Shown here piece by piece: positions 1 to 64,000 of a stretch of 64,000 nucleotides of DNA; within the stretch, counting starts at the first letter, position 1; every line of letters starts with the position of its first letter. A model generated the notes under the pieces. It had not been told where the DNA came from and made no database searches. It saw only the letters and a program-made list of their open reading frames with translations. A program made the position numbers and the translations under genes. The stretch comes from Gottfriedia acidiceleris (GTDB lineage Bacteria > Bacillota > Bacilli > Bacillales > Bacillaceae_G), in assembly GCF_023115465.1 (NCBI RefSeq), contig NZ_CP096034.1, positions 2,914,001 through 2,978,000 on the forward strand, read 5' to 3'.

Positions 1-756
1 CCTAGTAATCGTCTTAGAAGTTAAGTAAAACATCCGATTTATACTATTTTCACCTATACTTTTAACAGTTGGAAAAATAGTTGATACCGTTTTTCCTATT
101 CCAGTTGGTGCAACAGCAAATAAATTATTACCTTCTTGAATCGTTTGATAGACTGCACCAGCTAATTTTCTTTGTCCTTTTCTAAAAGAAGGAAAGGGAA
201 AATTTAATTCTTTTATTGTCTCATTCCTTAACACAATATGATCATATTTCCATTTTGCAAATGGATAATAAATTTCTAGCATTTTGTATAAGTAATTTGT
301 TAATTCATCCTTTGTAAACAAAAGATCGAAGCTTATTTTTTGTTCAGTTAAAATGTTAATATATGTAAGTCTAAGTATAATCTTTTCAAGCTTTAATTCT
401 TCGCAAATAAAATATCCATACACTTTTGCTTGAGCCCAATGAACAGGATATGAATTCTCATTAATTTCATTTAAATCCTTCATTGTTGATTTAATTTCTT
501 CTATTATATATTGATCATCCTTAAGTAATAATCCATCACAACGGCCTTCTATCTGAAACACCAATTGATCCAATGTTATGGTGCCGGATATAGGTCGTTC
601 TTTTACATCCAATTCACCATATTCTCTTTGGATTTTTTGGTGTGCCTTTGTTCCCTCAATTAATGAAACCGAACTTTTATATGTTATATTGATACTTCCC
701 GCTGTATGAGCATACTCAACTAGCGTTCGAACTGAAACCTTTATACAATTCTCCAA
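1..756 (-). CDS. DinG/RAD3-type ATP-dependent helicase with N-terminal nuclease-like domain, partial
   Basis: Partial: 252 codons from a TTG start (GGAGGG ribosome site 7 nt upstream) run off the window edge. Residues about 60-90 contain D(G)...EEIK spacing (IEGRCDGLLL then EEIKST), as in PD-(D/E)XK/Cas4-like nucleases. Around residue 225 is a Walker A motif in the context APTGIGKT, followed by the TSKT stretch usual in DEAD_2/XPD-like superfamily 2 helicases. The expected role is ATP-driven DNA unwinding coupled to nuclease action in repair. The C-terminal helicase half lies outside the window, so completeness cannot be judged. The family call rests on the Walker A context and domain order. 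Confidence 0.75.
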   Translation of the reverse strand, partial: MENCIKVSVRTLVEYAHTAGSINITYKSSVSLIEGTKAHQKIQREYGELDVKERPISGTITLDQLVFQIEGRCDGLLLKDDQYIIEEIKSTMKDLNEINENSYPVHWAQAKVYGYFICEELKLEKIILRLTYINILTEQKISFDLLFTKDELTNYLYKMLEIYYPFAKWKYDHIVLRNETIKELNFPFPSFRKGQRKLAGAVYQTIQEGNNLFAVAPTGIGKTVSTIFPTVKSIGENSINRMFYLTSKTITR

Positions 757-824
757 GTGAGTACCCTCCTTTTTTACATTTTATCATAATTCCTCTTTCT
801 TGATTAAAAATGAAAAGTAACAAT

Positions 825-857
825 AAAAAAGTCCAAGTTAAAATAACTTGAACTTTT
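825..857 (-). terminator. Intrinsic terminator after the YcxB-like gene
   Basis: An inverted repeat AGTCCAAGTTA / TAACTTGAACTT is followed on the minus strand by a U-run (TTTTTT at 825-830). It lies 24 nt past the stop of the 881-1408 gene. Confidence 0.75.
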
Positions 858-880
858 AGAGATCAGAATACACTATTCAA

Positions 881-1408
881 CTAGCAATATAAAACTTGAA
901 TATTATATTTCCTGTAAAATTGTAATAATTTCTCAATATCATCTTTTATTGCTTCTAGTGGTATTACAATGGCTTGCATACTTGAAAAGTAAATATAAAA
1001 GTAATTCTTCGTTCCCTTTATTTCAACTATATCATCCCATTTTATTTCATGAACACTTGATTGTGTAATTTCTTTGATCCCATTCTCATCTACCTTTAGA
1101 GAATGTTCTCCGAATAGTGATTGATCGTTCTTTTCAGTTAAATGCTTAATCATTTTGTTTTTTGATGAACGGTAGAAATACTTTGGAAAATAAATGAACC
1201 AAAGAATGGCTGCTAACGAAAAGGCAAGTAAATAACCGAGAAGTGGTTGTTTGAATAGAAAAGAAATTAAAAATGGTAATACTAAATAAATTAAACTCAC
1301 AGCAATTCGTTGATTAATTAATGACTTTTGAACAGTTTTTGAATGTTTTAGGTGATGTAAATTAAATTCAATATAATCATCCAAATTAATTTCATAATTA
1401 AGCTTCAT
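881..1408 (-). CDS. YcxB-like membrane protein
   Basis: 175 aa from the ATG at 1408, chosen because GGAGGT lies 6 nt upstream; an in-frame extension to 1489 lacks a ribosome site. Residues about 35-80 form two adjacent hydrophobic segments. The C-terminal ~100 residues are soluble and match the YcxB-like domain pattern (the WDDIVEIKGTKNYFYIYFSS region, with isoleucine/valine-rich beta strands). The function of this family is unknown; it is thought to sit in the membrane with a cytoplasmic beta-rich domain. It is followed by its own terminator and looks monocistronic. Confidence 0.6.
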   Translation of the reverse strand: MKLNYEINLDDYIEFNLHHLKHSKTVQKSLINQRIAVSLIYLVLPFLISFLFKQPLLGYLLAFSLAAILWFIYFPKYFYRSSKNKMIKHLTEKNDQSLFGEHSLKVDENGIKEITQSSVHEIKWDDIVEIKGTKNYFYIYFSSMQAIVIPLEAIKDDIEKLLQFYRKYNIQVLYC

Positions 1409-1611
1409 ACTTGACCTCCATTTTCGCAAAAATCTTTTAACCACTATTATTTTAACATTTAAAAAAAGCAGAAAATAAAGATATTTCACCTACTTATGTT
1501 AAGTTGACTTTTCAAGATTCATAGAATTAATTCTTATATTAAAAATTCGTAATAATTCATTTCCAAGGTTCTAATTTTAGATTTTTGGCATATAAATGGA
1601 TGTCCTACCTG

Positions 1612-1722
1612 CAAATAAGGTTTTTAAAAACCGCAATTAAAATTGGAGAAACTACAATTAAGTTATGAGATGTTGGAATTAAACAGTGGACTGCAAATTA
1701 AAAAGCAGTTGGAATACCCCAT
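1612..1722. repeat. Intergenic array of degenerate CAATTAA units, ~21-nt period
   Basis: Between 1409 and 1815 no gene is visible. CAAATAA/CAATTAA/GAATTAA cores begin near 1612, 1634, 1655, 1676 and 1694, spaced 19-22 nt, with variable G-containing linkers. The same design recurs more regularly at 8794-8905. The period is about two helical turns. Function unknown. Confidence 0.5.
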
Positions 1723-1743
1723 AAGCACTAGTATATCTTCCAA

Positions 1744-1793
1744 TAAAAAAAGAGCCGCTCATATGTCAGTTAACCTGACTTTTGAGACAGCCC
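1744..1793 (-). terminator. Terminator of the ABC exporter operon
   Basis: A long imperfect stem (GGCTGTCTCAAAAGTCAG pairing with CTGACATATGAGCGGCTC, loop GTTAA) is followed on the minus strand by a T-run. It lies just past the 1816-3603 gene. Confidence 0.75.
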
Positions 1794-1815
1794 CAATCTA
1801 ATCAAAACAGATCAA

Positions 1816-3603
1816 TTATGCTCCATCATTAATGAAACTATATTGCGCCATGTACAACTTATAATAATGTCCTTTTAATGCTAATAACTCTTCATGTGTA
1901 CCGCTTTCCTCGACATTTCCATTTCCGATTACCATAATCTTGTCGCAGTCACGAATTGTTGATAATCGGTGGGCAATGACAAACGAAGTACGACCTTCTA
2001 ATAGCTTTTCAATTCCATTTTGGACAAGCTTCTCTGTATGTGTATCGATATTTGAAGTAGCTTCATCTAATATCAAAATTCTAGGATCAGCTAGTAGAGC
2101 ACGAGCAAAAGAGATTAATTGTCTCTGACCTAATGAAAGTCTTGAGCCCCTCTCGTTTACATCCGTATCATACCCATTCTCCATTTTAATAATAAAGTCA
2201 TGAGCATGGACTGCTTTAGCTGCAGCAATTACTTCATCATCTGTAGCATTTAATTTACCGTATCGAATATTTTCCATAATCGATGTTGAGAATAGGAATG
2301 TATCTTGTAGCATAATTCCCATTTGACTTCTAAAAGATTCTAAATCTACTTTTTTAATATCGTTTCCATCTACTAGGATTTCACCTTTTAAAGGATCATA
2401 GAATCGGCTTAACAGTGAAACAATCGTCGTTTTCCCTGCTCCTGTTGCACCTACCAATGCAATTTTTTCACCGGGATTTATTGTGAAATTCACATTTTTT
2501 AATACGGTAGAGTTTTCATCATAACCAAAAGTCACGTTTCTAAACTGAACTTCACCATTAATTCGTCCAATTGGCGGTGCATTTTCTTCACTAATAATTT
2601 CTGGATCAATATCCATTATGTCAAAAATCCGATCCGCTGCGGAGAAGTTTGATATTAATGTATTATAAAAGTTAGATAAGTTCATAATTGGACGCCAGAA
2701 CATACCAATATACATTGAAAATGCGATTAATGTTCCGACTTCAATATCTTGACTAGTTACAAGCTTATATCCAACATAAAATACAATTACAGTTCCAACA
2801 CCCCATGAAAGCTCAACTAATGGCCAGAAGAAGTCATTCATTTTTACTGCTCTCATAAATGAGCCCATTAATTCAGAAACCTTTTCTTTGAAGTCTTTTT
2901 CTTTATCTTTTTCTTTCGCAAAGGATTGAACCACTTTTATTCCTGAAAAATCTTCATGTATAAACGCAATTAGATTTGAACGTTTCTTTCTATAATCATC
3001 CCATCTTTTACGTGCACGTGTTTCAATATAAAACATCGCAACTGCTAAAAATGGAAGAATTGATACTGATGCGATTGCAAGTTTTACATTTAAAATAAAC
3101 ATTACGACAGTAACACAAACTAAGCTTAGTAATTCCGGAATTAATGTCTGAATACTTTGGTTGAATAAATTTTGGAGAGCACTAATATCCCCCATTACAC
3201 GAGCCAAAATTTTTCCTACTGGTCGATTATCAAAAAACGTAAATGATAGTTTTTGAATATGTGTGTAAAGCTCATGACGAATATTTACTAAAATATTATT
3301 CGTAACGGAGCTAATCATCGTCCAACGTATTTTTGAGGCAATCATCGCTAAGAAATTTAGTGCTAATAGTACAGCTCCAATCATTATGAGCCCTTTTACA
3401 TCGTGATTTTTAATATTTGTATCAATTGCTACCTTTAGTAAATATGGGTTTAATATCCCAATTACCATTACAAATAACATTAAACAAATAACAGTAAATG
3501 TTTTTAATTTATATGGTTTTAAATATGTCCCGAGCCTAAGAATAAGCTCGGTTTTACTCCGATTTAGTTGGTCTTCATCACGATTGATCGTATTTTGTGC
3601 CAT
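1816..3603 (-). CDS. ABC exporter half-transporter, consensus-ATPase subunit (TM288/BmrD type)
   Basis: 595 aa: an N-terminal six-helix type IV exporter domain (about 30-325) and a C-terminal nucleotide-binding domain (about 350-590). Walker A is GATGAGKTT, the signature is LSLGQ (consensus LSGGQ), Walker B is ILILDEATS with the catalytic Glu present, and the H-loop His is present (VIAHRLST). The ATG overlaps the stop of the upstream gene by one base (TAATG), so translation is coupled. The upstream partner has Asp in place of the catalytic Glu, so the two proteins should form a heterodimer with one degenerate ATP site, as in BmrCD, LmrCD and TM287/288. Likely substrate: drugs or other amphipathic compounds. 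The leader-peptide attenuator upstream suggests antibiotic-inducible expression. Subfamily (BmrCD, YfiBC or YknUV) is not decided. Confidence 0.85.
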   Translation of the reverse strand: MAQNTINRDEDQLNRSKTELILRLGTYLKPYKLKTFTVICLMLFVMVIGILNPYLLKVAIDTNIKNHDVKGLIMIGAVLLALNFLAMIASKIRWTMISSVTNNILVNIRHELYTHIQKLSFTFFDNRPVGKILARVMGDISALQNLFNQSIQTLIPELLSLVCVTVVMFILNVKLAIASVSILPFLAVAMFYIETRARKRWDDYRKKRSNLIAFIHEDFSGIKVVQSFAKEKDKEKDFKEKVSELMGSFMRAVKMNDFFWPLVELSWGVGTVIVFYVGYKLVTSQDIEVGTLIAFSMYIGMFWRPIMNLSNFYNTLISNFSAADRIFDIMDIDPEIISEENAPPIGRINGEVQFRNVTFGYDENSTVLKNVNFTINPGEKIALVGATGAGKTTIVSLLSRFYDPLKGEILVDGNDIKKVDLESFRSQMGIMLQDTFLFSTSIMENIRYGKLNATDDEVIAAAKAVHAHDFIIKMENGYDTDVNERGSRLSLGQRQLISFARALLADPRILILDEATSNIDTHTEKLVQNGIEKLLEGRTSFVIAHRLSTIRDCDKIMVIGNGNVEESGTHEELLALKGHYYKLYMAQYSFINDGA

Positions 3604-5339
3604 TAGACCACCCCGCTTTCTACTGTTTCAAAATCTTTGAATTGTTCTTCGTAGACTTCAAAGTATCTTCCTTTTTTATCAAGTAATTGTTTATGATTTC
3701 CTTTTTCAACTATTTCTCCATTTTCAACAAATAAAATTACATCGGCATTTTTTACTGCTGAAATTCGGTGTGCAATGATAAATGTTGTACTATGTGAGAA
3801 ACGTTTATTTAAATTGTGTAATAATTCATACTCCGTTTCCATATCTAATGCAGAAGTTGCATCATCTAAAATTAGGATTGGAGCTTTTCTTAATAATGCG
3901 CGAGCAATTGATATACGTTGTTTTTGCCCACCAGATAAACCAATTCCTCGTTCACCAATTTCCGTGTTGAAACCTTCTTCTAGATCTTCAATAAAGTCTA
4001 AACAACAAGCAATACGGCAAGCCTCACGGATTTCATCCATTGTAGCTTCTGGGTTTCCTAGTTTAATATTGTTTTCAATCGTATCTGAAAAAAGGAATGT
4101 ATCTTGAGAAACTAGTGACATATTTTGACGTAGAGATGTTAGATTAAAATCTTTCACATTAACGCCATCTACTAGTACCTCTCCTTCAGCAACATCGTAT
4201 GAGCGACCAATCAGATGAAGAATTGAAGATTTCCCAGCACCTGTCGTTCCCATAATCGCTACTTTACTACCACTTGGAATATATAGATTAATATCTTTTA
4301 AGACAATTTCATCATTGTATTTAAAGCTTACATTTTTATATTCCACTGAACCGTCAACTAGATTAGGTGTATATGCACCTTCTTTGTTTTCAATTTCTGT
4401 TTTACGATCTAAAATTTCAAAAATCTTCTTCGCAGAAGCTTGGTTTTTAGAAAGTACGTCTGTTAACCAGCCTAACATTCTCATCGGCCAAATTAAGTTC
4501 CAAATATATCCACTAAATGCAACTAGTTCACCTAGTGTCATACTATTTTGTAAAACGAAATATCCACCAATAATAATCATTGCGACAAGCGCAATATTTG
4601 TTAAAAATTCAATATTAGGAAAATATTTACGCATTATTTTTGCTTGAGACATATTTAAATCATAATAACCACGATTCATTTTCAAAAATTTCAAAGTCTC
4701 ATGCTTTTCTCTAGCAAATGCTTTAACCAATCTTACACCTGCAATATTTTGCTGAGCTGTTGTATTGATTTCAGCTGTATGGTCACTTATTTTACCGTAA
4801 CCTTTATTAAGTAAGCGATTTAAACGCGTCCCCATATAACCAATTGGGATCATAATTGCTAAACAGATTAATGCTAACTTCCAATTAATTACAAATAAGA
4901 TCACTGTACTAACAGTAAAATAAATAATATTTTCAACAAACAATCTTAGTCCAAACGCAATTGTTTGCCAAATATTTTCCACATCTTCATTAATTCTCGA
5001 AAGTAATTCACCCGTATTCATTGAGTCAAAATACTTAAATTCAAAACTCTGTATATGCTTGAACATATCATTTTTTATATCTTCATGTACCTCAGAGCTT
5101 ACTAAGTCATATAGATATTCTTTTACATAACCAAATATTGATTTGATAATTGTGACACCTATAATACCTCCAATAACTGGTAGGACGACAGATGCTTTTC
5201 CTTTCGTAATACCATCATCGATTAAAATCATTTGTAAATAAGGAATTAAGTGATCCACACCTATTACTAAAACCATTGAGATTGAACCAATAATAAATGA
5301 AAGCTTATGCCTAAAGACATATTTTAAAATTCGAGACAA
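3603..5339 (-). CDS. ABC exporter half-transporter, degenerate-ATPase subunit (TM287/BmrC type)
   Basis: 578 aa from a TTG start with GGGAGG 7 nt upstream. Six membrane helices (about 10-300) are followed by a nucleotide-binding domain: Walker A GTTGAGKSS, a canonical LSGGQ signature, and Walker B ILILDDATSALD. The residue after the Walker B Asp is Asp rather than Glu, the hallmark of the non-hydrolysing site in heterodimeric exporters. The degenerate site would pair this Walker A/B with the altered LSLGQ of the downstream subunit, so the two defects fall in the same composite site. First gene of a two-gene operon. A ~300-nt leader (5340-5650) with a short peptide gene and two terminators precedes it. 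Confidence 0.85.
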   Translation of the reverse strand: MSRILKYVFRHKLSFIIGSISMVLVIGVDHLIPYLQMILIDDGITKGKASVVLPVIGGIIGVTIIKSIFGYVKEYLYDLVSSEVHEDIKNDMFKHIQSFEFKYFDSMNTGELLSRINEDVENIWQTIAFGLRLFVENIIYFTVSTVILFVINWKLALICLAIMIPIGYMGTRLNRLLNKGYGKISDHTAEINTTAQQNIAGVRLVKAFAREKHETLKFLKMNRGYYDLNMSQAKIMRKYFPNIEFLTNIALVAMIIIGGYFVLQNSMTLGELVAFSGYIWNLIWPMRMLGWLTDVLSKNQASAKKIFEILDRKTEIENKEGAYTPNLVDGSVEYKNVSFKYNDEIVLKDINLYIPSGSKVAIMGTTGAGKSSILHLIGRSYDVAEGEVLVDGVNVKDFNLTSLRQNMSLVSQDTFLFSDTIENNIKLGNPEATMDEIREACRIACCLDFIEDLEEGFNTEIGERGIGLSGGQKQRISIARALLRKAPILILDDATSALDMETEYELLHNLNKRFSHSTTFIIAHRISAVKNADVILFVENGEIVEKGNHKQLLDKKGRYFEVYEEQFKDFETVESGVV

Positions 5340-5400
5340 ATTTATACCTCCCTTGTATCAATTAACCTAACTCTACACAGCCCTCCACTTTTTTTGACAA

Positions 5401-5438
5401 TAAAAAGGCCATGGGAATATTTACCATCCCCCATGGCC
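5401..5438 (-). terminator. Second attenuator hairpin before the ABC exporter
   Basis: A perfect 9-bp stem GGCCATGGG / CCCATGGCC is followed on the minus strand by TTTTTA. It lies between the leader peptide and the exporter gene and so must be read through. Its 3' arm can also pair with the 5' arm of the first hairpin (shared CCATGG core), giving mutually exclusive folds. Confidence 0.8.
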
Positions 5439-5490
5439 ATAAAGAAACGTTTCGCCCAAAAACAAATAAATGAATCATTTATTTTTGGCA

Positions 5491-5523
5491 CAAAAAAGCC
5501 ATAGGTAATATAAACCCATGGCT
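5491..5523 (-). terminator. First attenuator hairpin before the ABC exporter
   Basis: AGCCATGGGT pairs with ACCTATGGCT (one G-U) and is followed by TTTTTTG on the minus strand, 25 nt after the leader-peptide stop codon. A further A/T-only palindrome (AAATAAATGA / TCATTTATTT) lies between the two terminators at 5464-5484. Confidence 0.8.
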
Positions 5524-5547
5524 AGATCGTCAATTGAAATCTAAATT

Positions 5548-5637
5548 TCAACGTGGTCCGTCCTGCGTAGAGATAGGGTTCATAATCATTATGAAATTTT
5601 GTGATGATTCACAGTTAATTTTTCTTACAATCATCAT
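5548..5637 (-). CDS. Leader peptide of the ABC exporter operon (BmrB-like)
   Basis: A 29-codon ORF starts ATG ATG with AAGGAGG 9 nt upstream and ends TGA at 5548. The peptide begins MMIVRKINCESS and ends MNPISTQDGPR. It is followed at once by two intrinsic terminators and then the exporter genes. This is the layout of ribosome-mediated attenuation known for B. subtilis bmrB-bmrCD, where drug-stalled ribosomes on the leader prevent terminator formation. What is seen: a ribosome site, an ORF and terminators. What is inferred: that stalling in the C-terminal codons (Pro, Gly-Pro-Arg) controls the first hairpin. Confidence 0.75.
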   Translation of the reverse strand: MMIVRKINCESSQNFIMIMNPISTQDGPR

Positions 5638-5719
5638 GTTAACCTACCTCCTTCTTATTTGATATTCTTATCATATACGAGTGGACTTTAAAATGTCAAA
5701 CTATTTTTAATAATTTTAT

Positions 5720-7348
5720 TTATTTAATTTTATAAACAATTGCTTCATACGGTCTTAAGCTATTATTCACACCCACTAAACTTGAATCTTTATAATTACT
5801 TAAAATTATACTTACTTCATTATATATATTACTATGACTAAATTTTGATTCCTCATTTGTAAAGTTAGCTACAACTAAGAATTTTTCATCATTATACTGT
5901 CTTTCGTATGCAAATACTTTTTCATCCTTTTCAGCAAGCATTTCAAAAGAACCATAAACAATTGCAGGATTTTCTTTTCTTAATTGGATTAACTGACGAT
6001 AATGATGGAAAATTGAATCTGGATCGTTTATCGATTGTTCAACATTTATTTTAGTAAAATTAGGATTTACTGTTAACCAAGGGTTTCCTTTTGTAAAACC
6101 TCCATGCTTTTCTACATTCCATTGCATTGGAGTACGTGCATTGTCTCTACCTTTTGTATAAATCGATTCCATTATGTCTTCGTGCTTGTAACCTTTTGAA
6201 ATACGCTCATTATACATATTTTTCGTTTCAATATCGTCATAATCATCAATGCTTTCAAATCGAATATTTGTCATCCCAATTTCTTCACCTTGATAAATAT
6301 ATGGTGTACCTTGCATTAAATGAAGTATAGTAGCAAGCATTTTCGCACTTTCAATACGGTATTCTTTATCATTACCCCATCTAGAAACAATTCGTGGTAA
6401 ATCATGATTGTTCCAAAACAAGCTATTCCAGGCCTTTCCATCAAGCTGAGTTTGCCACTTATTAAAAACTTCCTTTAGCTCTAACAAATTTAATGGCTTT
6501 AAATCCCATTTTTCTTTACCTTCTTGTTGATCAAGACCGATATGCTCAAATTGAAAGATCATACTTAATTCATTTCGAGCAGGATCCGAATAAAGCTTTG
6601 CAATTTCTGGAGTTGCTCCCCAAGTTTCACCAACAGTTAGTACATCGTGATTTCCAAAAGTCTTTTTATTCATCTCTTGTAAATATTCATGTAGCTTAGG
6701 ACCATTTGCCGTAATCTCTTGATCAGGAATCTTCCCAATTAAATCAATTACATCCATTCGGAACCCACCAATTCCTTTATCAAGCCAAAAGTTCATCATA
6801 TTATATACTTCTTCGTGGACTTTTGGATTCTCCCAGTTTAAATCTGGCTGCCTTTTACTAAATAAATGCAAGAAATATTGTCCAGTTTGTTCATCATATT
6901 CCCAAGCACTGCCGCTGAAAACAGAAGGAAGGTCATTTGGTTCACTTCCATTTACAGGATCTCTCCAAACATAATAGTCTCTATATGCATTATCTTTGCT
7001 CTTGCGAGATTCAATGAACCACGGATGCTCATCAGATGTATGGTTCACGACTAAATCCATTACAATTTTAATCCCTCTATGATTCGCTTCTAAAATTAAT
7101 TCATCCATATCATTCATCGTGCCGAACTCTTCCATAATGTCACAATAATCACTAATATCGTAACCATTATCATCATTAGGAGATTTATAAACAGGACTTA
7201 ACCAAATAACATCTATTCCTAAAAGCTTTAAATAATCAAGCTTTTCAATTATTCCTTTTAAATCACCGATTCCATCAGCGTTACTATCCATAAAACTTCT
7301 AGGATATATTTGATAAACTACACTATTATGCCACCATTTTTTCTCCAT
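5720..7348 (-). CDS. malL: Oligo-1,6-glucosidase / alpha-glucosidase (GH13)
   Basis: 542 aa cytoplasmic GH13 enzyme with no signal peptide, the usual length for MalL. It hydrolyses alpha-1,6 or alpha-1,4 glucosidic bonds in isomaltose, maltose and related oligosaccharides. Visible GH13 regions: the NHTSDEHPWF region (~100), the nucleophile Asp in GFRMDVIDLI (~195), the acid/base Glu in TVGETWG (~255) and the NNHDLPR region (~327). ATG start with AGGAGG upstream. No transporter neighbour is present, so the sugar route is not shown. A catabolite-response-like site lies about 190 nt upstream. Confidence 0.85.
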   Translation of the reverse strand: MEKKWWHNSVVYQIYPRSFMDSNADGIGDLKGIIEKLDYLKLLGIDVIWLSPVYKSPNDDNGYDISDYCDIMEEFGTMNDMDELILEANHRGIKIVMDLVVNHTSDEHPWFIESRKSKDNAYRDYYVWRDPVNGSEPNDLPSVFSGSAWEYDEQTGQYFLHLFSKRQPDLNWENPKVHEEVYNMMNFWLDKGIGGFRMDVIDLIGKIPDQEITANGPKLHEYLQEMNKKTFGNHDVLTVGETWGATPEIAKLYSDPARNELSMIFQFEHIGLDQQEGKEKWDLKPLNLLELKEVFNKWQTQLDGKAWNSLFWNNHDLPRIVSRWGNDKEYRIESAKMLATILHLMQGTPYIYQGEEIGMTNIRFESIDDYDDIETKNMYNERISKGYKHEDIMESIYTKGRDNARTPMQWNVEKHGGFTKGNPWLTVNPNFTKINVEQSINDPDSIFHHYRQLIQLRKENPAIVYGSFEMLAEKDEKVFAYERQYNDEKFLVVANFTNEESKFSHSNIYNEVSIILSNYKDSSLVGVNNSLRPYEAIVYKIK

Positions 7349-7541
7349 TTAAATTGCCTCCTAGATTATGTATACTTCTTAAAAACTAAAATAATTTAAT
7401 TGTGATTTCTTCTAAATACATTTAATTTGGTACGTGAAATTTCAAATCATCCAAACTCTTTTCACTAAAAATGTGCAATCGTGTGCATATTTTAGTAGTA
7501 AAAGTTCCCTAGTTTTTAAAATTATTTATTCATATACCCTG

Positions 7542-7555
7542 TTTAACCGCTTACA
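7542..7555. promoter_or_regulatory. Possible CcpA catabolite-response element
   Basis: The minus strand reads TGTAAGCGGTTAAA, close to the cre consensus TGWAANCGNTNWCA. It lies in the 484-nt intergenic region between malL (minus) and the L,D-transpeptidase (plus), nearer to malL control by function. The rest of this region is AT-rich with no other recognised feature. Confidence 0.4.
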
Positions 7556-7832
7556 TTTTCTATTTTAACAAGAATAGTCATTAATGCAAACATTTACATT
7601 TTTGAACATAATTTTTAATTAATAATGTTTAATACGTTTTCTACCGTTTATCCAATATCAGACTTTGACTTAATTAAAAATCCGAAAAAATTACTGTTCC
7701 ATTTTTAACCCTTTTCCAGCTTTCCAATTAATCTATTTTTTTCCTCATTTGAAATTTTTATTAGATAGGACAAGCAATCCTTTCATAATATATAAAGCTA
7801 TCTATTTTCTAAATTTTGTTAGGGGGAAAATT

Positions 7833-8726
7833 TTGTTTAGGCGCTGGTTTCTTTTTTTCTTAGTTCTTCTTTTATTTTTGAGCACTTCTTTTGTTCAGTC
7901 TTACGCAGAAACAAAACCTGTTTCGCAATTTATCATTATTAATAAGTCAATTAATAGATTAGCTTTCTATGAGAATGGTAAATTGCTCAAAGTTTTTAAA
8001 GTTGCAACCGGTAAGAGTCAGGATCTAACTCCTGAAGGCAAGTTCAAAATCGTCGTTAAAATTGTTAATCGTCCTTATTATAAAGAGAATATTCCTGGTG
8101 GTGATCCGAGGAATCCGCTTGGTAATAGGTGGTTAGGTTTAAATGCTAGAGGGACATGGGGTACAACCTATGCAATCCACGGAAATAATAATCCAAGTTC
8201 TATAGGAACTTATGCTAGTCACGGATGTGTACGAATGTATGATGAAGAAGTAGAATGGTTATTTGATCGTGTACAAAAAAATACGACAGTTTTAATCACT
8301 TCATCAAACATGTCATTTCAAGATATCGCAGTTACGAATCATTTATTTGATGATGACTCAGGCACTGTTGTTGTAACAAAACCAACAGATATTCCTACTA
8401 GTTTACAACTAGGAAGTGTCGGTTCGGAGGTTGAATGGCTGCAGGATACATTAACAAAATTAGGTTACTCTACAAACGGGGTCGATGGCTATTTTGCTGA
8501 AGGCACAGATCAAGCAGTAAGAGCATTTCAACTAGATAATGGGTTAACTAATGATGGAGTTGTTGGTGCTGGTACAAAAAAATTATTGTTAGACAAACTT
8601 CAAGAAAAAAACCGTGAATTAGTGTCAGCTTATTTTTATACATTTACATTAAAGAAAAATGTAAAAACGAATGGCGAGGACCGATTTGACAGTCGATTAA
8701 ATGGGGTTCAAAAATTAAATTATTAA
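7833..8726 (+). CDS. Secreted L,D-transpeptidase (YkuD) with C-terminal peptidoglycan-binding domain
   Basis: 297 aa from a TTG start with AGGGGGA 7 nt upstream; the in-frame ATG at 7749 has no ribosome site and would spoil the signal peptide. Residues 1-27 form a signal peptide (FRRW, a hydrophobic core, then SYAET). The YkuD domain (about 30-145) ends in the catalytic motif SHGCVRM with the conserved upstream AIHGNN His. A PG_binding_1 repeat follows (about 190-255, GSVGSEVEWLQ...GTKKLL). It should form 3-3 cross-links or attach proteins in the cell wall. A short basic tail follows. Apparently monocistronic. Confidence 0.88.
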   Translation: MFRRWFLFFLVLLLFLSTSFVQSYAETKPVSQFIIINKSINRLAFYENGKLLKVFKVATGKSQDLTPEGKFKIVVKIVNRPYYKENIPGGDPRNPLGNRWLGLNARGTWGTTYAIHGNNNPSSIGTYASHGCVRMYDEEVEWLFDRVQKNTTVLITSSNMSFQDIAVTNHLFDDDSGTVVVTKPTDIPTSLQLGSVGSEVEWLQDTLTKLGYSTNGVDGYFAEGTDQAVRAFQLDNGLTNDGVVGAGTKKLLLDKLQEKNRELVSAYFYTFTLKKNVKTNGEDRFDSRLNGVQKLNY

Positions 8727-8793
8727 ACTATTAGTTGGTATCCAAAAGTCTAGTTTTTATTGGAACCCTTTATTAATAAAATAAGAAGGACTG

Positions 8794-8905
8794 CAAATAA
8801 AATCTGATTAGCTCAATTAAAATTGACAAAAATGCAATTAAATTTTGAGAATCGCAATTAAATTTAGCAAAAATGCAATTAACTCCCTAAGAATCGCAAT
8901 GAAAT
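8794..8905. repeat. Intergenic array of CAATTAA units, ~21-nt period
   Basis: Six units start at about 8794, 8814, 8835, 8855, 8876 and 8897 (spacings 20-21). Each begins CAATTAA or a one-base variant. The linkers alternate between GACAAAAATG-like and GAGAATCG-like ends. No ORF crosses it. It matches the array at 1612-1722. Confidence 0.65.
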
Positions 8906-9094
8906 CATATAATTACCTATACCAGTTAAGGTATTATGACCCAGAAACCTGTATAATAGCAGATCCTTTCTAAAGGAAAACTAGCAAATATGCTCTATAG
9001 AATAAAAATTTGCTAATTTTCTATCATAAAGAGCAACCTTATCTACTCAAAATAGAAAATACCTTTAAAATACAACATACTCGAGTTACATTAC

Positions 9095-9127
9095 AAAAAA
9101 AGGGGCATCCCGTGGACTGCCCCTTTT
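9095..9127 (-). terminator. Terminator of the M42 peptidase gene
   Basis: GGGGCAGTCC...GGATGCCCC stem with a T-run on the minus strand, 7 nt past the stop codon. Confidence 0.85.
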
Positions 9128-9133
9128 ACATTA

Positions 9134-10171
9134 TTACTTTGTTAAATATAAATACAATAATTTCATCGTATTTTCCATCGCACTATAATGCGTTCTTTCC
9201 ATACCATGAGAAGCGTGAACACCTGGTCCAATTAACGCACCACGAATATCTTGGCCTCCGCGTAAAGCAGCAACTGTATCAGAACCGTACATTGGATAAA
9301 TATCTACTGCATAGCTAAGTTCATTTTCTTTTGCTAAGTTGACTAAATCCGTCGTCATATTGTAATCATATGGACCACCAGAGTCTTTTGCACAAATCGA
9401 GACATCGTATTCAGTACAGCTTAAATCATCTCCAATACAACCCATATCAACTGAAATTAATTCAGTAATATCAGATGGGATATAAGATGATCCATGTCCA
9501 ACTTCTTCATACGTTGAAATAAATAATTTTGTTGTATATGTAGGTACAATTTTTTCTCTTTTAAATAATTCAAGTAAGCCGATTAAACATGCAACACTTG
9601 CTTTATCATCAATAAATCTTGATTTTATAAATCCGCTTTCAGTAATTGTCGTTTTTGGATCGAAGAAAATAAAGTCTCCAGGGCTAATTCCAAGATTTAG
9701 TACATCTTCTTTTGACTTAACGCATTCATCAATACGTACTTCCATGTTTTCTGGATCGCGTTTTTTTGTTTTACTATCTTCGAAAACGTGAATTGATGGA
9801 CTTGTAGATAAAAATGTACCTGTATATAATTTTCCTTCGCGCGTTCTAATTTGACAATATTCACTATCAAGAGTTGGTACGATTGGTCCACCAATAATTG
9901 TAAATTTTAAAGTACCTTTACTTGTAATTGATCGAACCATTGCCCCTAATGTATCAACATGTGCTGATAATCCGATCACTTGCTCATTGCTTTTACCAGG
10001 AATTGTGATCACGCCACAACCTTTATTAGTCGTTTCAAAATCATATCCTAAACTATTTGTCCAAGACTGAATTAACTCCATAATTTCAAAACAAAAACCA
10101 CTTGGGCTATTAAACTCTAGTAATTGTTTAGCTGTTTGTAGGACATATTCTTTGTCAATTTTAATATTCAT
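9134..10171 (-). CDS. M42 family metallo-aminopeptidase
   Basis: 345 aa, usual length for M42 (YtoP/FrvX/PepA-like) di-zinc aminopeptidases that trim peptides in the cytoplasm. Visible metal/catalytic motifs: LSAHVDTLG (His-x-Asp), FIDDKAS, TYEEVGHGS (general base Glu plus ligand Glu), SVDMGCIGD, and PGVHASHGMERTH near the C-terminus (His ligand). ATG start with GAAGGGG upstream and a strong terminator downstream. Single-gene unit convergent with the upstream transpeptidase region. Substrate preference cannot be read from sequence. Confidence 0.85.
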   Translation of the reverse strand: MNIKIDKEYVLQTAKQLLEFNSPSGFCFEIMELIQSWTNSLGYDFETTNKGCGVITIPGKSNEQVIGLSAHVDTLGAMVRSITSKGTLKFTIIGGPIVPTLDSEYCQIRTREGKLYTGTFLSTSPSIHVFEDSKTKKRDPENMEVRIDECVKSKEDVLNLGISPGDFIFFDPKTTITESGFIKSRFIDDKASVACLIGLLELFKREKIVPTYTTKLFISTYEEVGHGSSYIPSDITELISVDMGCIGDDLSCTEYDVSICAKDSGGPYDYNMTTDLVNLAKENELSYAVDIYPMYGSDTVAALRGGQDIRGALIGPGVHASHGMERTHYSAMENTMKLLYLYLTK

Positions 10172-10342
10172 AGCTTTTCCCCTTCAATTTTGAAATTTTC
10201 ATGCAATTCTCAACGTATTTATCATACATTTATTTGTGTTTGTTATCAATAATTCAAAATACTGCCTTAACATGTTTGGCGTATTGCTATTGGATTATTT
10301 TCATATAAATGATGTATATCGTAGTTTAAATGAGGTGAAAAT

Positions 10343-10900
10343 GTGTATTTATTCAAACCGATCACTGAAGAAATCCTATTGTTTCAACTAAAATTTACTA
10401 AACAAAATAAAACCAAGAAATTTATTTTGGCTTCTATATTTGCATGTATTGCTGCACTTTTTCAAGCAGCAGGTGGCCTATTACCAGGTATAGGATTATT
10501 TTTAAGTCCACTCGCCACTACACCAATTTTATTATGCTCTGTGTTTTCCATTACAGATGGCATAAAGTCCTATTTTCTAACAATTATGTTGTTATTCATC
10601 ATACAGCCAACTGAACTGATTGTCTTTCCTTTTACAACAGGATTAATGGGACTTGGTTTAGGCTTGACTTTTCACTTTTTTAAAAACAGATTATCAATCA
10701 TTGCGATTGGAGCGACTCTTTTAATGTTAGGTATTATGAGTCTACTATTTTTTTTCCACTTTCCAGTCTTAGGGCCTGGATTTTCTGATTCATTTTCAAT
10801 CAATACTGTTCTAATTATTTTATTATTTTCTTTCCTTTATTGCTGGTTCTGGGTTGAAATTACTTTAATTATTTTTAGAAGGTTAGCTCAGCTAAACTAA
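10343..10900 (+). CDS. Multi-spanning membrane protein of unknown function
   Basis: 185 aa from GTG with GAGGTG 5 nt upstream; an ATG at 10341 is in another frame. A charged N-terminus (to about 35) is followed by about five hydrophobic helices. The GGLLPGIGLFLSPLATTP segment and small, compact topology resemble substrate-binding S components of ECF transporters or YybS-like proteins, but no diagnostic motif is present. Its own bidirectional terminator follows. Confidence 0.5.
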   Translation: MYLFKPITEEILLFQLKFTKQNKTKKFILASIFACIAALFQAAGGLLPGIGLFLSPLATTPILLCSVFSITDGIKSYFLTIMLLFIIQPTELIVFPFTTGLMGLGLGLTFHFFKNRLSIIAIGATLLMLGIMSLLFFFHFPVLGPGFSDSFSINTVLIILLFSFLYCWFWVEITLIIFRRLAQLN

Positions 10901-10924
10901 CTAATTACATATAAACGTTAAATA

Positions 10925-10956
10925 TCCCTTCAGCGAAATCTGAAGGGATTCATTTC
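10925..10956. terminator. Bidirectional terminator
   Basis: ATCCCTTCAG / CTGAAGGGAT perfect 10-bp stem, loop CGAAAT, between convergent genes. Confidence 0.75.
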
Positions 10957-11014
10957 GGTTCGGATTAAGCTCCTTTTAGTCAAACACCACGAATCGCTCA
11001 ACCCTTATTTTTTT

Positions 11015-11482
11015 CTAATCTATGTACTCAATATCATTATTTTGACACCATGCGATCACTAAGTCTTTATATCGTCTGTCACGATAACTATACCAATCCA
11101 TATCAACATTTAACTTTATAACTGCATCTTTAAATCTTCTAAATGCGCCTTTTCCCTCGATTGCTATGAGTAATATGTTTTGTATTTTCTCATCTTTAAT
11201 TGTTAAACAAAAGTCTTCAATCATTTTATATTCATTAATTTCATATTTTGAAGGTAATTCTTTATAGTCCTCAAAATTTTCCACAATTTCATTTGCGATT
11301 TCTATATTTTCTATCTGCCAATCTTGTAAATCATCGAAAACTTTTTCATCTTCAGCATCAATTAGATCATCTTCAGCAACCGAAAAAATTTCACCAGTTC
11401 CTATCTTAATAAATGATCGATAACCATCCATTTGCATTTCCAATTCCTCAATAATATCTTTTATCTTTGCTTTATTTGTCAT
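11015..11482 (-). CDS. UPF0158 family protein
   Basis: 155 aa, very acidic, starting at ATG 11482 with AAGGTG 7 nt upstream. The pattern DGYRSFIKIGTGEI...FDDLQDWQIENIEIANE...FRRFKDAV...WYSYRDRRYKDLVIAWCQ is that of UPF0158 (uncharacterised, soluble, widespread in Firmicutes). The function is unknown. It lies alone between terminators. Confidence 0.65.
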   Translation of the reverse strand: MTNKAKIKDIIEELEMQMDGYRSFIKIGTGEIFSVAEDDLIDAEDEKVFDDLQDWQIENIEIANEIVENFEDYKELPSKYEINEYKMIEDFCLTIKDEKIQNILLIAIEGKGAFRRFKDAVIKLNVDMDWYSYRDRRYKDLVIAWCQNNDIEYID

Positions 11483-11591
11483 AAACAATCACCTTCTTAT
11501 TTTTTATATTAGGCAAATTAGTTGTGTTACATCGCTAATTATACTTGATCGTTCTATAAATGAATGCACTTTTCTTCTAAAAACTTCTAAA

Positions 11592-11621
11592 AGAAAATTG
11601 GAGCTTTAAAAAGCTCCAATT
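11592..11621 (-). terminator. Terminator after the RDD gene
   Basis: ATTGGAGCTTT / AAGCTCCAAT stem followed by TTTTCTTTT on the minus strand. Confidence 0.75.
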
Positions 11622-11650
11622 AAATGTCATAAGTAAATCAATTAATATTA

Positions 11651-12049
11651 TTATTTATAGACTACATACGTATTGGCTAATTTATCATGTAAGGCTGTTT
11701 TCTTATTAGAAAAAGCAATCATTATATAACCTATAAATAAAATGAAACTGGAAACAACTTGAGCTAACCAACGACTAATTGCCTCAAATATGGATAACTT
11801 ACTTCCATCTTTATTGATTACTTTAATGCCAACGGTGACCTTTCCAATTGTCCCTTGCAATTTTGTAGCTGGCAAAAGCATTAAGTAAATAATACCGATA
11901 AGATCAATGAGAAGATTGTATGTAATATTTGTATTAGTAAAGAATCTAAGAAGCAAGGGACTTAGAATGAAACCTAATAAAATAATGATACAATAATCAA
12001 TGATATGGGCACATAATCTTATCCAAAATCCTGCATATTTAAATTCCAA
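11651..12049 (-). CDS. RDD family membrane protein
   Basis: 132 aa from TTG with AGGGGGAG upstream. The family signature is clear: FWIRLCAHIIDY (Arg and Asp of RDD) in helix 1, KLQGTIGKVTVGIKVINKDG between helices 2 and 3, and NKKTALHDKLANTYVV at the end (the conserved LHD). Three to four membrane helices. RDD proteins are of unsettled function; some act in ion transport or as accessory membrane proteins. Confidence 0.85.
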   Translation of the reverse strand: MEFKYAGFWIRLCAHIIDYCIIILLGFILSPLLLRFFTNTNITYNLLIDLIGIIYLMLLPATKLQGTIGKVTVGIKVINKDGSKLSIFEAISRWLAQVVSSFILFIGYIMIAFSNKKTALHDKLANTYVVYK

Positions 12050-12205
12050 TTTTGACTCCCCCTAAAAAGTAACTAGCTATGAAATCACTTTTAGATATTA
12101 AAATAATTATACCTATCTAGTCATATTCTGTAACTTGGGGTAATTTGCCTTTTTTTCATTGAAAGTTAAATAGTCCATATGCTTAACTGACAATTTGTTG
12201 TAGCT

Positions 12206-12262
12206 AAAAAAATGGAAACAGCACCTTTCCGTTATGAAGCGCTGCGCTGTTTCCATTTTTTT
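12206..12262. terminator. Bidirectional terminator with large loop
   Basis: AAAAAATGGAAACAGC pairs with GCTGTTTCCATTTTTT, loop about 23 nt with an inner GAAGCGCTGC element. It can serve the decayed germination gene on the minus strand. Confidence 0.7.
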
Positions 12263-12264
12263 CT

Positions 12265-12705
12265 TTAATTTTCTTTTGAATCCAACTTATTAAGAGCAAA
12301 GGGATAAGGATATGGTAAAAGTATGAATGTTATAATTTCTCCAAATGAGAACATAATTCCCAATGGAAATATAGCCTTTAAAACTCGTTCCCAACCATTT
12401 TCTAAAATCGGTAGTTATCGATTTGATACACATTTAAAATAAACTCAAAGCCAAAAATTAGACAAATAAACATAATTATAATTAAGAATAGAAATTCTGT
12501 TGTACTGGCAAATGTTCCAATCCCTTTGATTAAACCATAAATCACGACAATAAACATTAACATACCGATTGATCTTAATGATGAGACTGTGAACAAAGTC
12601 ATAGTCACCAAATCTTCTAAATCCCGTATAATTTTCCCTGTGATATAAAAAAAACGATCTAAATCATAGCTAGTATTTTTCCAGCATATTTACCTAGTAT
12701 AAATT
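12265..12705 (-). pseudogene. Decayed spore-germination permease (GerAB/GerKB family), fragment
   Basis: Coding similarity continues across at least two frameshifts. Segment 1 (to ~12660) reads KYAGKILAMI then a stop. Segment 2 (12410-12650) reads KIIRDLEDLVTMTLF... and hydrophobic helices ending FEFILNVYQIDNYRF. Segment 3 (12265-12412) reads PILENGWERVLKAIFPLG, MFSFGEIITF, LLPYP and ends LDSKEN. The NG-W-x-P/R and FSFGE elements and order are typical of the C-terminal two thirds of GerAB-type endospore germination permeases (about 365 aa intact). The N-terminus is missing or unrecognisable, and no gerA/gerC partners lie beside it. Evidence for a spore-forming ancestry. Confidence 0.65.
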
Positions 12706-12910
12706 GCACGTATTTGTTAATAGGTATTTTGGAAAATCTCCAATAATTTTATCTGTACAAAAAATAACATTCTTTATTGCAAACTTTCTTTCAGTTTCGT
12801 ATACCTTTGTAAATCTATTACTTTATTATTTCTTTTTCAGTAAATCATAGAATAATATTAACGTTCTAAAAATAAATTTTACAGAGATTAATTAGATGAG
12901 GGGGGAAATT

Positions 12911-13951
12911 TTGAAAATAGTAAAAAGAGCAACCTTTATTGTTCTATGCTTTTTAGGTTCCATTATTTTACTGATTGCCTCTTCTTTTGCTTTTTTAAAT
13001 CTTGTTAAAATCAACATTCATAAACCTACTTCACCACTGTCAGCTGGAATAAGGGGTGTGAATTGGGCGGATGAGCGAGACAATTTTGTTGATGGCGTCA
13101 TTTATGTAAGTGGATTAACCAAAAATGATACAAATGACTCTGCCAAGGTGGTAGGCCGGCAAATTATCGGTCAGATGTTCGACGAAACAGGTGCTAACAC
13201 AGTCAGACTACCCATTAACGAAGCTACAGTCACAAATTATTGGAGTACTTATACAGGGGCCATTGATGCTGCGTTAGAGAGAGGCAAAGTGATTTTTTGC
13301 TATTGGCCCCCGAAAAATGGCAAACCTGAAGATCTCAAAAAATATTTTAGCATGTGGAGTTCTGTTATCAAAAAATACGGAAACAACCCCAACTGTTATT
13401 TTGAACCTATTAATGAGCCCTATGGCTATAATACAAAAGATTTACGCAATCTCTATAATGATTGGCTAACAAGTTTCAAAGTTCCGAAGAAAAATGTAAT
13501 TCTTGATGGAATTGGTTTGGCCGCTCTTTATATTAATCCTCTAGGTGATGACAAACGCCTTGACGGAACAATGCTTGCCGTTCACTGCTATGCGTTTTAT
13601 GCAGGATATGTACATATTAATTCTCTCACAGAAACTGGATGGTCAAATATTTTAACAATCGAAATTGGAAAATACTCCAATCGTGCCATCATTACCGAGT
13701 GGGGAGCACCAATGAAAAGTGGCTTGGATTATTCGGTAAAAAAGAGTAAAAATGATATTAACTATGTTCGTGCAATGAGTAAGAAAATTAATACGATCGG
13801 TGCCGGAAGTGTTTATTGGCCAGGCTTGAGAGATGGGGATTCTTATAGTTTGATGGAGAAAAAAATTACAAACAAACAAATCACTCTTACAGTAACAAAT
13901 CCATCTGGTCTTAAAAAATTGCAAGAATCCTGGGATTTACCTATTCACTAA
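12911..13951 (+). CDS. Secreted or membrane-anchored glycoside hydrolase family 5 enzyme
   Basis: 346 aa from TTG with a GAGGGGGGAAA ribosome site; the ATG at 12896 overlaps that site. Residues 5-30 are one hydrophobic segment (signal peptide or anchor). GH5 features: IRGVNWADE near the start, acid/base Glu in FEPINEPYG (~171), nucleophile Glu in IITEWGAPM (~263), and VYWPGLRDGDSYSL near the end. It should cut beta-linked polysaccharide outside the cell; cellulase, mannanase or other specificity cannot be read. Monocistronic. Confidence 0.75.
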   Translation: MKIVKRATFIVLCFLGSIILLIASSFAFLNLVKINIHKPTSPLSAGIRGVNWADERDNFVDGVIYVSGLTKNDTNDSAKVVGRQIIGQMFDETGANTVRLPINEATVTNYWSTYTGAIDAALERGKVIFCYWPPKNGKPEDLKKYFSMWSSVIKKYGNNPNCYFEPINEPYGYNTKDLRNLYNDWLTSFKVPKKNVILDGIGLAALYINPLGDDKRLDGTMLAVHCYAFYAGYVHINSLTETGWSNILTIEIGKYSNRAIITEWGAPMKSGLDYSVKKSKNDINYVRAMSKKINTIGAGSVYWPGLRDGDSYSLMEKKITNKQITLTVTNPSGLKKLQESWDLPIH

Positions 13952-13969
13952 AATTGTTCGAATGAAGAT

Positions 13970-14001
13970 GACCTCTTGACGCTAGTCGAGGGGCCATTTT
14001 C
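13970..14001 (+). terminator. Probable terminator after the GH5 gene
   Basis: ACCTCTTGAC / GTCGAGGGGC stem with G-U pairs, loop GCTA, then ATTTTC. The rest of 14002-14275 is AT-rich, with a second weak stem CGGTT/AACCG at 14114-14143 followed by an A/T run, and no gene. Confidence 0.5.
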
Positions 14002-14290
14002 AATTAAGATGAACTTTCATTAAGATTACATATAATCGCTTGATTTAATGAAATAATATAAAAATTTTTATTAGTTTCTCATGGACGAAATTGATACGAG
14101 AAACATAATCACTCGGTTCAAATTTTTGTTCTTTTTAAACCGAAAAAAATTTTTTTTAGTCCATTTCTGCTTGAAAACCTTGCTATTTCAACGTTTTTTC
14201 AACCGGGACTATTCACGTCCACAGGGTGGGTAAAGTCCCTGGAGAAATTGTGATTCGAACGTGTTATAGTGGCTTTAGGAGGTGTTTCTA

Positions 14291-14416
14291 ATGCAAATTT
14301 TAATCTGTAAAGAATGCGAAGAAACTATTGAGTACGCGGAGTATAAAAAAGTTGTGAAAATCTATTCAACTTGCGAAAACTGCAAAAACGAAGCAGCAAC
14401 TTCAACTGTAAAATAA
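14291..14416 (+). CDS. sr1P: SR1P-like GapA-binding peptide
   Basis: 41 aa. It starts MQILICKECEETIEY with TAGGAGGTG 7 nt upstream, and has the two CxxC pairs (CKEC near residue 6 and CENC near 28) and the length of SR1P. In B. subtilis the dual-function small RNA SR1 encodes SR1P, which binds GapA and promotes RNase J1 activity, while the RNA base-pairs with ahrC mRNA. Here a -10-like TATAGT at 14265 would put the transcript start very close to the ribosome site, and a strong terminator at 14514-14543 would end a ~270-nt transcript. Family assignment is from the cysteine spacing and flanking residues. RNA-level function is inference. Confidence 0.75.
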   Translation: MQILICKECEETIEYAEYKKVVKIYSTCENCKNEAATSTVK

Positions 14417-14513
14417 CATAGAACAAAAAAGCTAATAGTGTAATTTAGACTTTATTAAAAAATTTAATTTTTAAGGGTTTAACAAAATATCAATTAATAT
14501 ATTATTGAAAATG

Positions 14514-14543
14514 AAAAAAAAGGATCACAAAAGATCCTTTTTT
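14514..14543. terminator. Bidirectional terminator (SR1-like RNA / Nudix gene)
   Basis: AAAAAAAAGGATC / GATCCTTTTTT, loop ACAAAA, between convergent genes. Confidence 0.85.
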
Positions 14544-14576
14544 ATCTTTATATTGTCTAACTTCCACATTCTAAGT

Positions 14577-15029
14577 TCAAAAGTTAGTATCCTTAAACAA
14601 ATTTAAAATAGGAAGTTCGCACGGATTAATTTCTGATGGAAGTTCATCAAAACTAAAAAAGCTTAACTCGAGCACTTCACTTTCTTCTGGCTCAATTTCC
14701 CCTGTATATTCAGTACAAACATAAGTCGCAATGACATTATATACCTCATCACCATGAGGATATTTATAATAAAATTCTTTTCCAGAAAAAATGTTAAAAA
14801 ACTCAAGGTTTAATGCTGTTAGACCTGTTTCTTCTTTCAATTCTCTTTTAGCCACTTCTTCTAAATTTTCTCCCAACTCTAATGATCCACCAGGTAATCC
14901 CCAAGTCTTATTATCTTTTCTTAATTGTAATAACACTCTCTTCTGTGAATCTAATAGGATAACATTTGCACCTGCCATTAAGATAGGTCGGCTACCTACA
15001 ACTTTTCTTAAATCCATAATATATCCCAT
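14577..15029 (-). CDS. Nudix hydrolase
   Basis: 150 aa. A full Nudix box is present: GGSLELGENLEEVAKRELKE followed by ETGL (GX5EX7REUXEEXGU), residues about 46-68. It hydrolyses a nucleoside diphosphate linked to another moiety (ADP-ribose, oxidised nucleotides or similar). The substrate cannot be read. The preceding WGLPGG and the later ATYVCTEYTGEIEPEESE are typical of ADP-ribose/MutT-like members. ATG start with AAGGAG upstream; single gene. Confidence 0.85.
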   Translation of the reverse strand: MGYIMDLRKVVGSRPILMAGANVILLDSQKRVLLQLRKDNKTWGLPGGSLELGENLEEVAKRELKEETGLTALNLEFFNIFSGKEFYYKYPHGDEVYNVIATYVCTEYTGEIEPEESEVLELSFFSFDELPSEINPCELPILNLFKDTNF

Positions 15030-15217
15030 TGATTTTCTCCTTAATATACGCTGATTATTTTTAATTCTACTTTATCAAATAATTCCATTTTTTTCCACCA
15101 ATCTGACATTTACTTCAAAAACTAGTACAAGTCTTAAAATATACTTATTTTCCTTTTAACCTCTAACCCAAAAAGTAGAATTAATAAAAGGAATATTTTA
15201 TCAATTTAATTACATAT

Positions 15218-15258
15218 ATATACTCTAGTTGTTTTAACTTTAAACAACTAGAGTATAT
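15218..15258. repeat. Perfect palindrome with 17-bp arms
   Basis: Arms at 15218-15234 and 15242-15258 (ATATACTCTAGTTGTTT and its exact complement) are separated by 7 nt. No T-run follows on either strand, so it is not a classic terminator. It lies upstream of the Nudix gene on the minus side. On the plus side it precedes a good ribosome site (AAAAGGAG) and a 65-codon ORF that runs into the next gene's terminator and is probably not real. No recognised gene lies in 15030-15474. Confidence 0.6.
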
Positions 15259-15400
15259 TAAGATCAGACTATCTTTGTTAAAAGGAGAAAATTGAATGAG
15301 GTTGAATCATTTCTCAATAAATAAAACTCTTTGCAATGGCAAACAATCTTTTATGTTTAAGCAAGGCATTATTTATTTGAAAAACATCAATTATCAGCTA

Positions 15401-15445
15401 AATAAAACAACCACTGAAGTGTATATTATTACCTCCGTGGTTGTT
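15401..15445 (-). terminator. Terminator of the sugar dehydrogenase-like gene
   Basis: AACAACCACGGAG...CTTCAGTGGTTGTT stem followed by TTATTT on the minus strand. Confidence 0.7.
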
Positions 15446-15474
15446 AAATGCATAAAACACAAATTAATTATAAG

Positions 15475-16869
15475 CTACGGTACAATTTCATAAATCGTAC
15501 CCATGTTTAAATCAGTTACTTTCATAGAACCATAAACCGCTAAATAGATTTTTGTTTGATTTAAATTTGTTCCCAAACCTACATAATAGGCCGGTTTAGA
15601 TCCAAAGTCATAATCTGTTTGTATTACACTGAAATCACTTTGTTTACCATCCGGTCTTAATTTCGTATAAGCTAAAACCCCTTTAACCTGTGCTTGAGAT
15701 CCTTTTTGTACCAAATCGGTAAACACAACGCTACCAGTTAAACTAGGAATTTCATTTCCTGTGTATGGCTGGACTCCAGTAAGTGCAGTTCCTTCAAATT
15801 TATCTGGTCTTGGATCTTTATGAAAATAGCTAGTTAAAGGTTGAAGACGGCTCGCTGAAAGTGTTACTGATTGATTGTAATAAGCTATTGTTTTTTCATC
15901 CACATCTGGATTTTCAGTGCAGCCTTTTATTGTCGAAGTAGGAAAAGCACCTTCCCAACCTCTCCAGCCGAAGTTAATAAATCCTTCCATTTCAAATTCA
16001 GAATTCATATGGATTAATTGAGTGACAGGCATTGGTTTATAATGAACAAATGAAAAAAGCGACTCGACCAAATCCTGACCGACATTTCCAACATATTTAA
16101 TATATTGATGATAATATCTTTGATATGAAATACCTGTTATATTACGAACCCCTTTAGCTATTACTGTGAGAGTTTCTTGAATACTTGTTGGAAGTTCATT
16201 AAAACGAGTGACAATAGGTGGATTATTGCCGTTTATGTTTCTATCTACATCAATTTCAATTATTTTACCCGCAATTTCCAAATTATCTTGGCTTAAGTTA
16301 AACGGGTCATAGCCTGATCCACCATCTCCTGTTGTTAAAACAAGTTTACTTGTTTCGGGTGAAAAATTTAAGGTGTTTAGACCATTATGATTCAAGAACG
16401 GTCTTCTGATATTCAATAACGTCCGTCGTTTTTGAGGCTGACCATTTGATTGTAGAACCCATTCTTCAACTGTATCAATATGGTTATATTGAGTTTCCCT
16501 ATTTAGCCATTTCAAATTTAATGTTTTGGGATCACATGGATTTGGTTTAAAAGGGGTTGAAAGAGCACTTGGCCCCTGAGAACCAGCTACTGAATAATGG
16601 AGATAAAACAACCCGTTATGATAAAAATTAGGATGAAATGCTAACCCAAGCAAGCCTCGTTCATCATAGCCTCCAGACTCACCTAATTTTATTACTCGAG
16701 GGCGAATATCTAAAAAAGTCCTGATTTCTCCATTTCCTATGTAAAAAATCTCTCCTACTTGTGTTGCAATAAATAATCTTTCAACTGAATCACCTGGAAG
16801 AATAGCTGTTTTCATAACGGTTGGTAAATTAATCTTACTAACAACGGGACGTAACTTAACTTTTAACAA
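15475..16869 (-). CDS. PQQ-type glucose/sorbosone dehydrogenase-like beta-propeller protein
   Basis: 464 aa from TTG with AAGGAGGTG upstream. The sequence reads as the soluble GSDH propeller family: ERLFIATQVGEIFYIG, LDIRPRV, the GLLGLAFHPNFYHNG-FYLHYS motif (~85-100), then TTGDGGSGYDPFNLSQD, IIEIDVD and the NFGWRGWEG motif. These proteins oxidise sugars or related compounds, some with PQQ. No signal peptide is visible, unlike many relatives. Whether PQQ is bound is not shown, and no PQQ synthesis genes are in the window. Monocistronic. Confidence 0.7.
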   Translation of the reverse strand: MLKVKLRPVVSKINLPTVMKTAILPGDSVERLFIATQVGEIFYIGNGEIRTFLDIRPRVIKLGESGGYDERGLLGLAFHPNFYHNGLFYLHYSVAGSQGPSALSTPFKPNPCDPKTLNLKWLNRETQYNHIDTVEEWVLQSNGQPQKRRTLLNIRRPFLNHNGLNTLNFSPETSKLVLTTGDGGSGYDPFNLSQDNLEIAGKIIEIDVDRNINGNNPPIVTRFNELPTSIQETLTVIAKGVRNITGISYQRYYHQYIKYVGNVGQDLVESLFSFVHYKPMPVTQLIHMNSEFEMEGFINFGWRGWEGAFPTSTIKGCTENPDVDEKTIAYYNQSVTLSASRLQPLTSYFHKDPRPDKFEGTALTGVQPYTGNEIPSLTGSVVFTDLVQKGSQAQVKGVLAYTKLRPDGKQSDFSVIQTDYDFGSKPAYYVGLGTNLNQTKIYLAVYGSMKVTDLNMGTIYEIVP

Positions 16870-17055
16870 CTAACAATACACCTCCTTCATAGTATTTTCT
16901 TCTATAAAATTATGATGGGAATAGTTCTATTAGTACCGATATTCATTTCTAATAGATTGATAGTTTCTTTTAGTCTTAATTGTTAAAATAAGGGTATATA
17001 CCTGTACATATGTTTTCATCAATTTGTCTTTTTATATAGAAAGGAAGAAGTTACT

Positions 17056-17379
17056 TTGATAACTGCAATATTTATTCTTTTATTAGCCGGTTTAACAGAA
17101 ATTGGTGGTGGATACCTTATATGGTTATGGCTAAGAGAAGGTCAATCTGCCTATTTAGGATTAATCGGAGGCATTATTTTGGCAGTTTATGGTGTCATTG
17201 CAACGTTCCAAATTTCCCCATCATTTGGTAGAGTTTATGCTGCATGAGGTGTATTTATTGTTCTCTCAATCTTATAGGGCTGGGGAGTTGATAAAAAAAC
17301 ACCTGATTTATACGATTGGATCGGTGCAGCAATCTGTTTAATCGGTGTGTCTATCATTTTATGGGCACCTCGTAATTAA
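17056..17379 (+). pseudogene. ynfA: YnfA/UPF0060 family membrane protein, two internal stops
   Basis: One frame from the TTG at 17056 (GAAGGAAG upstream) to TAA 17377-17379 gives a full-length UPF0060 protein: [20 protein letters not shown], then [40 protein letters not shown] and IGAAICLIGVSIILWAPR. Relatives have AYGG at the TGA position and Trp where TAG stands. Four membrane helices would result if intact. Sequence error could explain one stop but not easily two. The family is of uncertain function (small multidrug-like fold). Confidence 0.8.
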
Positions 17380-17517
17380 TCCCCCTTACTTAATGATATC
17401 AAGCAGCAAATAGACTATTTAGTGAATTTTTTCAAACGATTTTGAAGGATAGTACAATAAGAAATTGAACTATTTAATTAAGAGGTTAATGCTTTTAATT
17501 TTTAAGGAGGGAAAAAA

Positions 17518-17885
17518 TTGACATTGCAAGTAGGCGATATTATTACATTTGAACGAACTTTTGCTGTAAAAGACGTTGAATTGTTTACGAGGTGATGCGC
17601 AGTGCTCACCATGTTACGCCTGATGAACAAGGAAGACTTGTTATTCAAGGTTTGTTGACTGCAACTTTACCAAGTAAAATAGGTGGAGATCACAACGCAC
17701 TAGCACGAACGATAAATTTCGAATTTTTAAGACCTGTTTACTCAGGAGATACAATAACCTGTGAAGTTACAATCGAGAAATTTGAAAAAAAGGAGAATAG
17801 AATATCGATCATGTCATCCTTCTTCTGTACTAATCAGAATAATAAACAAGTATTAAGTGGGAGCTTTGCAGGAGTAATATTATAA
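17518..17885 (+). pseudogene. MaoC-like hotdog dehydratase, frameshifted
   Basis: It begins TTG with AAGGAGGG upstream: LQVGDIITFERTFAVKDVEL, then FTR and TGA at 17593. The rest continues in another frame as RSAHHVTPDEQGRLVIQGLL, TATLPSKIGGDHNALARTIN and FEFLRPVYSGDTITCEVTIE, to TAA at 17885. The two halves join to a normal ~123-aa MaoC domain if about one base is restored near 17590. The catalytic Asp region (GDHxAHH in relatives) is at the break. The neighbouring ynfA-like gene is also broken. Confidence 0.75.
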
Positions 17886-18036
17886 CTAAGTAAAATAACT
17901 AGTATTCTTCTTTTCTAGCAACTAAATCAAGGATGCCCGGCTCCTAGTCGAGAAGCGGTAAGACTTAAGCCACATTTCACCCAACCTGACAATGGCCAAA
18001 GTCTCAGAACGCGAACATCTTACAGTTGACTTCGAA

Positions 18037-18309
18037 TTAATTTTCATAAAAAGATTGTAATGCCAAATGTTCTAAATCTTTTTTTACATAAATATCATAT
18101 TGAGTATTCTCATTAAATCTCCTACCATTAAAACTCATCGGTAATTTCGTCTTATACTCAATTCCATTCTTCTTCAATTTTCCAATCATTGTAAAATAGT
18201 TTTGATATCCATACGTAGTATAGATTAATTTCCACTTTCGGTTTAAATTTAATTGAATGAAACTAGACAGTACTATAATGATAATTACATAGATTGCTAG
18301 ATTTAACAT
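18037..18309 (-). CDS. Small single-pass membrane protein, unknown
   Basis: 90 aa from ATG 18309 (GGAGGGAC upstream); an in-frame upstream start lacks a ribosome site. Residues 3-22 are one membrane helix (LAIYVIIIIVLSSFI). A basic soluble tail follows, with TTYGYQNYFTMIGKLKKNGI and a C-terminal YDIYVKKDLEHLAL, reminiscent of short Bacillus proteins that carry a DUF2007-like signal-transducer fold, but I cannot assign a family. The intergenic stretch 17886-18036 shows no feature. Confidence 0.5.
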   Translation of the reverse strand: MLNLAIYVIIIIVLSSFIQLNLNRKWKLIYTTYGYQNYFTMIGKLKKNGIEYKTKLPMSFNGRRFNENTQYDIYVKKDLEHLALQSFYEN

Positions 18310-18414
18310 AGTTAGTCCCTCCAAATCATACTTTTTATTTAACATATAAATAGCTACTAGTTTTTATGTATGGATTTTAGAAAAAAAATAATTTTAAAGT
18401 ATTCTTTCCATTTA

Positions 18415-18450
18415 AATAAAAACACTCCAGTCAATGAATACTGGAGTTTA
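18415..18450 (-). terminator. Terminator of the aldehyde dehydrogenase gene
   Basis: AAACTCCAGT / ACTGGAGTGTT stem followed by TTTATTT on the minus strand. Confidence 0.8.
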
Positions 18451-18457
18451 AAAGTTA

Positions 18458-19975
18458 TTAAAAGAATCCAAGTTTACTCGGTGAATAACTAACTAGCAAA
18501 TTCTTTGTATTTTGATAGTGATCCAACATCATTTTATGCGTTTCACGACCTACTCCTGAATTTTTATACCCACCAAAGGCTGCATGTGCAGGATATGCGT
18601 GATAACAGTTTACCCAAACTCGACCTGCTTCGATGTTGCGTCCGAATCGATAAGCAGTATCCATATCACGAGTCCATACACCCGCTCCTAATCCGTATAA
18701 TGTATCATTAGCGATTTCCAAAGCCTCTTCTTTTGTTTTAAATGTAGTAACCGAAACAACAGGACCAAAAATTTCTTCTTGGAATACTCTCATTTTATTA
18801 TTCCCTTTAAAAATGGTAGGGTTTACATAGAAACCATCTTTTAATTCTCCATCAAGAACGTTGCGACTACCACCAACTAAAACTTCTGCACCTTCATTCT
18901 TTCCAATTTCAAAATAAGATAAAATCTTATTCAATTGCTCGTGCGAAGCTTGAGAACCGATCATTGTTTGAGGATCCAATGGATTTCCTTGTTTAATCGC
19001 TTTAACACGATTTACTGCTCTATCCATAAATTCCTCATAAATTGATTCATGAATAAGCGCTCTTGAAGGACAGGTACATACTTCTCCCTGATTTAAAGCA
19101 AACATCGTAAAGCCTTCAAGTGCTTTATCGAAAAACTCTTCATTATCTACTACATCTTCAAAGAATATATTAGGAGATTTACCACCTAATTCTAATGTAA
19201 CAGGAATTAAATTCTTAGATGCATATTCCATAATTAGTCGCCCAGTTGAAGTTTCACCAGTAAATGCAATTTTTGCAATTCGATCACTTGAAGCTAATGG
19301 TTTACCAGCTTCAAGTCCAAATCCGTTTACTACATTAACAACTCCAGGTGGTAATAAATCTTGAATTAGTTCCATTAAAACTAACACAGAAGTTGGCGTT
19401 TGTTCAGCAGGTTTTAGAACAACACAATTCCCTGCAGCAAGGGCTGGAGCAAGCTTCCAAACAGCCATTAATATTGGAAAGTTCCATGGAATTATCTGTC
19501 CGACAACTCCTAATGGCTCTTTATAGTGATATGCAACTGTATCACCATCAAGTTCACCGAGTGATCCTTCTTGCGACCTGATACATCCGGCAAAATAACG
19601 GAAATGGTCTATTGCTAAAGGAATATCTGCAGCTAAAGTTTCACGAACAGGTTTGCCATTTTCCCAAGTTTCAGCAACAGCAAGATATTCTTTATTCGCT
19701 TCCATACGATCTGCAATCTTATGTAAAATATTAGCCCTCTCAGTTACTGACGTTCTCCCCCATTTACCTTTTGCACCGTGTGCTGCATCAAGTGCTTTTT
19801 CGATATCTTCTGAAGTCGATCTAGCCACTTCACAAAAGACTTGTCCAGTTACAGGCGATACATTTCCAAAATACTGTTCTCTTACTGGTCTTACCCATTC
19901 CCCACCAATAAAATTGTCATAACGATTTTTAAACGTAATTAATGAACCAGATTTTCCAGGTGTAGCAAATACCAT
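18458..19975 (-). CDS. NAD-dependent aldehyde dehydrogenase
   Basis: 505 aa. Usual ALDH layout: N-terminal [25 protein letters not shown] (cofactor site, ~155), [25 protein letters not shown] with the general-base Glu (~265), catalytic Cys in [16 protein letters not shown] (~305), and [10 protein letters not shown] near 400. The tail [20 protein letters not shown] resembles the acetaldehyde/aliphatic class (ExaC/AldB-like). It oxidises aldehydes to acids in the cytoplasm. ATG with AAGGGGGA upstream. Monocistronic; no alcohol dehydrogenase lies beside it. Confidence 0.85.
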
Positions 19976-20140
19976 ACTAATTCCCCCTTAATAGCTTGTC
20001 TCTTTATAAACCTATGAAAGCGTGTATCTAACTATGACTACTAATAGATTATTTGTTTAATAGGAATTTTTTGATTCAACACTCATTATTAGGTAGAATG
20101 ATAGAAGTGAAAAAAATCTGTTAGAAAATGAGGGATAACT

Positions 20141-20959
20141 GTGCGTAAAAACTTCGTAGATATTTTATATCTCCTTGTTGGATCAGCTATCTTTGCAGTC
20201 GGTGTTAACTTCTTTGCAATACCGAATAAATTAGCTGAGGGTGGCTTTACCGGCATTACGATGATTACTTATTATCTATTTAACTGGTCACCTGATGTCG
20301 TATATTTTGTTTTAAATGCTTCCTTGTTAATAATTGGATATAACTATTTAAAGAAACAACTAATAATTTATACAGTTATTTCCATCGTAGCGATTTCATT
20401 TTTCTTACGTATTACGGACGGTTATGGCGTACCAACAAGCGAAACATTACTAGGGACTATTTTTGCGGGTGTTTTAATTGGTCTGGGCTTAGGAATTGTC
20501 TTTCGTGCAGGTGGTACAACAGGCGGTTCGACAGTTCTTGCACAAATGGTACATCAGTCCTTTGGGTGGAGTATTAGTAAATCCTTACTTTTATTTGATT
20601 TAATTGTCGTTTTAGGTGGCTATTTTGTAATCGGCTTTGAGAAAACATTATATACAGTAATTTCTATTTATATCGGTATTAAAGTTATGGATTTTATTAT
20701 GGAAGGTTTAAATCCTAAAAAAGCGATTACGATTATTTCCGATCAAGCAAATGAAATTGCACAAATCGTATCAAATGAAATGAATCGAGGCGTAACAATT
20801 TATCCAGCAAAGGGCCATTTCTCTGGCCTAAGAAAAGAGTCCTTATACATTATTCTTAATAATAAAGAACTATTTGAACTAAAAAAAATAATTCACACAA
20901 TTGATCCAAAAGCATTTGTCGTTATACATGATGTAAATGATGTGTTGAAAGCAGGCTAA
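20141..20959 (+). CDS. YitT family membrane protein
   Basis: 272 aa from GTG (GAGGGATAA upstream). Five to six membrane helices in residues 1-170 include the family block GGFTGITMITYYLFNWSP and FRAGGTTGGSTVLAQM. The C-terminal ~90 residues are a soluble DUF2179 domain with GRGVTIYPAKGHFSG and IDPKAFVVIHDVNDVLKAG. Bacillus genomes carry several paralogs (YitT, YqfU, YvjA, YpjC). The function is unknown. Divergent from the aldehyde dehydrogenase gene, with a 165-nt shared upstream region. Confidence 0.85.
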   Translation: MRKNFVDILYLLVGSAIFAVGVNFFAIPNKLAEGGFTGITMITYYLFNWSPDVVYFVLNASLLIIGYNYLKKQLIIYTVISIVAISFFLRITDGYGVPTSETLLGTIFAGVLIGLGLGIVFRAGGTTGGSTVLAQMVHQSFGWSISKSLLLFDLIVVLGGYFVIGFEKTLYTVISIYIGIKVMDFIMEGLNPKKAITIISDQANEIAQIVSNEMNRGVTIYPAKGHFSGLRKESLYIILNNKELFELKKIIHTIDPKAFVVIHDVNDVLKAG

Positions 20960-20978
20960 AAGCTTTAGGTAAAGCAAA

Positions 20979-21022
20979 AAACAAATCGCGTTTAGTAATC
21001 AAACTTAAGCGATTTGTTTTTT
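20979..21022 (+). terminator. Terminator after the YitT-family gene
   Basis: ACAAATCGC / GCGATTTGT stem followed by a long T-run. Confidence 0.85.
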
Positions 21023-21114
21023 TATTTTTTATTGCTTTCGCTTTTATGGTGACACATCATTTTCGACAACTACTAAGGCGTTTTAATTTTAAAGATTACA
21101 CACAATGCAATAAC

Positions 21115-22947
21115 TTATATTGTTTTTCCTTTTATATCTACACTTAACCTTTCATTTATTCCATCTAGTTCCTTTTGTAATGTAACGATTTTTAAGATTT
21201 GAGCTTTCTTTTCTTCATCCGTATCTTTTTCTTCTGCATTCATTGCAGCTATTTCTAGTTGTAATTTAATTCGTTCATTTAATAAAGTTTGCTGATCGTT
21301 TGAGATTTTCTGTCTTCCGTTCCAATCTGCAAAAGATCCTTTGAATTCATAAAGATTTCCATTTTCAATATGAATTACTCGATTTGAGACCTTTTTTAGT
21401 AAATATGGATCATGTGACACTACAACTACTGCTCCAGGATAGGCTGCTAATGCTTCTTCAATTCTTTCTCTCGTGTGAATATCTAAATAGTTTGTTGGCT
21501 CATCAAGCACTAGTAGATTAGCATCAGAAAAGTATAACTTTACGAAAGCAACTCGACATTTCTCACCCATGCTTAATTGAGCAATATTCTTGTAAACATC
21601 CTCTCTTCTAAAAAGGAAACAGGCTAAAATTGTTCTGGCTTCTGTTTCAGTCATATTTGGAAGTGATAAAATTTCATTTAAAATTGTTGAATCCTCATTT
21701 AACGCTTCAAGCTCCTGCATAAAGTAACCTATTTTTAATTGAGGGTTATGTCGTACAGATCCATTATTAGGAGTCATTAACCCTGTTAATAATTTTAAAA
21801 ATGTAGATTTACCAGAGCCATTTTTTCCGATTACAGCTAATCGATCTTCTCGATTTAGAATAAAATCAACTTGGTTAAATAATGATTTTTCATCATATGA
21901 AAAATCAACTTTTTCAAATGTAATCATTTGTTTAGCTGAAAATGAATCATTTTCAAAGCTTGCTGAAATTGTTTTAGCTTCTTTTGGTTTTTCTACTTTT
22001 CTTTTCTCTAAACGTTCTAAATCCTTTTCTTTTGATTTAAACCTTAATGCGTTTTTTGCCGCTTGTTTCTTCGCAAAAGGATCACGTTCACTGGCTGCAT
22101 TATGCGAGCTTGTAAACCATTGTTTATATTGATTAATTGTTTCAATAAGTTTTTTCTTTTCTGCTTCTTGTTTTTCATATTGTGCTTGTTGAGTTTTTCG
22201 CTCATGTTCTTTTTGTATTTTGTATGTTGAATAGCCACCACTATACTTAAATGTACCACTTTCGGTTAATTCAACTGTAACAGTCGCAACATCATCAATG
22301 AATTGTCGTTCATGAGAAATAAAAAGTACACTACCTTTAAAGTTTTGTAACCATTCCGTTAACCATTGGATTGACTCAGTGTCTAAATGATTTGTTGGTT
22401 CATCCAAAATTAACAGTTTTGGTTCCTTCATCATAATTTTTGCTAATTTGACTTTTGTTTTTTGTCCACCACTTAATTGACTGAATGGAATATTCCATAA
22501 CTCCTGCGGTAATTGAAATTTCTTTAAAACTTGATCTATTTTCGTTTCCCAATCATAGCCATCTAATTCTAAATAGTTACTTAAACTCTCGTTATATTTA
22601 GCAAGATTTTCTTCATTAGACAAATCAAGTAAATACATTTCTAAATTCTTTTTGATGAAATATCGCTTTTGATCAAACGATTCGATCACTTCCCTTGTTG
22701 ACAGGTTCTCCTGATTCTCTTCATCTGTTAAAAGCCATCCAATTTCATCTTTTGAATAGTGAATTTGTAACATTCCTTTTTTCAATGAAATATTACCTAT
22801 AAGGGCATTAATAAATGTTGACTTTCCAACTCCATTTTCACCAATTAAAGCAACCCTTTCACCTTCTTTTATATCTAAGTTTCCATTTTTAAAAATTGTT
22901 TTTCCGTTTAATTCGATCTCTATATTCGATGCTTTTATAATAAACAT
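21115..22947 (-). CDS. ABC-F ribosome-associated ATPase, probable antibiotic-resistance type
   Basis: 610 aa from ATG 22947 (GGAGTGAAG upstream); a GTG 9 nt earlier is too close to that site. Two ABC cassettes and no membrane domain. Cassette 1: GENGVGKST, LSGGQKTKVKL, LLILDEPTNHLD. Cassette 2: GKNGSGKST, LSMGEKCRVAFVKLYF, LLVLDEPTNYLDI. A basic inter-domain linker lies at about 245-320. The LSMGE-CRVAF-KLYF form of the second signature is typical of VmlR/Vga-like ribosome-protection proteins rather than Uup/EttA housekeeping members. Such proteins displace translation inhibitors from the ribosome. The attenuator-like leader upstream fits drug-inducible expression. The antibiotic range cannot be read. 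Confidence 0.8.
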   Translation of the reverse strand: MFIIKASNIEIELNGKTIFKNGNLDIKEGERVALIGENGVGKSTFINALIGNISLKKGMLQIHYSKDEIGWLLTDEENQENLSTREVIESFDQKRYFIKKNLEMYLLDLSNEENLAKYNESLSNYLELDGYDWETKIDQVLKKFQLPQELWNIPFSQLSGGQKTKVKLAKIMMKEPKLLILDEPTNHLDTESIQWLTEWLQNFKGSVLFISHERQFIDDVATVTVELTESGTFKYSGGYSTYKIQKEHERKTQQAQYEKQEAEKKKLIETINQYKQWFTSSHNAASERDPFAKKQAAKNALRFKSKEKDLERLEKRKVEKPKEAKTISASFENDSFSAKQMITFEKVDFSYDEKSLFNQVDFILNREDRLAVIGKNGSGKSTFLKLLTGLMTPNNGSVRHNPQLKIGYFMQELEALNEDSTILNEILSLPNMTETEARTILACFLFRREDVYKNIAQLSMGEKCRVAFVKLYFSDANLLVLDEPTNYLDIHTRERIEEALAAYPGAVVVVSHDPYLLKKVSNRVIHIENGNLYEFKGSFADWNGRQKISNDQQTLLNERIKLQLEIAAMNAEEKDTDEEKKAQILKIVTLQKELDGINERLSVDIKGKTI

Positions 22948-23026
22948 ATACTTCACTCCATCCGATTTAAAATTACTCTGATTAAAAATACAATCTGTTT
23001 TCGAAAGTATTTTTTAATGAGAGAAC

Positions 23027-23315
23027 ATAAAAAACACACAAGCAGTATCTGCCTGTGTGTAAATTGGATGTGATTTAATAAGCCGTGTATATATAAAAAT
23101 ATATAACGTTAGAATATATTTCAAATGAAATATATTAGTAAATAAACCATGCATTTAAGACAATGGATTAATTTAATATTAGTATAGGCTCATAAATAGA
23201 CATAGTTATCCAATTTCTCTGATTTCAGGCAGAGTACTTTTTTGCTATAAAATTCGTTAGCTTAAAAAGTTATCGGATATTGTACATAGTGTCTAAATTT
23301 GATGCCTCCTTAAAA
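23027..23315 (-). promoter_or_regulatory. Attenuator leader of the ABC-F gene
   Basis: On the minus strand an intrinsic terminator at 23029-23060 (ACACACAGGCAG / CTGCTTGTGTGT then TTTTTT) lies 80 nt before the start codon, inside a ~400-nt leader. TCTGCCTG at 23226-23233 is perfectly complementary to CAGGCAGA (23048-23055) in the terminator 5' arm, a ready antiterminator. An AAGGAGG at about 23310 precedes a tiny ORF (ATG TAC AAT ATC CGA TAA), but its spacing of ~18 nt is poor, so the regulatory peptide is unclear. An A/T-rich stem (TATATTTCATTTGAAATATA) lies between. Confidence 0.6.
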
Positions 23316-23365
23316 ATATTAATTTAATCTTAGCTTACTTTTAGTATGATTTCAATGCTTTCTTT

Positions 23366-23860
23366 TTATTCTTTCCAAATTAATGCGAATTCCTTACTCA
23401 GTTTCTTTCTTAATTGGCGACTTTCTAATCGTTTAAATGCTAATTGCTGTAATTTAATTTCTTCCTCTGTTTCTGGTATTACCTCTACTACTTTATGTGG
23501 TTTTCCATCTTTAAGTGCAACAAATGTTACAAAACATGTTGCAGCAACTCTTTTTTCACCTGAAAGTAGGTCTTCGGCAGTAGCTCGAACAAATACTTCC
23601 ATTGAGCTTGAGCCTGTTAAGATCACGAACGATTCATAATATATGCAGTCACTTTCACGAACTGGACATAAAAATTCTACTGAATCCATCGATGCGGTTA
23701 CACATTCCATTCTTGAATGCTTTGTAGCTGAAATGGAGGCAATTAAGTCCATTGCGGCAAGCATTCTTCCTCCGAATAATGTACCATGGTTATTTAAATC
23801 AGTTGGAAATATTCTACTACTATCAAATACTCTGGATTCTTTTACATATCTACCATTCAT
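23366..23860 (-). CDS. Acyl-CoA thioesterase, hotdog fold (YkhA-like)
   Basis: 164 aa from ATG 23860 (AGGGTG upstream). The acyl-CoA hydrolase block is clear: FPTDLNNHGTLFGGRMLAAM with the catalytic-type Asn/His/Asp region, TASMDSVEFLCPV, and ATCFVTFVALKDGKP (~50-125). It hydrolyses acyl-CoA esters in the cytoplasm. It lies 16 nt after metE on the same strand and may be cotranscribed with it, in which case the cobalamin riboswitch would reach it too. No terminator is seen between them. Confidence 0.85.
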   Translation of the reverse strand: MNGRYVKESRVFDSSRIFPTDLNNHGTLFGGRMLAAMDLIASISATKHSRMECVTASMDSVEFLCPVRESDCIYYESFVILTGSSSMEVFVRATAEDLLSGEKRVAATCFVTFVALKDGKPHKVVEVIPETEEEIKLQQLAFKRLESRQLRKKLSKEFALIWKE

Positions 23861-23876
23861 CGATTTCACCCTATCA

Positions 23877-26165
23877 TTAAATAATTGAATAATATTTTTC
23901 TCGGACTTTTTTCGCAGATTTTACCATATTTGATAAAGCATCTATTACCTCAGATTCATTACGCGTCTTTAATCCACAGTCTGGATTAACCCAAAATCTA
24001 TTTGCATCACAAACTTTTAAAGAACTAATAATATTTTCTTCCATTTCCTCAACCGACGGTACCCTTGGGCTATGAATATCATACACGCCTAATCCAATAC
24101 CAAATGGATAAGGGGACTCAGCTAAATAAGTAGAAAATTCTTGATGACTTCTTGCATGTTCAATTGAAATAACATCAGCATCTAAATCAATAATTGTGTC
24201 CATAATATCGCTAAAATTGCTATAACACATATGAGTATGTATTTGCGTTTCATTTCGGACGCTTGAGGTAGCTAAACGAAATGCTCTCGTTACCCAATGT
24301 AAATATTGATCCCAATCTTTTTGCTTCAAAGGTAAACCTTCTCGAATTGCAGGTTCATCAACTTGAATAATTGAAATGCCAGCAGCTTCGAGTGCTTTTA
24401 CTTCTTTACGTAAAGCTAATGCAATTTCATTTGCTATTTCTTCTCTTGTACGATCCTCACGAACAAATGACCAATTTAATATTGTAACTGGACCTGTTAA
24501 CATCCCTTTGACTGGTTTAGCTGTTAAGCTTTGTGCATACTCAGTTTCATTTACAGTAATTGGCTTTGTAAATTCCACTTTACTAAAAATAATTGGCGGT
24601 TTAACACAGCGCGATCCATAAGATTGAACCCATGCTTTTTTCGTAAATGCAAAACCCTCTAGTTTCTCACCAAAATATTCAACCATATCCGTACGCTCAT
24701 ACTCACCATGTACTAATACATCCATATCAATATTTTCTTGAATTTCAATCCATTCTTTAATTTTCAATTTAATTTGATTCATATATTCTGAATCATCTAT
24801 TGTACTTTTGCGCCATTGCTGTCTTAATTGTTTAATTTCCTTCGTTTGAGGGAAGCTTCCAATTGTAGTCGTTGGTAAAATCGGTAAATTCATTACTTTA
24901 TTTTGTAATGGATATCTTAAATGGAATGGTACTGGTCTTCTAAAATCATCTTCATTAATGGATTCCAATTCATTCTGAGTTGAATGATTTTTTCTGCTAA
25001 GTTGTTTTAAATTTACTAAACAATTACTTGCATATTTAACTTCATTATCAAACATGCTCGCTTTGTTTATTACTAAACTTTTTAGTATCACTAACTCTTC
25101 TAATTTTTCATCGGCAAACGATAATGCCTCGAACAATGTTTCATTTAATAAATTCTCTTCAACTTTTGTAACTGGTACGTGAAGCAAACTACAAGACGGT
25201 TGAATCCACCAATCCTTTGGACTTATTTCTTGTTTAAGAGAATTTAAAAATTCAATCGAATCATTTAAATCATTTCTCCAAATATTACGTCCATTAAGTA
25301 TTCCTACGCCTAGTACTTTGTCATCTGGAAATCCGTACTCAAGGATCGACTGTAAATTCCCATCTTTACCGTGAACAAAATCAAGACCAATGCCTTCTAC
25401 TGGGAACGAAATTAGTTCTTTATATTGTTCAACTGCTTCAAAGTAGGTTTGAAGCATAATTGATAATGTAGGTACAGCTTTTGCGATTTGATCATAAACT
25501 TTTTTCAAAAATCGAATATCTTCGCTTGATTCTTCTAACACAAAACATGGTTCATCAATTTGTACCCACTCAACACCTTCATTCTCTAGCTCTTTAAGCA
25601 TTTGTATATAAAGGTTTACTAGATTATTTATTATGTTTCGTTTTTCTTCTTCCTGGTAACCTTTTGCTAACTGTACAAATGAATAGATTCCTAGAATGAC
25701 AGGTTTCGTTTTTATACCAAGCTCAATTAATGCCTCTTTGTATGCTTCTAGTGGCTTATTAAATAATAATCTAGATTGCATTTCTTTTTGATATTCAGGG
25801 ACGATATAGTGATAGTTTGTATTAAACCATTTCGTCATTTCACAAGCTACAATGTTCTTACTTCCTCTTGCTAATGCAAAATAAGTATCTAGACTTGGTC
25901 TTTGATTTATTACACCAAATCGACTAGGAATCCAGCCAAACATAGTAGCAAAATCTAACACATGATCATAAAACGTAAAATCATTTACGGGGACTAGCTC
26001 TACACCTAAATCGTGCTGTTTCTTTATTGAGCATAATCTCAGTGATTTCATTTCTTTTTCAAATTCTTCTTGATTAATTTTATTTTGCCAAAAGCTTTCT
26101 AACGTTTTTTTCCATTCACGATTTTCACCAATTCTCGGATATCCTAGATTACTTATGTGTACCAA
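23877..26165 (-). CDS. metE: Cobalamin-independent methionine synthase
   Basis: 762 aa, full length. It transfers the methyl group of 5-methyltetrahydropteroyl-triglutamate to homocysteine, the last step of methionine synthesis. N-terminal domain: LGYPRIGENREWKK. C-terminal catalytic domain: LPTTTIGSFPQT, VHGEYERTDMVEYF, and zinc ligands in IHTHMCYSNF (His, Cys) and NPDCGLKTR (Cys). Start TTG with GGAGAGGGA upstream. Preceded by a cobalamin riboswitch and terminator, so it should be switched off when B12 is available, which implies that a B12-dependent MetH exists elsewhere in the genome. Confidence 0.95.
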   Translation of the reverse strand: MVHISNLGYPRIGENREWKKTLESFWQNKINQEEFEKEMKSLRLCSIKKQHDLGVELVPVNDFTFYDHVLDFATMFGWIPSRFGVINQRPSLDTYFALARGSKNIVACEMTKWFNTNYHYIVPEYQKEMQSRLLFNKPLEAYKEALIELGIKTKPVILGIYSFVQLAKGYQEEEKRNIINNLVNLYIQMLKELENEGVEWVQIDEPCFVLEESSEDIRFLKKVYDQIAKAVPTLSIMLQTYFEAVEQYKELISFPVEGIGLDFVHGKDGNLQSILEYGFPDDKVLGVGILNGRNIWRNDLNDSIEFLNSLKQEISPKDWWIQPSCSLLHVPVTKVEENLLNETLFEALSFADEKLEELVILKSLVINKASMFDNEVKYASNCLVNLKQLSRKNHSTQNELESINEDDFRRPVPFHLRYPLQNKVMNLPILPTTTIGSFPQTKEIKQLRQQWRKSTIDDSEYMNQIKLKIKEWIEIQENIDMDVLVHGEYERTDMVEYFGEKLEGFAFTKKAWVQSYGSRCVKPPIIFSKVEFTKPITVNETEYAQSLTAKPVKGMLTGPVTILNWSFVREDRTREEIANEIALALRKEVKALEAAGISIIQVDEPAIREGLPLKQKDWDQYLHWVTRAFRLATSSVRNETQIHTHMCYSNFSDIMDTIIDLDADVISIEHARSHQEFSTYLAESPYPFGIGLGVYDIHSPRVPSVEEMEENIISSLKVCDANRFWVNPDCGLKTRNESEVIDALSNMVKSAKKVREKYYSII

Positions 26166-26191
26166 TTTGTCCCTCTCCTTTTAACTAAAAT

Positions 26192-26228
26192 AAAAAAGCA
26201 TTTTTATCTCATAAGAGACAAAAATGCC
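26192..26228 (-). terminator. Terminator controlled by the cobalamin riboswitch
   Basis: GCATTTTTGTCTC / GAGATAAAAATGC stem, loop TTAT, then TTTTTTA on the minus strand, 27 nt before metE. Confidence 0.85.
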
Positions 26229-26229
26229 T

Positions 26230-26283
26230 TTAAGTTGGAAAACATAAATCATTAGAATACGTTAACTTAAGCTTTCTTTCCAT
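26230..26283 (-). CDS. Possible small leader ORF between riboswitch and terminator
   Basis: A 17-codon ORF starts ATG GAA AGA AAG CTT with GGGAGGTG 4-5 nt upstream, and stops TAA at the base of the terminator stem. It lies after the aptamer P1 stem. Peptide: MERKLKLTYSNDLCFPT. It may be a chance ORF, but its strong ribosome site and exact stop position are notable. Confidence 0.35.
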   Translation of the reverse strand: MERKLKLTYSNDLCFPT

Positions 26284-26324
26284 AAGGCACCTCCCTATCT
26301 CTCGTAGGTCAAACAGCGTCGTTA

Positions 26325-26498
26325 GAATAGGCAGGTCTCCTGACTTAAGAATCTTTGTAAATAAAAGCCTTCCCTATTTAAATAAGTGGCATCTTCTTAT
26401 TTACTCCTCTATTACAGTGGCGGGACCGTGTTGGAATTAAACCAAACTTCCCTTTTAAGTAAATGATTTCAAACTTCGAACTTCATTTACACCTATTC
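26325..26498 (-). ncRNA. Cobalamin (AdoCbl) riboswitch aptamer
   Basis: On the minus strand the B12 box AAGTCAGGAGACCTGCCT is at 26329-26346 and CCCGCCACTG at 26414-26423, both diagnostic. P1 closes as GAATAGG (26492-26498) with CCTATTC (26325-26331). It is followed by an expression-platform terminator and metE. Control of the B12-independent methionine synthase by a B12 riboswitch is well established in other bacteria. Confidence 0.93.
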
Positions 26499-26638
26499 CC
26501 TACTATTTAGTTTTCATCATTTTGTCATAAAATACAAAAATAGTCAAAATATTTATTTTTTATTTTCCGTACTATTTTAAAAAAAATTTTATTTTGGGTT
26601 AAATAAATAATGTCGATTTAGTTATTCAGGTAATTTAA

Positions 26639-26704
26639 AAAATGCGTTCGTATAATAATCTCATCCAGTTTCATTACTGTTTGATCTAATTATACGAACG
26701 CATT
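26639..26704 (-). terminator. Long-stem terminator of the amino-acid permease gene
   Basis: AATGCGTTCGTATAAT pairs with ATTATACGAACGCATT across a ~32-nt loop, then TTTTTTAAAT on the minus strand. Confidence 0.75.
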
Positions 26705-26780
26705 GATTGTTTATAAAATTTATATTTTTATTGAATAGCTATATTCATAGGAACATCTTACCATCAAACTAAGTGATGCA

Positions 26781-28169
26781 TTAGTTAGCTATTTCTTCAT
26801 CTGCTTTTGTATCTATTGGTACACGTTTTCCGATCCCGAAAGCATAGAAACAAATGACAAGTATTGCCAAGAAAATTATCCCTACAATAAGTGAGATACG
26901 TGTGTCATCATTAAACCACATACCAATTAATACCAATACTAAATAGGCTAATGTTAAGTAGTTAGTAAATGGTGCAAAAGGCATTTTAAAAGGATGATTT
27001 TTAATTTCATCTCCCTTTACTTTTCTGAAACGAATATGACTAATTAAAATGACAAACCACGGGATCATCCCAGGAAGTACGCTTGCACTGTATACATACA
27101 CGAATAAGTTTTTTGGTGCAATAAAATTTAAAATAACACCAATTATTAAGCCTATTAATACACCGATTGTACCGAATAAAGGCACTCCGTTATTTGAGAC
27201 TTTTGTAAAATATTTTGGTGCTTGTCCATTTATACCTAATGTATAAAGCATGCGTCCAGCACTATAAATACCACTGTTACAACCAGACATTGCAGCAGTA
27301 ATTACTACAAAGTTAATAATTCCAGCTGCAGCTGTAATACCAAATTTTGCAAAAGTTACAACAAACGGGCTACCAATTGAATTTAGTTGATCCCAAGGGA
27401 AAACTGTTACAATTACAAAAATAGCACCAATATAGAAAATTAAAATACGCCAAATAAGACTTTGAATCGCATCTTTTAATGTTTTTTTCGGATTTTCTGC
27501 TTCTCCAGCTGTAATACCAATTAATTCAACGCCTTGATAAGCTCCAACTACTAGTGAAAGAGCAAAGAAGAAGCCTGACCAACCTCCTGTAAAGAAACCA
27601 CCATTTTTCCAAAGATTAGATAGTCCAATCGCATGTCCTCCGTTTCCAAGACCGAAGAAAATAAGACCAAACCCAGCAACAATCATCAATAAAATCGTAA
27701 CAACTTTAATCATTGCGAACCAAAATTCAAATTCACCAAATGATTTAACAGAAATTAAATTTGCTGCACCAAGAATCACAATTGCAATAATTCCTGGTAT
27801 CCAAGCAGGTAGATCTGGAAACCAGTACTTCATATATGCCCCAACTGCTATAATTTCTGACATTCCAACAATTACCCACTGGAACCAGTTACTCCAAGCT
27901 GTCATATACCCTGCTAAAGGGTGTATATATTTATGGCCAAATGTCGCAAATGAACCTGTACTTGGCTCAACGTATAACATTTCCCCCATTGCACGCATAA
28001 TGAAGAAGATAAAAATCCCCGAAATTGCATAAGCAAGCATTACTGATGGGCCTGTCCAATGAATTGTACTCGTCGAACCCATAAATAAACCTACACCGAT
28101 TGTACCGCCTAATGCAATCATCTGAATATGGCGCGCTTTCAATCCTTTTTTCAATTCCTTATGTGCCAT
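26781..28169 (-). CDS. APC-family amino-acid permease
   Basis: 462 aa from ATG 28169 (AGGGGAGG upstream). The N-terminus [20 protein letters not shown] and the following LFMGS motif are the AAT subfamily signature, with about 12 membrane helices. Closest in style to Bacillus AapA/YbxG-type permeases for neutral amino acids such as alanine, serine or glycine. The substrate cannot be fixed from sequence. It lies downstream of brnQ on the same strand with a ~130-nt gap, so either its own promoter or readthrough is possible. Confidence 0.85.
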
Positions 28170-28296
28170 ACTATTTCCTCCCCTTTCTGATGAAACAAGT
28201 GTCACTTTTTGAATCAATCTTAAAAACTTCTCCCCTAAAACCAGTACTAACTTATTAAGAAAATTTACAGTTAAAAGCTTTTTTAATTTCCTAAAA

Positions 28297-29652
28297 TTAA
28301 CTTATCTTTCGAATTGAACTAGGAATATCTTTCTTATTTTTCTTACGTAAAATACTAATAAAATAACCAATAAAACCACCAATAATAGCTGGAAATATCC
28401 AACCTAAACCTAAACTATACAACGGTAGGTACTTAGTGAAGAAATGATGAATTACTTCAATTTGTATTCCAGCTGAGTTTAATCCATCAAATAGACTCAC
28501 AATAAAAGTTAAGATCAAACTGCCTTGATACACTTCTGACCTACCTTTAAAGGTATAGTGTAAGAATGTTAAGAAAATTAAGGATATAGCGATAGGATAT
28601 AGTGTCATTAATACAGGAATTGAAACTTTAATTAGCTGTGTTAAACCTATATTTGCTATAAGTGTACTAAATACAGTCATAATGATCGCAATTTTTTTGT
28701 AAGAAAGGGCTGGAAACAATTCGTGAAAAAAAGTAGAACAAGCAGTGATTAGACCTACACTCGTAGTCAAACATGCCACTGTAATCATTAAACCTAATAA
28801 TATTGCCCCATAAGAACCAAAATAATAGTCTGAAACTTTCGCTAAAACTTCAGCTCCATTATCTAATCGACCAAGTTTCTCAACACTTGAAGCGCCCATA
28901 TAAGAAAGAGCAGAATAGATTATTGCTAAAAGTGAAGCAGCTATTGCTGTTGACTTTCCACAAACGATCATTAGCTGTTTTTTAGAAGTAACTCCTTTTC
29001 CCTTAATTGCGTTTACAATAATAATTCCAAAAACAAAAGCTACAAGAGCATCCATTGTTAAATAGCCTTCTTGGAAACCTTTAAAAAACACATTTGTTGT
29101 GTATCCTTTAAATGGCTCTTGAAATTTCCCAATTGGATGAACAATAGCGATTACAACAAGCAATCCGATAAATGTTAATTTAATAGGAGTAAGAAATTTT
29201 CCTACGACATCAATAATCTTTGTAGGATTAAGTGATAACAAGCAGGTAACTGTGAAAAATAAGATTGTAAATATGATTAGTGCACCAGGACTTGCATCAT
29301 TTGATAAAAAAGGTTTAACGCCAATTTCAAACGATACATTCCCTGATCTAGGGATAGCAAAAAAAGGACCAATTGCTAGATAAAGAACCGTAGTAAATAC
29401 AATACCAAACAACGGATGTACACGTCTAGCTAAAGATTGCAAATTTTTTTCACCTGAAAAAACAAAAGCTGTAACACCTAATAATGGTAATCCAACTCCA
29501 GTAACTAAAAAGCCAGCATTGGCTATCCATATGTTTTTTCCGGCTAACTGTCCGAGTATGGGTGGAAAAATTAGATTTCCAGCTCCAAAAAACAGTGCAA
29601 ATAACATAAAACCTAGAATGATTATAAAAGTATTAGGTACTCTTGGTGACAT
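28297..29652 (-). CDS. brnQ: Branched-chain amino-acid:cation symporter
   Basis: 451 aa from ATG 29652 (CGGAG 9 nt upstream). LIVCS family: [20 protein letters not shown] near the N-terminus is the hallmark, with [16 protein letters not shown] (~100) and about 12 helices. It imports Leu, Ile and Val with Na+. No T-box or CodY-like element could be recognised by eye in 29653-29870. Confidence 0.9.
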
Positions 29653-29870
29653 AAACAACAACTCCGATTAATAATTTGTATAAAGTTCCCAATTGGACTA
29701 ATTTTCAGACCAAACAATCTTACCTCACATTTTCATCAAATTCAATAAAATAAAATTATAATAAGATATTGTTTCTTCACATTATTATATTTTGTCACAA
29801 ATTTTTCAAATCTATAAAAACCATTCATCGATTCTCTTTAGATTTGTTGCTTGTTTAATTAAATATTAGT

Positions 29871-29906
29871 CAAAAAAGCACCCCAGTTGATAAACTTGTG
29901 TGCTTT
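29871..29906 (-). terminator. Terminator of the MATE pump gene
   Basis: AAAAGCACA / GGGTGCTTTTTTG stem with T-run on the minus strand. Confidence 0.7.
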
Positions 29907-29926
29907 TAGATTCTAGTCCTATTTCC

Positions 29927-31306
29927 CTATTTTTTATGATCAATTGTTATATCTGGCATTTTCTTAAGTTTTCTTAAGTAAGGTATCATTAGAATAGCCC
30001 CCATAAAGAACGTGATCCCCTCAGTAAGTGTTAAAGACCAAATTATGCCATTTAATCCATAAAAATGATGCAAGATGATAACAACTGGAATGAAAAGAAT
30101 ACCTTGTGTAATTGACATTATTCCTGTCGCAAGACCTTCCCCAGACGCTTGGAAGATACTAGTGAATAAACCTGTGAATCCATTAAAAACAGATGATATA
30201 AGTTGCGCTATTAAGATTAATGCTCCAATACTTAGCACAGCTGAATCGTTTGTAAAGAAACCGAGTACTTGAATTTTAAAAAGATATACGATACCACCAA
30301 ATACAATTGAGATCCCACCAATCCATAATGTTAACTCTTTTAATGTTTCATATAGACGCAGTTTATTTTTTCCACCATAGTTATAAGCAATTAAAGAAAT
30401 AGCCCCTATAAATAAACCCATCGTAATAAACTCTGGGAGTTGTGCAATCCTTACTGCAATTCCAAAGCTTGCTACAACATGCTCGCCGTATTCAATGGCA
30501 TAGTTGTTTAATAGTAAAGTTGTAACAATCATAAATGACATTTTAAATAACTCTGGAACACCGACTTTATAGATTTCTAATTGATCGGTCATTGATACTT
30601 TCCAATGCTTTAAGAAACCTCTTAATGTTTCACTTTTTCTTTCTAAAAACCAAATGTAATATATGCTTGCCGCAATATTTGCTAAAACCATTGAAAGGGC
30701 AGCACCCATTACATGAAGGTTTAAAACTAAAATGAATAACACATCAAAAATGATACTAAAAATAACACTAATGAACATGCCATACATTGATTCTTTTGCT
30801 GCACCTTCAGAACGCACAATTTGTTCTAATGCAAAATTCAAAATAAAGGCAAAGCCACCAATAAAAAGCGTGGTTGTATATTGTTTTGTATAAAGCAATG
30901 TTGTAGCGTCCGCTCCCAACAAATGTACAATTGGATTAACAAATAGTAAGGCAATTACTGCAATAATTAATCCACATATAAGGCTCATATAAAAAGCATA
31001 TCCAGCTACTGACTTCCCTTTCTGAAGATTCCCTTCACCTAAGAGACGAGTAACAAAAGTTCCTGCACCAACCCCAAATACATTCCCAATCGCCATTAGT
31101 ACTGTAAAGATCGGTAAGCCTAATGTAATGGCGCTTAACATCGCTGTATCATGAACTAAACCGATAAAAAATACGTTTATTAAGTTATAAATTGTACCAG
31201 CAGAAATCCCGATCATCATTGGAATACATAAACGAGCTAACGATTTACGTATCGGTGCATCTTTTAAATAATAAATATTAGATTGATCTACTTCAAATTC
31301 TTCCAT
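29927..31306 (-). CDS. MATE multidrug efflux pump (MepA-like)
   Basis: 459 aa, 12 predicted helices with the MATE internal duplication (IPMMIGISAGTIYNLINVFF region and KVGVPELFKMSFMIVTTLLL in the second half). Length and the IRKSLARLCIPMM start resemble MepA of Staphylococcus aureus. Exports cationic drugs using Na+ or H+ gradients. A MarR-type regulator lies 121 nt upstream on the same strand, and both promoters carry GTTAG-type inverted repeats, the same arrangement as mepR-mepA. Confidence 0.85.
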   Translation of the reverse strand: MEEFEVDQSNIYYLKDAPIRKSLARLCIPMMIGISAGTIYNLINVFFIGLVHDTAMLSAITLGLPIFTVLMAIGNVFGVGAGTFVTRLLGEGNLQKGKSVAGYAFYMSLICGLIIAVIALLFVNPIVHLLGADATTLLYTKQYTTTLFIGGFAFILNFALEQIVRSEGAAKESMYGMFISVIFSIIFDVLFILVLNLHVMGAALSMVLANIAASIYYIWFLERKSETLRGFLKHWKVSMTDQLEIYKVGVPELFKMSFMIVTTLLLNNYAIEYGEHVVASFGIAVRIAQLPEFITMGLFIGAISLIAYNYGGKNKLRLYETLKELTLWIGGISIVFGGIVYLFKIQVLGFFTNDSAVLSIGALILIAQLISSVFNGFTGLFTSIFQASGEGLATGIMSITQGILFIPVVIILHHFYGLNGIIWSLTLTEGITFFMGAILMIPYLRKLKKMPDITIDHKK

Positions 31307-31364
31307 TATATTCCATCCTCCCGAAACTTATCTTTTTTATTTTATTTTGGTTTAAGATTAAATA

Positions 31365-31378
31365 GTTAGAGTTCTAAC
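31365..31378. promoter_or_regulatory. Probable MarR/MepR operator before the MATE gene
   Basis: GTTAGAGTTCTAAC: half sites GTTAG and CTAAC separated by four bases, matching the palindrome before the regulator gene. A partial repeat ATTCTAATC follows at 31385-31393. Confidence 0.6.
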
Positions 31379-31427
31379 ATTTAGGATTCTAATCATTTAT
31401 CGATACGACCGTAATGGCCGTAGTCAC

Positions 31428-31847
31428 TCAAAGGTTTGAATCAATTTTTTTCAATAGGCGTAAAAATTCATTTTTTTCTTCTTCAGTCAATGACTCTGTT
31501 AATCGTGATTCCATTGCCAAAAACATTTCATCAATCTGATTAACGATTTCTTTCCCTTTATCTAAAACAAAAATTTGCTTCTGCCGTTCGTTATCAGCTT
31601 GAATTTTTCTACCGATATATCCATTCTTTTCAAGTCCTTGAAGCATGCTGGTTATACTTGCACCTCTTCGATTAAATGCATCTGCTAAATCCTTTTGAAT
31701 TAAACCTCGATCCTGATGCTCAGCAATATAACTGATCATCCTACCTTGTTGTGGATTTACATCAAGTTCTTTCGTATGATTTGACAATTGATCCCGTACC
31801 TTATGCATAATGGTACTAAGAAGTCTCGTATAAGGTGTATCAATCAA
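31428..31847 (-). CDS. MarR-family repressor (MepR-like)
   Basis: 139 aa from TTG 31847, chosen because GGAGG is 8 nt upstream; the GTG at 31856 overlaps that site. Winged helix-turn-helix core: QGRMISYIAEHQDRGLIQKD and LADAFNRRGASITSMLQGLE, then the wing GYIGRKIQADNERQKQIF. The DERxRQ-type wing motif is present as DNERQKQ. Likely represses itself and the downstream MATE pump, released by drug ligands. Confidence 0.85.
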   Translation of the reverse strand: MIDTPYTRLLSTIMHKVRDQLSNHTKELDVNPQQGRMISYIAEHQDRGLIQKDLADAFNRRGASITSMLQGLEKNGYIGRKIQADNERQKQIFVLDKGKEIVNQIDEMFLAMESRLTESLTEEEKNEFLRLLKKIDSNL

Positions 31848-31866
31848 ATCGTTCACCTCCGAATAA

Positions 31867-31879
31867 TTAGAATTCTAAC
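31867..31879. promoter_or_regulatory. Probable MarR/MepR operator before the regulator gene
   Basis: TTAGAATTCTAAC, a perfect 12-bp palindrome plus C. A second half (GAATTCTAAC) is at 31931-31940. The remaining part of 31941-32255 shows no recognised feature. Confidence 0.6.
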
Positions 31880-32255
31880 TGTCTGAAACCAATATAACTT
31901 GGTAGGAGTTCTATGTCAATTAAAAAGATCGAATTCTAACAATTAGATTTTTAACTTTTAGGGATTTGTGAAACTTCAAATTGAATCGTTTTTTAACCCA
32001 AAAAAAGATTTATTATGTCATTTGTCCTGTATTTTTACAAGTCTAAAATCATTAACAAAAGAAAGAACAACTACTATTTATCTCTTTAAATATAGGTCTG
32101 TTTAACCAAAGCAATATTATGAACTAAGTTGCAAACCTACCATCTAGTAGAACTATATTTCTCAATTAGTAAAGGGTATCATTACCCAATCGATTACCAC
32201 GTTGAAATTGTCACGTCCTTTCTTGAATGTAAATTGGTTCTCAAAGACTAAAACG

Positions 32256-32332
32256 ATAAAAAAATAAAAGAGCAGTATGCCACTACTATAATACGTAAAA
32301 GTTTCTAAGTATTATAATGCGGATACTGCCCT
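32256..32332 (-). terminator. Terminator of the gnt operon
   Basis: GGGCAGTATCC ... GGCATACTGCTC long stem with an inner AATACTTA/ACGTATTA pairing, then TTTTATTTTTTT on the minus strand. Confidence 0.75.
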
Positions 32333-32388
32333 AATAATTAATTAACCTAAAGTAGGAGAAAAGTAAAACATTCTGCTGGTTATTTCCA

Positions 32389-33735
32389 TTATACGAATAA
32401 ACTTAGTAAAAGAATAAAGATCAATCCGCAAACAGAAATAATTGTTTCTAGTAATGTCCAAGTTAAGAAAGTTTCTTTCATACTTAACCCAAAATATTCT
32501 TTAAACATCCAGAAGCCTGCGTCATTAACGTGTGAAGCGATTAAACTCCCTGCTCCAGTTGCTAGAACGACTAAAGCTAAGTTAGCATCAGAATGACCTA
32601 ACATTGGAATAACTAAACCAGAAGTGGTCAAAGCTGCAACAGTAGCAGAACCTAAGGAAATTCGTAGGATTGCTGCAATAATCCAAGCAAGTAAAATCGG
32701 TGACATTGAAGTTCCTTTGAATAATTCGGCTACGTAATCACCAACACCTCCATCGATTAACACTTGTTTGAAGGCGCCGCCACCTCCGATGATTAATAGC
32801 ATCATCCCAATATGTGTAATTGCAGTTGTACAAGAGTTCATAACTTCTTTAATTGGTATTTTTCTAGCTAATCCCATTGTATAAATTGCCACTAATAATG
32901 AAATAACCATTGCAGTACCAGCATTACCGATAAAGCGAATCCCTACTAGTAAACTATTATCATCAAAACCAATTGTTTTTTGCAGTAAATTAACAATTGT
33001 TGCAAATGACATTAAAATCACAGGAAGTAAAGCTGTAAAAACACTGATTCCAAAACCAGGAGTTTCTTCAAGTTTAAATGTTTTTTGTTCACCTAAAGAT
33101 GCAATATTACCCGTTTTAGTGAAGGATGCTGGTACTAGCTTTTTAGCAAGCTTTGTAAATAAAGGACCTGCGATAAAAACAGTTGGTAAAGCAATAATAA
33201 AACCGTAAAGTAATACTTCACCAATATTTGCATGATATTCACCAGCGATTACAGTTGGACCTGGATGTGGCGGTAAGAAACCATGTGTAACAGATAAAGC
33301 AGCCGCCATTGGAATACCTAAATATAAAATAGAAACTTTTAATTGTTTTGATATGGCAAATACTATCGGAATCAATAATACTAATCCTACTTCGAAGAAT
33401 AGAGCAACACCGATAATGAATGAAGCAGCAACAACTGCCCATTGAATGTTCTTTTCACCGAATTTGTTAACAAGCGTCATCGCAATACGTTGTGCACCAC
33501 CAGAATCTGCGATTAACTTACCAAGCATTGCACCAAGTCCGAAGATTAATGCTAAATGACCAAGTGTTCCGCCTAAGCCAGCTTCAATGGTTGTACCAAT
33601 ATTGTCTGGTTTCATTCCAAGAGCTAAAGCAACTCCAAATGAAACAATAATTAGTGAAAGGAAAGTATTTAATTTTAACTTCATAATTAAAACAAGTAAT
33701 GCGATTATTCCGATTGCAACTATAACTAGTGGCAT
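32389..33735 (-). CDS. gntP: Gluconate:H+ symporter
   Basis: 448 aa from ATG 33735 (GGGGGGA upstream). GntP family with about 12-14 helices; characteristic stretches include LGHLALIFGLGAMLGKLIAD, HGFLPPHPGPTVIAGEY and HVNDAGFWMFKEYFGLS near the end. It imports gluconate. Last gene of gntR-gntK-gntP; the dehydrogenase gene gntZ that follows in B. subtilis is absent here. Confidence 0.93.
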   Translation of the reverse strand: MPLVIVAIGIIALLVLIMKLKLNTFLSLIIVSFGVALALGMKPDNIGTTIEAGLGGTLGHLALIFGLGAMLGKLIADSGGAQRIAMTLVNKFGEKNIQWAVVAASFIIGVALFFEVGLVLLIPIVFAISKQLKVSILYLGIPMAAALSVTHGFLPPHPGPTVIAGEYHANIGEVLLYGFIIALPTVFIAGPLFTKLAKKLVPASFTKTGNIASLGEQKTFKLEETPGFGISVFTALLPVILMSFATIVNLLQKTIGFDDNSLLVGIRFIGNAGTAMVISLLVAIYTMGLARKIPIKEVMNSCTTAITHIGMMLLIIGGGGAFKQVLIDGGVGDYVAELFKGTSMSPILLAWIIAAILRISLGSATVAALTTSGLVIPMLGHSDANLALVVLATGAGSLIASHVNDAGFWMFKEYFGLSMKETFLTWTLLETIISVCGLIFILLLSLFV

Positions 33736-33757
33736 GGAAATCCCCCCCAAAAAATCT

Positions 33758-35302
33758 CTATTTATTTTTATTAATTAATCCTCTTTGATAATTAGCAATC
33801 CGTTTATAATCTTTTTCTAACACTCTCGATAAGCTAATAAAGATTGGCAATAATTCTCGATATTCTCTTACAGCCTCTTCATTAGGAGTATGTTTGTGAG
33901 TATTACCGACCATTTCAGATACTACTTCAAAGGATTCTATTTTTCCTGTTGCATAAAGACCTAAAATACAAGCACCAAGACATGAACTTTCATAGCTTTC
34001 TGGTACGACTACATCTAAATCAAAAATATCAGACATCATCTGACGCCATACATTCGATCTTGCAAACCCACCAGTTGCTTGGATTTTAGATACTGGTCCA
34101 TCCATACATTCAATTAAAGCTAAAAATACTGTGTAAAGATTGTATATAACACCTTCAAGTGCAGAGCGAATCATATGCTCCTTCTTATGTGCCATCGTTA
34201 AGCCGAAAAATGATCCTCGAACATCAGGGTTCCATAATGGTGCACGTTCACCCGCTAAATAAGGATGGAATAACAAGCCATCTGCCCCAGGTTTTACTCC
34301 TTCAGCAATTTTTGTTAATACTTCATATGGATCAATCCCTAATCTTTTTGCAGTTTCGACTTCTGAAGCCGCAAATTCATCACGTATCCAGCGAAAAATC
34401 ATACCGCCATTGTTCACTGGCCCACCAATGACCCAATGTTTTTCCGTTAATGCGTAGCAAAAGATTCGTCCTTTTTCGTCAGTTTGTGGTTTGTCAATAA
34501 TCGTTCGAATTGCCCCACTTGTCCCTATTGTGACTGCAATTTCTCCTTTTCGAATCGCATTCACACCTAGATTGGAAAGTACGCCATCACTTGCACCAAT
34601 TACAAATGGAGTTTGAGGATCAATTCCCATTTGTCTAGCTAAATCAGGGTTACAATTTGTAAAAATCTCAGTAGTAGGTACTAGTCTAGATAGTTGTTCT
34701 GCTGAAATCCCTGCAATTTGTAAAGCTTCCTCATCCCAATCTAATGTTTTAAGATTCATCATACCCATGGCTGAAGCAATCGAATGATCTACAACATATT
34801 GGTCAAAGAATTTTTTAAATACATATTCTTTTATCCCAATATATTTATTCGCTTTTTTTGCGATTTCTGGTCGTTCATTTACAATCCATGTAATCTTGCT
34901 TAAAGGTGACATTGGATGAATAGGAGTTCCTGTTCGTTTGTATATTTCGTGACCATTTAATTCATCTTTAATTTTATGAGTCCAAGTCTCACTTCGATTA
35001 TCTGCCCATGTAATACAAGGCGTTAAAGGTTGATCATTTTCATCCATAGCAATTAGACTATGCATTGCACTACTAAAAGAAATAAATACTATCTCTTTTT
35101 GAGAATGTTGTTTCATAATTTTAGAAATTGCTTGTACTAAAGCTGTAAAGATCTCTTCTGGGTCTTGTTCAGCTGTTGAAATATCAGGTGTATAGAGTGG
35201 GTATCCGATATTCTCTTGCTGGATGACTTCACCTGTTTCAGTAAATAAAACAGCTTTTGTGCTTGTGGTCCCGATGTCTAACCCTAACATATAGTTTGTC
35301 AT
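33758..35302 (-). CDS. gntK: Gluconokinase
   Basis: 514 aa from ATG 35302, which shares one base with the gntR stop (TAATG). FGGY carbohydrate kinase: LGLDIGTTSTKAVLF phosphate-binding loop at the N-terminus, VIGASDGVLSNLG (~245), and GALEGV-like RSALEGVIYNLY and ATGGFARSNVWRQMMSDIFD in the C-terminal half. Phosphorylates gluconate to 6-phosphogluconate. Placed between its regulator and the gluconate importer. Confidence 0.93.
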   Translation of the reverse strand: MTNYMLGLDIGTTSTKAVLFTETGEVIQQENIGYPLYTPDISTAEQDPEEIFTALVQAISKIMKQHSQKEIVFISFSSAMHSLIAMDENDQPLTPCITWADNRSETWTHKIKDELNGHEIYKRTGTPIHPMSPLSKITWIVNERPEIAKKANKYIGIKEYVFKKFFDQYVVDHSIASAMGMMNLKTLDWDEEALQIAGISAEQLSRLVPTTEIFTNCNPDLARQMGIDPQTPFVIGASDGVLSNLGVNAIRKGEIAVTIGTSGAIRTIIDKPQTDEKGRIFCYALTEKHWVIGGPVNNGGMIFRWIRDEFAASEVETAKRLGIDPYEVLTKIAEGVKPGADGLLFHPYLAGERAPLWNPDVRGSFFGLTMAHKKEHMIRSALEGVIYNLYTVFLALIECMDGPVSKIQATGGFARSNVWRQMMSDIFDLDVVVPESYESSCLGACILGLYATGKIESFEVVSEMVGNTHKHTPNEEAVREYRELLPIFISLSRVLEKDYKRIANYQRGLINKNK

Positions 35303-36027
35303 TATTCCTGTTCTACTCCTTTTGAAAACATTTGTTGAGATCTCCATAGATCTTCTACTTTTCCTTGAACATCATCAAAGTTTTGATGTAAGGATTGAAT
35401 CATAAGGTCTCTATTCTTCGTACCAATTGCATCAATATATAATTGATGATTTTCGACTATTCGTTGAAAGTCTTCGTAATTTTCTTTAAACCGTACTCGC
35501 ATTGATAAAAGTATAAACGCTTCCATAACTGGTTTTGCATTATTCCAGATCATCAAAATATAAGAATGATCAATCGCTCGAATAATCGTTTCATGGAATA
35601 ATACATCTTGAAATGAAAACTCATCGGCATCTTGATATTTAATGGCAATTTTCATCATTTCAAGAATTTTACTCAGTTCCATAACCAATTCTTTTGTGTC
35701 TAATTTTACCAACCGTTCAAATACAAAAGTTTCGATTAGTAATCGCACATCATATATTTCTTCTATCTCTTTTTCAGTTAATCCAATAACAACTGCACCC
35801 ATTCTTTCTAAACGAATTAAATTTTCAGATGCTAAAGTTTTTAATGCCTCTCTAATTGGAGAACGACTTACATTAAAATCGGTAGCCAATTTATTTTCTG
35901 ACAACTTGGTACCGCTTTCAATTAGACCAGAAATTATCTGCATCCTTAATTCATATGTTACACGATCACCAGCTGAAACTTTTGATAGCCATTTTTCCGG
36001 ATAAAGATTCTTCTTTAATTCTGTCAT
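35302..36027 (-). CDS. gntR: Gluconate operon repressor
   Basis: 241 aa from ATG 36027 (GAAGGTG upstream). N-terminal winged helix DYELRMQI-like VTYELRMQIISGLIESG and LSENKLATDFNVSRSPIREA (~30-70), then an FCD ligand domain with conserved YDVRLLIETFVFERL and FHETIIRA. The founding GntR of B. subtilis binds an identical operator. Gluconate should release it. First gene of the operon. Confidence 0.93.
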   Translation of the reverse strand: MTELKKNLYPEKWLSKVSAGDRVTYELRMQIISGLIESGTKLSENKLATDFNVSRSPIREALKTLASENLIRLERMGAVVIGLTEKEIEEIYDVRLLIETFVFERLVKLDTKELVMELSKILEMMKIAIKYQDADEFSFQDVLFHETIIRAIDHSYILMIWNNAKPVMEAFILLSMRVRFKENYEDFQRIVENHQLYIDAIGTKNRDLMIQSLHQNFDDVQGKVEDLWRSQQMFSKGVEQE

Positions 36028-36053
36028 AAGTTCACCTTCATTCCCATACGAGT

Positions 36054-36071
36054 ATACTTGTATACAAGTAT
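36054..36071. promoter_or_regulatory. GntR operator
   Basis: ATACTTGTATACAAGTAT, an exact 18-bp palindrome 27 nt upstream of gntR. This is the operator known for the B. subtilis gnt operon. Confidence 0.9.
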
Positions 36072-36092
36072 TATAAAACAAAATTAAATAAA

Positions 36093-36106
36093 TGCAAGCG
36101 CTTTTA
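36093..36106. promoter_or_regulatory. Probable CcpA cre site of the gnt operon
   Basis: TGCAAGCGCTTTTA, 22 nt upstream of the GntR operator, differs from the cre consensus only at the penultimate base. Catabolite repression of gnt is known in B. subtilis. From 36107 to 36295 nothing else is recognised. Confidence 0.6.
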
Positions 36107-36295
36107 TTCAACTTGCTCCACTATGTAGTAGATTTTGAATATCATGAACAATTTATTACTACAAGTTTATTTAATACGACGCACTCGCCAGTTAAGAATT
36201 CCCTAGTAATTATTTGTGACTATCCACCGTTTAGGAATCCTATAACATCAATAGATTAGGGCATTAGAAATACCTTTGTAGTGCCTTTTAGAAAT

Positions 36296-36336
36296 AAAAA
36301 AAGAACATGAAGAATAAAATCATTATGTTCTTTTTT
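36296..36336. terminator. Bidirectional terminator-like hairpin
   Basis: AAAAAAAGAACATGA / TTATGTTCTTTTTT. It lies in the 494-nt gap between the gnt operon and the sedolisin gene. Confidence 0.65.
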
Positions 36337-36473
36337 ATAAAATGATCTAGTTACCATTATTCCCACATATTTCCACATGGATTGAGGTATTATTGAAAAA
36401 CTTTTTTATATGATTATTTCACCCTCTAAAGGATTAGACGTGAATTTAAGATTGACTCTTATTTTCTATCTAA

Positions 36474-36510
36474 AAACAAAAATGACAGCCTCCAATATTT
36501 GGAGACTGCC
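36474..36510 (-). terminator. Terminator of the sedolisin gene
   Basis: GGCAGTCTCC / GGAGGCTGTC, loop AAATATT, then ATTTTTGTTTTT on the minus strand. Confidence 0.8.
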
Positions 36511-36521
36511 GATATACTACT

Positions 36522-38234
36522 TTAAAACCCATTTATATCGCGAATTAAATTATATGCATCTGGTGTCCCAATACCTGAAGCCATATCATAGCCAGATGTA
36601 GCCGGATAATACAAGTTTGTTCCAGACGTAATATCATGATAAGCTGCATACTTCTGAGTTGTATTAAAGACTTGATAAAGAGTTGGATTTGCTTGACCAA
36701 GGTTGCCCTTGCCATTTGCTTGTGCAAATTGATTATTGAGTGCAGCGATTCCTGCCCATAATGGTGCGGCAGCTGATGTTCCCCCGACTACATGCCAAGC
36801 ACCTCCAGTATAGATTGAATATCCCGTGTTCGGGTCGGCAGCTGCCGATACATCTGGAACCTCCCTTTTACCATTCGAATAACTGTTTTGGACACCAGGA
36901 CCTGACTGGAATGACGGCATAGCATAAACTTTAGATAATCCTCCACCGTCACCTGATTTGGTTGTTTTATTACTCCATACGGATTCTGAACTATATGAAG
37001 TACCGCTTATATTCAGGTGAGTTCCACCAACTCCAGTCACATAAGGGTCATTTGCGGGACTATCAACCTCTAAAGTTCTACCTCCAGAATCGTAGGCACC
37101 ATTGTCTCCAGACGCAGCAAAAATACTTTGTCCTTGAGCAGCAAATTGTTGGAATATGGTATGTAAGCTATTCATCGTTGCAGTTGCTTCATGCTGCTCG
37201 CCGATCCCCCAGCTGACAGAAATTGATTTTGCCGTATTATCAGAGGCAATTTTTTGATAAGTATCAATTAAGCCTTGGGCGCTATTTGGCCCTTCGTATA
37301 CAACCACTTGTGCTTTTGGCGCAATTGCATTGATTACTTCAATATCAAGTTCAACCTCAATTGCACCTTGACCGGCAGCACCACTATAACCATCAATATA
37401 TACATTTGTTGGTGCAGGGCTTCCTAGGCCATAGTAGTTGTTATAAGTACTAATGTTAGTTGCTTTATATCCATCCAACTCCATGACTGCTACAGTTTGG
37501 CCAGATCCAGTATATCCGGCAGTTGACAGTGGGTTAATATCGTAAGCACCTTTTAATTCAGCCGGTGTATAACCGCCAGCTGGACCACTGCCCACTTTCG
37601 GTGTCACTCCTTTATTCAGTTGTGAGACTTGCATTGATGAGCTACTAATTTTCGAATGTGTATAATGTGGTTCATTATTGAGACCTTCAACATTTGTAAT
37701 CACCCCAGAAAATTCAGCGGGAATGGAAGGAGCTTGCTCATTGGCATAATAGGTTTCGCCATTTGAATCTTTATAGTTATTTATGGTTACACCAAAAGTA
37801 TCCTCCATTTGACCAATGGTGCCACTGACGGTAATAAAGGCGTTATTGGAAGAAACATTTTCTACTTTAAAGCCTTGACCTGTCAAATAGCTTTTAACAT
37901 TAGCAACAGTTGTATCAGTTGGTCCATATTGATTTTTAAATTCGTCGGGAGTTAAGTATTTCTTGTAGTTGATGGAATCAGGGTTCTTTAAGCTGGCAAT
38001 ATAATGATCCAGTTTATCGCTGTTTCTTAGCTGAAGGGCAATAGTAATAGAAGCTTTTGAGTTGCGGTTTGTGTGACCAATGGCAGTGCCGTGATTTGCA
38101 GCGATTGGAGCTGCCTGAATAAGTTGTACATGTTTGGAAGCTGCCGCAAAAGTTGAGCCTCCTGGGAAATACATCGATAATGTTAACAAAGAAGCAACAG
38201 TCGGTACTAATAATTTTCGGTTTCTTTTTTTCAT
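36522..38234 (-). CDS. Secreted sedolisin / kumamolisin-like serine-carboxyl protease (S53)
   Basis: 570 aa. Signal peptide at 1-32 (KKRNRK, hydrophobic core, TFAAA). Pro-domain about 40-190 (ITIALQLRNSDKLDHYIASL ... YLTPDEFKNQYGPT). The catalytic domain follows from about 215 (GYTPAELKGAYDINPL). The S53 catalytic Glu and Asp are in AIEVELDIEVINAIAPKA (~290), the SWGIGE and AASGDNGAYDSGG (oxyanion Asp) motifs follow, and the nucleophile Ser is in GGTSAAAPLWAG (~487). The calcium site is at the end (YHDITSG ... SGYDMASGIGTPD). Acid-active extracellular endopeptidase. ATG with AGGAGAGG upstream; a long unusual leader precedes it. Confidence 0.92.
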   Translation of the reverse strand: MKKRNRKLLVPTVASLLTLSMYFPGGSTFAAASKHVQLIQAAPIAANHGTAIGHTNRNSKASITIALQLRNSDKLDHYIASLKNPDSINYKKYLTPDEFKNQYGPTDTTVANVKSYLTGQGFKVENVSSNNAFITVSGTIGQMEDTFGVTINNYKDSNGETYYANEQAPSIPAEFSGVITNVEGLNNEPHYTHSKISSSSMQVSQLNKGVTPKVGSGPAGGYTPAELKGAYDINPLSTAGYTGSGQTVAVMELDGYKATNISTYNNYYGLGSPAPTNVYIDGYSGAAGQGAIEVELDIEVINAIAPKAQVVVYEGPNSAQGLIDTYQKIASDNTAKSISVSWGIGEQHEATATMNSLHTIFQQFAAQGQSIFAASGDNGAYDSGGRTLEVDSPANDPYVTGVGGTHLNISGTSYSSESVWSNKTTKSGDGGGLSKVYAMPSFQSGPGVQNSYSNGKREVPDVSAAADPNTGYSIYTGGAWHVVGGTSAAAPLWAGIAALNNQFAQANGKGNLGQANPTLYQVFNTTQKYAAYHDITSGTNLYYPATSGYDMASGIGTPDAYNLIRDINGF

Positions 38235-38274
38235 CCTTACACCTCTCCTTAGTTCCTAAATAAGGTTGTTCTTA

Positions 38275-38400
38275 CCAAAAATCTAGAAATCAAAAGACGA
38301 TTTGGGGCTGCCCGACTACCATGAAATTTAAATTTTCCAGTCATCCCTTTTGGTTATCGGCTTCGAGTTTTGTATCACATCCTTTCAAGAATATACTTTT
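38275..38400 (-). promoter_or_regulatory. Structured leader candidate before the sedolisin gene
   Basis: The 5' region contains complementary GCCGA/TCGGGC and GACT/AGTC segments around a perfect AAATTTAAATTT palindrome, and ends GGTAGTCGGGCAGCC. The last element faintly recalls the 3' side of c-di-GMP-I aptamers, but the conserved 5' core (GGGCAAACC, GACGCAAAGCC) is absent. Untyped. Confidence 0.25.
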
Positions 38401-38654
38401 CCATTTGTTTGAGTTTGACGTAAAAATTAGAATCTCCTGCAAAATACATTTTTTTTAATTGAATTCTAAAGAATCTTAAGGAATTTTAAAACAGCTAGAC
38501 TCCCAGATAGATGAAGAACAAAAAAAAGCGTTATTTTTACAACTCCTTTAAACTTTTTTATCAATATGTTTTTTAACTCTTAGCCTGTATCCTAAATTCT
38601 CCGACATACTTTCATAAAAAAGCGTATTGTTGATTATGAACTAGTCTGCGAACC

Positions 38655-38762
38655 ACCTATGAGTTAATAATTCTCATACTTTTGCATTTTTACTTACTAA
38701 TGAACCCTTCTATCTCAAATTTTTTCACTTTATTTCTTACTCATGAATCCTTTATGAGAAAT
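38655..38762. repeat. Three spaced imperfect palindromes of the CTCATGA...TATGAG type
   Basis: Units near 38658, 38696 and 38739 (ACTCATGAATCC TTTATGAGA is the clearest) are about 40 nt apart with T-rich spacers. A related but more regular set is at 45584-45706. The remaining 38401-38654 and 38763-38890 are AT-rich with no gene. Confidence 0.45.
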
Positions 38763-38901
38763 AGTTTTAAGTTACCATCCTCTAGAATAGAATTAATTTA
38801 AAGATGCCCTCACCTGTTTTTTCGGGTCATTTTGCTAACTGTTTTCCCAATTACATTATTTCGTTTTGAAGAAACTATACTGATAGAAGGTGATCTATTT
38901 T

Positions 38902-39156
38902 ATGAGTCATTTCTTATTAAGTAGACTTGGCAACTGGAAAATACAAATACATTGTCATCCTGGTATTAGAACAGTTGGGAATGAGCGGGAAGTGCTTTTA
39001 CTCGATGAAGAACATGAAAAAGTTGCACATTTTTCAATTGATACAAAAGGAGCCTTTTTAATACTTCAAATCCCTTGGGGTGGTTATGTAAAAATTAAAG
39101 AAGGTTACCAAACAATCGTTGTACATATTCCATTTGAAGAAGATCCAGAAGAATAG
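38902..39156 (+). CDS. Small hypothetical protein
   Basis: 84 aa from ATG 38902 (AGAAGGTG upstream; the GTG at 38890 is part of the ribosome site). Predicted all-beta: alternating strands KIQIHCHP, REVLLLDEEHEKVAHFSI, AFLILQIPWGGYVKI and TIVVHIPFEEDPEE. No membrane segment or signal. I do not recognise the family. Convergent with the dynamin-like gene and separated from it by a terminator. Confidence 0.6.
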   Translation: MSHFLLSRLGNWKIQIHCHPGIRTVGNEREVLLLDEEHEKVAHFSIDTKGAFLILQIPWGGYVKIKEGYQTIVVHIPFEEDPEE

Positions 39157-39199
39157 AGCAATGCAATACTGGCATGTAAAATAGCTGCATAGTTCAATG

Positions 39200-39233
39200 A
39201 AAAAAGAGTGTGCCCTTTAGCACACTCTTTCCT
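39200..39233. terminator. Bidirectional terminator
   Basis: AAAAAGAGTGTGC / GCACACTCTTT, loop CCTTTA, between convergent genes. Confidence 0.85.
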
Positions 39234-39235
39234 TA

Positions 39236-41989
39236 TTATTTACGTAATGTTAAAAACTCTAATTGTCTTAATCTTACTGTGAAGAATGTAATCGGATCGA
39301 AGTAAATACTTGGATTAGATTTCATATCTTCTAAAGTTTGATTATAGTTAGAAATTGCAACTCTTGTTTCATCAACTAGTTCATGAATTTGCTCAAATGG
39401 TGCATGTAGGAACATTGATAAATCTCTTGGTAAAGTTTTTTCAAACATTTCAAATTGTAGGAAAAACTTCGTTGATAATTCTGATGTTACATCATCATAG
39501 TTTACATTATCAACATACTTTTGATATTGAGCAACAAGCTTTGATTTATTTTGAGGCAGTAAACCTAATAAGATACCTGAGCTCTTTAAGATAAATTGAG
39601 ATGGTGATGAATTTAATAAAATATTCATATCATCTAACTGCGTCATACTAGTCATTCGATCAGCATCACGGCGCCAGTCATCTAATACTTTAAAATCACA
39701 CTCAAGATTTAAAAATTCATTTCCAATGTACTCATTTAAAGAATTACTCATTTCAGTTAAGTAACCTTGAGTACCTTCTAATAAAACGCCTGATTCTTTA
39801 ATCCAATTTTGAAGAGCTTCATTTAATTTTGGTAAAGTATTCTCTCTTACATACTCACCAATTCGAAGATTCATCTCTTCGTTTAGCGTTTCAAGAATTG
39901 TACCAAAATCACTATCTTCTTTGATTAAGTCTTTACATTCTTTTAGTAGACCAGGAATACTTAGCTTTAGGTCATATTTTAATTCGTCTTTTAATTCACG
40001 ATATGAGCTTTTAATTGTATTTAAATGTTCCATTTCTTTATCTTTTAAAGAATGCAATAGACCATTTAATTTGTCATCAAGAACTTCATTCCATTCAACA
40101 TTAGCACGTAATTCGTCTTCTTTCTCAACTCGTTTTTCTAATAAGAAATTAATTAATTTACGAATAGCTAATAATAATTTCTCTGTTTGTTTAGAATTTG
40201 CTTCAGTTGAAAGAACGTTATCCTCAATAAATAATTCTAAATCTTTAAATTGATCTTGATTACTATAAATTGAAGAATAAGGTAATACTTTAGCGTTAGG
40301 GAAATCTAGACTAACTTTCGCTTGAATTTCACCGCGAACTCGATCAATCTCTTCTTTACTATAAATAGAATCCATCTTATTTAAAATAAAGTGAATCGGT
40401 AGAGTTGGTAATTCTGTATGAATTTTAACTAGTAAAGATCGTTCGTTTTCAGTGTAAGGTGCTGTAGCATTTAAAACATAAACAAGACGATCTGCAAGTT
40501 TTACAGATTTTAATAATGCTTTTGTATTTACCTGGTTTCCATCAATTCCAGGTGTGTCAATGATTGATAGACGATGCTTTTCTAAAAATGAATTTGGTAA
40601 TTTATAGTATACTAATTCATCACCTTTTAACAGATTATTTTCAACTGTTGTTAAATCGTAAAAATCTGCAAATTCAGCAAGCTGTGTATTTCCTTCTTTC
40701 GAAAATACGATAATATTTGAATCACTAGCTTGTTCAAATAATACAGGCATTGTCGTAGAAGAACCCATCATTTTCTCACCTAAAAGTGAGTTAACAAATG
40801 AAGATTTACCGTTACCTGATGTACCTGCAACAAGCATTGTTGTATTTTCAAATTGTGTTAATTTACTTGTCCACCACTCAAAACGGTCTCCAACTTCTAT
40901 TTCATTTAAAGCAGACCATTGTAGGATGTTTTCAAATAATTCTTTTCCAATTTCAAAGCAATCAGGCGTTTTTAATAACTGTTCAAATGCCATTTCTGCG
41001 TCAGCAACAATTTGATAATCAATACGGCCTGGGAATAATCGATCCCATGCAAGTGTTGCAGTCGTTGCTAAAACCGCACCTTTTAAATCGGTAATACGTA
41101 ACCAATTTGTTAAGAAGCTTGGCATCATTTCCTCAAGCTGAGCTACAAAATAATCACCTTCAACTAATTCTTCGTATGTCATTGAATAGATTGATGGCAA
41201 ACGATTCCACTTCACACCTGTCTCAACGTTGATTTGGAATAACATATCATTAAATGTTTGTAACCAATTTACATAAACTGATTGTTCTCTGTAACTATTC
41301 CAAAGTGCTTCTACCATTAATTCAAAGTGTTCAAGATCGACTTTAGCCAATGATAGTAACGGTTGCACAAAGTAACTTGGTGCCATTTCTTTTGTTACAC
41401 CATTTATAATGTATTCTCTTAATACAATAAACCATTTCAAATCTTCTGTACGAATTGATTCATCTGAAGCTAGCGCTACAGCACTATTCCAATCGTGATG
41501 TTTTTCATAAAAATTACGTGCAATTCTCGTTACGTTTGGATAATCAGGATTATATTTTACTGCTTCTTTAATAATACGATCTGCTTCCTCGTATTTCGAA
41601 ACATCGATATAAAGTGAGAATAAATTTAAGAATATTTCAGAAGTCAACGTACTACTATCTGTTTTAACTTCTTTATATAGCTTTTCAGCTGTTTCAAATG
41701 CACCAATTTCATAATATGAATCAGCAATATTTTTCTTTGCCCAATCGCTTAACTGGTTTCCGACTTTTTCCCACTTGAAAACTGCAGATTCAAAATCTTT
41801 ATTTTCAAAATAAACTTCACCTTGTGCAAATCGGATAGATGAAAGATCCATATCATCATTTTGTTCATTGTAAAGGTCAGCTAAAACTGCAATAGGATGG
41901 ATATTGTTTTCATTTTCATTTAAATACGATTTATAAAATTGTTTTTTAATAAATTGTTCTTTCAATTTCACTTTAACTTCCACTGTCAT
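39236..41989 (-). CDS. TPR-dynamin-like GTPase
   Basis: 917 aa from ATG 41989 (TAGGTGATA upstream). The N-terminal ~200 residues are helical repeats of TPR type (AQGEVYFENKDFESAVFKWE, IADSYYEIGAFETAEKLYKE, LFSLYIDVSKYEEADRIIKE). A helical middle is followed from about 385 by a GTPase: G1 AGTSGNGKSS (~390), G3 IIDTPGIDG (~480), G4 ILNKMD (~537). The C-terminal ~330 residues are long charged helices with one more hydrophobic stretch (SSGILLGLLPQ). This is the plan of bacterial dynamin-like proteins, which bind or remodel membranes; B. subtilis DynA counters membrane stress and phage. The N-terminal TPR fusion is not the DynA plan. Monocistronic. Confidence 0.75.
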   Translation of the reverse strand: MTVEVKVKLKEQFIKKQFYKSYLNENENNIHPIAVLADLYNEQNDDMDLSSIRFAQGEVYFENKDFESAVFKWEKVGNQLSDWAKKNIADSYYEIGAFETAEKLYKEVKTDSSTLTSEIFLNLFSLYIDVSKYEEADRIIKEAVKYNPDYPNVTRIARNFYEKHHDWNSAVALASDESIRTEDLKWFIVLREYIINGVTKEMAPSYFVQPLLSLAKVDLEHFELMVEALWNSYREQSVYVNWLQTFNDMLFQINVETGVKWNRLPSIYSMTYEELVEGDYFVAQLEEMMPSFLTNWLRITDLKGAVLATTATLAWDRLFPGRIDYQIVADAEMAFEQLLKTPDCFEIGKELFENILQWSALNEIEVGDRFEWWTSKLTQFENTTMLVAGTSGNGKSSFVNSLLGEKMMGSSTTMPVLFEQASDSNIIVFSKEGNTQLAEFADFYDLTTVENNLLKGDELVYYKLPNSFLEKHRLSIIDTPGIDGNQVNTKALLKSVKLADRLVYVLNATAPYTENERSLLVKIHTELPTLPIHFILNKMDSIYSKEEIDRVRGEIQAKVSLDFPNAKVLPYSSIYSNQDQFKDLELFIEDNVLSTEANSKQTEKLLLAIRKLINFLLEKRVEKEDELRANVEWNEVLDDKLNGLLHSLKDKEMEHLNTIKSSYRELKDELKYDLKLSIPGLLKECKDLIKEDSDFGTILETLNEEMNLRIGEYVRENTLPKLNEALQNWIKESGVLLEGTQGYLTEMSNSLNEYIGNEFLNLECDFKVLDDWRRDADRMTSMTQLDDMNILLNSSPSQFILKSSGILLGLLPQNKSKLVAQYQKYVDNVNYDDVTSELSTKFFLQFEMFEKTLPRDLSMFLHAPFEQIHELVDETRVAISNYNQTLEDMKSNPSIYFDPITFFTVRLRQLEFLTLRK

Positions 41990-42192
41990 GTTATCACCTA
42001 CTATGTATAATAAAATCAAATAAAGTCCAAAAATAAGCCAAAAGGAATATGTTAAATTTATACAGCATTATTATTCTACCAAATTAGAGTAGCTGAAATT
42101 GTGACAATTCTATGTCATTTTCAAAAGATTTTTGTTATATTTGTTACGTTACATACAAAACATAGGTAAAAGAATATTTATTTGGAGGCATT

Positions 42193-42657
42193 ATGCTAAC
42201 TTACGAAGAAAAATTAACAATTATTGAATCATTTCCAGAATTAACTAAAAAGCCAGTTTCACTTGGACGTACAAATTTTCAATATGAAGAAAGCTTAAAA
42301 GAAAAAAAGAATGTGGTATTTCATTTACATCCTAATGGTAATGGCTTTGTCTATGCTGAAGGTATAAAAGGGTACAACACAAACGAAAAAGGTATGGTAA
42401 ATATAAGAGAATTTACTGAAGAGGAACTTCGTACAGTACTTACTAAATCAATTGAAAGCCTATCATTCGAACCAATTTTTGAAGAGGATGAAGAAGTAGA
42501 AGAAATATGGGTTAATGCGAATGGACAAGTACTTAAACTTGTTTCAGAAATGGACATGTGGAATGTTTACGCAGGAGAAAATCTTGATGGTACATTCAAT
42601 AGCTATGGTGAAGCTTGTGAATATTTAGATGAAGAAGGATTTAATGTTCAAGACTGA
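42193..42657 (+). CDS. Hypothetical acidic protein
   Basis: 154 aa from ATG (TTGGAGG upstream), divergent from the TPR-dynamin gene with a ~200-nt shared promoter region. Soluble and very acidic. The first two thirds contain KKNVVFHLHPNGNGFVYAEG and a FTEEELRTVLTKSIESL helix; the C-terminus has WVNANGQVLKLVSEMDMWNV then a DLDGTFNSYGEACEYLDEEG helix. Related proteins appear to be confined to Bacillales, function unknown. Followed by its own terminator. Confidence 0.65.
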   Translation: MLTYEEKLTIIESFPELTKKPVSLGRTNFQYEESLKEKKNVVFHLHPNGNGFVYAEGIKGYNTNEKGMVNIREFTEEELRTVLTKSIESLSFEPIFEEDEEVEEIWVNANGQVLKLVSEMDMWNVYAGENLDGTFNSYGEACEYLDEEGFNVQD

Positions 42658-42677
42658 ACTTAGTTAGAACAAATATA

Positions 42678-42705
42678 GAGCTTGGGGAAATCCAAGCTCT
42701 TTTTT
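42678..42705 (+). terminator. Terminator after the acidic protein gene
   Basis: GAGCTTGG / CCAAGCTC stem followed by TTTTTT. Confidence 0.85.
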
Positions 42706-42716
42706 AAATGAAAATT

Positions 42717-42860
42717 TTAGTGTAATTCAGTTTGTGATTTACTACCCTTTTTAGAGCGATAGTCATTTCCTTTTGTGTTGTCACCACTAGTAGGTGCTTG
42801 TCCATGAAGTTCTGGTGCGTTTTGATTTTTACTTCCTTTACTGCCATTTTTGCTTGTCAT
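42717..42860 (-). CDS. Small hydrophilic protein, possibly spore-related
   Basis: 47 aa, MTSKNGSKGSKNQNAPELHG at the start, with TAGGAGGAAG 5 nt upstream. Rich in Lys, Ser, Gly, Asn and Gln, no hydrophobic core. The start MTxKN..K...NAP recalls minor small acid-soluble spore proteins such as SspP, but the match is weak. It is divergent from another small hydrophilic gene at 42962. Confidence 0.55.
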   Translation of the reverse strand: MTSKNGSKGSKNQNAPELHGQAPTSGDNTKGNDYRSKKGSKSQTELH

Positions 42861-42961
42861 TTTGCTTCCTCCTAATCCAATTATCATAAATAGATTCCCA
42901 TTTTAAATAAAAGATTATTCAAGGAATTTAAGCACATAATAATAAAAAAGGAGGGTTAAAC

Positions 42962-43096
42962 ATGGCTAAAGGACATACAAACAAAGGTCCACAGAAAAGT
43001 TCTGTCAATCAATTTGGACATTCTGAGGAATCTGCTTATTCAAAGAGTGAAAAAATGGAAGAATTTCATAAGAAAAATACAGAAAAAGAAAGCTAA
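42962..43096 (+). CDS. Small hydrophilic protein, unknown
   Basis: 44 aa, MAKGHTNKGPQKSSVNQFGH at the start, with AAAAGGAGGG 5-6 nt upstream. Highly charged, glycine- and serine-rich, disordered-looking, without hydrophobic residues in clusters. It resembles minor spore or stress proteins of Bacillus in composition only. It lies in a run of three such small genes. Confidence 0.55.
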   Translation: MAKGHTNKGPQKSSVNQFGHSEESAYSKSEKMEEFHKKNTEKES

Positions 43097-43185
43097 TAGA
43101 ACTTTTAATTCTTTTAAATGTACTTGCTAATTTTCCTTCAACAAGTCATTATAAAAGTATGATTAAATTGGAGGAAACTAAATTT

Positions 43186-43368
43186 ATGAGCGAAAATACA
43201 AATGAACCAAAAAAAGTTAGTCTTCAGGAATTAATGAAGCAAAAGTTAGCTAGCAAAAAACAGCAAAATTCAAATCAAAATACTGGAGTAAATGCTGTTA
43301 AAGATCTGACGAAAAAGAATCAAATTTCTAAAAAACCAAACAATCAACGCAAACGTATGGGTGTGTAA
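43186..43368 (+). CDS. Small basic protein, unknown
   Basis: 60 aa from ATG 43186 (GGAGGAAAC upstream; the ATG at 43159 lacks a site). MSENTNEPKKVSLQELMKQK begins a short helix, then a long Lys/Gln/Asn-rich tail ending KKPNNQRKRMGV. No membrane segment. Followed by a strong terminator. Family not recognised. Confidence 0.55.
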   Translation: MSENTNEPKKVSLQELMKQKLASKKQQNSNQNTGVNAVKDLTKKNQISKKPNNQRKRMGV

Positions 43369-43372
43369 TTAG

Positions 43373-43403
43373 AAAAAACGACTGAGGTATTCAGTCGTTT
43401 TTG
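43373..43403. terminator. Bidirectional terminator
   Basis: AAAAAACGACTGA / TCAGTCGTTTTTG, loop GGTAT. Confidence 0.8.
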
Positions 43404-43414
43404 ATTTCGCTTTG

Positions 43415-43990
43415 TTATATGTCTTCTAAGAGATTTTGACTGCTATTATTTTCTCCAAAGGTTAAAACTTCCTCTACTGGCTGATAAGATTCACCGTAAA
43501 AATGGGTATCCCTATATGAATGAATCATATTATATGTTTTTTTCATCGCTTTAAAAATCATTTCTTCACCCTCATTATTTGGAGACCAGTACAAAATCTC
43601 CATAGGGTTTATTTCTTGAGTAGCTAGTGAGCGTCTGTTATATCCAATCGACTGAGCATGCTCAAATCCTTCTCTTTTATAAAAGCGAAGCCTTTTTTCT
43701 GTATCTGTATCTTCATAATTAACTGGTTCAACCTCTAAAATAATCGGTTTACCCTTCTTCTTTAGCTTTTCAAGCAATTTATACCCAAGACCCTGTCCAC
43801 GAGCATCTTTCGAAACGAACAAGTAATCGATAAATACAAAATCATCTAGTTCCGCGTACATTAAAACATGATGTGGACCTTCATCTTTATGGTAAATTTC
43901 TGACCGCTCTTTCAATAAAGTTTCCATATGTTCCCTTGATTTCATTTCTTCAACTGGAAAATACTGATTTAGTTTTTCATACCAATGCAT
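43415..43990 (-). CDS. GNAT-family N-acetyltransferase
   Basis: 191 aa from ATG 43990 (AAGGAG upstream). Acetyl-CoA binding motif A is visible: FIDYLFVSKDARGQGLGYKL (R/QxxGxG/A form), followed by ILEVEPVN and the motif B stretch LRFYKREGFEHA. A C-terminal extension of about 60 residues (WSPNNEGEEMIFKAMKKTYN...) is longer than minimal GNATs. The acceptor substrate is unknown. Followed by the bidirectional terminator shared with the small gene upstream. Confidence 0.8.
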   Translation of the reverse strand: MHWYEKLNQYFPVEEMKSREHMETLLKERSEIYHKDEGPHHVLMYAELDDFVFIDYLFVSKDARGQGLGYKLLEKLKKKGKPIILEVEPVNYEDTDTEKRLRFYKREGFEHAQSIGYNRRSLATQEINPMEILYWSPNNEGEEMIFKAMKKTYNMIHSYRDTHFYGESYQPVEEVLTFGENNSSQNLLEDI

Positions 43991-44151
43991 TGATATTCTC
44001 CTTTTCTTACATGCAGTTAAGATCATCACGCTAGACAAGCATTATGAGTAATTAATCACTATACAAAAATAATTAGTAAGTCCTTTCAAATGAAGTATTT
44101 GAAGTATTAATACTTTTCATGCAAGAAAAAAAGTTTGATATGAAATTAACA

Positions 44152-44412
44152 TTATTTCCTTAATGAAACCCAATCTTCCGCTAACATCCCATAAACGATG
44201 TGATCTACATAATGATCATACAACCATTCGGCCCTCCTGATCCGACCTTCTTGAAAAAATCCTAACCTCTCAGGTATAGCACGGCTTTTTGTATTTTCAA
44301 CTGCAGCACGAATCTCGACCCGATTTAGCAATAGATCTGTTTATGCATAATTAACAAATGCATGACAAGCTTTTGTCATTATGCCTGTACCTTCAAACCC
44401 CTTTCCTAGCCT
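44152..44412 (-). pseudogene. GNAT acetyltransferase fragment (RimJ/RimL type)
   Basis: Only the C-terminal ~85 codons remain. GFEGTGIMTKACHAFVNYA is interrupted by TAA, then LLLNRVEIRAAVENTKSRAI, PERLGFFQEGRIRRAEWLYD and YVDHIVYGMLAEDW follow to TAA at 44152. The LNRVEIR.A..N..SR.IPE.LGF block is the RimJ/L acetyl-CoA and peptide-binding half. The N-terminal half is absent; the DinB gene begins its 3' end just 13 nt away. A remnant of deletion. Confidence 0.75.
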
Positions 44413-44424
44413 TTATTGATTAAG

Positions 44425-44895
44425 TCAACGATGTGATGGCCACGATCCTTGGATTTTTCTTATTTGAATAATTTGTCCAGTATGGTAAGCGTCATGTAAT
44501 AATAAATCCATTAATTTTACTTCAAAAGAATTTCTCATTAATTCATCATCTGTCATATTACTCAATAGCTGTCTTAAACTACAACTAGTATTCTCCAAAC
44601 GTTCAACTACCTTCTTCCATTCATTTACATCATTCGTTGGTTCAGTAAAAAAGAATGTTTGGTCACCGTCTAAGTTTTGTGTCCACTCGCTACCTTCTAA
44701 AATTGCTACAATCTTCTCTTTGTAATAAAGGAGATGATTAACGTTTTCCCAAATTGACTTAGTTGCTTCCCCTGATGGTCTCCAACTAGCTTGTTCAGCT
44801 GAAATTCCTTCAATTGAATCTTTTAGAGGAGCAAACCAACTTTCCTTATTAAATGTTTTGTCTAATACGTTTAAAAACATTTCTTTTCGATTCAA
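44425..44895 (-). CDS. DinB-family protein
   Basis: 156 aa from TTG (AAAGGAG upstream). A four-helix bundle with the metal-binding His residues expected of DinB/YfiT: NVNHLLYYKE near residue 53 and LLLHDAYHTGQIIQIRKIQG near 135-150. Members are thiol-dependent transferases (bacillithiol S-transferases in some cases) or DNA-damage-induced proteins of unknown role. Which one applies cannot be decided. Confidence 0.8.
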   Translation of the reverse strand: MNRKEMFLNVLDKTFNKESWFAPLKDSIEGISAEQASWRPSGEATKSIWENVNHLLYYKEKIVAILEGSEWTQNLDGDQTFFFTEPTNDVNEWKKVVERLENTSCSLRQLLSNMTDDELMRNSFEVKLMDLLLHDAYHTGQIIQIRKIQGSWPSHR

Positions 44896-45190
44896 AAAAA
44901 TTCGCTCCTTTTTTAAACTCTAATAATTTTTAGAAATAACTTCTGAGTCTCCTCATAACCATTAAACTGTCATTAATAAAGTAGGACTAAATTTGAACTA
45001 AATGATAAGGATTGATTGATATTGAGGTCACCACTGTTTATTTATTCAACAAATGGCTATTTTTACCTTTTATTTTTTAACTTTCTTATAACATTTGGAT
45101 CTTTGTGATCAACCTTCTAGAAATTAGCCAAAAATACATCTATAAAAAGGAAAAATGTCACAAAGATGACTCTTTTAGTAGCATTAACAA

Positions 45191-45382
45191 TTAACTTAGA
45201 ATGTTAAGTACAAACATAACTAAAAACACACCAGAAAGTATACTAATTTTTTGAAACTTTGTTCGTTTTTCAAACCAGTTCCATCTTTGATTCTCGGTAT
45301 TAACAAGTCCAAAATAAAACATCAAATAATCAATAGTACTCATTAATAAAGCCCCTAATATGATCCAAAAAATATTTGACAT
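45191..45382 (-). CDS. Small two-helix membrane protein
   Basis: 63 aa from ATG (AAAGGGAGAA upstream). Two membrane segments (IFWIILGALLMSTIDYLMFY and ISILSGVFLVMFVLNIL) joined by a charged loop ENQRWNWFEKRTKFQK. No family recognised. The flanking 44896-45190 holds no other gene. Confidence 0.5.
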   Translation of the reverse strand: MSNIFWIILGALLMSTIDYLMFYFGLVNTENQRWNWFEKRTKFQKISILSGVFLVMFVLNILS

Positions 45383-45501
45383 TCAAATTCTCCCTTTATG
45401 TAAACGATAATTAGTAAAAAATTTCTAATTTTTCTTAATTATACATTAATGTTTGATATTTGTAATTTGGAGGAATTTCACTATTTTAAGAAAATTATCG
45501 C

Positions 45502-45535
45502 AAAAAAAAAAAACGATAAATTATCAATTTATCGT
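45502..45535 (-). terminator. Terminator of the his operon
   Basis: ACGATAAATT / AATTTATCGT stem with a 12-nt T-run on the minus strand, beyond the repeats that follow hisJ. Confidence 0.8.
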
Positions 45536-45554
45536 CAGTGTGTGTTGAAATAAA

Positions 45555-45706
45555 AGCAAAATCATAAAAGTTCATGTCTCCTTACTCATGAGTGCTTCAT
45601 GAGTATGTAAAAAAGCCAAAACATAAAAATTGGTTCTCATAAGGGATTCATGAGTAGGCTAATTAGTAAAAACATGAAAATTATTTACTCATAAATGGTC
45701 TAACAG
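45555..45706. repeat. Three tandem ~51-nt units carrying CTCATGA/TCATGAG palindromes
   Basis: Palindromic cores start at 45584 (ACTCATGAGTGCTTCATGAGTA), 45635 and 45687, 51-52 nt apart. Each is preceded by an AAAAGC..AAACATAAAA-type spacer. It lies in the 3' untranslated part of the his operon, before its terminator. A related set is at 38655-38762. Confidence 0.6.
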
Positions 45707-45713
45707 TTCAGTT

Positions 45714-46538
45714 TCACCTTTTACTTTTCGAAAAATAAACCTCATATCCTCTTCCAACATCTTTTACACTATGGGAATCAGAACCATACATTAACTCTAT
45801 ATTTAAGGAATTTGCAATTTCAACGACATGGTTTGGTGGATATGTTTCACCACAATACTCTTTAAATAATCCTGCTGTATTATAGTCTAAAATATAATTT
45901 TTTTCTTTTACTAGCTTTAATAGTTCAACTTGTTTATTTAGGATCTTTTCTGTATCATCACATTTCAAAAATTGCTTAAATTTATTACATAAAGTCATAT
46001 GTCCTATTCTTTTTGGTTTAAATGGACCAAAATCTTCAATGATTGACTGTTTTACTAGATCGTAATAAGCAAGTTGAAACGCTTCTGCACTCCCATAGTA
46101 ATTTACTAAGCCAGTAAGAGTATCTTCAGCTTTATAATCTATACAATGCCATCCATTTATTCCTTCTAAGTAATGGACTGATAAAAGTCCTGTGTCACAA
46201 TATTTACCGTATTCTTTTAAAAAGTTTTTAAACCATACTGATTCACCCGGTAAATAATCGTATTCAAATCCAACTTTTATACGAATTCGATCCTTATACT
46301 TGTCTCTTACTTTATCCATTTCGTTAATATATTCGTCTACTTCATTTTCAGACATCGCAAGCGAAGCAACTGCATCATTTGGCTTTAAGCAGTTTTTAAA
46401 TGATGATGGTACTGGTGTATGTTCAGTGATATGGTATTCATCGAACCCAAGTTCAATCGCTCTTTCGATCATTAATTGTACGTCATCACCACTTCCGTGC
46501 GGACAATATTGTGTATGCGTGTGACCATCAATTTTCAA
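45714..46538 (-). CDS. hisJ: Histidinol-phosphatase, PHP family
   Basis: 274 aa. PHP-type metal motifs: [12 protein letters not shown] (residues 4-15), ITEHTPVP (~37), GFEYDY (~85), [14 protein letters not shown] and [11 protein letters not shown] near the C-terminus. Converts histidinol phosphate to histidinol. The start overlaps the hisI stop (ATGA), so it is the last gene of the his operon and completes the pathway except hisC. Confidence 0.93.
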
Positions 46539-47182
46539 GATTTTACTTTCTCCTTCCTATTTATTAAGCAATTGTTTATCTCTTCAAGTTTTATTCCTTT
46601 TTCAACCATTAAAACAATTGTGTGATAGACAAGATCACTAATTTCATAAATTAATTCTTCAGTTCCTTCATTTTTTGCTCCAATAATTACTTCGCTTGTC
46701 TCTTCGCCTACTTTTTTCAATATCTTATCAATGCCCTCATTAAATAAATATGTTGTATAGGATCCTTCAATCGGATTCTTTTTTCGGTCTTGTATCGTTT
46801 CATAGAGATTTGGCAAATAACTTAATGATTCATTTTGAACTATATTTTTTTCTTGCATTAAAGTTAATTTTTCGGAAAAACAACTGTAGCTTCCTGTGTG
46901 GCAAGCTACTCCTACTTGTTCAACCTGTAGTAAAATTGAATCTTGGTCACAATCATAAGAAATCGATTTGACATATTGAAGATTCCCCGATGTTTCTCCT
47001 TTTTTCCAAATTGACCTACGACTTCTACTATAAAATGTAGCAAATCCAGTATCGATTGTGAGTTTAATTGATTCATTATTCATATATGCCAACATTAATA
47101 CTTCTTTCGTGCTAATATCTTGCACAATTGCTGGTACTAACCCTTGTTCATTAAAGCGAATTTTTTCGATATCAAAAAACAT
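46535..47182 (-). CDS. hisI: Bifunctional phosphoribosyl-AMP cyclohydrolase / phosphoribosyl-ATP pyrophosphatase
   Basis: 215 aa HisIE fusion. The N-terminal half has the cyclohydrolase zinc/magnesium motif [15 protein letters not shown]...[10 protein letters not shown]. The C-terminal half (~110 on) is the helical pyrophosphatase: [20 protein letters not shown] then [11 protein letters not shown]. It performs steps 2 and 3 of histidine synthesis. ATG with GAGGAG upstream; 11 nt gap to hisF. Confidence 0.95.
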
Positions 47183-47193
47183 GTTTTCTCCTC

Positions 47194-47952
47194 CTATATT
47201 CGAACTGGAATATTTTTTTCATTTAAATAGTCTTTTAATTCACTAATTTTGATTTCTCCAAAATGGAATACGGATGCTGCTAAAACTCCATCGACATTGG
47301 CATATTCAATCGCATCATAAAAGTGTTCTACTTTTCCAGCGCCACCAGATGCGATAACCGGAACGTTAACTGCATTAGTAATTTTTTGCAGCAATCGGAT
47401 ATCAAACCCTCTTTTCATACCATCTTCATCGATGCTATTTAAGACAATTTCACCCGCTCCAAGCTCCACACCTTTCTTTGCCCAATCACTCGCATCCCAT
47501 TCAGTCTCTTTCCGACCACCATTTATAAAAACTTTATAATTGCCATCTTTATTTAACTTTGCATCAATTGAAAGCACCACACATTGCGATCCAAAACGAT
47601 CAGATGCTTCCTTAATTAAATTCGGATTTAAAATTGCGGCAGAATTGATTGATACTTTATCGGCTCCATTTCTTAATAGTTTCGTAAAATCATCAATCGA
47701 ACGTACTCCCCCTCCAACACTGAAAGGAATACGCAATTCCTTCGCTACTTCTAAAACAAATTTCAATGAAATATCTCTTTCCTCATTTGAGGCCGTAATA
47801 TCGTAAAATACTAACTCGTCAGCACCATTATCACTATAATATTTTCCAAGTTTCGTAGGTGAGTCAACATCTTGAATACTTGTAAACTGTTTTCCTTTCA
47901 CGACGCGTCCATTACGAACGTCTAAGCACGGTATAATTCTTCTTGCAAGCAT
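47194..47952 (-). CDS. hisF: Imidazole glycerol phosphate synthase, cyclase subunit
   Basis: 252 aa (beta/alpha)8 barrel. [17 protein letters not shown] gives the first catalytic Asp (D11); CVVLSIDAK gives the second. Phosphate-binding [10 protein letters not shown] and [10 protein letters not shown]. With HisH it makes IGP and AICAR. It overlaps hisA by 31 nt, a tight translational arrangement. Confidence 0.96.
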
Positions 47953-48653
47953 TTAAGTGCCTCCTCAACTGTAAATTTTCCTTCATATAATGCTTTACCA
48001 GATATCGCACCATAAATATTTAACCTGCGAAGTGACTTCAGATCATTGATCGAGCTCACTCCACCTGAAGCAATAATATTTAGGTTTGTTTCTTCAGCTA
48101 ATCTTTTATATGCTTCTAAATTAGGTCCACTTAACATGCCGTCCTTTGATATATCAGTGTAAACAACTGTTTTCACACCAAGCAACTCTAGCTGTTTACA
48201 AAATTCAAAGCTATCTTGATTTGTCGATTCTTCCCATCCATTTATGGCTACAAAACTGTTTTTTGCATCTACGCCTACAATGATTCGATCACCGTATTTT
48301 AGAACAGCTTGTTCTAAAAGTTGTCTATTATTAATTGCAGCTGTCCCTAAAATTACTTTATCAACACCTAATTCTAACCAAAACGAAATCGAATCTAGTG
48401 ACCTTATTCCTCCACCTAACTGAATGTTTAAATTCGTATTTTGAACGATTTCTTTTATAACAGAAGCATTCTTCCTTTCTCCAGTTCTTGCTCCATCTAA
48501 ATCAACGATATGTAATACTTTTGCACCTGCTTTTTCAAAATCTAGCGCAACTTCAAGTGGTGAACTCTTATAAATTACTTTCTTATTAAAATCTCCTTGC
48601 TCAAGGCGAACGCAATTACCGTCCTTTACATCAATTGCTGGATATAGAATCAT
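47922..48653 (-). CDS. hisA: ProFAR isomerase
   Basis: 243 aa barrel: [20 protein letters not shown] with catalytic Asp8, IQLGGGIRS and [16 protein letters not shown] (second Asp), [10 protein letters not shown]. Isomerises ProFAR to PRFAR, step 4. It overlaps hisH by 23 nt and hisF by 31 nt. Confidence 0.96.
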
Positions 48654-49254
48654 ATATACACATCTCCTTAAATGCTTTTAATAATTTCAGACCTGTTTCT
48701 GCACTTTTTTCAGGATGAAATTGCATTCCGTAAATATTATCGGATTTAATAATCGCTGGAATCTTTACCCCGTATTCGGAATAAGCTAAAAGCTCATCAT
48801 TTGTTGAACTAATATAAAATGAGTGTACAAAATACACATAATCGCCTTGATTTATATATTTTAATAATGATTCCACTTTAGTAAAATTTAACTTGTTCCA
48901 GCCCATATGTGGAACTTTTACAAAGTCAGGTATACGTTTTACTTGACCTTTAATTAAGCCAAGCCCCCTTACTCCAATATTTTCTTCACTAAATTCATAT
49001 AGTAATTGCATTCCTAGACAAATTCCTAAAATCGGAGTACCGCTTTTTGCCTTAGACTTTATACAATTTACTAAACCAAGTCGATTTAATTCGTTCATCG
49101 CTGCTTCATATGCCCCAACTCCTGGGAGAATAATAGAAGAAGCTTGCTCAATTACATCTATTTCATTTGTAATAACTACAGGAAAATCAATCTCTTCACA
49201 TGCTCTTTTTAATGAATCTAAATTACCTACACCATAATCAATAATAATATTCAC
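48631..49254 (-). CDS. hisH: Imidazole glycerol phosphate synthase, glutaminase subunit
   Basis: 207 aa class I glutamine amidotransferase. IDYGVGNLDSLKRA at the N-terminus, nucleophile Cys in LGICLGMQLLYE (~80), and the His/Glu pair in GMQFHPEKSAETG near 182. Supplies ammonia to HisF. It lies directly against hisB with no gap. Confidence 0.96.
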   Translation of the reverse strand: MNIIIDYGVGNLDSLKRACEEIDFPVVITNEIDVIEQASSIILPGVGAYEAAMNELNRLGLVNCIKSKAKSGTPILGICLGMQLLYEFSEENIGVRGLGLIKGQVKRIPDFVKVPHMGWNKLNFTKVESLLKYINQGDYVYFVHSFYISSTNDELLAYSEYGVKIPAIIKSDNIYGMQFHPEKSAETGLKLLKAFKEMCIYDSISSN

Positions 49255-49833
49255 TTATAACATTCCTTTCGTGGAAGGTAATTTAGTTGAAGTTACTTCA
49301 ACTGCTTGTTTTACCGCTCTGCCAAATGCTTTAAATAAAGCTTCAATTTTGTGGTGATCATTTTCTCCATATAAAACTTCCATATGACAATTCATTCTAG
49401 CTTCAGAGCTTAATGATTTAAAAAATTCTTTAAAATTCTGTGTATCAATCATTCCTATTCGTTCTCTTACTGTTCGGTCATTATATACTAGATACGGTCT
49501 TCCACTAAAATCGACGACAACTCTTGCTAACGTTTCATCCATTGGAATGTAGCATGAACCGTAACGATTAATGCCAATTTTTTCGCCTAACGCAATTAAT
49601 AAGGCTTTACCTAGCGCAATTCCAACATCTTCTGTTGTGTGATGATCATCAACTTCTAGATCACCCTCACAAAATACTTCTAAGTCTATTCCACTATGGA
49701 ATGAAAATAACGTTAACATATGATCTAAAAAGCCAATACCAGTTTGAATAGTACTTTCTCCACCACCATCTAAATTTAATTTCAAACGAATATTTGTTTC
49801 ATTTGTTTGTCTTGTTATCATTGCAGTTCTCAC
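49255..49833 (-). CDS. hisB: Imidazoleglycerol-phosphate dehydratase
   Basis: 192 aa monofunctional dehydratase (no phosphatase domain). Start GTG overlaps the hisD stop as GTGA. Metal ligands in GFLDHMLTLFSFHS, DDHHTTEDVGIALG, and the second copy MNCHMEVLYGENDHHKIEAL. Step 6 of the pathway. Confidence 0.96.
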   Translation of the reverse strand: MRTAMITRQTNETNIRLKLNLDGGGESTIQTGIGFLDHMLTLFSFHSGIDLEVFCEGDLEVDDHHTTEDVGIALGKALLIALGEKIGINRYGSCYIPMDETLARVVVDFSGRPYLVYNDRTVRERIGMIDTQNFKEFFKSLSSEARMNCHMEVLYGENDHHKIEALFKAFGRAVKQAVEVTSTKLPSTKGML

Positions 49834-51119
49834 TTTGAATCCTCCTCAAATCGAATACTAATTGCTTTACCGTGACCAAATAGTCCTTCTTCTTCTGCGA
49901 TTAATTCTATATGTTTTCTTGCTTCTCTTAAGGCAGCCTTATTGTAATAAACAACGGATGTTTTCTTTTGAAAATCATTTACATTTAATGGCGAGGTAAA
50001 TCTTGCAGTTCCGCTAGTTGGTAATGTATGATTCGTTCCCGCAAAGTAATCGCCAACAGGCTCTGGAGTATAGTCTCCTAAAAAAATAGCACCAGCATTT
50101 TTAATTTTATGAACGAACGACTCTGGTTTTTTTATCATTAGCTCAAGATGTTCAGGCGCTAGCTTATTCACAAGCTCAATTCCTTCCTTGATTGTTTTAA
50201 CGACGATAATGGCACCATAATTTTCGAATGAACTTTGAATAATTTCTTTTCTCGGTTGTTCTTCTAATAAGTTTGGTATTTCTTGCTGTATTTTTTGCGC
50301 AAACTCTTCTGAATTCGTAATAACAATACTAGATGCCATTTCATCATGCTCTGCCTGTGCCATTAAGTCAGCAGCAATAAATCTCGGATTGGCTGTTTCA
50401 TCTGCTAATATGACAACCTCAGTTGGACCTGCAACCATATCAATTCCTACAATGCCTGAAACACTTTTCTTAGCGAGCGCCACATAAATATTGCCTGGAC
50501 CAACTATTTTATCTACTTTTTCTATTGTTTCAGTTCCAAACGCCAGTGCCCCGATTGCTTGTGCTCCACCAATTTTTAACACTTTTGTAGCACCAGCTAA
50601 TTTGGCAGCTACAAGAATGGAAGGCTTAATTTTTCCTTCTTTATTTGGTGGTGTTACAATGACAATTTCATTCACTCCTGCTATTTTTGCAGGAATCACA
50701 TTCATTAAAACTGTTGATGGATATGCCGCTTTTCCACCTGGGATATACACACCAACTCTTTCAATTGGATTAATTAATTGTTGAACATATGAATTTTTTT
50801 CATTTATTTTATAACCATCTTGCAGTTGTTTTTCATGATATGTCTCTATATTTTTCTTAGCTTCAATCAATGCATTTATTAAGTTTTCATCAGTTTGTTC
50901 TAGGGCTTCATTAAACTCATCTTCACTTACTTCAAAGCTTTTTAGTTTCACCTCATCATAAATTAAAGAATACTGACGTACCGCTTCATCACCATTTTCT
51001 TTCACATTTAATAAAATCTTTTCTACGCTTTTTGTGATCTCAACAGTAGGTAAATTCGTTCGGCTTATAATACTTTCAAGTTTTTCGCTTTTTTGATTAA
51101 TCGATAGAATTTCCAGCAT
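49830..51119 (-). CDS. hisD: Histidinol dehydrogenase
   Basis: 429 aa, usual length. VGVYIPGGKAAYPSTVLMNV, IVGPGNIYVALAKK, GPTEVVILADETANP, LMAQAEHD (zinc ligands Gln and His), PEPVGDYFAGTNHTLPTSG. Oxidises histidinol to histidine. Its start overlaps the hisG end by 23 nt. Confidence 0.96.
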   Translation of the reverse strand: MLEILSINQKSEKLESIISRTNLPTVEITKSVEKILLNVKENGDEAVRQYSLIYDEVKLKSFEVSEDEFNEALEQTDENLINALIEAKKNIETYHEKQLQDGYKINEKNSYVQQLINPIERVGVYIPGGKAAYPSTVLMNVIPAKIAGVNEIVIVTPPNKEGKIKPSILVAAKLAGATKVLKIGGAQAIGALAFGTETIEKVDKIVGPGNIYVALAKKSVSGIVGIDMVAGPTEVVILADETANPRFIAADLMAQAEHDEMASSIVITNSEEFAQKIQQEIPNLLEEQPRKEIIQSSFENYGAIIVVKTIKEGIELVNKLAPEHLELMIKKPESFVHKIKNAGAIFLGDYTPEPVGDYFAGTNHTLPTSGTARFTSPLNVNDFQKKTSVVYYNKAALREARKHIELIAEEEGLFGHGKAISIRFEEDSK

Positions 51120-51744
51120 ATATGTTCCTACCCTTCTTAATTTTTTCTATAAATTCAGTAATACGGAAATAGTTAAATCGATAACTTACACGATTTGAAA
51201 TAACTCTAGCACTGATCGGAATCATTTCTTCTAAGATGACTAACCCATTTGCTTTTAAAGTACTTCCTGTTTCTACTAAGTCAACAATAATATCTGACAT
51301 TCCTACAATTGGAGCTAATTCAACAGAACCGTTTAAATATATAAGTTCAATATTTTGCCTAAACTGAAAATACTTCGAAGTAATATTTGGATATTTTGTT
51401 GCAACTCTTAACGTTTCATCACCCCGATCAATTAACGTTCCTGGAAAACCCGCTGCTGCAAAAATGCATTTTCCAAGTTCTAAATCCATCAACTCATATA
51501 CATCTTTCTCTTGTTCTAGCAGAATGTCTTTTCCTACAAAACCAAGATCGCAAACACCTCGTTCAACATATGTAGCGACATCCACTGGTTTCACTACTAA
51601 ATATTTAATTTTATGTAACTCATCTTCAAAAATTAGTTTTCTAGTTTTAGAATCAATTACTCTTTGATAACCAGACTGACTTAATATTTTAATAACCTCA
51701 TCTTCAAGTCTTCCTTTTGCAACTGCAACTGTTAGCCAACTCAC
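51097..51744 (-). CDS. hisG: ATP phosphoribosyltransferase, short catalytic form
   Basis: 215 aa from GTG 51744, chosen because GAGGGA lies 6 nt upstream and GTGA overlaps the hisZ stop exactly; upstream in-frame ATGs lie inside hisZ. Short HisG(S) lacks the C-terminal regulatory domain and needs HisZ. Motifs: VAVAKGRLEDE, DLGFVGKDILLE, and the PRPP-binding DIIVDLVETGSTLKANGL. First step of histidine synthesis. Confidence 0.95.
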   Translation of the reverse strand: MSWLTVAVAKGRLEDEVIKILSQSGYQRVIDSKTRKLIFEDELHKIKYLVVKPVDVATYVERGVCDLGFVGKDILLEQEKDVYELMDLELGKCIFAAAGFPGTLIDRGDETLRVATKYPNITSKYFQFRQNIELIYLNGSVELAPIVGMSDIIVDLVETGSTLKANGLVILEEMIPISARVISNRVSYRFNYFRITEFIEKIKKGRNIYAGNSID

Positions 51745-52658
51745 TTTACATCCCTCATTTGACATGTTATCCAAGCATTTGTTTCAATCGAAAATCCAAT
51801 TGCATCAATACTGTTTTCCGAATCTTCAGACACCAGAAGATAGCGTCCTCCACTTAAAACCTCTTTATTTAACTGATCATAATACCCTTTAAAAACGATT
51901 CCGTCATAATAATCAAATTCATTTACAATTGATAAATCAAGAAGAATATTTGGGCTAATTTCTTGAAATTTGATGACCTTTTCAACTGCATTTTCCATTT
52001 CATTATTTAGTACTAAACTTCTAAGTAATGAATGAAGTTTTTCTCCTTTACCTTGTAAACTAAATAACTGTTCAAAAACATGTCTAGCTTGAAACGGTAA
52101 ATTAATTGACTGAATAAACCGTTCTAATTCATCTATGTTTTTTAAATAAATTAGCTTTTTCAATTTGTTTTTTTGCGACTTGGTTAAATTACATTCTTTA
52201 AATAATCCTTCGATAAATCCTATATGCCCGATTTCTAAAATAAAAGGCACATTGCTTAATAAATCAATTGCCATAATAACTACTTCTATTTCAGATGCTT
52301 CAGTAATTTTCCCTAAATTTTCAATTCCAAATTGATTAATTTCCTCAAGCTCTACCCCATTATTTCGATAGATTGTTGATTGATAAAATACTTTACATTT
52401 CTCTTCCTTCAGCGCGATTGGATAAATTTCTTTCATCAATGCACTTGTTAAATCAGGTCTTAACAATAAAATTTGCTGTAAACGTGTTAAAACAACAACT
52501 AAGTCTTCTCTAGCTAATCTTGGGTTTCGACTCGAAAATGAATCATACTCTTCAAATAACTGAGGATGAAACGGAATATATCCTCGCTCTAGTGCATAAT
52601 CTTCCATTTTTCTTTTATATCGATAATTGACTAATGACTGCTTTAATTTCCCATCCAA
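51741..52658 (-). CDS. hisZ: ATP phosphoribosyltransferase regulatory subunit
   Basis: 305 aa from TTG 52658 (AGAAGGGGG upstream). The frame is open further upstream to 52778, but that extension runs through the attenuator terminator and is not coding. HisRS-like catalytic-core fold without synthetase motifs; visible are RPDLTSALMKEI, FYQSTIYRNNG, QFGIENLG and the C-terminal FDYYDGIVFKGY and GGRYLLV. Shorter than the ~390-aa HisZ of B. subtilis. It forms the complex with HisG(S). First structural gene of the operon. Confidence 0.88.
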   Translation of the reverse strand: MDGKLKQSLVNYRYKRKMEDYALERGYIPFHPQLFEEYDSFSSRNPRLAREDLVVVLTRLQQILLLRPDLTSALMKEIYPIALKEEKCKVFYQSTIYRNNGVELEEINQFGIENLGKITEASEIEVVIMAIDLLSNVPFILEIGHIGFIEGLFKECNLTKSQKNKLKKLIYLKNIDELERFIQSINLPFQARHVFEQLFSLQGKGEKLHSLLRSLVLNNEMENAVEKVIKFQEISPNILLDLSIVNEFDYYDGIVFKGYYDQLNKEVLSGGRYLLVSEDSENSIDAIGFSIETNAWITCQMRDVK

Positions 52659-52679
52659 TTGAACATTCCCCCTTCTAAA

Positions 52680-52720
52680 AAAAACAAAAAGGCCATACAG
52701 GTTAAATGCCTGTATGGCCT
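52680..52720 (-). terminator. his operon attenuator
   Basis: AGGCCATACAGG / CCTGTATGGCCT perfect stem, then TTTTTGTTTTTTTT on the minus strand, 22 nt before the hisZ start. Upstream, GCAAGCCCTCTTCG can pair with CGAAAAAGGTGCTTGT (52724-52764) as a pause or competing hairpin. Confidence 0.9.
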
Positions 52721-52793
52721 TCTGGCACGACACAAGCACCTTTTTCGTAACACGAAGAGGGCTTGCATCTACGGTCAATTTTTGTCCATAGAT

Positions 52794-52856
52794 TCAAACC
52801 CTGGGTGGATGATGATGTTGTAGCCCATTATTCGTGCGTGCGAAAAACATGTTCAT
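52794..52856 (-). CDS. his operon leader peptide
   Basis: A 20-codon ORF (ATG 52856, alternative ATG 52850 with better spacing from AAGGAG) encodes ...GLQHHHPPRV and stops TGA. It has three consecutive His codons (CAT CAT CAT), followed by a competing hairpin and an intrinsic terminator before hisZ. This is classical ribosome-mediated attenuation as in enterobacterial hisL, with uncharged tRNA-His stalling the ribosome and preventing termination. The His run is what is seen. The exact antiterminator pairing is inferred. Confidence 0.85.
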   Translation of the reverse strand: MNMFFARTNNGLQHHHPPRV

Positions 52857-52884
52857 GTCTCCTTTTTCATTTTATTTTTATTCA

Positions 52885-52913
52885 TCTTAATGAATTTAAT
52901 ATAAGTTGTCAAT
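52885..52913 (-). promoter_or_regulatory. Sigma-A promoter of the his operon
   Basis: Minus strand TTGACA (52908-52913), 17-nt spacer, TAAGAT (52885-52890), placing the start about 20 nt before the leader peptide. 52914-53156 holds no other recognised feature besides a weak terminator-like stem at 53100-53136. Confidence 0.8.
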
Positions 52914-53156
52914 CCCTTTTGAAAAATAAAAAATTTGAAAGGGTTTACATTAAGATTTTTTAATTTATTGAATCTGTTTAGCTAAAATGCCTTTTTTATT
53001 CTTATAGCGATTAGTTTTGTTAAAGTAAATTGTTGCGAGTAGTCATAAAACACAATTATTATATTTATGAAAGTTATATTATGTTAAACAAATAAAAAAA
53101 GACAATGGTAATAATATATCCAATGCCTTTTTCATTTAGTTCATATTACATATTTA

Positions 53157-53792
53157 CTAGCTTTTTAGGTCTTGTTCTCCAACTAATTTCATTAATTCTG
53201 ATTCTGTATTTCGCGTAAGATAAGCAATGTGTAAACTGACGAAAAGAGCAGGGATAAACAAGATTAACCAATAGCAAACTGTTCTAATTAATCGTCCTTC
53301 ATCAACTTCCCCAATTGGATAGTATGTCCACAAGTCAATTACATAAAAAGCAGATAATTTGATGAAAATAGCGAACGGGATTAGGGCGATGATGCGTTTT
53401 TTTTCATTCCAGTTTTGGAGAATCATAAATAGACCGAAACATAAAATTGATATTTGCAAAATCAAATCGGCGATAAAAATATCATTGTAACCATTTATAA
53501 ATAAAAGCATGAATATATTTAACGAGCAGATTGTGATCAACGTTGTACTACTAAAAAAAACAGTCGCAATCAGAAGGCTGACCGATTTAATTTGAATAGA
53601 AATGTTATCATTTGTGATGAAAGGGAATTTTAACAATAAAAGAGTTAACCCACTTAATAGTATTCCGATTAAAATGTTTCGAAAGGTTAGATTTTTTTTC
53701 CGTAATTTTTGACCACCCCATAAATAGGGTGATGCAAAATAAAAGAAAGTGATAATGGTGCATAGATTAATAAAAATATGTTTAAGGAGCAT
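53157..53792 (-). CDS. Membrane protein resembling the 5TMR-LYT sensor domain
   Basis: 211 aa from ATG (GGAGG upstream), about six hydrophobic helices. The pattern (ILIGILLSGLTLLLLKFPF, SLLIATVFFSSTTLITICSL then IFMLLFINGY) is like the 5TM LytS/diguanylate-cyclase membrane sensor module, but no GGDEF, kinase or GAF domain follows; the protein ends with a short charged tail. It is either a stand-alone sensor module or a truncated one. The 231-nt gap to the next gene upstream in coordinates shows only AT-rich DNA. Confidence 0.5.
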   Translation of the reverse strand: MLLKHIFINLCTIITFFYFASPYLWGGQKLRKKNLTFRNILIGILLSGLTLLLLKFPFITNDNISIQIKSVSLLIATVFFSSTTLITICSLNIFMLLFINGYNDIFIADLILQISILCFGLFMILQNWNEKKRIIALIPFAIFIKLSAFYVIDLWTYYPIGEVDEGRLIRTVCYWLILFIPALFVSLHIAYLTRNTESELMKLVGEQDLKS

Positions 53793-54023
53793 TTTTGCCT
53801 CCGGTCGTTTACAATAGTAAGGTTTAATTCAATTAAAGCTACAACTGGATTTTTACATCTAGTTCATTCAAAAAGTAACAAGATTTTTTGTAAGAATTGG
53901 GATAGGCTATAGTATAATTCATGGTCTGAAAACTGTAAAAAGGGGGAAAACCTTTCTACTTACTAGCGAACATGTAGAATATTTTCCACCCATTATGAGT
54001 TACCTTTGAATTCGTGTCATTCC

Positions 54024-55112
54024 TTATTGGATAATTTCAAATACTCTCCAAGGTTCAATGTAATCTAAGAGTTTCAATTCATTTTCCGGTATCCTGCCAA
54101 CTATATTTTTACGACCATCATTTGGCATGTCCTTTAAAATAATATGAAGTTCACCTTTATAACGACCATATTCATTATTGATAATTATGATGTCGCCACG
54201 TTTTAATTCATCGGTATGATGCGGCTCAATGCTTGCATCTTTATACGCAATACGTGACATTGTTGATCTTGCCATGTATTCACTCATGTCTCCACGAACA
54301 AAATGAGGGAAATTAAAAATAATTTCTTTTTCCACATCGCTCACTTTGTCAGTTAAATCGATCTTGAAAGATAACTTTGATGGATTGACCTTACTAAGTG
54401 CCTTTAGTTCTTCTTCGCTTGCATAGGCATTGGCTACGATCACATCATCTACTAAACCAGTTGCGAATAAGTGACGGGCAGCTACATCAATTGGAAGAAA
54501 ACGATGCTCCTCTAACGTACAAAGTCCCTCATTCACTGGCCAAGGTCCAAACGTTGAGTTATTCTGACTAGAAACAAATGCAGCAACCCTTAAACCTAGG
54601 TCTTTTACATCCTTACTGCATTTTTCAAAATGTTTGAAGCTTAATCCTGAGTACATTTGTGGGTAAAAATTATGGCAGGTAATAAGATTTTCTTTATTTG
54701 CTTTATAACTTAAAATATTATCTAGATATTTCGTACCAATACTGGCATTCACTTCAATTTTTAGATTATATTGGTTAAACGTCATGAATGCTTCTTTTGC
54801 ACCGTCAAAACCTTCATCCAATCGAATACCTGCTGCACCTAATTCAGCAAAAAGGCTCAAGTCCTCATAAGTGATCCCCAGTTTCGAAAAAATAGTGGGT
54901 GCAACATCCAAAATCACTTCCATGCCTAATGAATTCGCATGACCAATGATTTCTTTGAATTCGTCTTTGATTTCGTCTACATTTTTCCCTTCAACACTTA
55001 ATAAACAAGTAAACACTCGTTTAAACCCATATTTTGCAGCCAATGATAAATACGCCAGATCTTTTTCCTTTGAAGAGTGTTCTGGATATATTGAGACACC
55101 TAATCTTGGCAT
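54024..55112 (-). CDS. mupG: DUF871 / MupG-like 6-phospho-muramidase family protein
   Basis: 362 aa from the ATG at 55112 (GAGGTG 5 nt upstream; an adjacent ATG at 55115 is the alternative, overlapping the upstream stop as ATGA). N-terminal TIM barrel typical of DUF871: LGVSIYPEHSSKEKDLAYLS, LGMEVILDVAPTIF, AAGIRLDEGFDG (catalytic-type acids) and CHNFYPQMYSGLSF. The C-terminal cyclophilin-like domain (~240 on) has GDIIIINNEYGRYKGELHI. The S. aureus homologue MupG splits MurNAc-6-phosphate-GlcNAc. Here it is the last gene of a lactose-family PTS operon, so its disaccharide may differ. Confidence 0.75.
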   Translation of the reverse strand: MPRLGVSIYPEHSSKEKDLAYLSLAAKYGFKRVFTCLLSVEGKNVDEIKDEFKEIIGHANSLGMEVILDVAPTIFSKLGITYEDLSLFAELGAAGIRLDEGFDGAKEAFMTFNQYNLKIEVNASIGTKYLDNILSYKANKENLITCHNFYPQMYSGLSFKHFEKCSKDVKDLGLRVAAFVSSQNNSTFGPWPVNEGLCTLEEHRFLPIDVAARHLFATGLVDDVIVANAYASEEELKALSKVNPSKLSFKIDLTDKVSDVEKEIIFNFPHFVRGDMSEYMARSTMSRIAYKDASIEPHHTDELKRGDIIIINNEYGRYKGELHIILKDMPNDGRKNIVGRIPENELKLLDYIEPWRVFEIIQ

Positions 55113-55570
55113 CATATCACCTCTTTTTGACAGGATCGGTTTTCGTTGATAGCTTCTTCGAGATAAGCGAATTGCTTTCGCATATTCTTTTTGCTTTTTC
55201 GAGCGAAAAAAATGGAGGCTATGCTGTAATTCCAATTTTGCAGTGTTGATGAAGCTTGGTAACTCTCTTTATAGTGAATCTTGACCCCTTTTTCGGTATC
55301 GGTTAGGGTGTATTCCATTGTATTGATTCCTTTTGAATGCTCAATCGTTGCACGATATTCTTTCGATGGAATTAACTCATCGATATGAACTTTCACTGGT
55401 GTATCATAACCCATGCGGTTTTTAATGTTTTTTTGATAGGAAAATTCTTTCACTAATTGTTCTTTCGAAATTGTCTGACCTGTACTCTGTTTAATATCAT
55501 GTAGAATAGAATGAAGCAATTGCTCGTATATCTCTTCTGCGCGAACTTGCAACAGTACGTTTAATTCCAT
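55112..55570 (-). CDS. DUF3284 family protein
   Basis: 152 aa from ATG 55570, sharing one base with the IIA stop (TAATG). Begins MELNVLLQVRAEEIYEQLLH, with YDTPVKVHIDELIPSKEYRA and the MEYTLTDTEKGVKIHY region. It looks like a SRPBCC-type small ligand-binding domain. DUF3284 genes are commonly embedded in cellobiose/lichenan PTS operons; the role is unknown. Confidence 0.7.
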   Translation of the reverse strand: MELNVLLQVRAEEIYEQLLHSILHDIKQSTGQTISKEQLVKEFSYQKNIKNRMGYDTPVKVHIDELIPSKEYRATIEHSKGINTMEYTLTDTEKGVKIHYKESYQASSTLQNWNYSIASIFFARKSKKNMRKQFAYLEEAINENRSCQKEVI

Positions 55571-55896
55571 TATTTCGCACACTCAAAAGCAGTTAGTTTC
55601 TTGTATAACATAATAAACTCTTCTGCCATTATTTTGATCGTCTCTGCGCTCATCATTTGATCTTCAGCGTGTACCAATAGTAAGTTAATTTCCGTTTTTT
55701 CACCACGTGCTTCTTGTTGGATTAATTTTGCGTGATATTGATGTCCTTTTGCATAAACATCAAGTCCTTCTTCTATTAAGAAAGCAGCTTTTTCGAAATC
55801 CCCATTTTTCGCTTCAGTCATCGCTTCTAAATACATGGACTTTGCAGAACCAACTGCTGAAATGATTTGAAAACAGATTAATTCGTTATGTTCCAA
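55570..55896 (-). CDS. PTS lactose/cellobiose-family IIA component
   Basis: 108 aa from TTG (AGGAGG upstream). Three-helix lac-type IIA: ICFQIISAVGSAKSMYLEAM, FLIEEGLDVYAKGHQYHAKL, and phosphorylation-site His76 in LLLVHAEDQMMSAETIK. Transfers phosphate from HPr to IIB. Translationally coupled to DUF3284. Confidence 0.92.
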   Translation of the reverse strand: MEHNELICFQIISAVGSAKSMYLEAMTEAKNGDFEKAAFLIEEGLDVYAKGHQYHAKLIQQEARGEKTEINLLLVHAEDQMMSAETIKIMAEEFIMLYKKLTAFECAK

Positions 55897-55920
55897 TTTC
55901 CATTCCTCCTACTTGTTTTT

Positions 55921-55962
55921 TAAAATAGAGAAAAAGAAGTCTTTCTTCTTTTCTCTATTTTA
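55921..55962 (-). other. Long hairpin between PTS IIC and IIA genes
   Basis: AAAATAGAGAAAAAGAAG pairs with CTTCTTTTCTCTATTTT (one bulge), loop TCTTT. On the minus strand it is followed by A/T without a clean U-run. It may be a processing or partial-termination site that sets IIC versus IIA levels. Confidence 0.5.
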
Positions 55963-55966
55963 GTTT

Positions 55967-57304
55967 TTATGAAACTTTTTCTGATTCGTGACGGTTCGCT
56001 AATTTAATGAATGGGTAATAAATGACAACCGCAATTGCTAAGTTGATAATCGCCACTAAAGCGGCTTTGATGTCTCCAGATGTCGACAAGAATGCACTTA
56101 GACCAACCGGTGTTACCCAAGGTACAACTACGTTTGTATACCCAATGAAACCTGTTACCGTCGCTACATAAGCTGTAAGGGTTAAGACAACTGGCACGAT
56201 CATGAACGGAATGATTAATATTGGACTTAACACGACTGGTAATCCAAACATGATTGGTTCGTTTATTTGGAAAAGTGAGGCCGCTCCGCCAATTTTTGAA
56301 ATTTCGCGATAATCTCGACGCTTAGAAGCAATAAAGATCGCGATAACAAGTGCTAATGTCGCACCGGCACCGCCAAGGTGAACGAATGAATCAAAGAAAA
56401 CAGATGTGAAGACGTTGTGCCCACCGCTTGCATTGGCTGCAACTTGTGGCAGATAAATCGCGTTTGTAATGGCACCCATCATGTTGCCGCCATGTAAACC
56501 GAAGAACCAAAGAACTTGAATCATTAAAACATAGATAATAGCTGAGAATGGATTTTGTGATAAATGCATGAATGGATCAGTAATAAATTTTGTAATTAAG
56601 TCGAAGAGATTCGTTTCGACTAAGATTTTTGCTTCATTTAACATTGTGAATAATACTGGCACAAACGCGCCAACGATAATCGCTACTAAACCAGGTATGA
56701 TCGCCGAGAATGCACGTCCAACTGCTGGTGGTACATTATCTGGTAATTTTATTGTAAGATTTTTCTTCATTAAAAAGACGAATATTTGAGTGATGACCAA
56801 TGTGACAATGATCGCTGTTAATAACGCTCCGAAGTTAAAGTATTGCCAACCAAAGTTCCCCCATGTTCCTTGTGTCGTTTTTCCATCTGCTAAAGTAATC
56901 GTTACACCTTGAGGTGTTAATGCAAGAAAACCTGCTACAGCAACGACGGCAGCTGATAAAGGGTTCACATCGTATGATTTTGCTAAACTGTATGCGACTG
57001 TAAAGACCAAAACAAGTGATAGCACCGCAAAGGTTCCCCACCAAATATTCCCCATTAAAGGTTGGAGGTATTTTGTTGTAAATTGCAGATACCCACTTGT
57101 TTCTGGTTTTAAGTTAAACCAGTCTGCGATTAGTGAAGCTGGTGTAAAGAAAACGTTATTTAATAAGACGGCTAATGATCCGGCCATGACTAATGGCATT
57201 AACGCGACGAATCCATCGCGGATTGCGACTAAGTGACGCTGGCCACCAATTTTAGCTGCAATTGGTACAAAGTGTTCTTCCATCCATTTTATGAAACGAT
57301 TCAT
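55967..57304 (-). CDS. PTS lactose/cellobiose-family IIC permease
   Basis: 445 aa, about 10 helices. Lac/cellobiose IIC features: FIKWMEEHFVPIAAKIGGQR start, AIRDGFVALMPLVMAGSLAV, LWFFGLHGGNMMGAI (~270) and FQINEPIMFGLPVVLSPILI (NEPxxFG motif, ~345). It transports and presents the sugar for phosphorylation. Sugar specificity is suggested only by the MupG-like partner. Confidence 0.92.
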   Translation of the reverse strand: MNRFIKWMEEHFVPIAAKIGGQRHLVAIRDGFVALMPLVMAGSLAVLLNNVFFTPASLIADWFNLKPETSGYLQFTTKYLQPLMGNIWWGTFAVLSLVLVFTVAYSLAKSYDVNPLSAAVVAVAGFLALTPQGVTITLADGKTTQGTWGNFGWQYFNFGALLTAIIVTLVITQIFVFLMKKNLTIKLPDNVPPAVGRAFSAIIPGLVAIIVGAFVPVLFTMLNEAKILVETNLFDLITKFITDPFMHLSQNPFSAIIYVLMIQVLWFFGLHGGNMMGAITNAIYLPQVAANASGGHNVFTSVFFDSFVHLGGAGATLALVIAIFIASKRRDYREISKIGGAASLFQINEPIMFGLPVVLSPILIIPFMIVPVVLTLTAYVATVTGFIGYTNVVVPWVTPVGLSAFLSTSGDIKAALVAIINLAIAVVIYYPFIKLANRHESEKVS

Positions 57305-57349
57305 ATAGTGAATCCTCCCTGAATTGTTGTTCTTTTTATCGTGAAACCA

Positions 57350-57652
57350 TTATCTTAATCGAGCAAGTGCATCGTCCAACACTTTTTTTCCATTCATGGT
57401 GCCATAAGACATCATATCAATCACAGATACGGGGATTTTGTGTTGAACCATTTCGTTGATTTTTCCTTCAAGGTATTTCACTTGTGGTCCAAGAAGAATA
57501 ATATCTGCTTTCTCCCAAACGGATTTAACTTCTGCTTCTGCATTTGCCCAGATATTTACTTCGATACCTTCCTTAGTTGCATAATCTTTCATTTTGTTGA
57601 CCAGTAAACTCGTTGACATACCTGCTGAACAAACTAACATAATGTTAATCAT
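57350..57652 (-). CDS. PTS lactose/cellobiose-family IIB component
   Basis: 100 aa. Phosphorylated Cys8 in INIMLVCSAGMSTSLLV (C-x-x-G-M-S-T/S loop), followed by LLGPQVKYLEGKI. First gene of the IIB-IIC-IIA-DUF3284-MupG operon. ATG with AGGAGG upstream. No regulator gene is adjacent. Confidence 0.93.
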   Translation of the reverse strand: MINIMLVCSAGMSTSLLVNKMKDYATKEGIEVNIWANAEAEVKSVWEKADIILLGPQVKYLEGKINEMVQHKIPVSVIDMMSYGTMNGKKVLDDALARLR

Positions 57653-59255
57653 CTATTTGCCTCCTAAAATTGAAGATTTTCAAATACTTTTCATCCCTTT
57701 AACAACATTAGAATGATATCTTTAGAGCGATTAATTATCATTTTCTTTAAGAGTTCTTCTTTTAATTCCCCTCCTCTTTTTAAGCGAATTACTATACTTG
57801 AATAATAACACCCCAATCGGATTTTGGATTGTGAAAAAATGTACAAATTGTGTACAATGTTAAAAAAGACTATTCAGTCAAATACTTAAATAAAAAGCAG
57901 CCAGTCGCTGCTCTAAACTGTAGTAATAAAATTTCTATTTTCACCTTCGAATTTATAAGCATAATAAAGATGTTAAACACTGAAAATTGACCTTTCCTTT
58001 TTCAAGTAAACTGCCAGTATGTTAAAAAAAAAAAAGATCGCCAAAGCTGTCGATCGTACTTCAACTAAAGCATGGTTAATTGATCAACAAACTTAGGAGC
58101 TAATTGATAAAACAACACTTATAATTCATCTAGTTAAACATTTATCGTTTGTTCACACATTTCTATCACAGGTATAAATGTATTTTTGATGGATAAAATA
58201 TATTTGTACCCATAATGGTACAGGCATGAATAGAAAAATTGTGAACGTTTTTCTTTCAACTGTGAAACACAGTAACAGACAAAAAGGGCACACGATGACG
58301 GTGTGTCTTTTTTGTTTGCAAAAATACTATAATATCTTGTCACTATTGTGGATAGAAACTTTTTATAAAGCTGTAGAAATAAGTATAAAACGGTCTAATA
58401 TAACTTACTGTTTAACTTTTTATTTCTTTTTCAATTCTCTTAAGTTGTTATTAATCCTTTTTAGCATTTGGAAAATATAATACAATTAGTGAACCGTTGG
58501 GAAATTCGCTTTAGATTCCTTTTATCCACCTACAATATTCCCTAGTACTTATAAATAGCTCAGCGCCTCCATATATAAATCAAGATTAGTGCAGTAGCGA
58601 AAACAAATGGATAGGCGATAGATGTGAATGGAGAATTGTGAAAGCCCAAATAATATAGAGGCTAGCGCTACTCTAATTAAGTATTTGATAGGACTCGTAT
58701 CAGTGTCTTTTTCTTTGTTAGGTTAAATAATCCATTTCGCTAAGGACATAATATAAATATCCTTCATAGAAGGTTTAGTATTTTATGGCGTGGAAATAAG
58801 TAATTACATACACATTCTTCATCAGGTTTATAAGCTAGTAATGGCACAGTTAAAATTAACAACAAAAATATGTGTAAAGGCCAAACAAAAAAGACAAGTT
58901 CAACAGGAGTAATTCCTCTGCTTTTCTTTTTGAACTACACTGTATAGATGATAGAAAAAACTTGTCATAAAATAATAAAAAAAGCAACTGAACAACACTA
59001 CTCCTTGCAATTAGAATTCATTTAAGCGTTTGTATGATTGTTAGTAGTTTTTCAGTAAAGAACTACTTTGGTGATCAAAATGAAATGGATGAATAGAAGA
59101 ACGAATTCGTTAAAAAAAGAATGGAAACGATAGGGGTGCATCCGGCCCTCTAATACGTTCATCCATCTCAACTCCCCTTCCTTATTTATTATCAATATTT
59201 TAATAAAATCAATATGACTGAACTAACGAAAAATATCCTAGAAGGAGTGTAAAAA
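57653..59255. other. Gene-poor, decayed region with several terminator-like hairpins
   Basis: No intact gene with a good ribosome site is visible. A TGTACA-N5-TGTACA dyad at 57840-57856 lies 188 nt upstream of the PTS operon. Minus-strand terminators: GCAGC/GCTGC then TTTTTATTT (57891-57912); GATCG/CGATC with a 12-nt U-run (58024-58055); GACACACC/TCGTGTGCC with T-runs on both sides (58279-58313). These terminators without genes suggest deleted or degraded transcription units. Confidence 0.55.
58560..58960 (-). pseudogene. Remnant of a membrane-protein gene, family unknown
   Basis: On the minus strand hydrophobic coding-like stretches occur in shifting frames. About 58925-58785 reads GITPVELVFFVWPLHIFLLL and LTVPLLAYKPDEECVCNYLF to a stop. 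About 58690-58560 reads YLIRVALASILFGLSQF, then in another frame PFTSIAYPFVFATALILIYI and a stop. No start or ribosome site. Probably a decayed gene; identity not recognised. Confidence 0.35.
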
Positions 59256-59480
59256 ATGATCAAGTGTGAATGGATTGAATTTATGTATGAAAATGATCCG
59301 CTGACTGAAAAGGAATTTGAAGAAATGATGGGTGAAACTTTTCAGGCTATGATGGTAGATGAAAATAATTTCCCTCAGTTTATATGGACAGCTAATCATG
59401 TCGTGATTGTCACTAAGAGAGTTAGACATGTGGAAGACGTTGAGTTCAAAAAAATCCCAAGAAATCCAGGTTGTGAATAA
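59256..59480 (+). CDS. Small hypothetical protein
   Basis: 74 aa from ATG with AGAAGGAGTG upstream. MIKCEWIEFMYENDPLTEKE, then FEEMMGETFQAMMVDENNF and a beta-rich C-terminus FIWTANHVVIVTKRVRHVED. Soluble, acidic at the start. Family not recognised. Its stop is followed at once by the left half of the terminator that the IS element has split. Confidence 0.55.
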   Translation: MIKCEWIEFMYENDPLTEKEFEEMMGETFQAMMVDENNFPQFIWTANHVVIVTKRVRHVEDVEFKKIPRNPGCE

Positions 59481-59500
59481 AAAAAGCAGATGGTGATTAT
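59481..59500. terminator. Left half of a terminator split by the IS (right half 60598-60617)
   Basis: AAAAAGCAGATGGTG at 59481-59495 and GCCATCTGCTTTTT at 60603-60616 form a perfect stem if the IS and one ATTAT copy are removed. It would have served both the small gene (plus) and adhE (minus). Confidence 0.75.
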
Positions 59501-59594
59501 AAAATGTACCCTATAGAGTAGACACTTTAAAAAAGTGACCTCTATAGGGTACTTTTGTTTATAATTAGAAAAAACGGGATCGGGGAAATATTAG

Positions 59595-60003
59595 ATGAGC
59601 GATAAAATATTTACAGATAAAGAAATTAATCTACTTTCCAAAAACCAACACGTAAAGTCAGTTAGTTCGAAAGGGATCACTTACACCGATGAGTTCAAGC
59701 GTATTTTTATTTCGGAAAATAAGAAAGGAAAATTACCGAGACAAATATTTGAAGAGTGCGGATTTGATATAGAAGTGATTGGAATGAAAAGAGTTCGATC
59801 TGCTGGTAGTAGATGGCGTTCTGCGTATAGAGAGAATGGTGAACTTGGTCTTCGTGACACGAGATCCGATAGCTCAGGAAGACCTTTAAATAGAGAACTA
59901 ACTTAGAGGAAAAGAAAGCTCGTTTAGAAGCAGAAATTAATCTACTTAAAGCTGAAAATGAACTACTAAAAAAGATTCGTTTCTTAGAAGGGAGGATGAA
60001 GTA
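59595..60003 (+). pseudogene. IS3-family orfA, frameshifted
   Basis: The first frame (59595-59906) encodes an IS150-like helix-turn-helix protein: YTDEFKRIFISENKKGKLPR and GMKRVRSAGSRWRSAYRENG. It stops at TAG 59904. The leucine-zipper part continues in another frame (EEKKARLEAEINLLKAENEL, then LKKIRFLEGRMK) to TAG at about 60003. A small indel near 59900 would rejoin them, so orfA is broken. Confidence 0.75.
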
Positions 60004-60561
60004 GTCGTTATTTCTCCTAGCCAAAAATATACTCTAATACGTTCCATAATTGAAAAGTTTGAAATAAAACATATGGTAACTTACCTTTGTAAGATAGCTG
60101 GCGTATCAAGAAGTGGTCAGAAAGCATATTTATCAACAATTTTAGATAGTTCAACAAATGAAATAATGGCATACCATGTTTCAGACCGAATAACAATGGA
60201 GTTAGCTACAGATACTCTTCGGAAGTTAAAAAGGAATCGTAACTTTAAGAAAGTAGAAGGTTCACTCATTCATTCAGATCAAGGAACACATTATACACAC
60301 CCAGACTTTCAAAAACTAGTAAAAAAATTAGGTTTAATTCAATCAATGTCTAGACGTGGAAACTGTTGGGATAACGCTGCACAAGAATCATTTTTTGGCC
60401 ATTTTAAAGATGAAGCCTCTATTAAGTCATGTCAAAATTTAGAAGAGCTTAATAAAGAAATAAAACATTATATGAACTATTACAATCATTATAGATATCA
60501 GTGGAATTTAAAGAAGATGACCCCTGTTCAATACAGAAATCATCTCCTTAAAGTTGCATAG
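60004..60561 (+). pseudogene. IS3-family orfB transposase with internal deletion
   Basis: The rve/DDE integrase reads VTYLCKIAGVSRSG and then jumps straight to KAYLSTILDSSTNEIMAYHV. The usual ~100 residues between these blocks, including the first catalytic Asp (the WxTDxT region), are missing. The second Asp (LIHSDQGTHYTH) and the Glu (AAQESFFGHFKDE) remain, ending YNHYRYQWNLKKMTPVQYR. The frame stays open across the join, so a short protein could be made, but without a full DDE triad it cannot transpose. Confidence 0.8.
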
Positions 60562-60619
60562 ACTTTTTTTCAATGTCCTTTACAAAGGGTACATTTTATT
60601 ATGCCATCTGCTTTTTCAT

Positions 60620-63220
60620 TTAAAATCCTCTATATGCATTTAAATAGACTTCTTCAAGTTCCTTTACAAGCGGTAGGCGTGGGTTTGCAGTTGTACATTG
60701 GTCCTCAAAGGCTTTATCCGCTAAATACGAAACTTTCTCTAAGAACTCCTCTTCCTTCACGCCTTGAGCTCGAATACTCATTTCAATACCTAACTCTTTT
60801 CCTAATTTTACGATCGCCTTAATTAAGTTATCTACACCTTCTTCTGTCGTTGATGCTGGTAGCCCTAGCATGCGAGCAATTTCAGCATAGCGCTGGTCAG
60901 CGATGAAAAACTTATATTTAGGGAACGACACAAATTTGGTTGGTTTTTGAGAATTATAACGGATCACGTGTGGCATTAAAATGGTATTCGCACGTCCATG
61001 TGGAATATGGAACTCTGCTCCAATTTTGTGAGCCAAACTATGATTGATTCCGAGGAATGCATTGGCAAATGCCATACCCGCAATAGCTGAAGCATTATGC
61101 ATTTTTTCACGAGCCTCGAGATCGCTACCATCATGGTATGCTCTTGGTAAGTAAGTGAATACCATTTTGATTGCTTGCATTGCAAGACCATCCGTATAAT
61201 CGTTCGCTAATACACTTACATACGCTTCAATCGCATGAGTTAATACGTCCATACCTGTATCAGCCGTAATCGATTTTGGTACAGTTGCGACGAATTGCGG
61301 ATCAATTATCGCAACGTCTGGTGTTAATTCATAATCAGCTAATGGGTATTTTACGTTTTTCGCTTTATCAGTAATAACCGTAAATGGTGTTACTTCTGAA
61401 CCAGTTCCTGAAGTCGTTGGTATAGCAACGAATTTCGCTTTGCGACCCAGGTGAGGATACTTGTAAGCACGCTTACGAATATCTAAGAACTTCAATTTTG
61501 GTCCTTCTAAATCAGTTTCTGGATACTCATAGAATAGCCACATACCTTTTGCAGCGTCCATTGCGGAACCACCACCAAAGGCAATAATCGTATCTGGTTC
61601 AAATGAACGCATACGTTCTGCACCTTTATATACCGTTAAGTCTGATGGATCAGGCTCAACATCGGAGAAGATCTCAATCTGAATATTTTCCCCTTGTTTT
61701 TCTAAATGGTATTTGATGACGTCAACATAACCAAGTTTTACCATTGCTGCGTCAGTCACAATAAAGGCTTTCTTAATACCTTGCATCACTTCTAAGTATT
61801 GAGTTGAATACTTTTCAAAATAAATTTTAGGCGGTATTTTGAACCATTGCATATTCGTATTTCTTCTTCCTAATTTTTTGAAATTCAATAGGTGAGTTGA
61901 AGTCACGTTTGCGGAAACTGAGTTCTTACCATATGAGCCACAGCCTAAAGTAAGAGATGGAATAAAGGCATTGTAAATGTCTCCGATTCCACCGTGAGTA
62001 GAAGGAGAATTAAAAATAATACGATACGCTCTCATCCGTAGCCCGAATTCTTTTTGAATTTCTTCGTCACCTGTATGGATAACAGCAGAATGACCTAGGC
62101 CGCCGAAATGTAAAATCTCGTCACACGTTTTAATGCCTTCGTCTTTGCCTTTTACTTTAATAGCTGCAAGCACTGGACTTAATTTTTCACGTGTTAACGG
62201 TTCACCAACTCGTTCACATTCCACAATCAATATTTTTGTATCTTGCGGAACATCGACACCAGCTTTAGTTGCGATTTCATAAGGTGATTTACCAACAATA
62301 TCGGCATTAACCGCACAGGTATTTTCGTTAATCACAAGACTTTCTAATTTCTTCTTCTCTTCTGGGCTTGCGAAATAACACTTATTATCAAGTAACTCTT
62401 GTTTTACTTCGTCGTAAATAGCTTCGTCGACTACAATGGATTGTTCTGAAGCACAAATCATCCCATTATCAAACGTTTTTGAAAGCATTAAATCATTACA
62501 TGCTTGTTTAATATTTGCTGTTTTTTCAATATAACAAGGAACATTACCTGGACCAACACCTAGAGCCGGTTTTCCTGTACTGTATGCTGATTTTACCATT
62601 CCTGAACCACCAGTAGCTAAGACTAGTGAGACACCTTCATGGTTCATTAATTGTTTAGTCGCTTCAATCGAAGGTACTTTAATCCACTGAATACAATCTT
62701 CTGGTGCACCTGCTGATACAGCAGCTTCTAAAAGAATGCGAGCGGCTTCCAAACTACAGTTTTGTGCAGATGGATGGAACGCAAAAATAATTGGATTTCT
62801 TGTTTTAATAGAAATAATGGATTTAAACATTGTCGTTGAAGTTGGATTGGTTGTAGGTGTCACACCTGCTATTACCCCAACTGGTTCTGCGATTTCAATA
62901 ATTCCTGATTGCTTATCTTCTCTAACTACACCCACGGTTTTGTTATCCTTGATGGAATTCCATATATATTCAGTTGCAAATATGTTTTTAATGATTTTAT
63001 CTTCATATACACCTCGGCCAGTTTCTTCAACGGCCATTTTTGCCAGTCGCATATGGTGATCTAAACCTGCCAGCACCATTGCATGACAAATTTTATCAAC
63101 TTGTTCTTGCGTGTAACTTTCAAACTGACTTAAAGCTTTTCGGCCTTTTTCAACCATTTCATTGATTGTTTGCGTTACACCAGATAAATCCTCTGTTACT
63201 TCCTTCTTGTTCACTGCCAT
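60620..63220 (-). CDS. adhE: Bifunctional acetaldehyde-CoA / alcohol dehydrogenase
   Basis: 866 aa from ATG 63220 (AGGGGGTA upstream). N-terminal aldehyde dehydrogenase domain (~1-440) with catalytic Cys in FDNGMICASEQSIVVDE (~245) and GVTPTTNPTSTTMFK. C-terminal iron-dependent alcohol dehydrogenase (~450-866): AFGGGSAMDAAKGMWLFYE, TTSGTGSEVTPFTVI, DTGMDVLTHAIEAYVS and GINHSLAHKIGAEFHIPHGR with Fe ligands. Reduces acetyl-CoA to ethanol in fermentation, forming spirosomes in relatives. Divergent from pflB, which supplies acetyl-CoA. Its terminator was split by the IS. Confidence 0.96.
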   Translation of the reverse strand: MAVNKKEVTEDLSGVTQTINEMVEKGRKALSQFESYTQEQVDKICHAMVLAGLDHHMRLAKMAVEETGRGVYEDKIIKNIFATEYIWNSIKDNKTVGVVREDKQSGIIEIAEPVGVIAGVTPTTNPTSTTMFKSIISIKTRNPIIFAFHPSAQNCSLEAARILLEAAVSAGAPEDCIQWIKVPSIEATKQLMNHEGVSLVLATGGSGMVKSAYSTGKPALGVGPGNVPCYIEKTANIKQACNDLMLSKTFDNGMICASEQSIVVDEAIYDEVKQELLDNKCYFASPEEKKKLESLVINENTCAVNADIVGKSPYEIATKAGVDVPQDTKILIVECERVGEPLTREKLSPVLAAIKVKGKDEGIKTCDEILHFGGLGHSAVIHTGDEEIQKEFGLRMRAYRIIFNSPSTHGGIGDIYNAFIPSLTLGCGSYGKNSVSANVTSTHLLNFKKLGRRNTNMQWFKIPPKIYFEKYSTQYLEVMQGIKKAFIVTDAAMVKLGYVDVIKYHLEKQGENIQIEIFSDVEPDPSDLTVYKGAERMRSFEPDTIIAFGGGSAMDAAKGMWLFYEYPETDLEGPKLKFLDIRKRAYKYPHLGRKAKFVAIPTTSGTGSEVTPFTVITDKAKNVKYPLADYELTPDVAIIDPQFVATVPKSITADTGMDVLTHAIEAYVSVLANDYTDGLAMQAIKMVFTYLPRAYHDGSDLEAREKMHNASAIAGMAFANAFLGINHSLAHKIGAEFHIPHGRANTILMPHVIRYNSQKPTKFVSFPKYKFFIADQRYAEIARMLGLPASTTEEGVDNLIKAIVKLGKELGIEMSIRAQGVKEEEFLEKVSYLADKAFEDQCTTANPRLPLVKELEEVYLNAYRGF

Positions 63221-63390
63221 ATAGTACCCCCTAACAATCAAACTTAATTTAAACCCTTTTCAGCACGGGCACTTTTATTATGCGAAAATAAAAAGGTTTG
63301 ATGATTGAGAAATATTGTTAATACATCTTTGCAGAAAAATGAGCAAGCTATCTAAGGTAGTTTGATTTCAATACATAAGAGGTGAACTTA

Positions 63391-64000
63391 ATGGAGCAAT
63401 GGAAAGGTTTTAAAGAAGGTTCATGGACAAGAAAAGTAAATGTACGCGAATTTATTAATTTAAATTACGCTGAATATAAAGGAAATGACGAATTTTTATC
63501 GCCTCCTACAGAAGCGACGAATACACTTTGGGCACAAGTGATGGAGCTAACAAAACAAGAAAGAGAAAAAGGTGGAATGTACGATATGGATACGAAAACG
63601 GTATCCACCATCACATCTCATGGAGCTGGTTATTTAAATAAGGAACTTGAAAAAGTAGTGGGTGTTCAGACAGATGAACCATTTAAACGTTCGATGCAAC
63701 CATTTGGTGGGATACGAATGGCAAAAGCTGCATGTGAAGCATACGGTTACAAATTAGACCCTGAAACTGAGAGAATCTTTACGGACTACCGAAAAACACA
63801 TAACCAAGGCGTGTTTGATGCGTACACAAAAGAGATGGTACTTGCTCGAAAAACAGGTATCATTACTGGACTACCAGATGCTTATGGTCGTGGACGCATT
63901 ATCGGAGACTATCGACGTGTTGCGTTGTACGGTGTAGATTTCTTGATGGCAGAAAAGCTAAAAGAGTTTCACAATACTAGTACCGTTATGTCTGAAGATA
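63391..64000 (+). CDS. pflB: Formate acetyltransferase (pyruvate formate-lyase), partial
   Basis: The first 203 codons, cut by the window edge. MEQWKGFKEGSWTRKVNVRE is a typical PflB start, with GGMYDMDTKTVSTITSHGAG, PFGGIRMAKAACEAYGYKL and GLPDAYGRGRIIGDYRRVAL. Splits pyruvate with CoA to acetyl-CoA and formate, using a glycyl radical near the C-terminus (outside the window). ATG with AAGAGGTG upstream. The 170-nt divergent region with adhE shows no Rex-type TTGTGA-N6-TCACAA site by eye. Confidence 0.95.
   Translation, partial: MEQWKGFKEGSWTRKVNVREFINLNYAEYKGNDEFLSPPTEATNTLWAQVMELTKQEREKGGMYDMDTKTVSTITSHGAGYLNKELEKVVGVQTDEPFKRSMQPFGGIRMAKAACEAYGYKLDPETERIFTDYRKTHNQGVFDAYTKEMVLARKTGIITGLPDAYGRGRIIGDYRRVALYGVDFLMAEKLKEFHNTSTVMSED

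Follow-up and report, generated by a model that had tools for sequence, protein, structure and literature searches.

Attenuators in front of ABC exporters are known already. Bacillus subtilis bmrB-bmrCD has a 53-codon leader open reading frame (ORF) with the terminator inside it and is induced by chloramphenicol, erythromycin, and lincomycin (PMC4191407). In Streptococcus pneumoniae, a transcriptional attenuator stands before the ABC exporter patAB, according to the title of the report (PMC4319486), and a survey of premature terminators contains 205 ABC-transporter candidates (PMC2965389). An anti-antiterminator, an antiterminator, and a terminator act by the same logic in the vmlR leader of B. 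subtilis, and by a closely similar one in cplR of Clostridioides difficile, as far as the cited portions describe them. The vmlR leader, whose peptide is MIN, depends on ribosomes being arrested while they initiate (PMC9226507), and the cplR leader is induced by retapamulin and lincomycin (PMC10201436).

Here, we analyze the region upstream of two ABC half-exporter genes in a stretch of 64,000 nucleotides from Gottfriedia acidiceleris (hereafter, the window), where six RNA segments with alternative pairings probably form a ribosome-mediated transcription attenuator. Like bmrB-bmrCD in the part of the report cited, it has a leader ORF upstream of an ABC exporter of the heterodimeric type, with candidate anti-antiterminator, antiterminator, and terminator; unlike it, the ORF has 29 codons, two terminators (T1 and T2) lie outside the ORF, and the Shine-Dalgarno sequence (SD) of the leader itself would be the first strand (PMC4191407). 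The resemblance to bmrB-bmrCD proposed in the original prediction, which was made from the sequence alone, thus extends to the regulatory logic and stops at the place of the terminator and at the exporter, which did not rank closest to BmrCD among solved structures. With vmlR, the locus would share a start-held ribosome that prevents the anti-antiterminator and so leads to the antiterminator, the peptide beginning M-I-N there and M-L/F-N here; as described in the cited portion, vmlR differs in its three-codon ORF, its single terminator, the ABC-F gene downstream, and an antiterminator strand outside any long ORF (PMC9226507). The cplR leader also combines a leader ORF, concealed in a 5′ hairpin, with a terminator, but that ORF is the three-codon MRI, the terminator conceals the cplR SD, the gene is of the ABC-F type, and tandem terminators are not among the features described in the cited portion (PMC10201436). 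Three-codon upstream ORFs of the vmlR/cplR type were not found among the leaders examined here, whose ORFs span 25–39 codons. The tandem attenuators of Salmonella mgtCBR share leader ORFs and more than one attenuation step with this locus and are set apart, by the description in the part cited, by two ORFs and other genes (PMC3641672). The Gottfriedia leader was not found in the cited portion of the premature-terminator survey (PMC2965389), and among the matches listed in a search of open-licence papers, none described this leader or antitermination relayed between tandem terminators.

Results

Layout of the locus

All elements lie on the minus strand, in the order promoter, SD, leader ORF, T1, A/T-rich hairpin, T2, and the two half-exporter genes. 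The attenuator elements that had been predicted at 5395-5655 are all present, although the prediction omitted their strand. A sigma-A type promoter (TTGACA at 5699-5694 and TATGAT at 5675-5670, spacer of 18 nt, 11 of 12 consensus matches) precedes the leader, and both boxes were recognized by eye in 13 Gottfriedia leaders. The leader ORF (5548-5637; 29 codons, ATG start, peptide MMIVRKINCESSQNFIMIMNPISTQDGPR, from the ORF list and its translation) follows a strong SD that reads AAGGAGGTAGG; we term this SD (AGGAGGTAGG, 5643-5652) segment 1, and its putative pairing partner inside the ORF segment 2. The exporter occurs in the genome of the window and in 12 others of the genus, and the leader ORF, T1, and T2 accompany it in all 13. 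The predicted 29-codon leader with its excellent ribosome site and the two intrinsic terminators with a CCATGG core are borne out.

T1 (segments 3 and 4; 5497-5523, -15.0 kcal/mol) begins 24 nt past the leader stop codon and is followed by five T; segment 3, GGGTTTATA, occupies 5517-5509 within it. T2 (segments 5 and 6; 5405-5440, -19.5 kcal/mol) likewise ends in a run of five T. A simple terminator scan of 2 kb returned three sites where 0.6 were expected, namely T1 and two near 4590. T2 was not among them and came to light in a separate hairpin search. The third, A/T palindrome of the original prediction exists between T1 and T2 (5456-5488), but it does not belong to the layout common to all leaders: its sequence varies among Gottfriedia, and it is absent from clostridial leaders. 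As a whole, the RNA from 5663 to 5340 folds with -100 kcal/mol (z = -7.15), and none of 100 dinucleotide shuffles was as stable.

Downstream, an SD (AAGGGAGGT, 5346-5354) precedes half-exporter A (3603-5339, 578 aa, TTG start), which is followed by half-exporter B (1816-3603, 595 aa), all on the minus strand. In A, the Walker B motif is followed by D (ILILDDATS, ILILDDATSALD), making a degenerate site, whereas B carries the catalytic E in a canonical ILILDEATS. A D-for-E degenerate site in one partner is a pattern of heterodimeric exporters. The best profiles are MsbA/multidrug-like; none of the best 25 NCBIfam profiles per protein (which include MsbA, SmdAB, and bacteriocin exporters) reaches its curated cut-off. 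When ranked among solved structures, a comparison narrower than a full orthology test, subunit B matched TM_0288 with 426 bits and the BmrD/YheH chain with 349 bits, and no YheI chain was among the best 60 of 197 structure matches of subunit A.

The leader ORF is kept open across genomes

For comparison between genomes, 47 distinct condensed leaders were reduced to 44 and, by removal of near duplicates, to 36 (L numbers denote loci and their leaders, G numbers genomes). L030 (contig start) and L049 (contig shared with L011) were left out; manual placement was used for the leader start of L032 and for the terminators of L032, L033, L040, L044, L048, and L094. Since a search by sequence pattern can only return leaders that contain AGGAGGTAGG and CCTRYCTC, statements on the SD refer to the 38 leaders found through the protein. 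The frame of the leader ORF is open through segment 2 in all 36 leaders, while shuffles predict 0.096 per leader. Thus, translation of the leader probably matters for the switch.

Predicted pairings of segment 2 with T1 and with the SD

Leader comparison delimits segment 2 as TATGAACCC-TATCTC (5570-5584) inside the leader ORF. Two stretches of it that overlap have different partners, T1 for the 5′ part (5584-5576) and the SD for the 3′ part (5577-5570). The pairing 2:3 joins AATAGCCC (here ATGAACCC) to the 5′ arm and loop of T1, GGGCTATT (here GGGTTTAT). In a MAFFT alignment of the 36 leaders that was not fitted to the pairing, 92.3% of 247 cells are paired, as opposed to 28-50% in slid registers. 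This pairing covaries: 22 cells are altered on both sides versus 6.8 in shuffles, and the covariation score is 0.281 versus 0.140 (each 0/500 shuffles), while the number of further pair types was not significant (75/500 shuffles). It is also specific to each genome. Segment 2 forms 8.25 of nine pairs with its own T1 and 7.15 when T1s are permuted between genomes (0/20000). At least eight pairs are formed by 30 of 36 own combinations and by 452 of 1260 foreign ones, which reach this number because the segments are alike between relatives. As the permutations for 2:3 and 4:5 ignore relatedness, we added a comparison with the three nearest relatives, in which the own 2:3 combination was better in 28 leaders, worse in seven, and tied in one (Wilcoxon p = 1.8e-5). 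Pairing of segment 2 with T2, the control, was null both in permutations (14283/20000) and against nearest relatives (p = 0.61), and we rejected it. The exceptions in 2:3 are L047, L080, and L101, with six of nine pairs, and L036, L037, and L100, with seven; by energy, 2:3 is almost absent from L080 (-1.5).

By sequence comparison, then, the candidate antiterminator 2:3 both covaries and is genome-specific, and its covariation together with the T1 energies supports a mutually exclusive antiterminator and terminator. The original prediction had overlooked this pairing of the 3′ part of the leader ORF with T1, which appears to be the main antiterminator, and its apparent competitor, the leader SD.

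In the competing pairing 1:2, CCTATCTC in the 3′ part of segment 2 pairs with GAGGTAGG of the SD. It keeps one register in 34 of 36 leaders, including one that has a mismatch. The pairing is irregular in the other two, L035 and L047, of which L047 shows a compensated change in a different register. Exchanges that keep the pairing (A-U/G-U and U-G/C-G/U-A) occur, and 1:2 hardly covaries. It is not genome-specific (1084/20000 permutations; p = 0.37 against nearest relatives), as expected because the SD is nearly invariant: GGAGGTAGG is exact in 34 of the 38 protein-found leaders (exceptions L032, L035, L043, and L047), and of 97 other GGAGG sites upstream of long ORFs, not one continues with TAGG. 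The case for 1:2 as a candidate anti-antiterminator, which would hide the ribosome site, therefore comes from conservation, with little covariation.

A possible link between the two terminators

Arm swapping between the terminators, an early suggestion for this locus, corresponds to 4:5, the pairing of the T1 3′ arm with the T2 5′ arm. It fits better within genomes than between them (0/20000 permutations) and, among 34 leaders, better with the own partner than with those of nearest relatives in 26 and worse in eight (p = 5e-5). Because both hairpins are self-complementary, this fit equals a likeness of T1 and T2 within each genome, and duplication or conversion between them could add to the signal. 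Some leaders depart from the scheme, since L047 and L050 have one terminator, and T1 and T2 are unlike in L100 and L101.

Stepwise folding of the Gottfriedia leader, in which a stretch of our choice was barred from pairing to represent the ribosome, gave two outcomes: (i) with free RNA or with a ribosome at the stop codon, 1:2, T1, and T2 form, the OFF state, and a ribosome over segment 2 likewise leaves T1 and T2; and (ii) with the SD and first codons covered, 2:3 forms (8.2 pairs) once the T1 5′ arm is out, and when 2:3 is held, 4:5 forms (8.7 pairs) as the T2 5′ arm emerges, compared with 0 in the absence of 2:3. Of the 34 leaders with a T2, 31 could be placed for folding across genomes; with the T1 5′ arm masked, 4:5 reached at least five pairs before the T2 3′ arm was made in 30 of these 31. 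At equilibrium, RNA that extends to the end of T1 favors T1 over 2:3 by 6.6 kcal/mol, also when the SD is covered. Once T2 has been transcribed completely as well, it forms in Gottfriedia and in 16 of the 31 genomes, compared with 14 for 4:5. Since equilibrium favors T1 and often T2, the switch must be kinetic and act during transcription.

Alternatively, the attenuator could be the same with T2 as a mere backup, the likeness of T1 and T2 stemming from gene conversion or from a duplication that chance has preserved. The formation of T2 at equilibrium after T1 is lost is consistent with a backup, as are the two leaders with one terminator, the two with an unlike T2, and the fact that 4:5 complementarity is indistinguishable from the likeness of two self-complementary hairpins. 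Against a mere backup stands the better fit of 4:5 within a genome than with nearest relatives; moreover, an unconditional T2 would shut off the exporter at all times. We regard T2 as a mere backup as unlikely, if still worth serious thought, and favor T2 as part of the switch: going by the sequences, 4:5 could pass antitermination on from the first terminator to the second.

Peptide ends and the presumed signal

What would hold the ribosome? The QDGPR end of the leader peptide had been proposed as a drug sensor, so that peptide-specific arrest near the C-terminus would trigger the switch. QDGPR is indeed kept in 12 of 13 Gottfriedia leaders, with QDCPR in the 13th, but it is restricted to this genus: the 36 leaders have 34 different endings and three of them (L048, L100, and L101) read segment 2 in another frame. 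In the model, moreover, both terminators form whether the ribosome sits over segment 2 or has reached the stop codon. Conservation of QDGPR can also be explained by a pairing of the leader 3′ end (CTCTACGCA...CCAC) with a segment 3′ of T2 that is found only in Gottfriedia (5364-5389, minus strand). Arrest at QDGPR is thus a very improbable trigger.

The pairing with the post-T2 segment reaches -26.8 to -33.8 kcal/mol in seven Gottfriedia leaders, and part of the segment is a degenerate copy of segment 1. A change in the segment is matched in L014, and one in L010 lengthens the pairing. Across 20 leaders, three of them from Gottfriedia, permutation gave 58/20000; the 17 clostridial leaders alone gave 7227/20000, and we rejected the pairing as a general trait and retain it as a putative trait of Gottfriedia only.

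The start of the peptide is conserved as M-L/F-N. Residue 2 is L or F in 27 of 36 leaders versus 11 of 116 other ORFs and residue 3 is N in 19 of 36 versus 9 of 116, an enrichment inflated by kinship among the leaders. These first codons suggest arrest just after initiation, as in vmlR. Because segment 1 is identical with the SD, covering it would take a ribosome stopped right at the start or a line of ribosomes backed up to that point. For this reason, drugs that act on initiation or the first peptide bonds (lincosamides, pleuromutilins, streptogramin A, and perhaps phenicols) would be the inducers we infer by analogy.

An attenuator of the trp or ilv leader type, answering amino-acid starvation, would follow the same 1:2, 2:3, and 3:4 logic and would also keep the leader ORF open. 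However, inspection of the 36 leader peptides by eye revealed no conserved run of a single codon, and the regulated genes are an exporter with MsbA/multidrug-like best profiles; starvation control is therefore highly implausible. We retain a drug as the likely signal, on the analogy with known leaders.

Distribution and origin

A protein search recovered exporters 57-67% identical, mostly in named Clostridium, and every clostridial locus with enough upstream DNA (25/25) has one terminator or more in addition to the SD, the leader ORF, and segment 2. No such leader was seen in the upstream stretch inspected for L052-L055, whose exporters are homologues at 37-40% identity; L052-L054 were inspected as sequence and L055 by pattern check only. 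A pattern of SD plus segment 2 matched 35 of 206 genomes from the family of Clostridium gasigenes, and the reversed pattern matched none. The 35 are a lower bound, since the exact pattern misses known leaders: it matched three of six genomes in a separate check, and G418 was missed in the family scan. Of these 35 matches, 33 precede the same exporter, 17 newly recognized by BLASTP (in L087 over only 123 residues of a short frame) and 16 on contigs already found by protein; the others are L084, at a contig end, and L109, a 23S rRNA. In 149 genomes across the phylum, the pattern matched the genome of the window and one site in G100, compared with three matches of the reversed control.

Among 61 genomes of the order, 35 match the exporter at 1e-120, but only the two Gottfriedia exceed 42% identity. 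In the exporter tree, the closest neighbors of Gottfriedia are two metagenome sequences from clostridia (support 99/90); both belong with it to a clade of 31 that is clostridial apart from Gottfriedia (support 99/98), and eight Bacillales sequences are placed outside. From this nesting and the low identity (at most 42%) of the other Bacillales matches, exporter and leader appear to have been acquired horizontally, and the simplest reading seems to be that leader and exporter moved together from clostridia into the Gottfriedia ancestor. If true, joint transfer would show that attenuator switches travel with their pumps. Carriage of the exporter on plasmids was rejected, all eight records being less than 60% identical.

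Could the leader instead be an independent small RNA, or a pair of unregulated tandem terminators, with the exporter transcribed otherwise? A short RNA ending in terminators would fit, as would weak sub-threshold matches to small RNAs of Rfam 15: the leader region of the window gave sub-threshold matches only, with no family at gathering score. Membership of Qrr, ncr952, ncr1575, and others was rejected, all being far under threshold, and 15 related loci gave no match. Against a small RNA or idle terminators stand the covarying antiterminator, the conserved ORF with its SD, and the fixed position before one exporter family, and we give this explanation next to no weight. Instead, the comparison of ORF, T1, T2, and 2:3 supports the predicted attenuator, whose leader ORF precedes an ABC exporter.

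Discussion

The leader ORF, T1, T2, 2:3, and the genome specificity of 4:5 emerge from sequence comparison; building on them, we infer an order of events with kinetic trapping and a relay, in which drugs that stall ribosomes early would be the signal and drug export the outcome. By default, without a ribosome or with one past the leader, the SD (segment 1) would pair with segment 2, T1 and T2 would form, and transcription would halt before the exporter genes. With a ribosome held on the SD and first codons by a drug that acts during initiation or shortly afterwards, segment 1 would be covered, and the freed segment 2 would capture the T1 5′ arm as it emerges and block T1. The released T1 3′ arm would then capture the T2 5′ arm, and RNA polymerase would pass both terminators.

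Whether this arrangement makes a new attenuator family, with the SD as first strand, capture of a T1 strand disarming T2, and tandem terminators as one unit that answers a ribosome held at the start codon, is in our judgment evenly poised. If it does, known attenuators gain a family whose leaders probably sense drugs and vary enough in nature for compensatory tests of each pairing. The terminator relay, if true, would explain a low background together with the joint switching of two terminators in series.

Several clostridial loci carry further small ORFs between T2 and the exporter, seen by eye. Eight (L029, L030, L031, L034, L038, L041, L043, and L048) have a second ORF of four codons (e.g., MFKK, MSKK, MSNN, MYNK), preceded by an SD-like stretch; this ORF may act as an additional sensor that controls translation. 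In L036, L037, L039, L042, and L051, a conserved nine-codon ORF (e.g., MENGDLKSG) follows T2 behind AGGAGG, possibly another layer of control. Finally, the 480 bases upstream of the exporter in Clostridium hydrogeniformans (L044) apparently contain, again by eye, two tandem leader ORFs, with SPIF and NPTF at the segment 2 position, followed by three hairpins.
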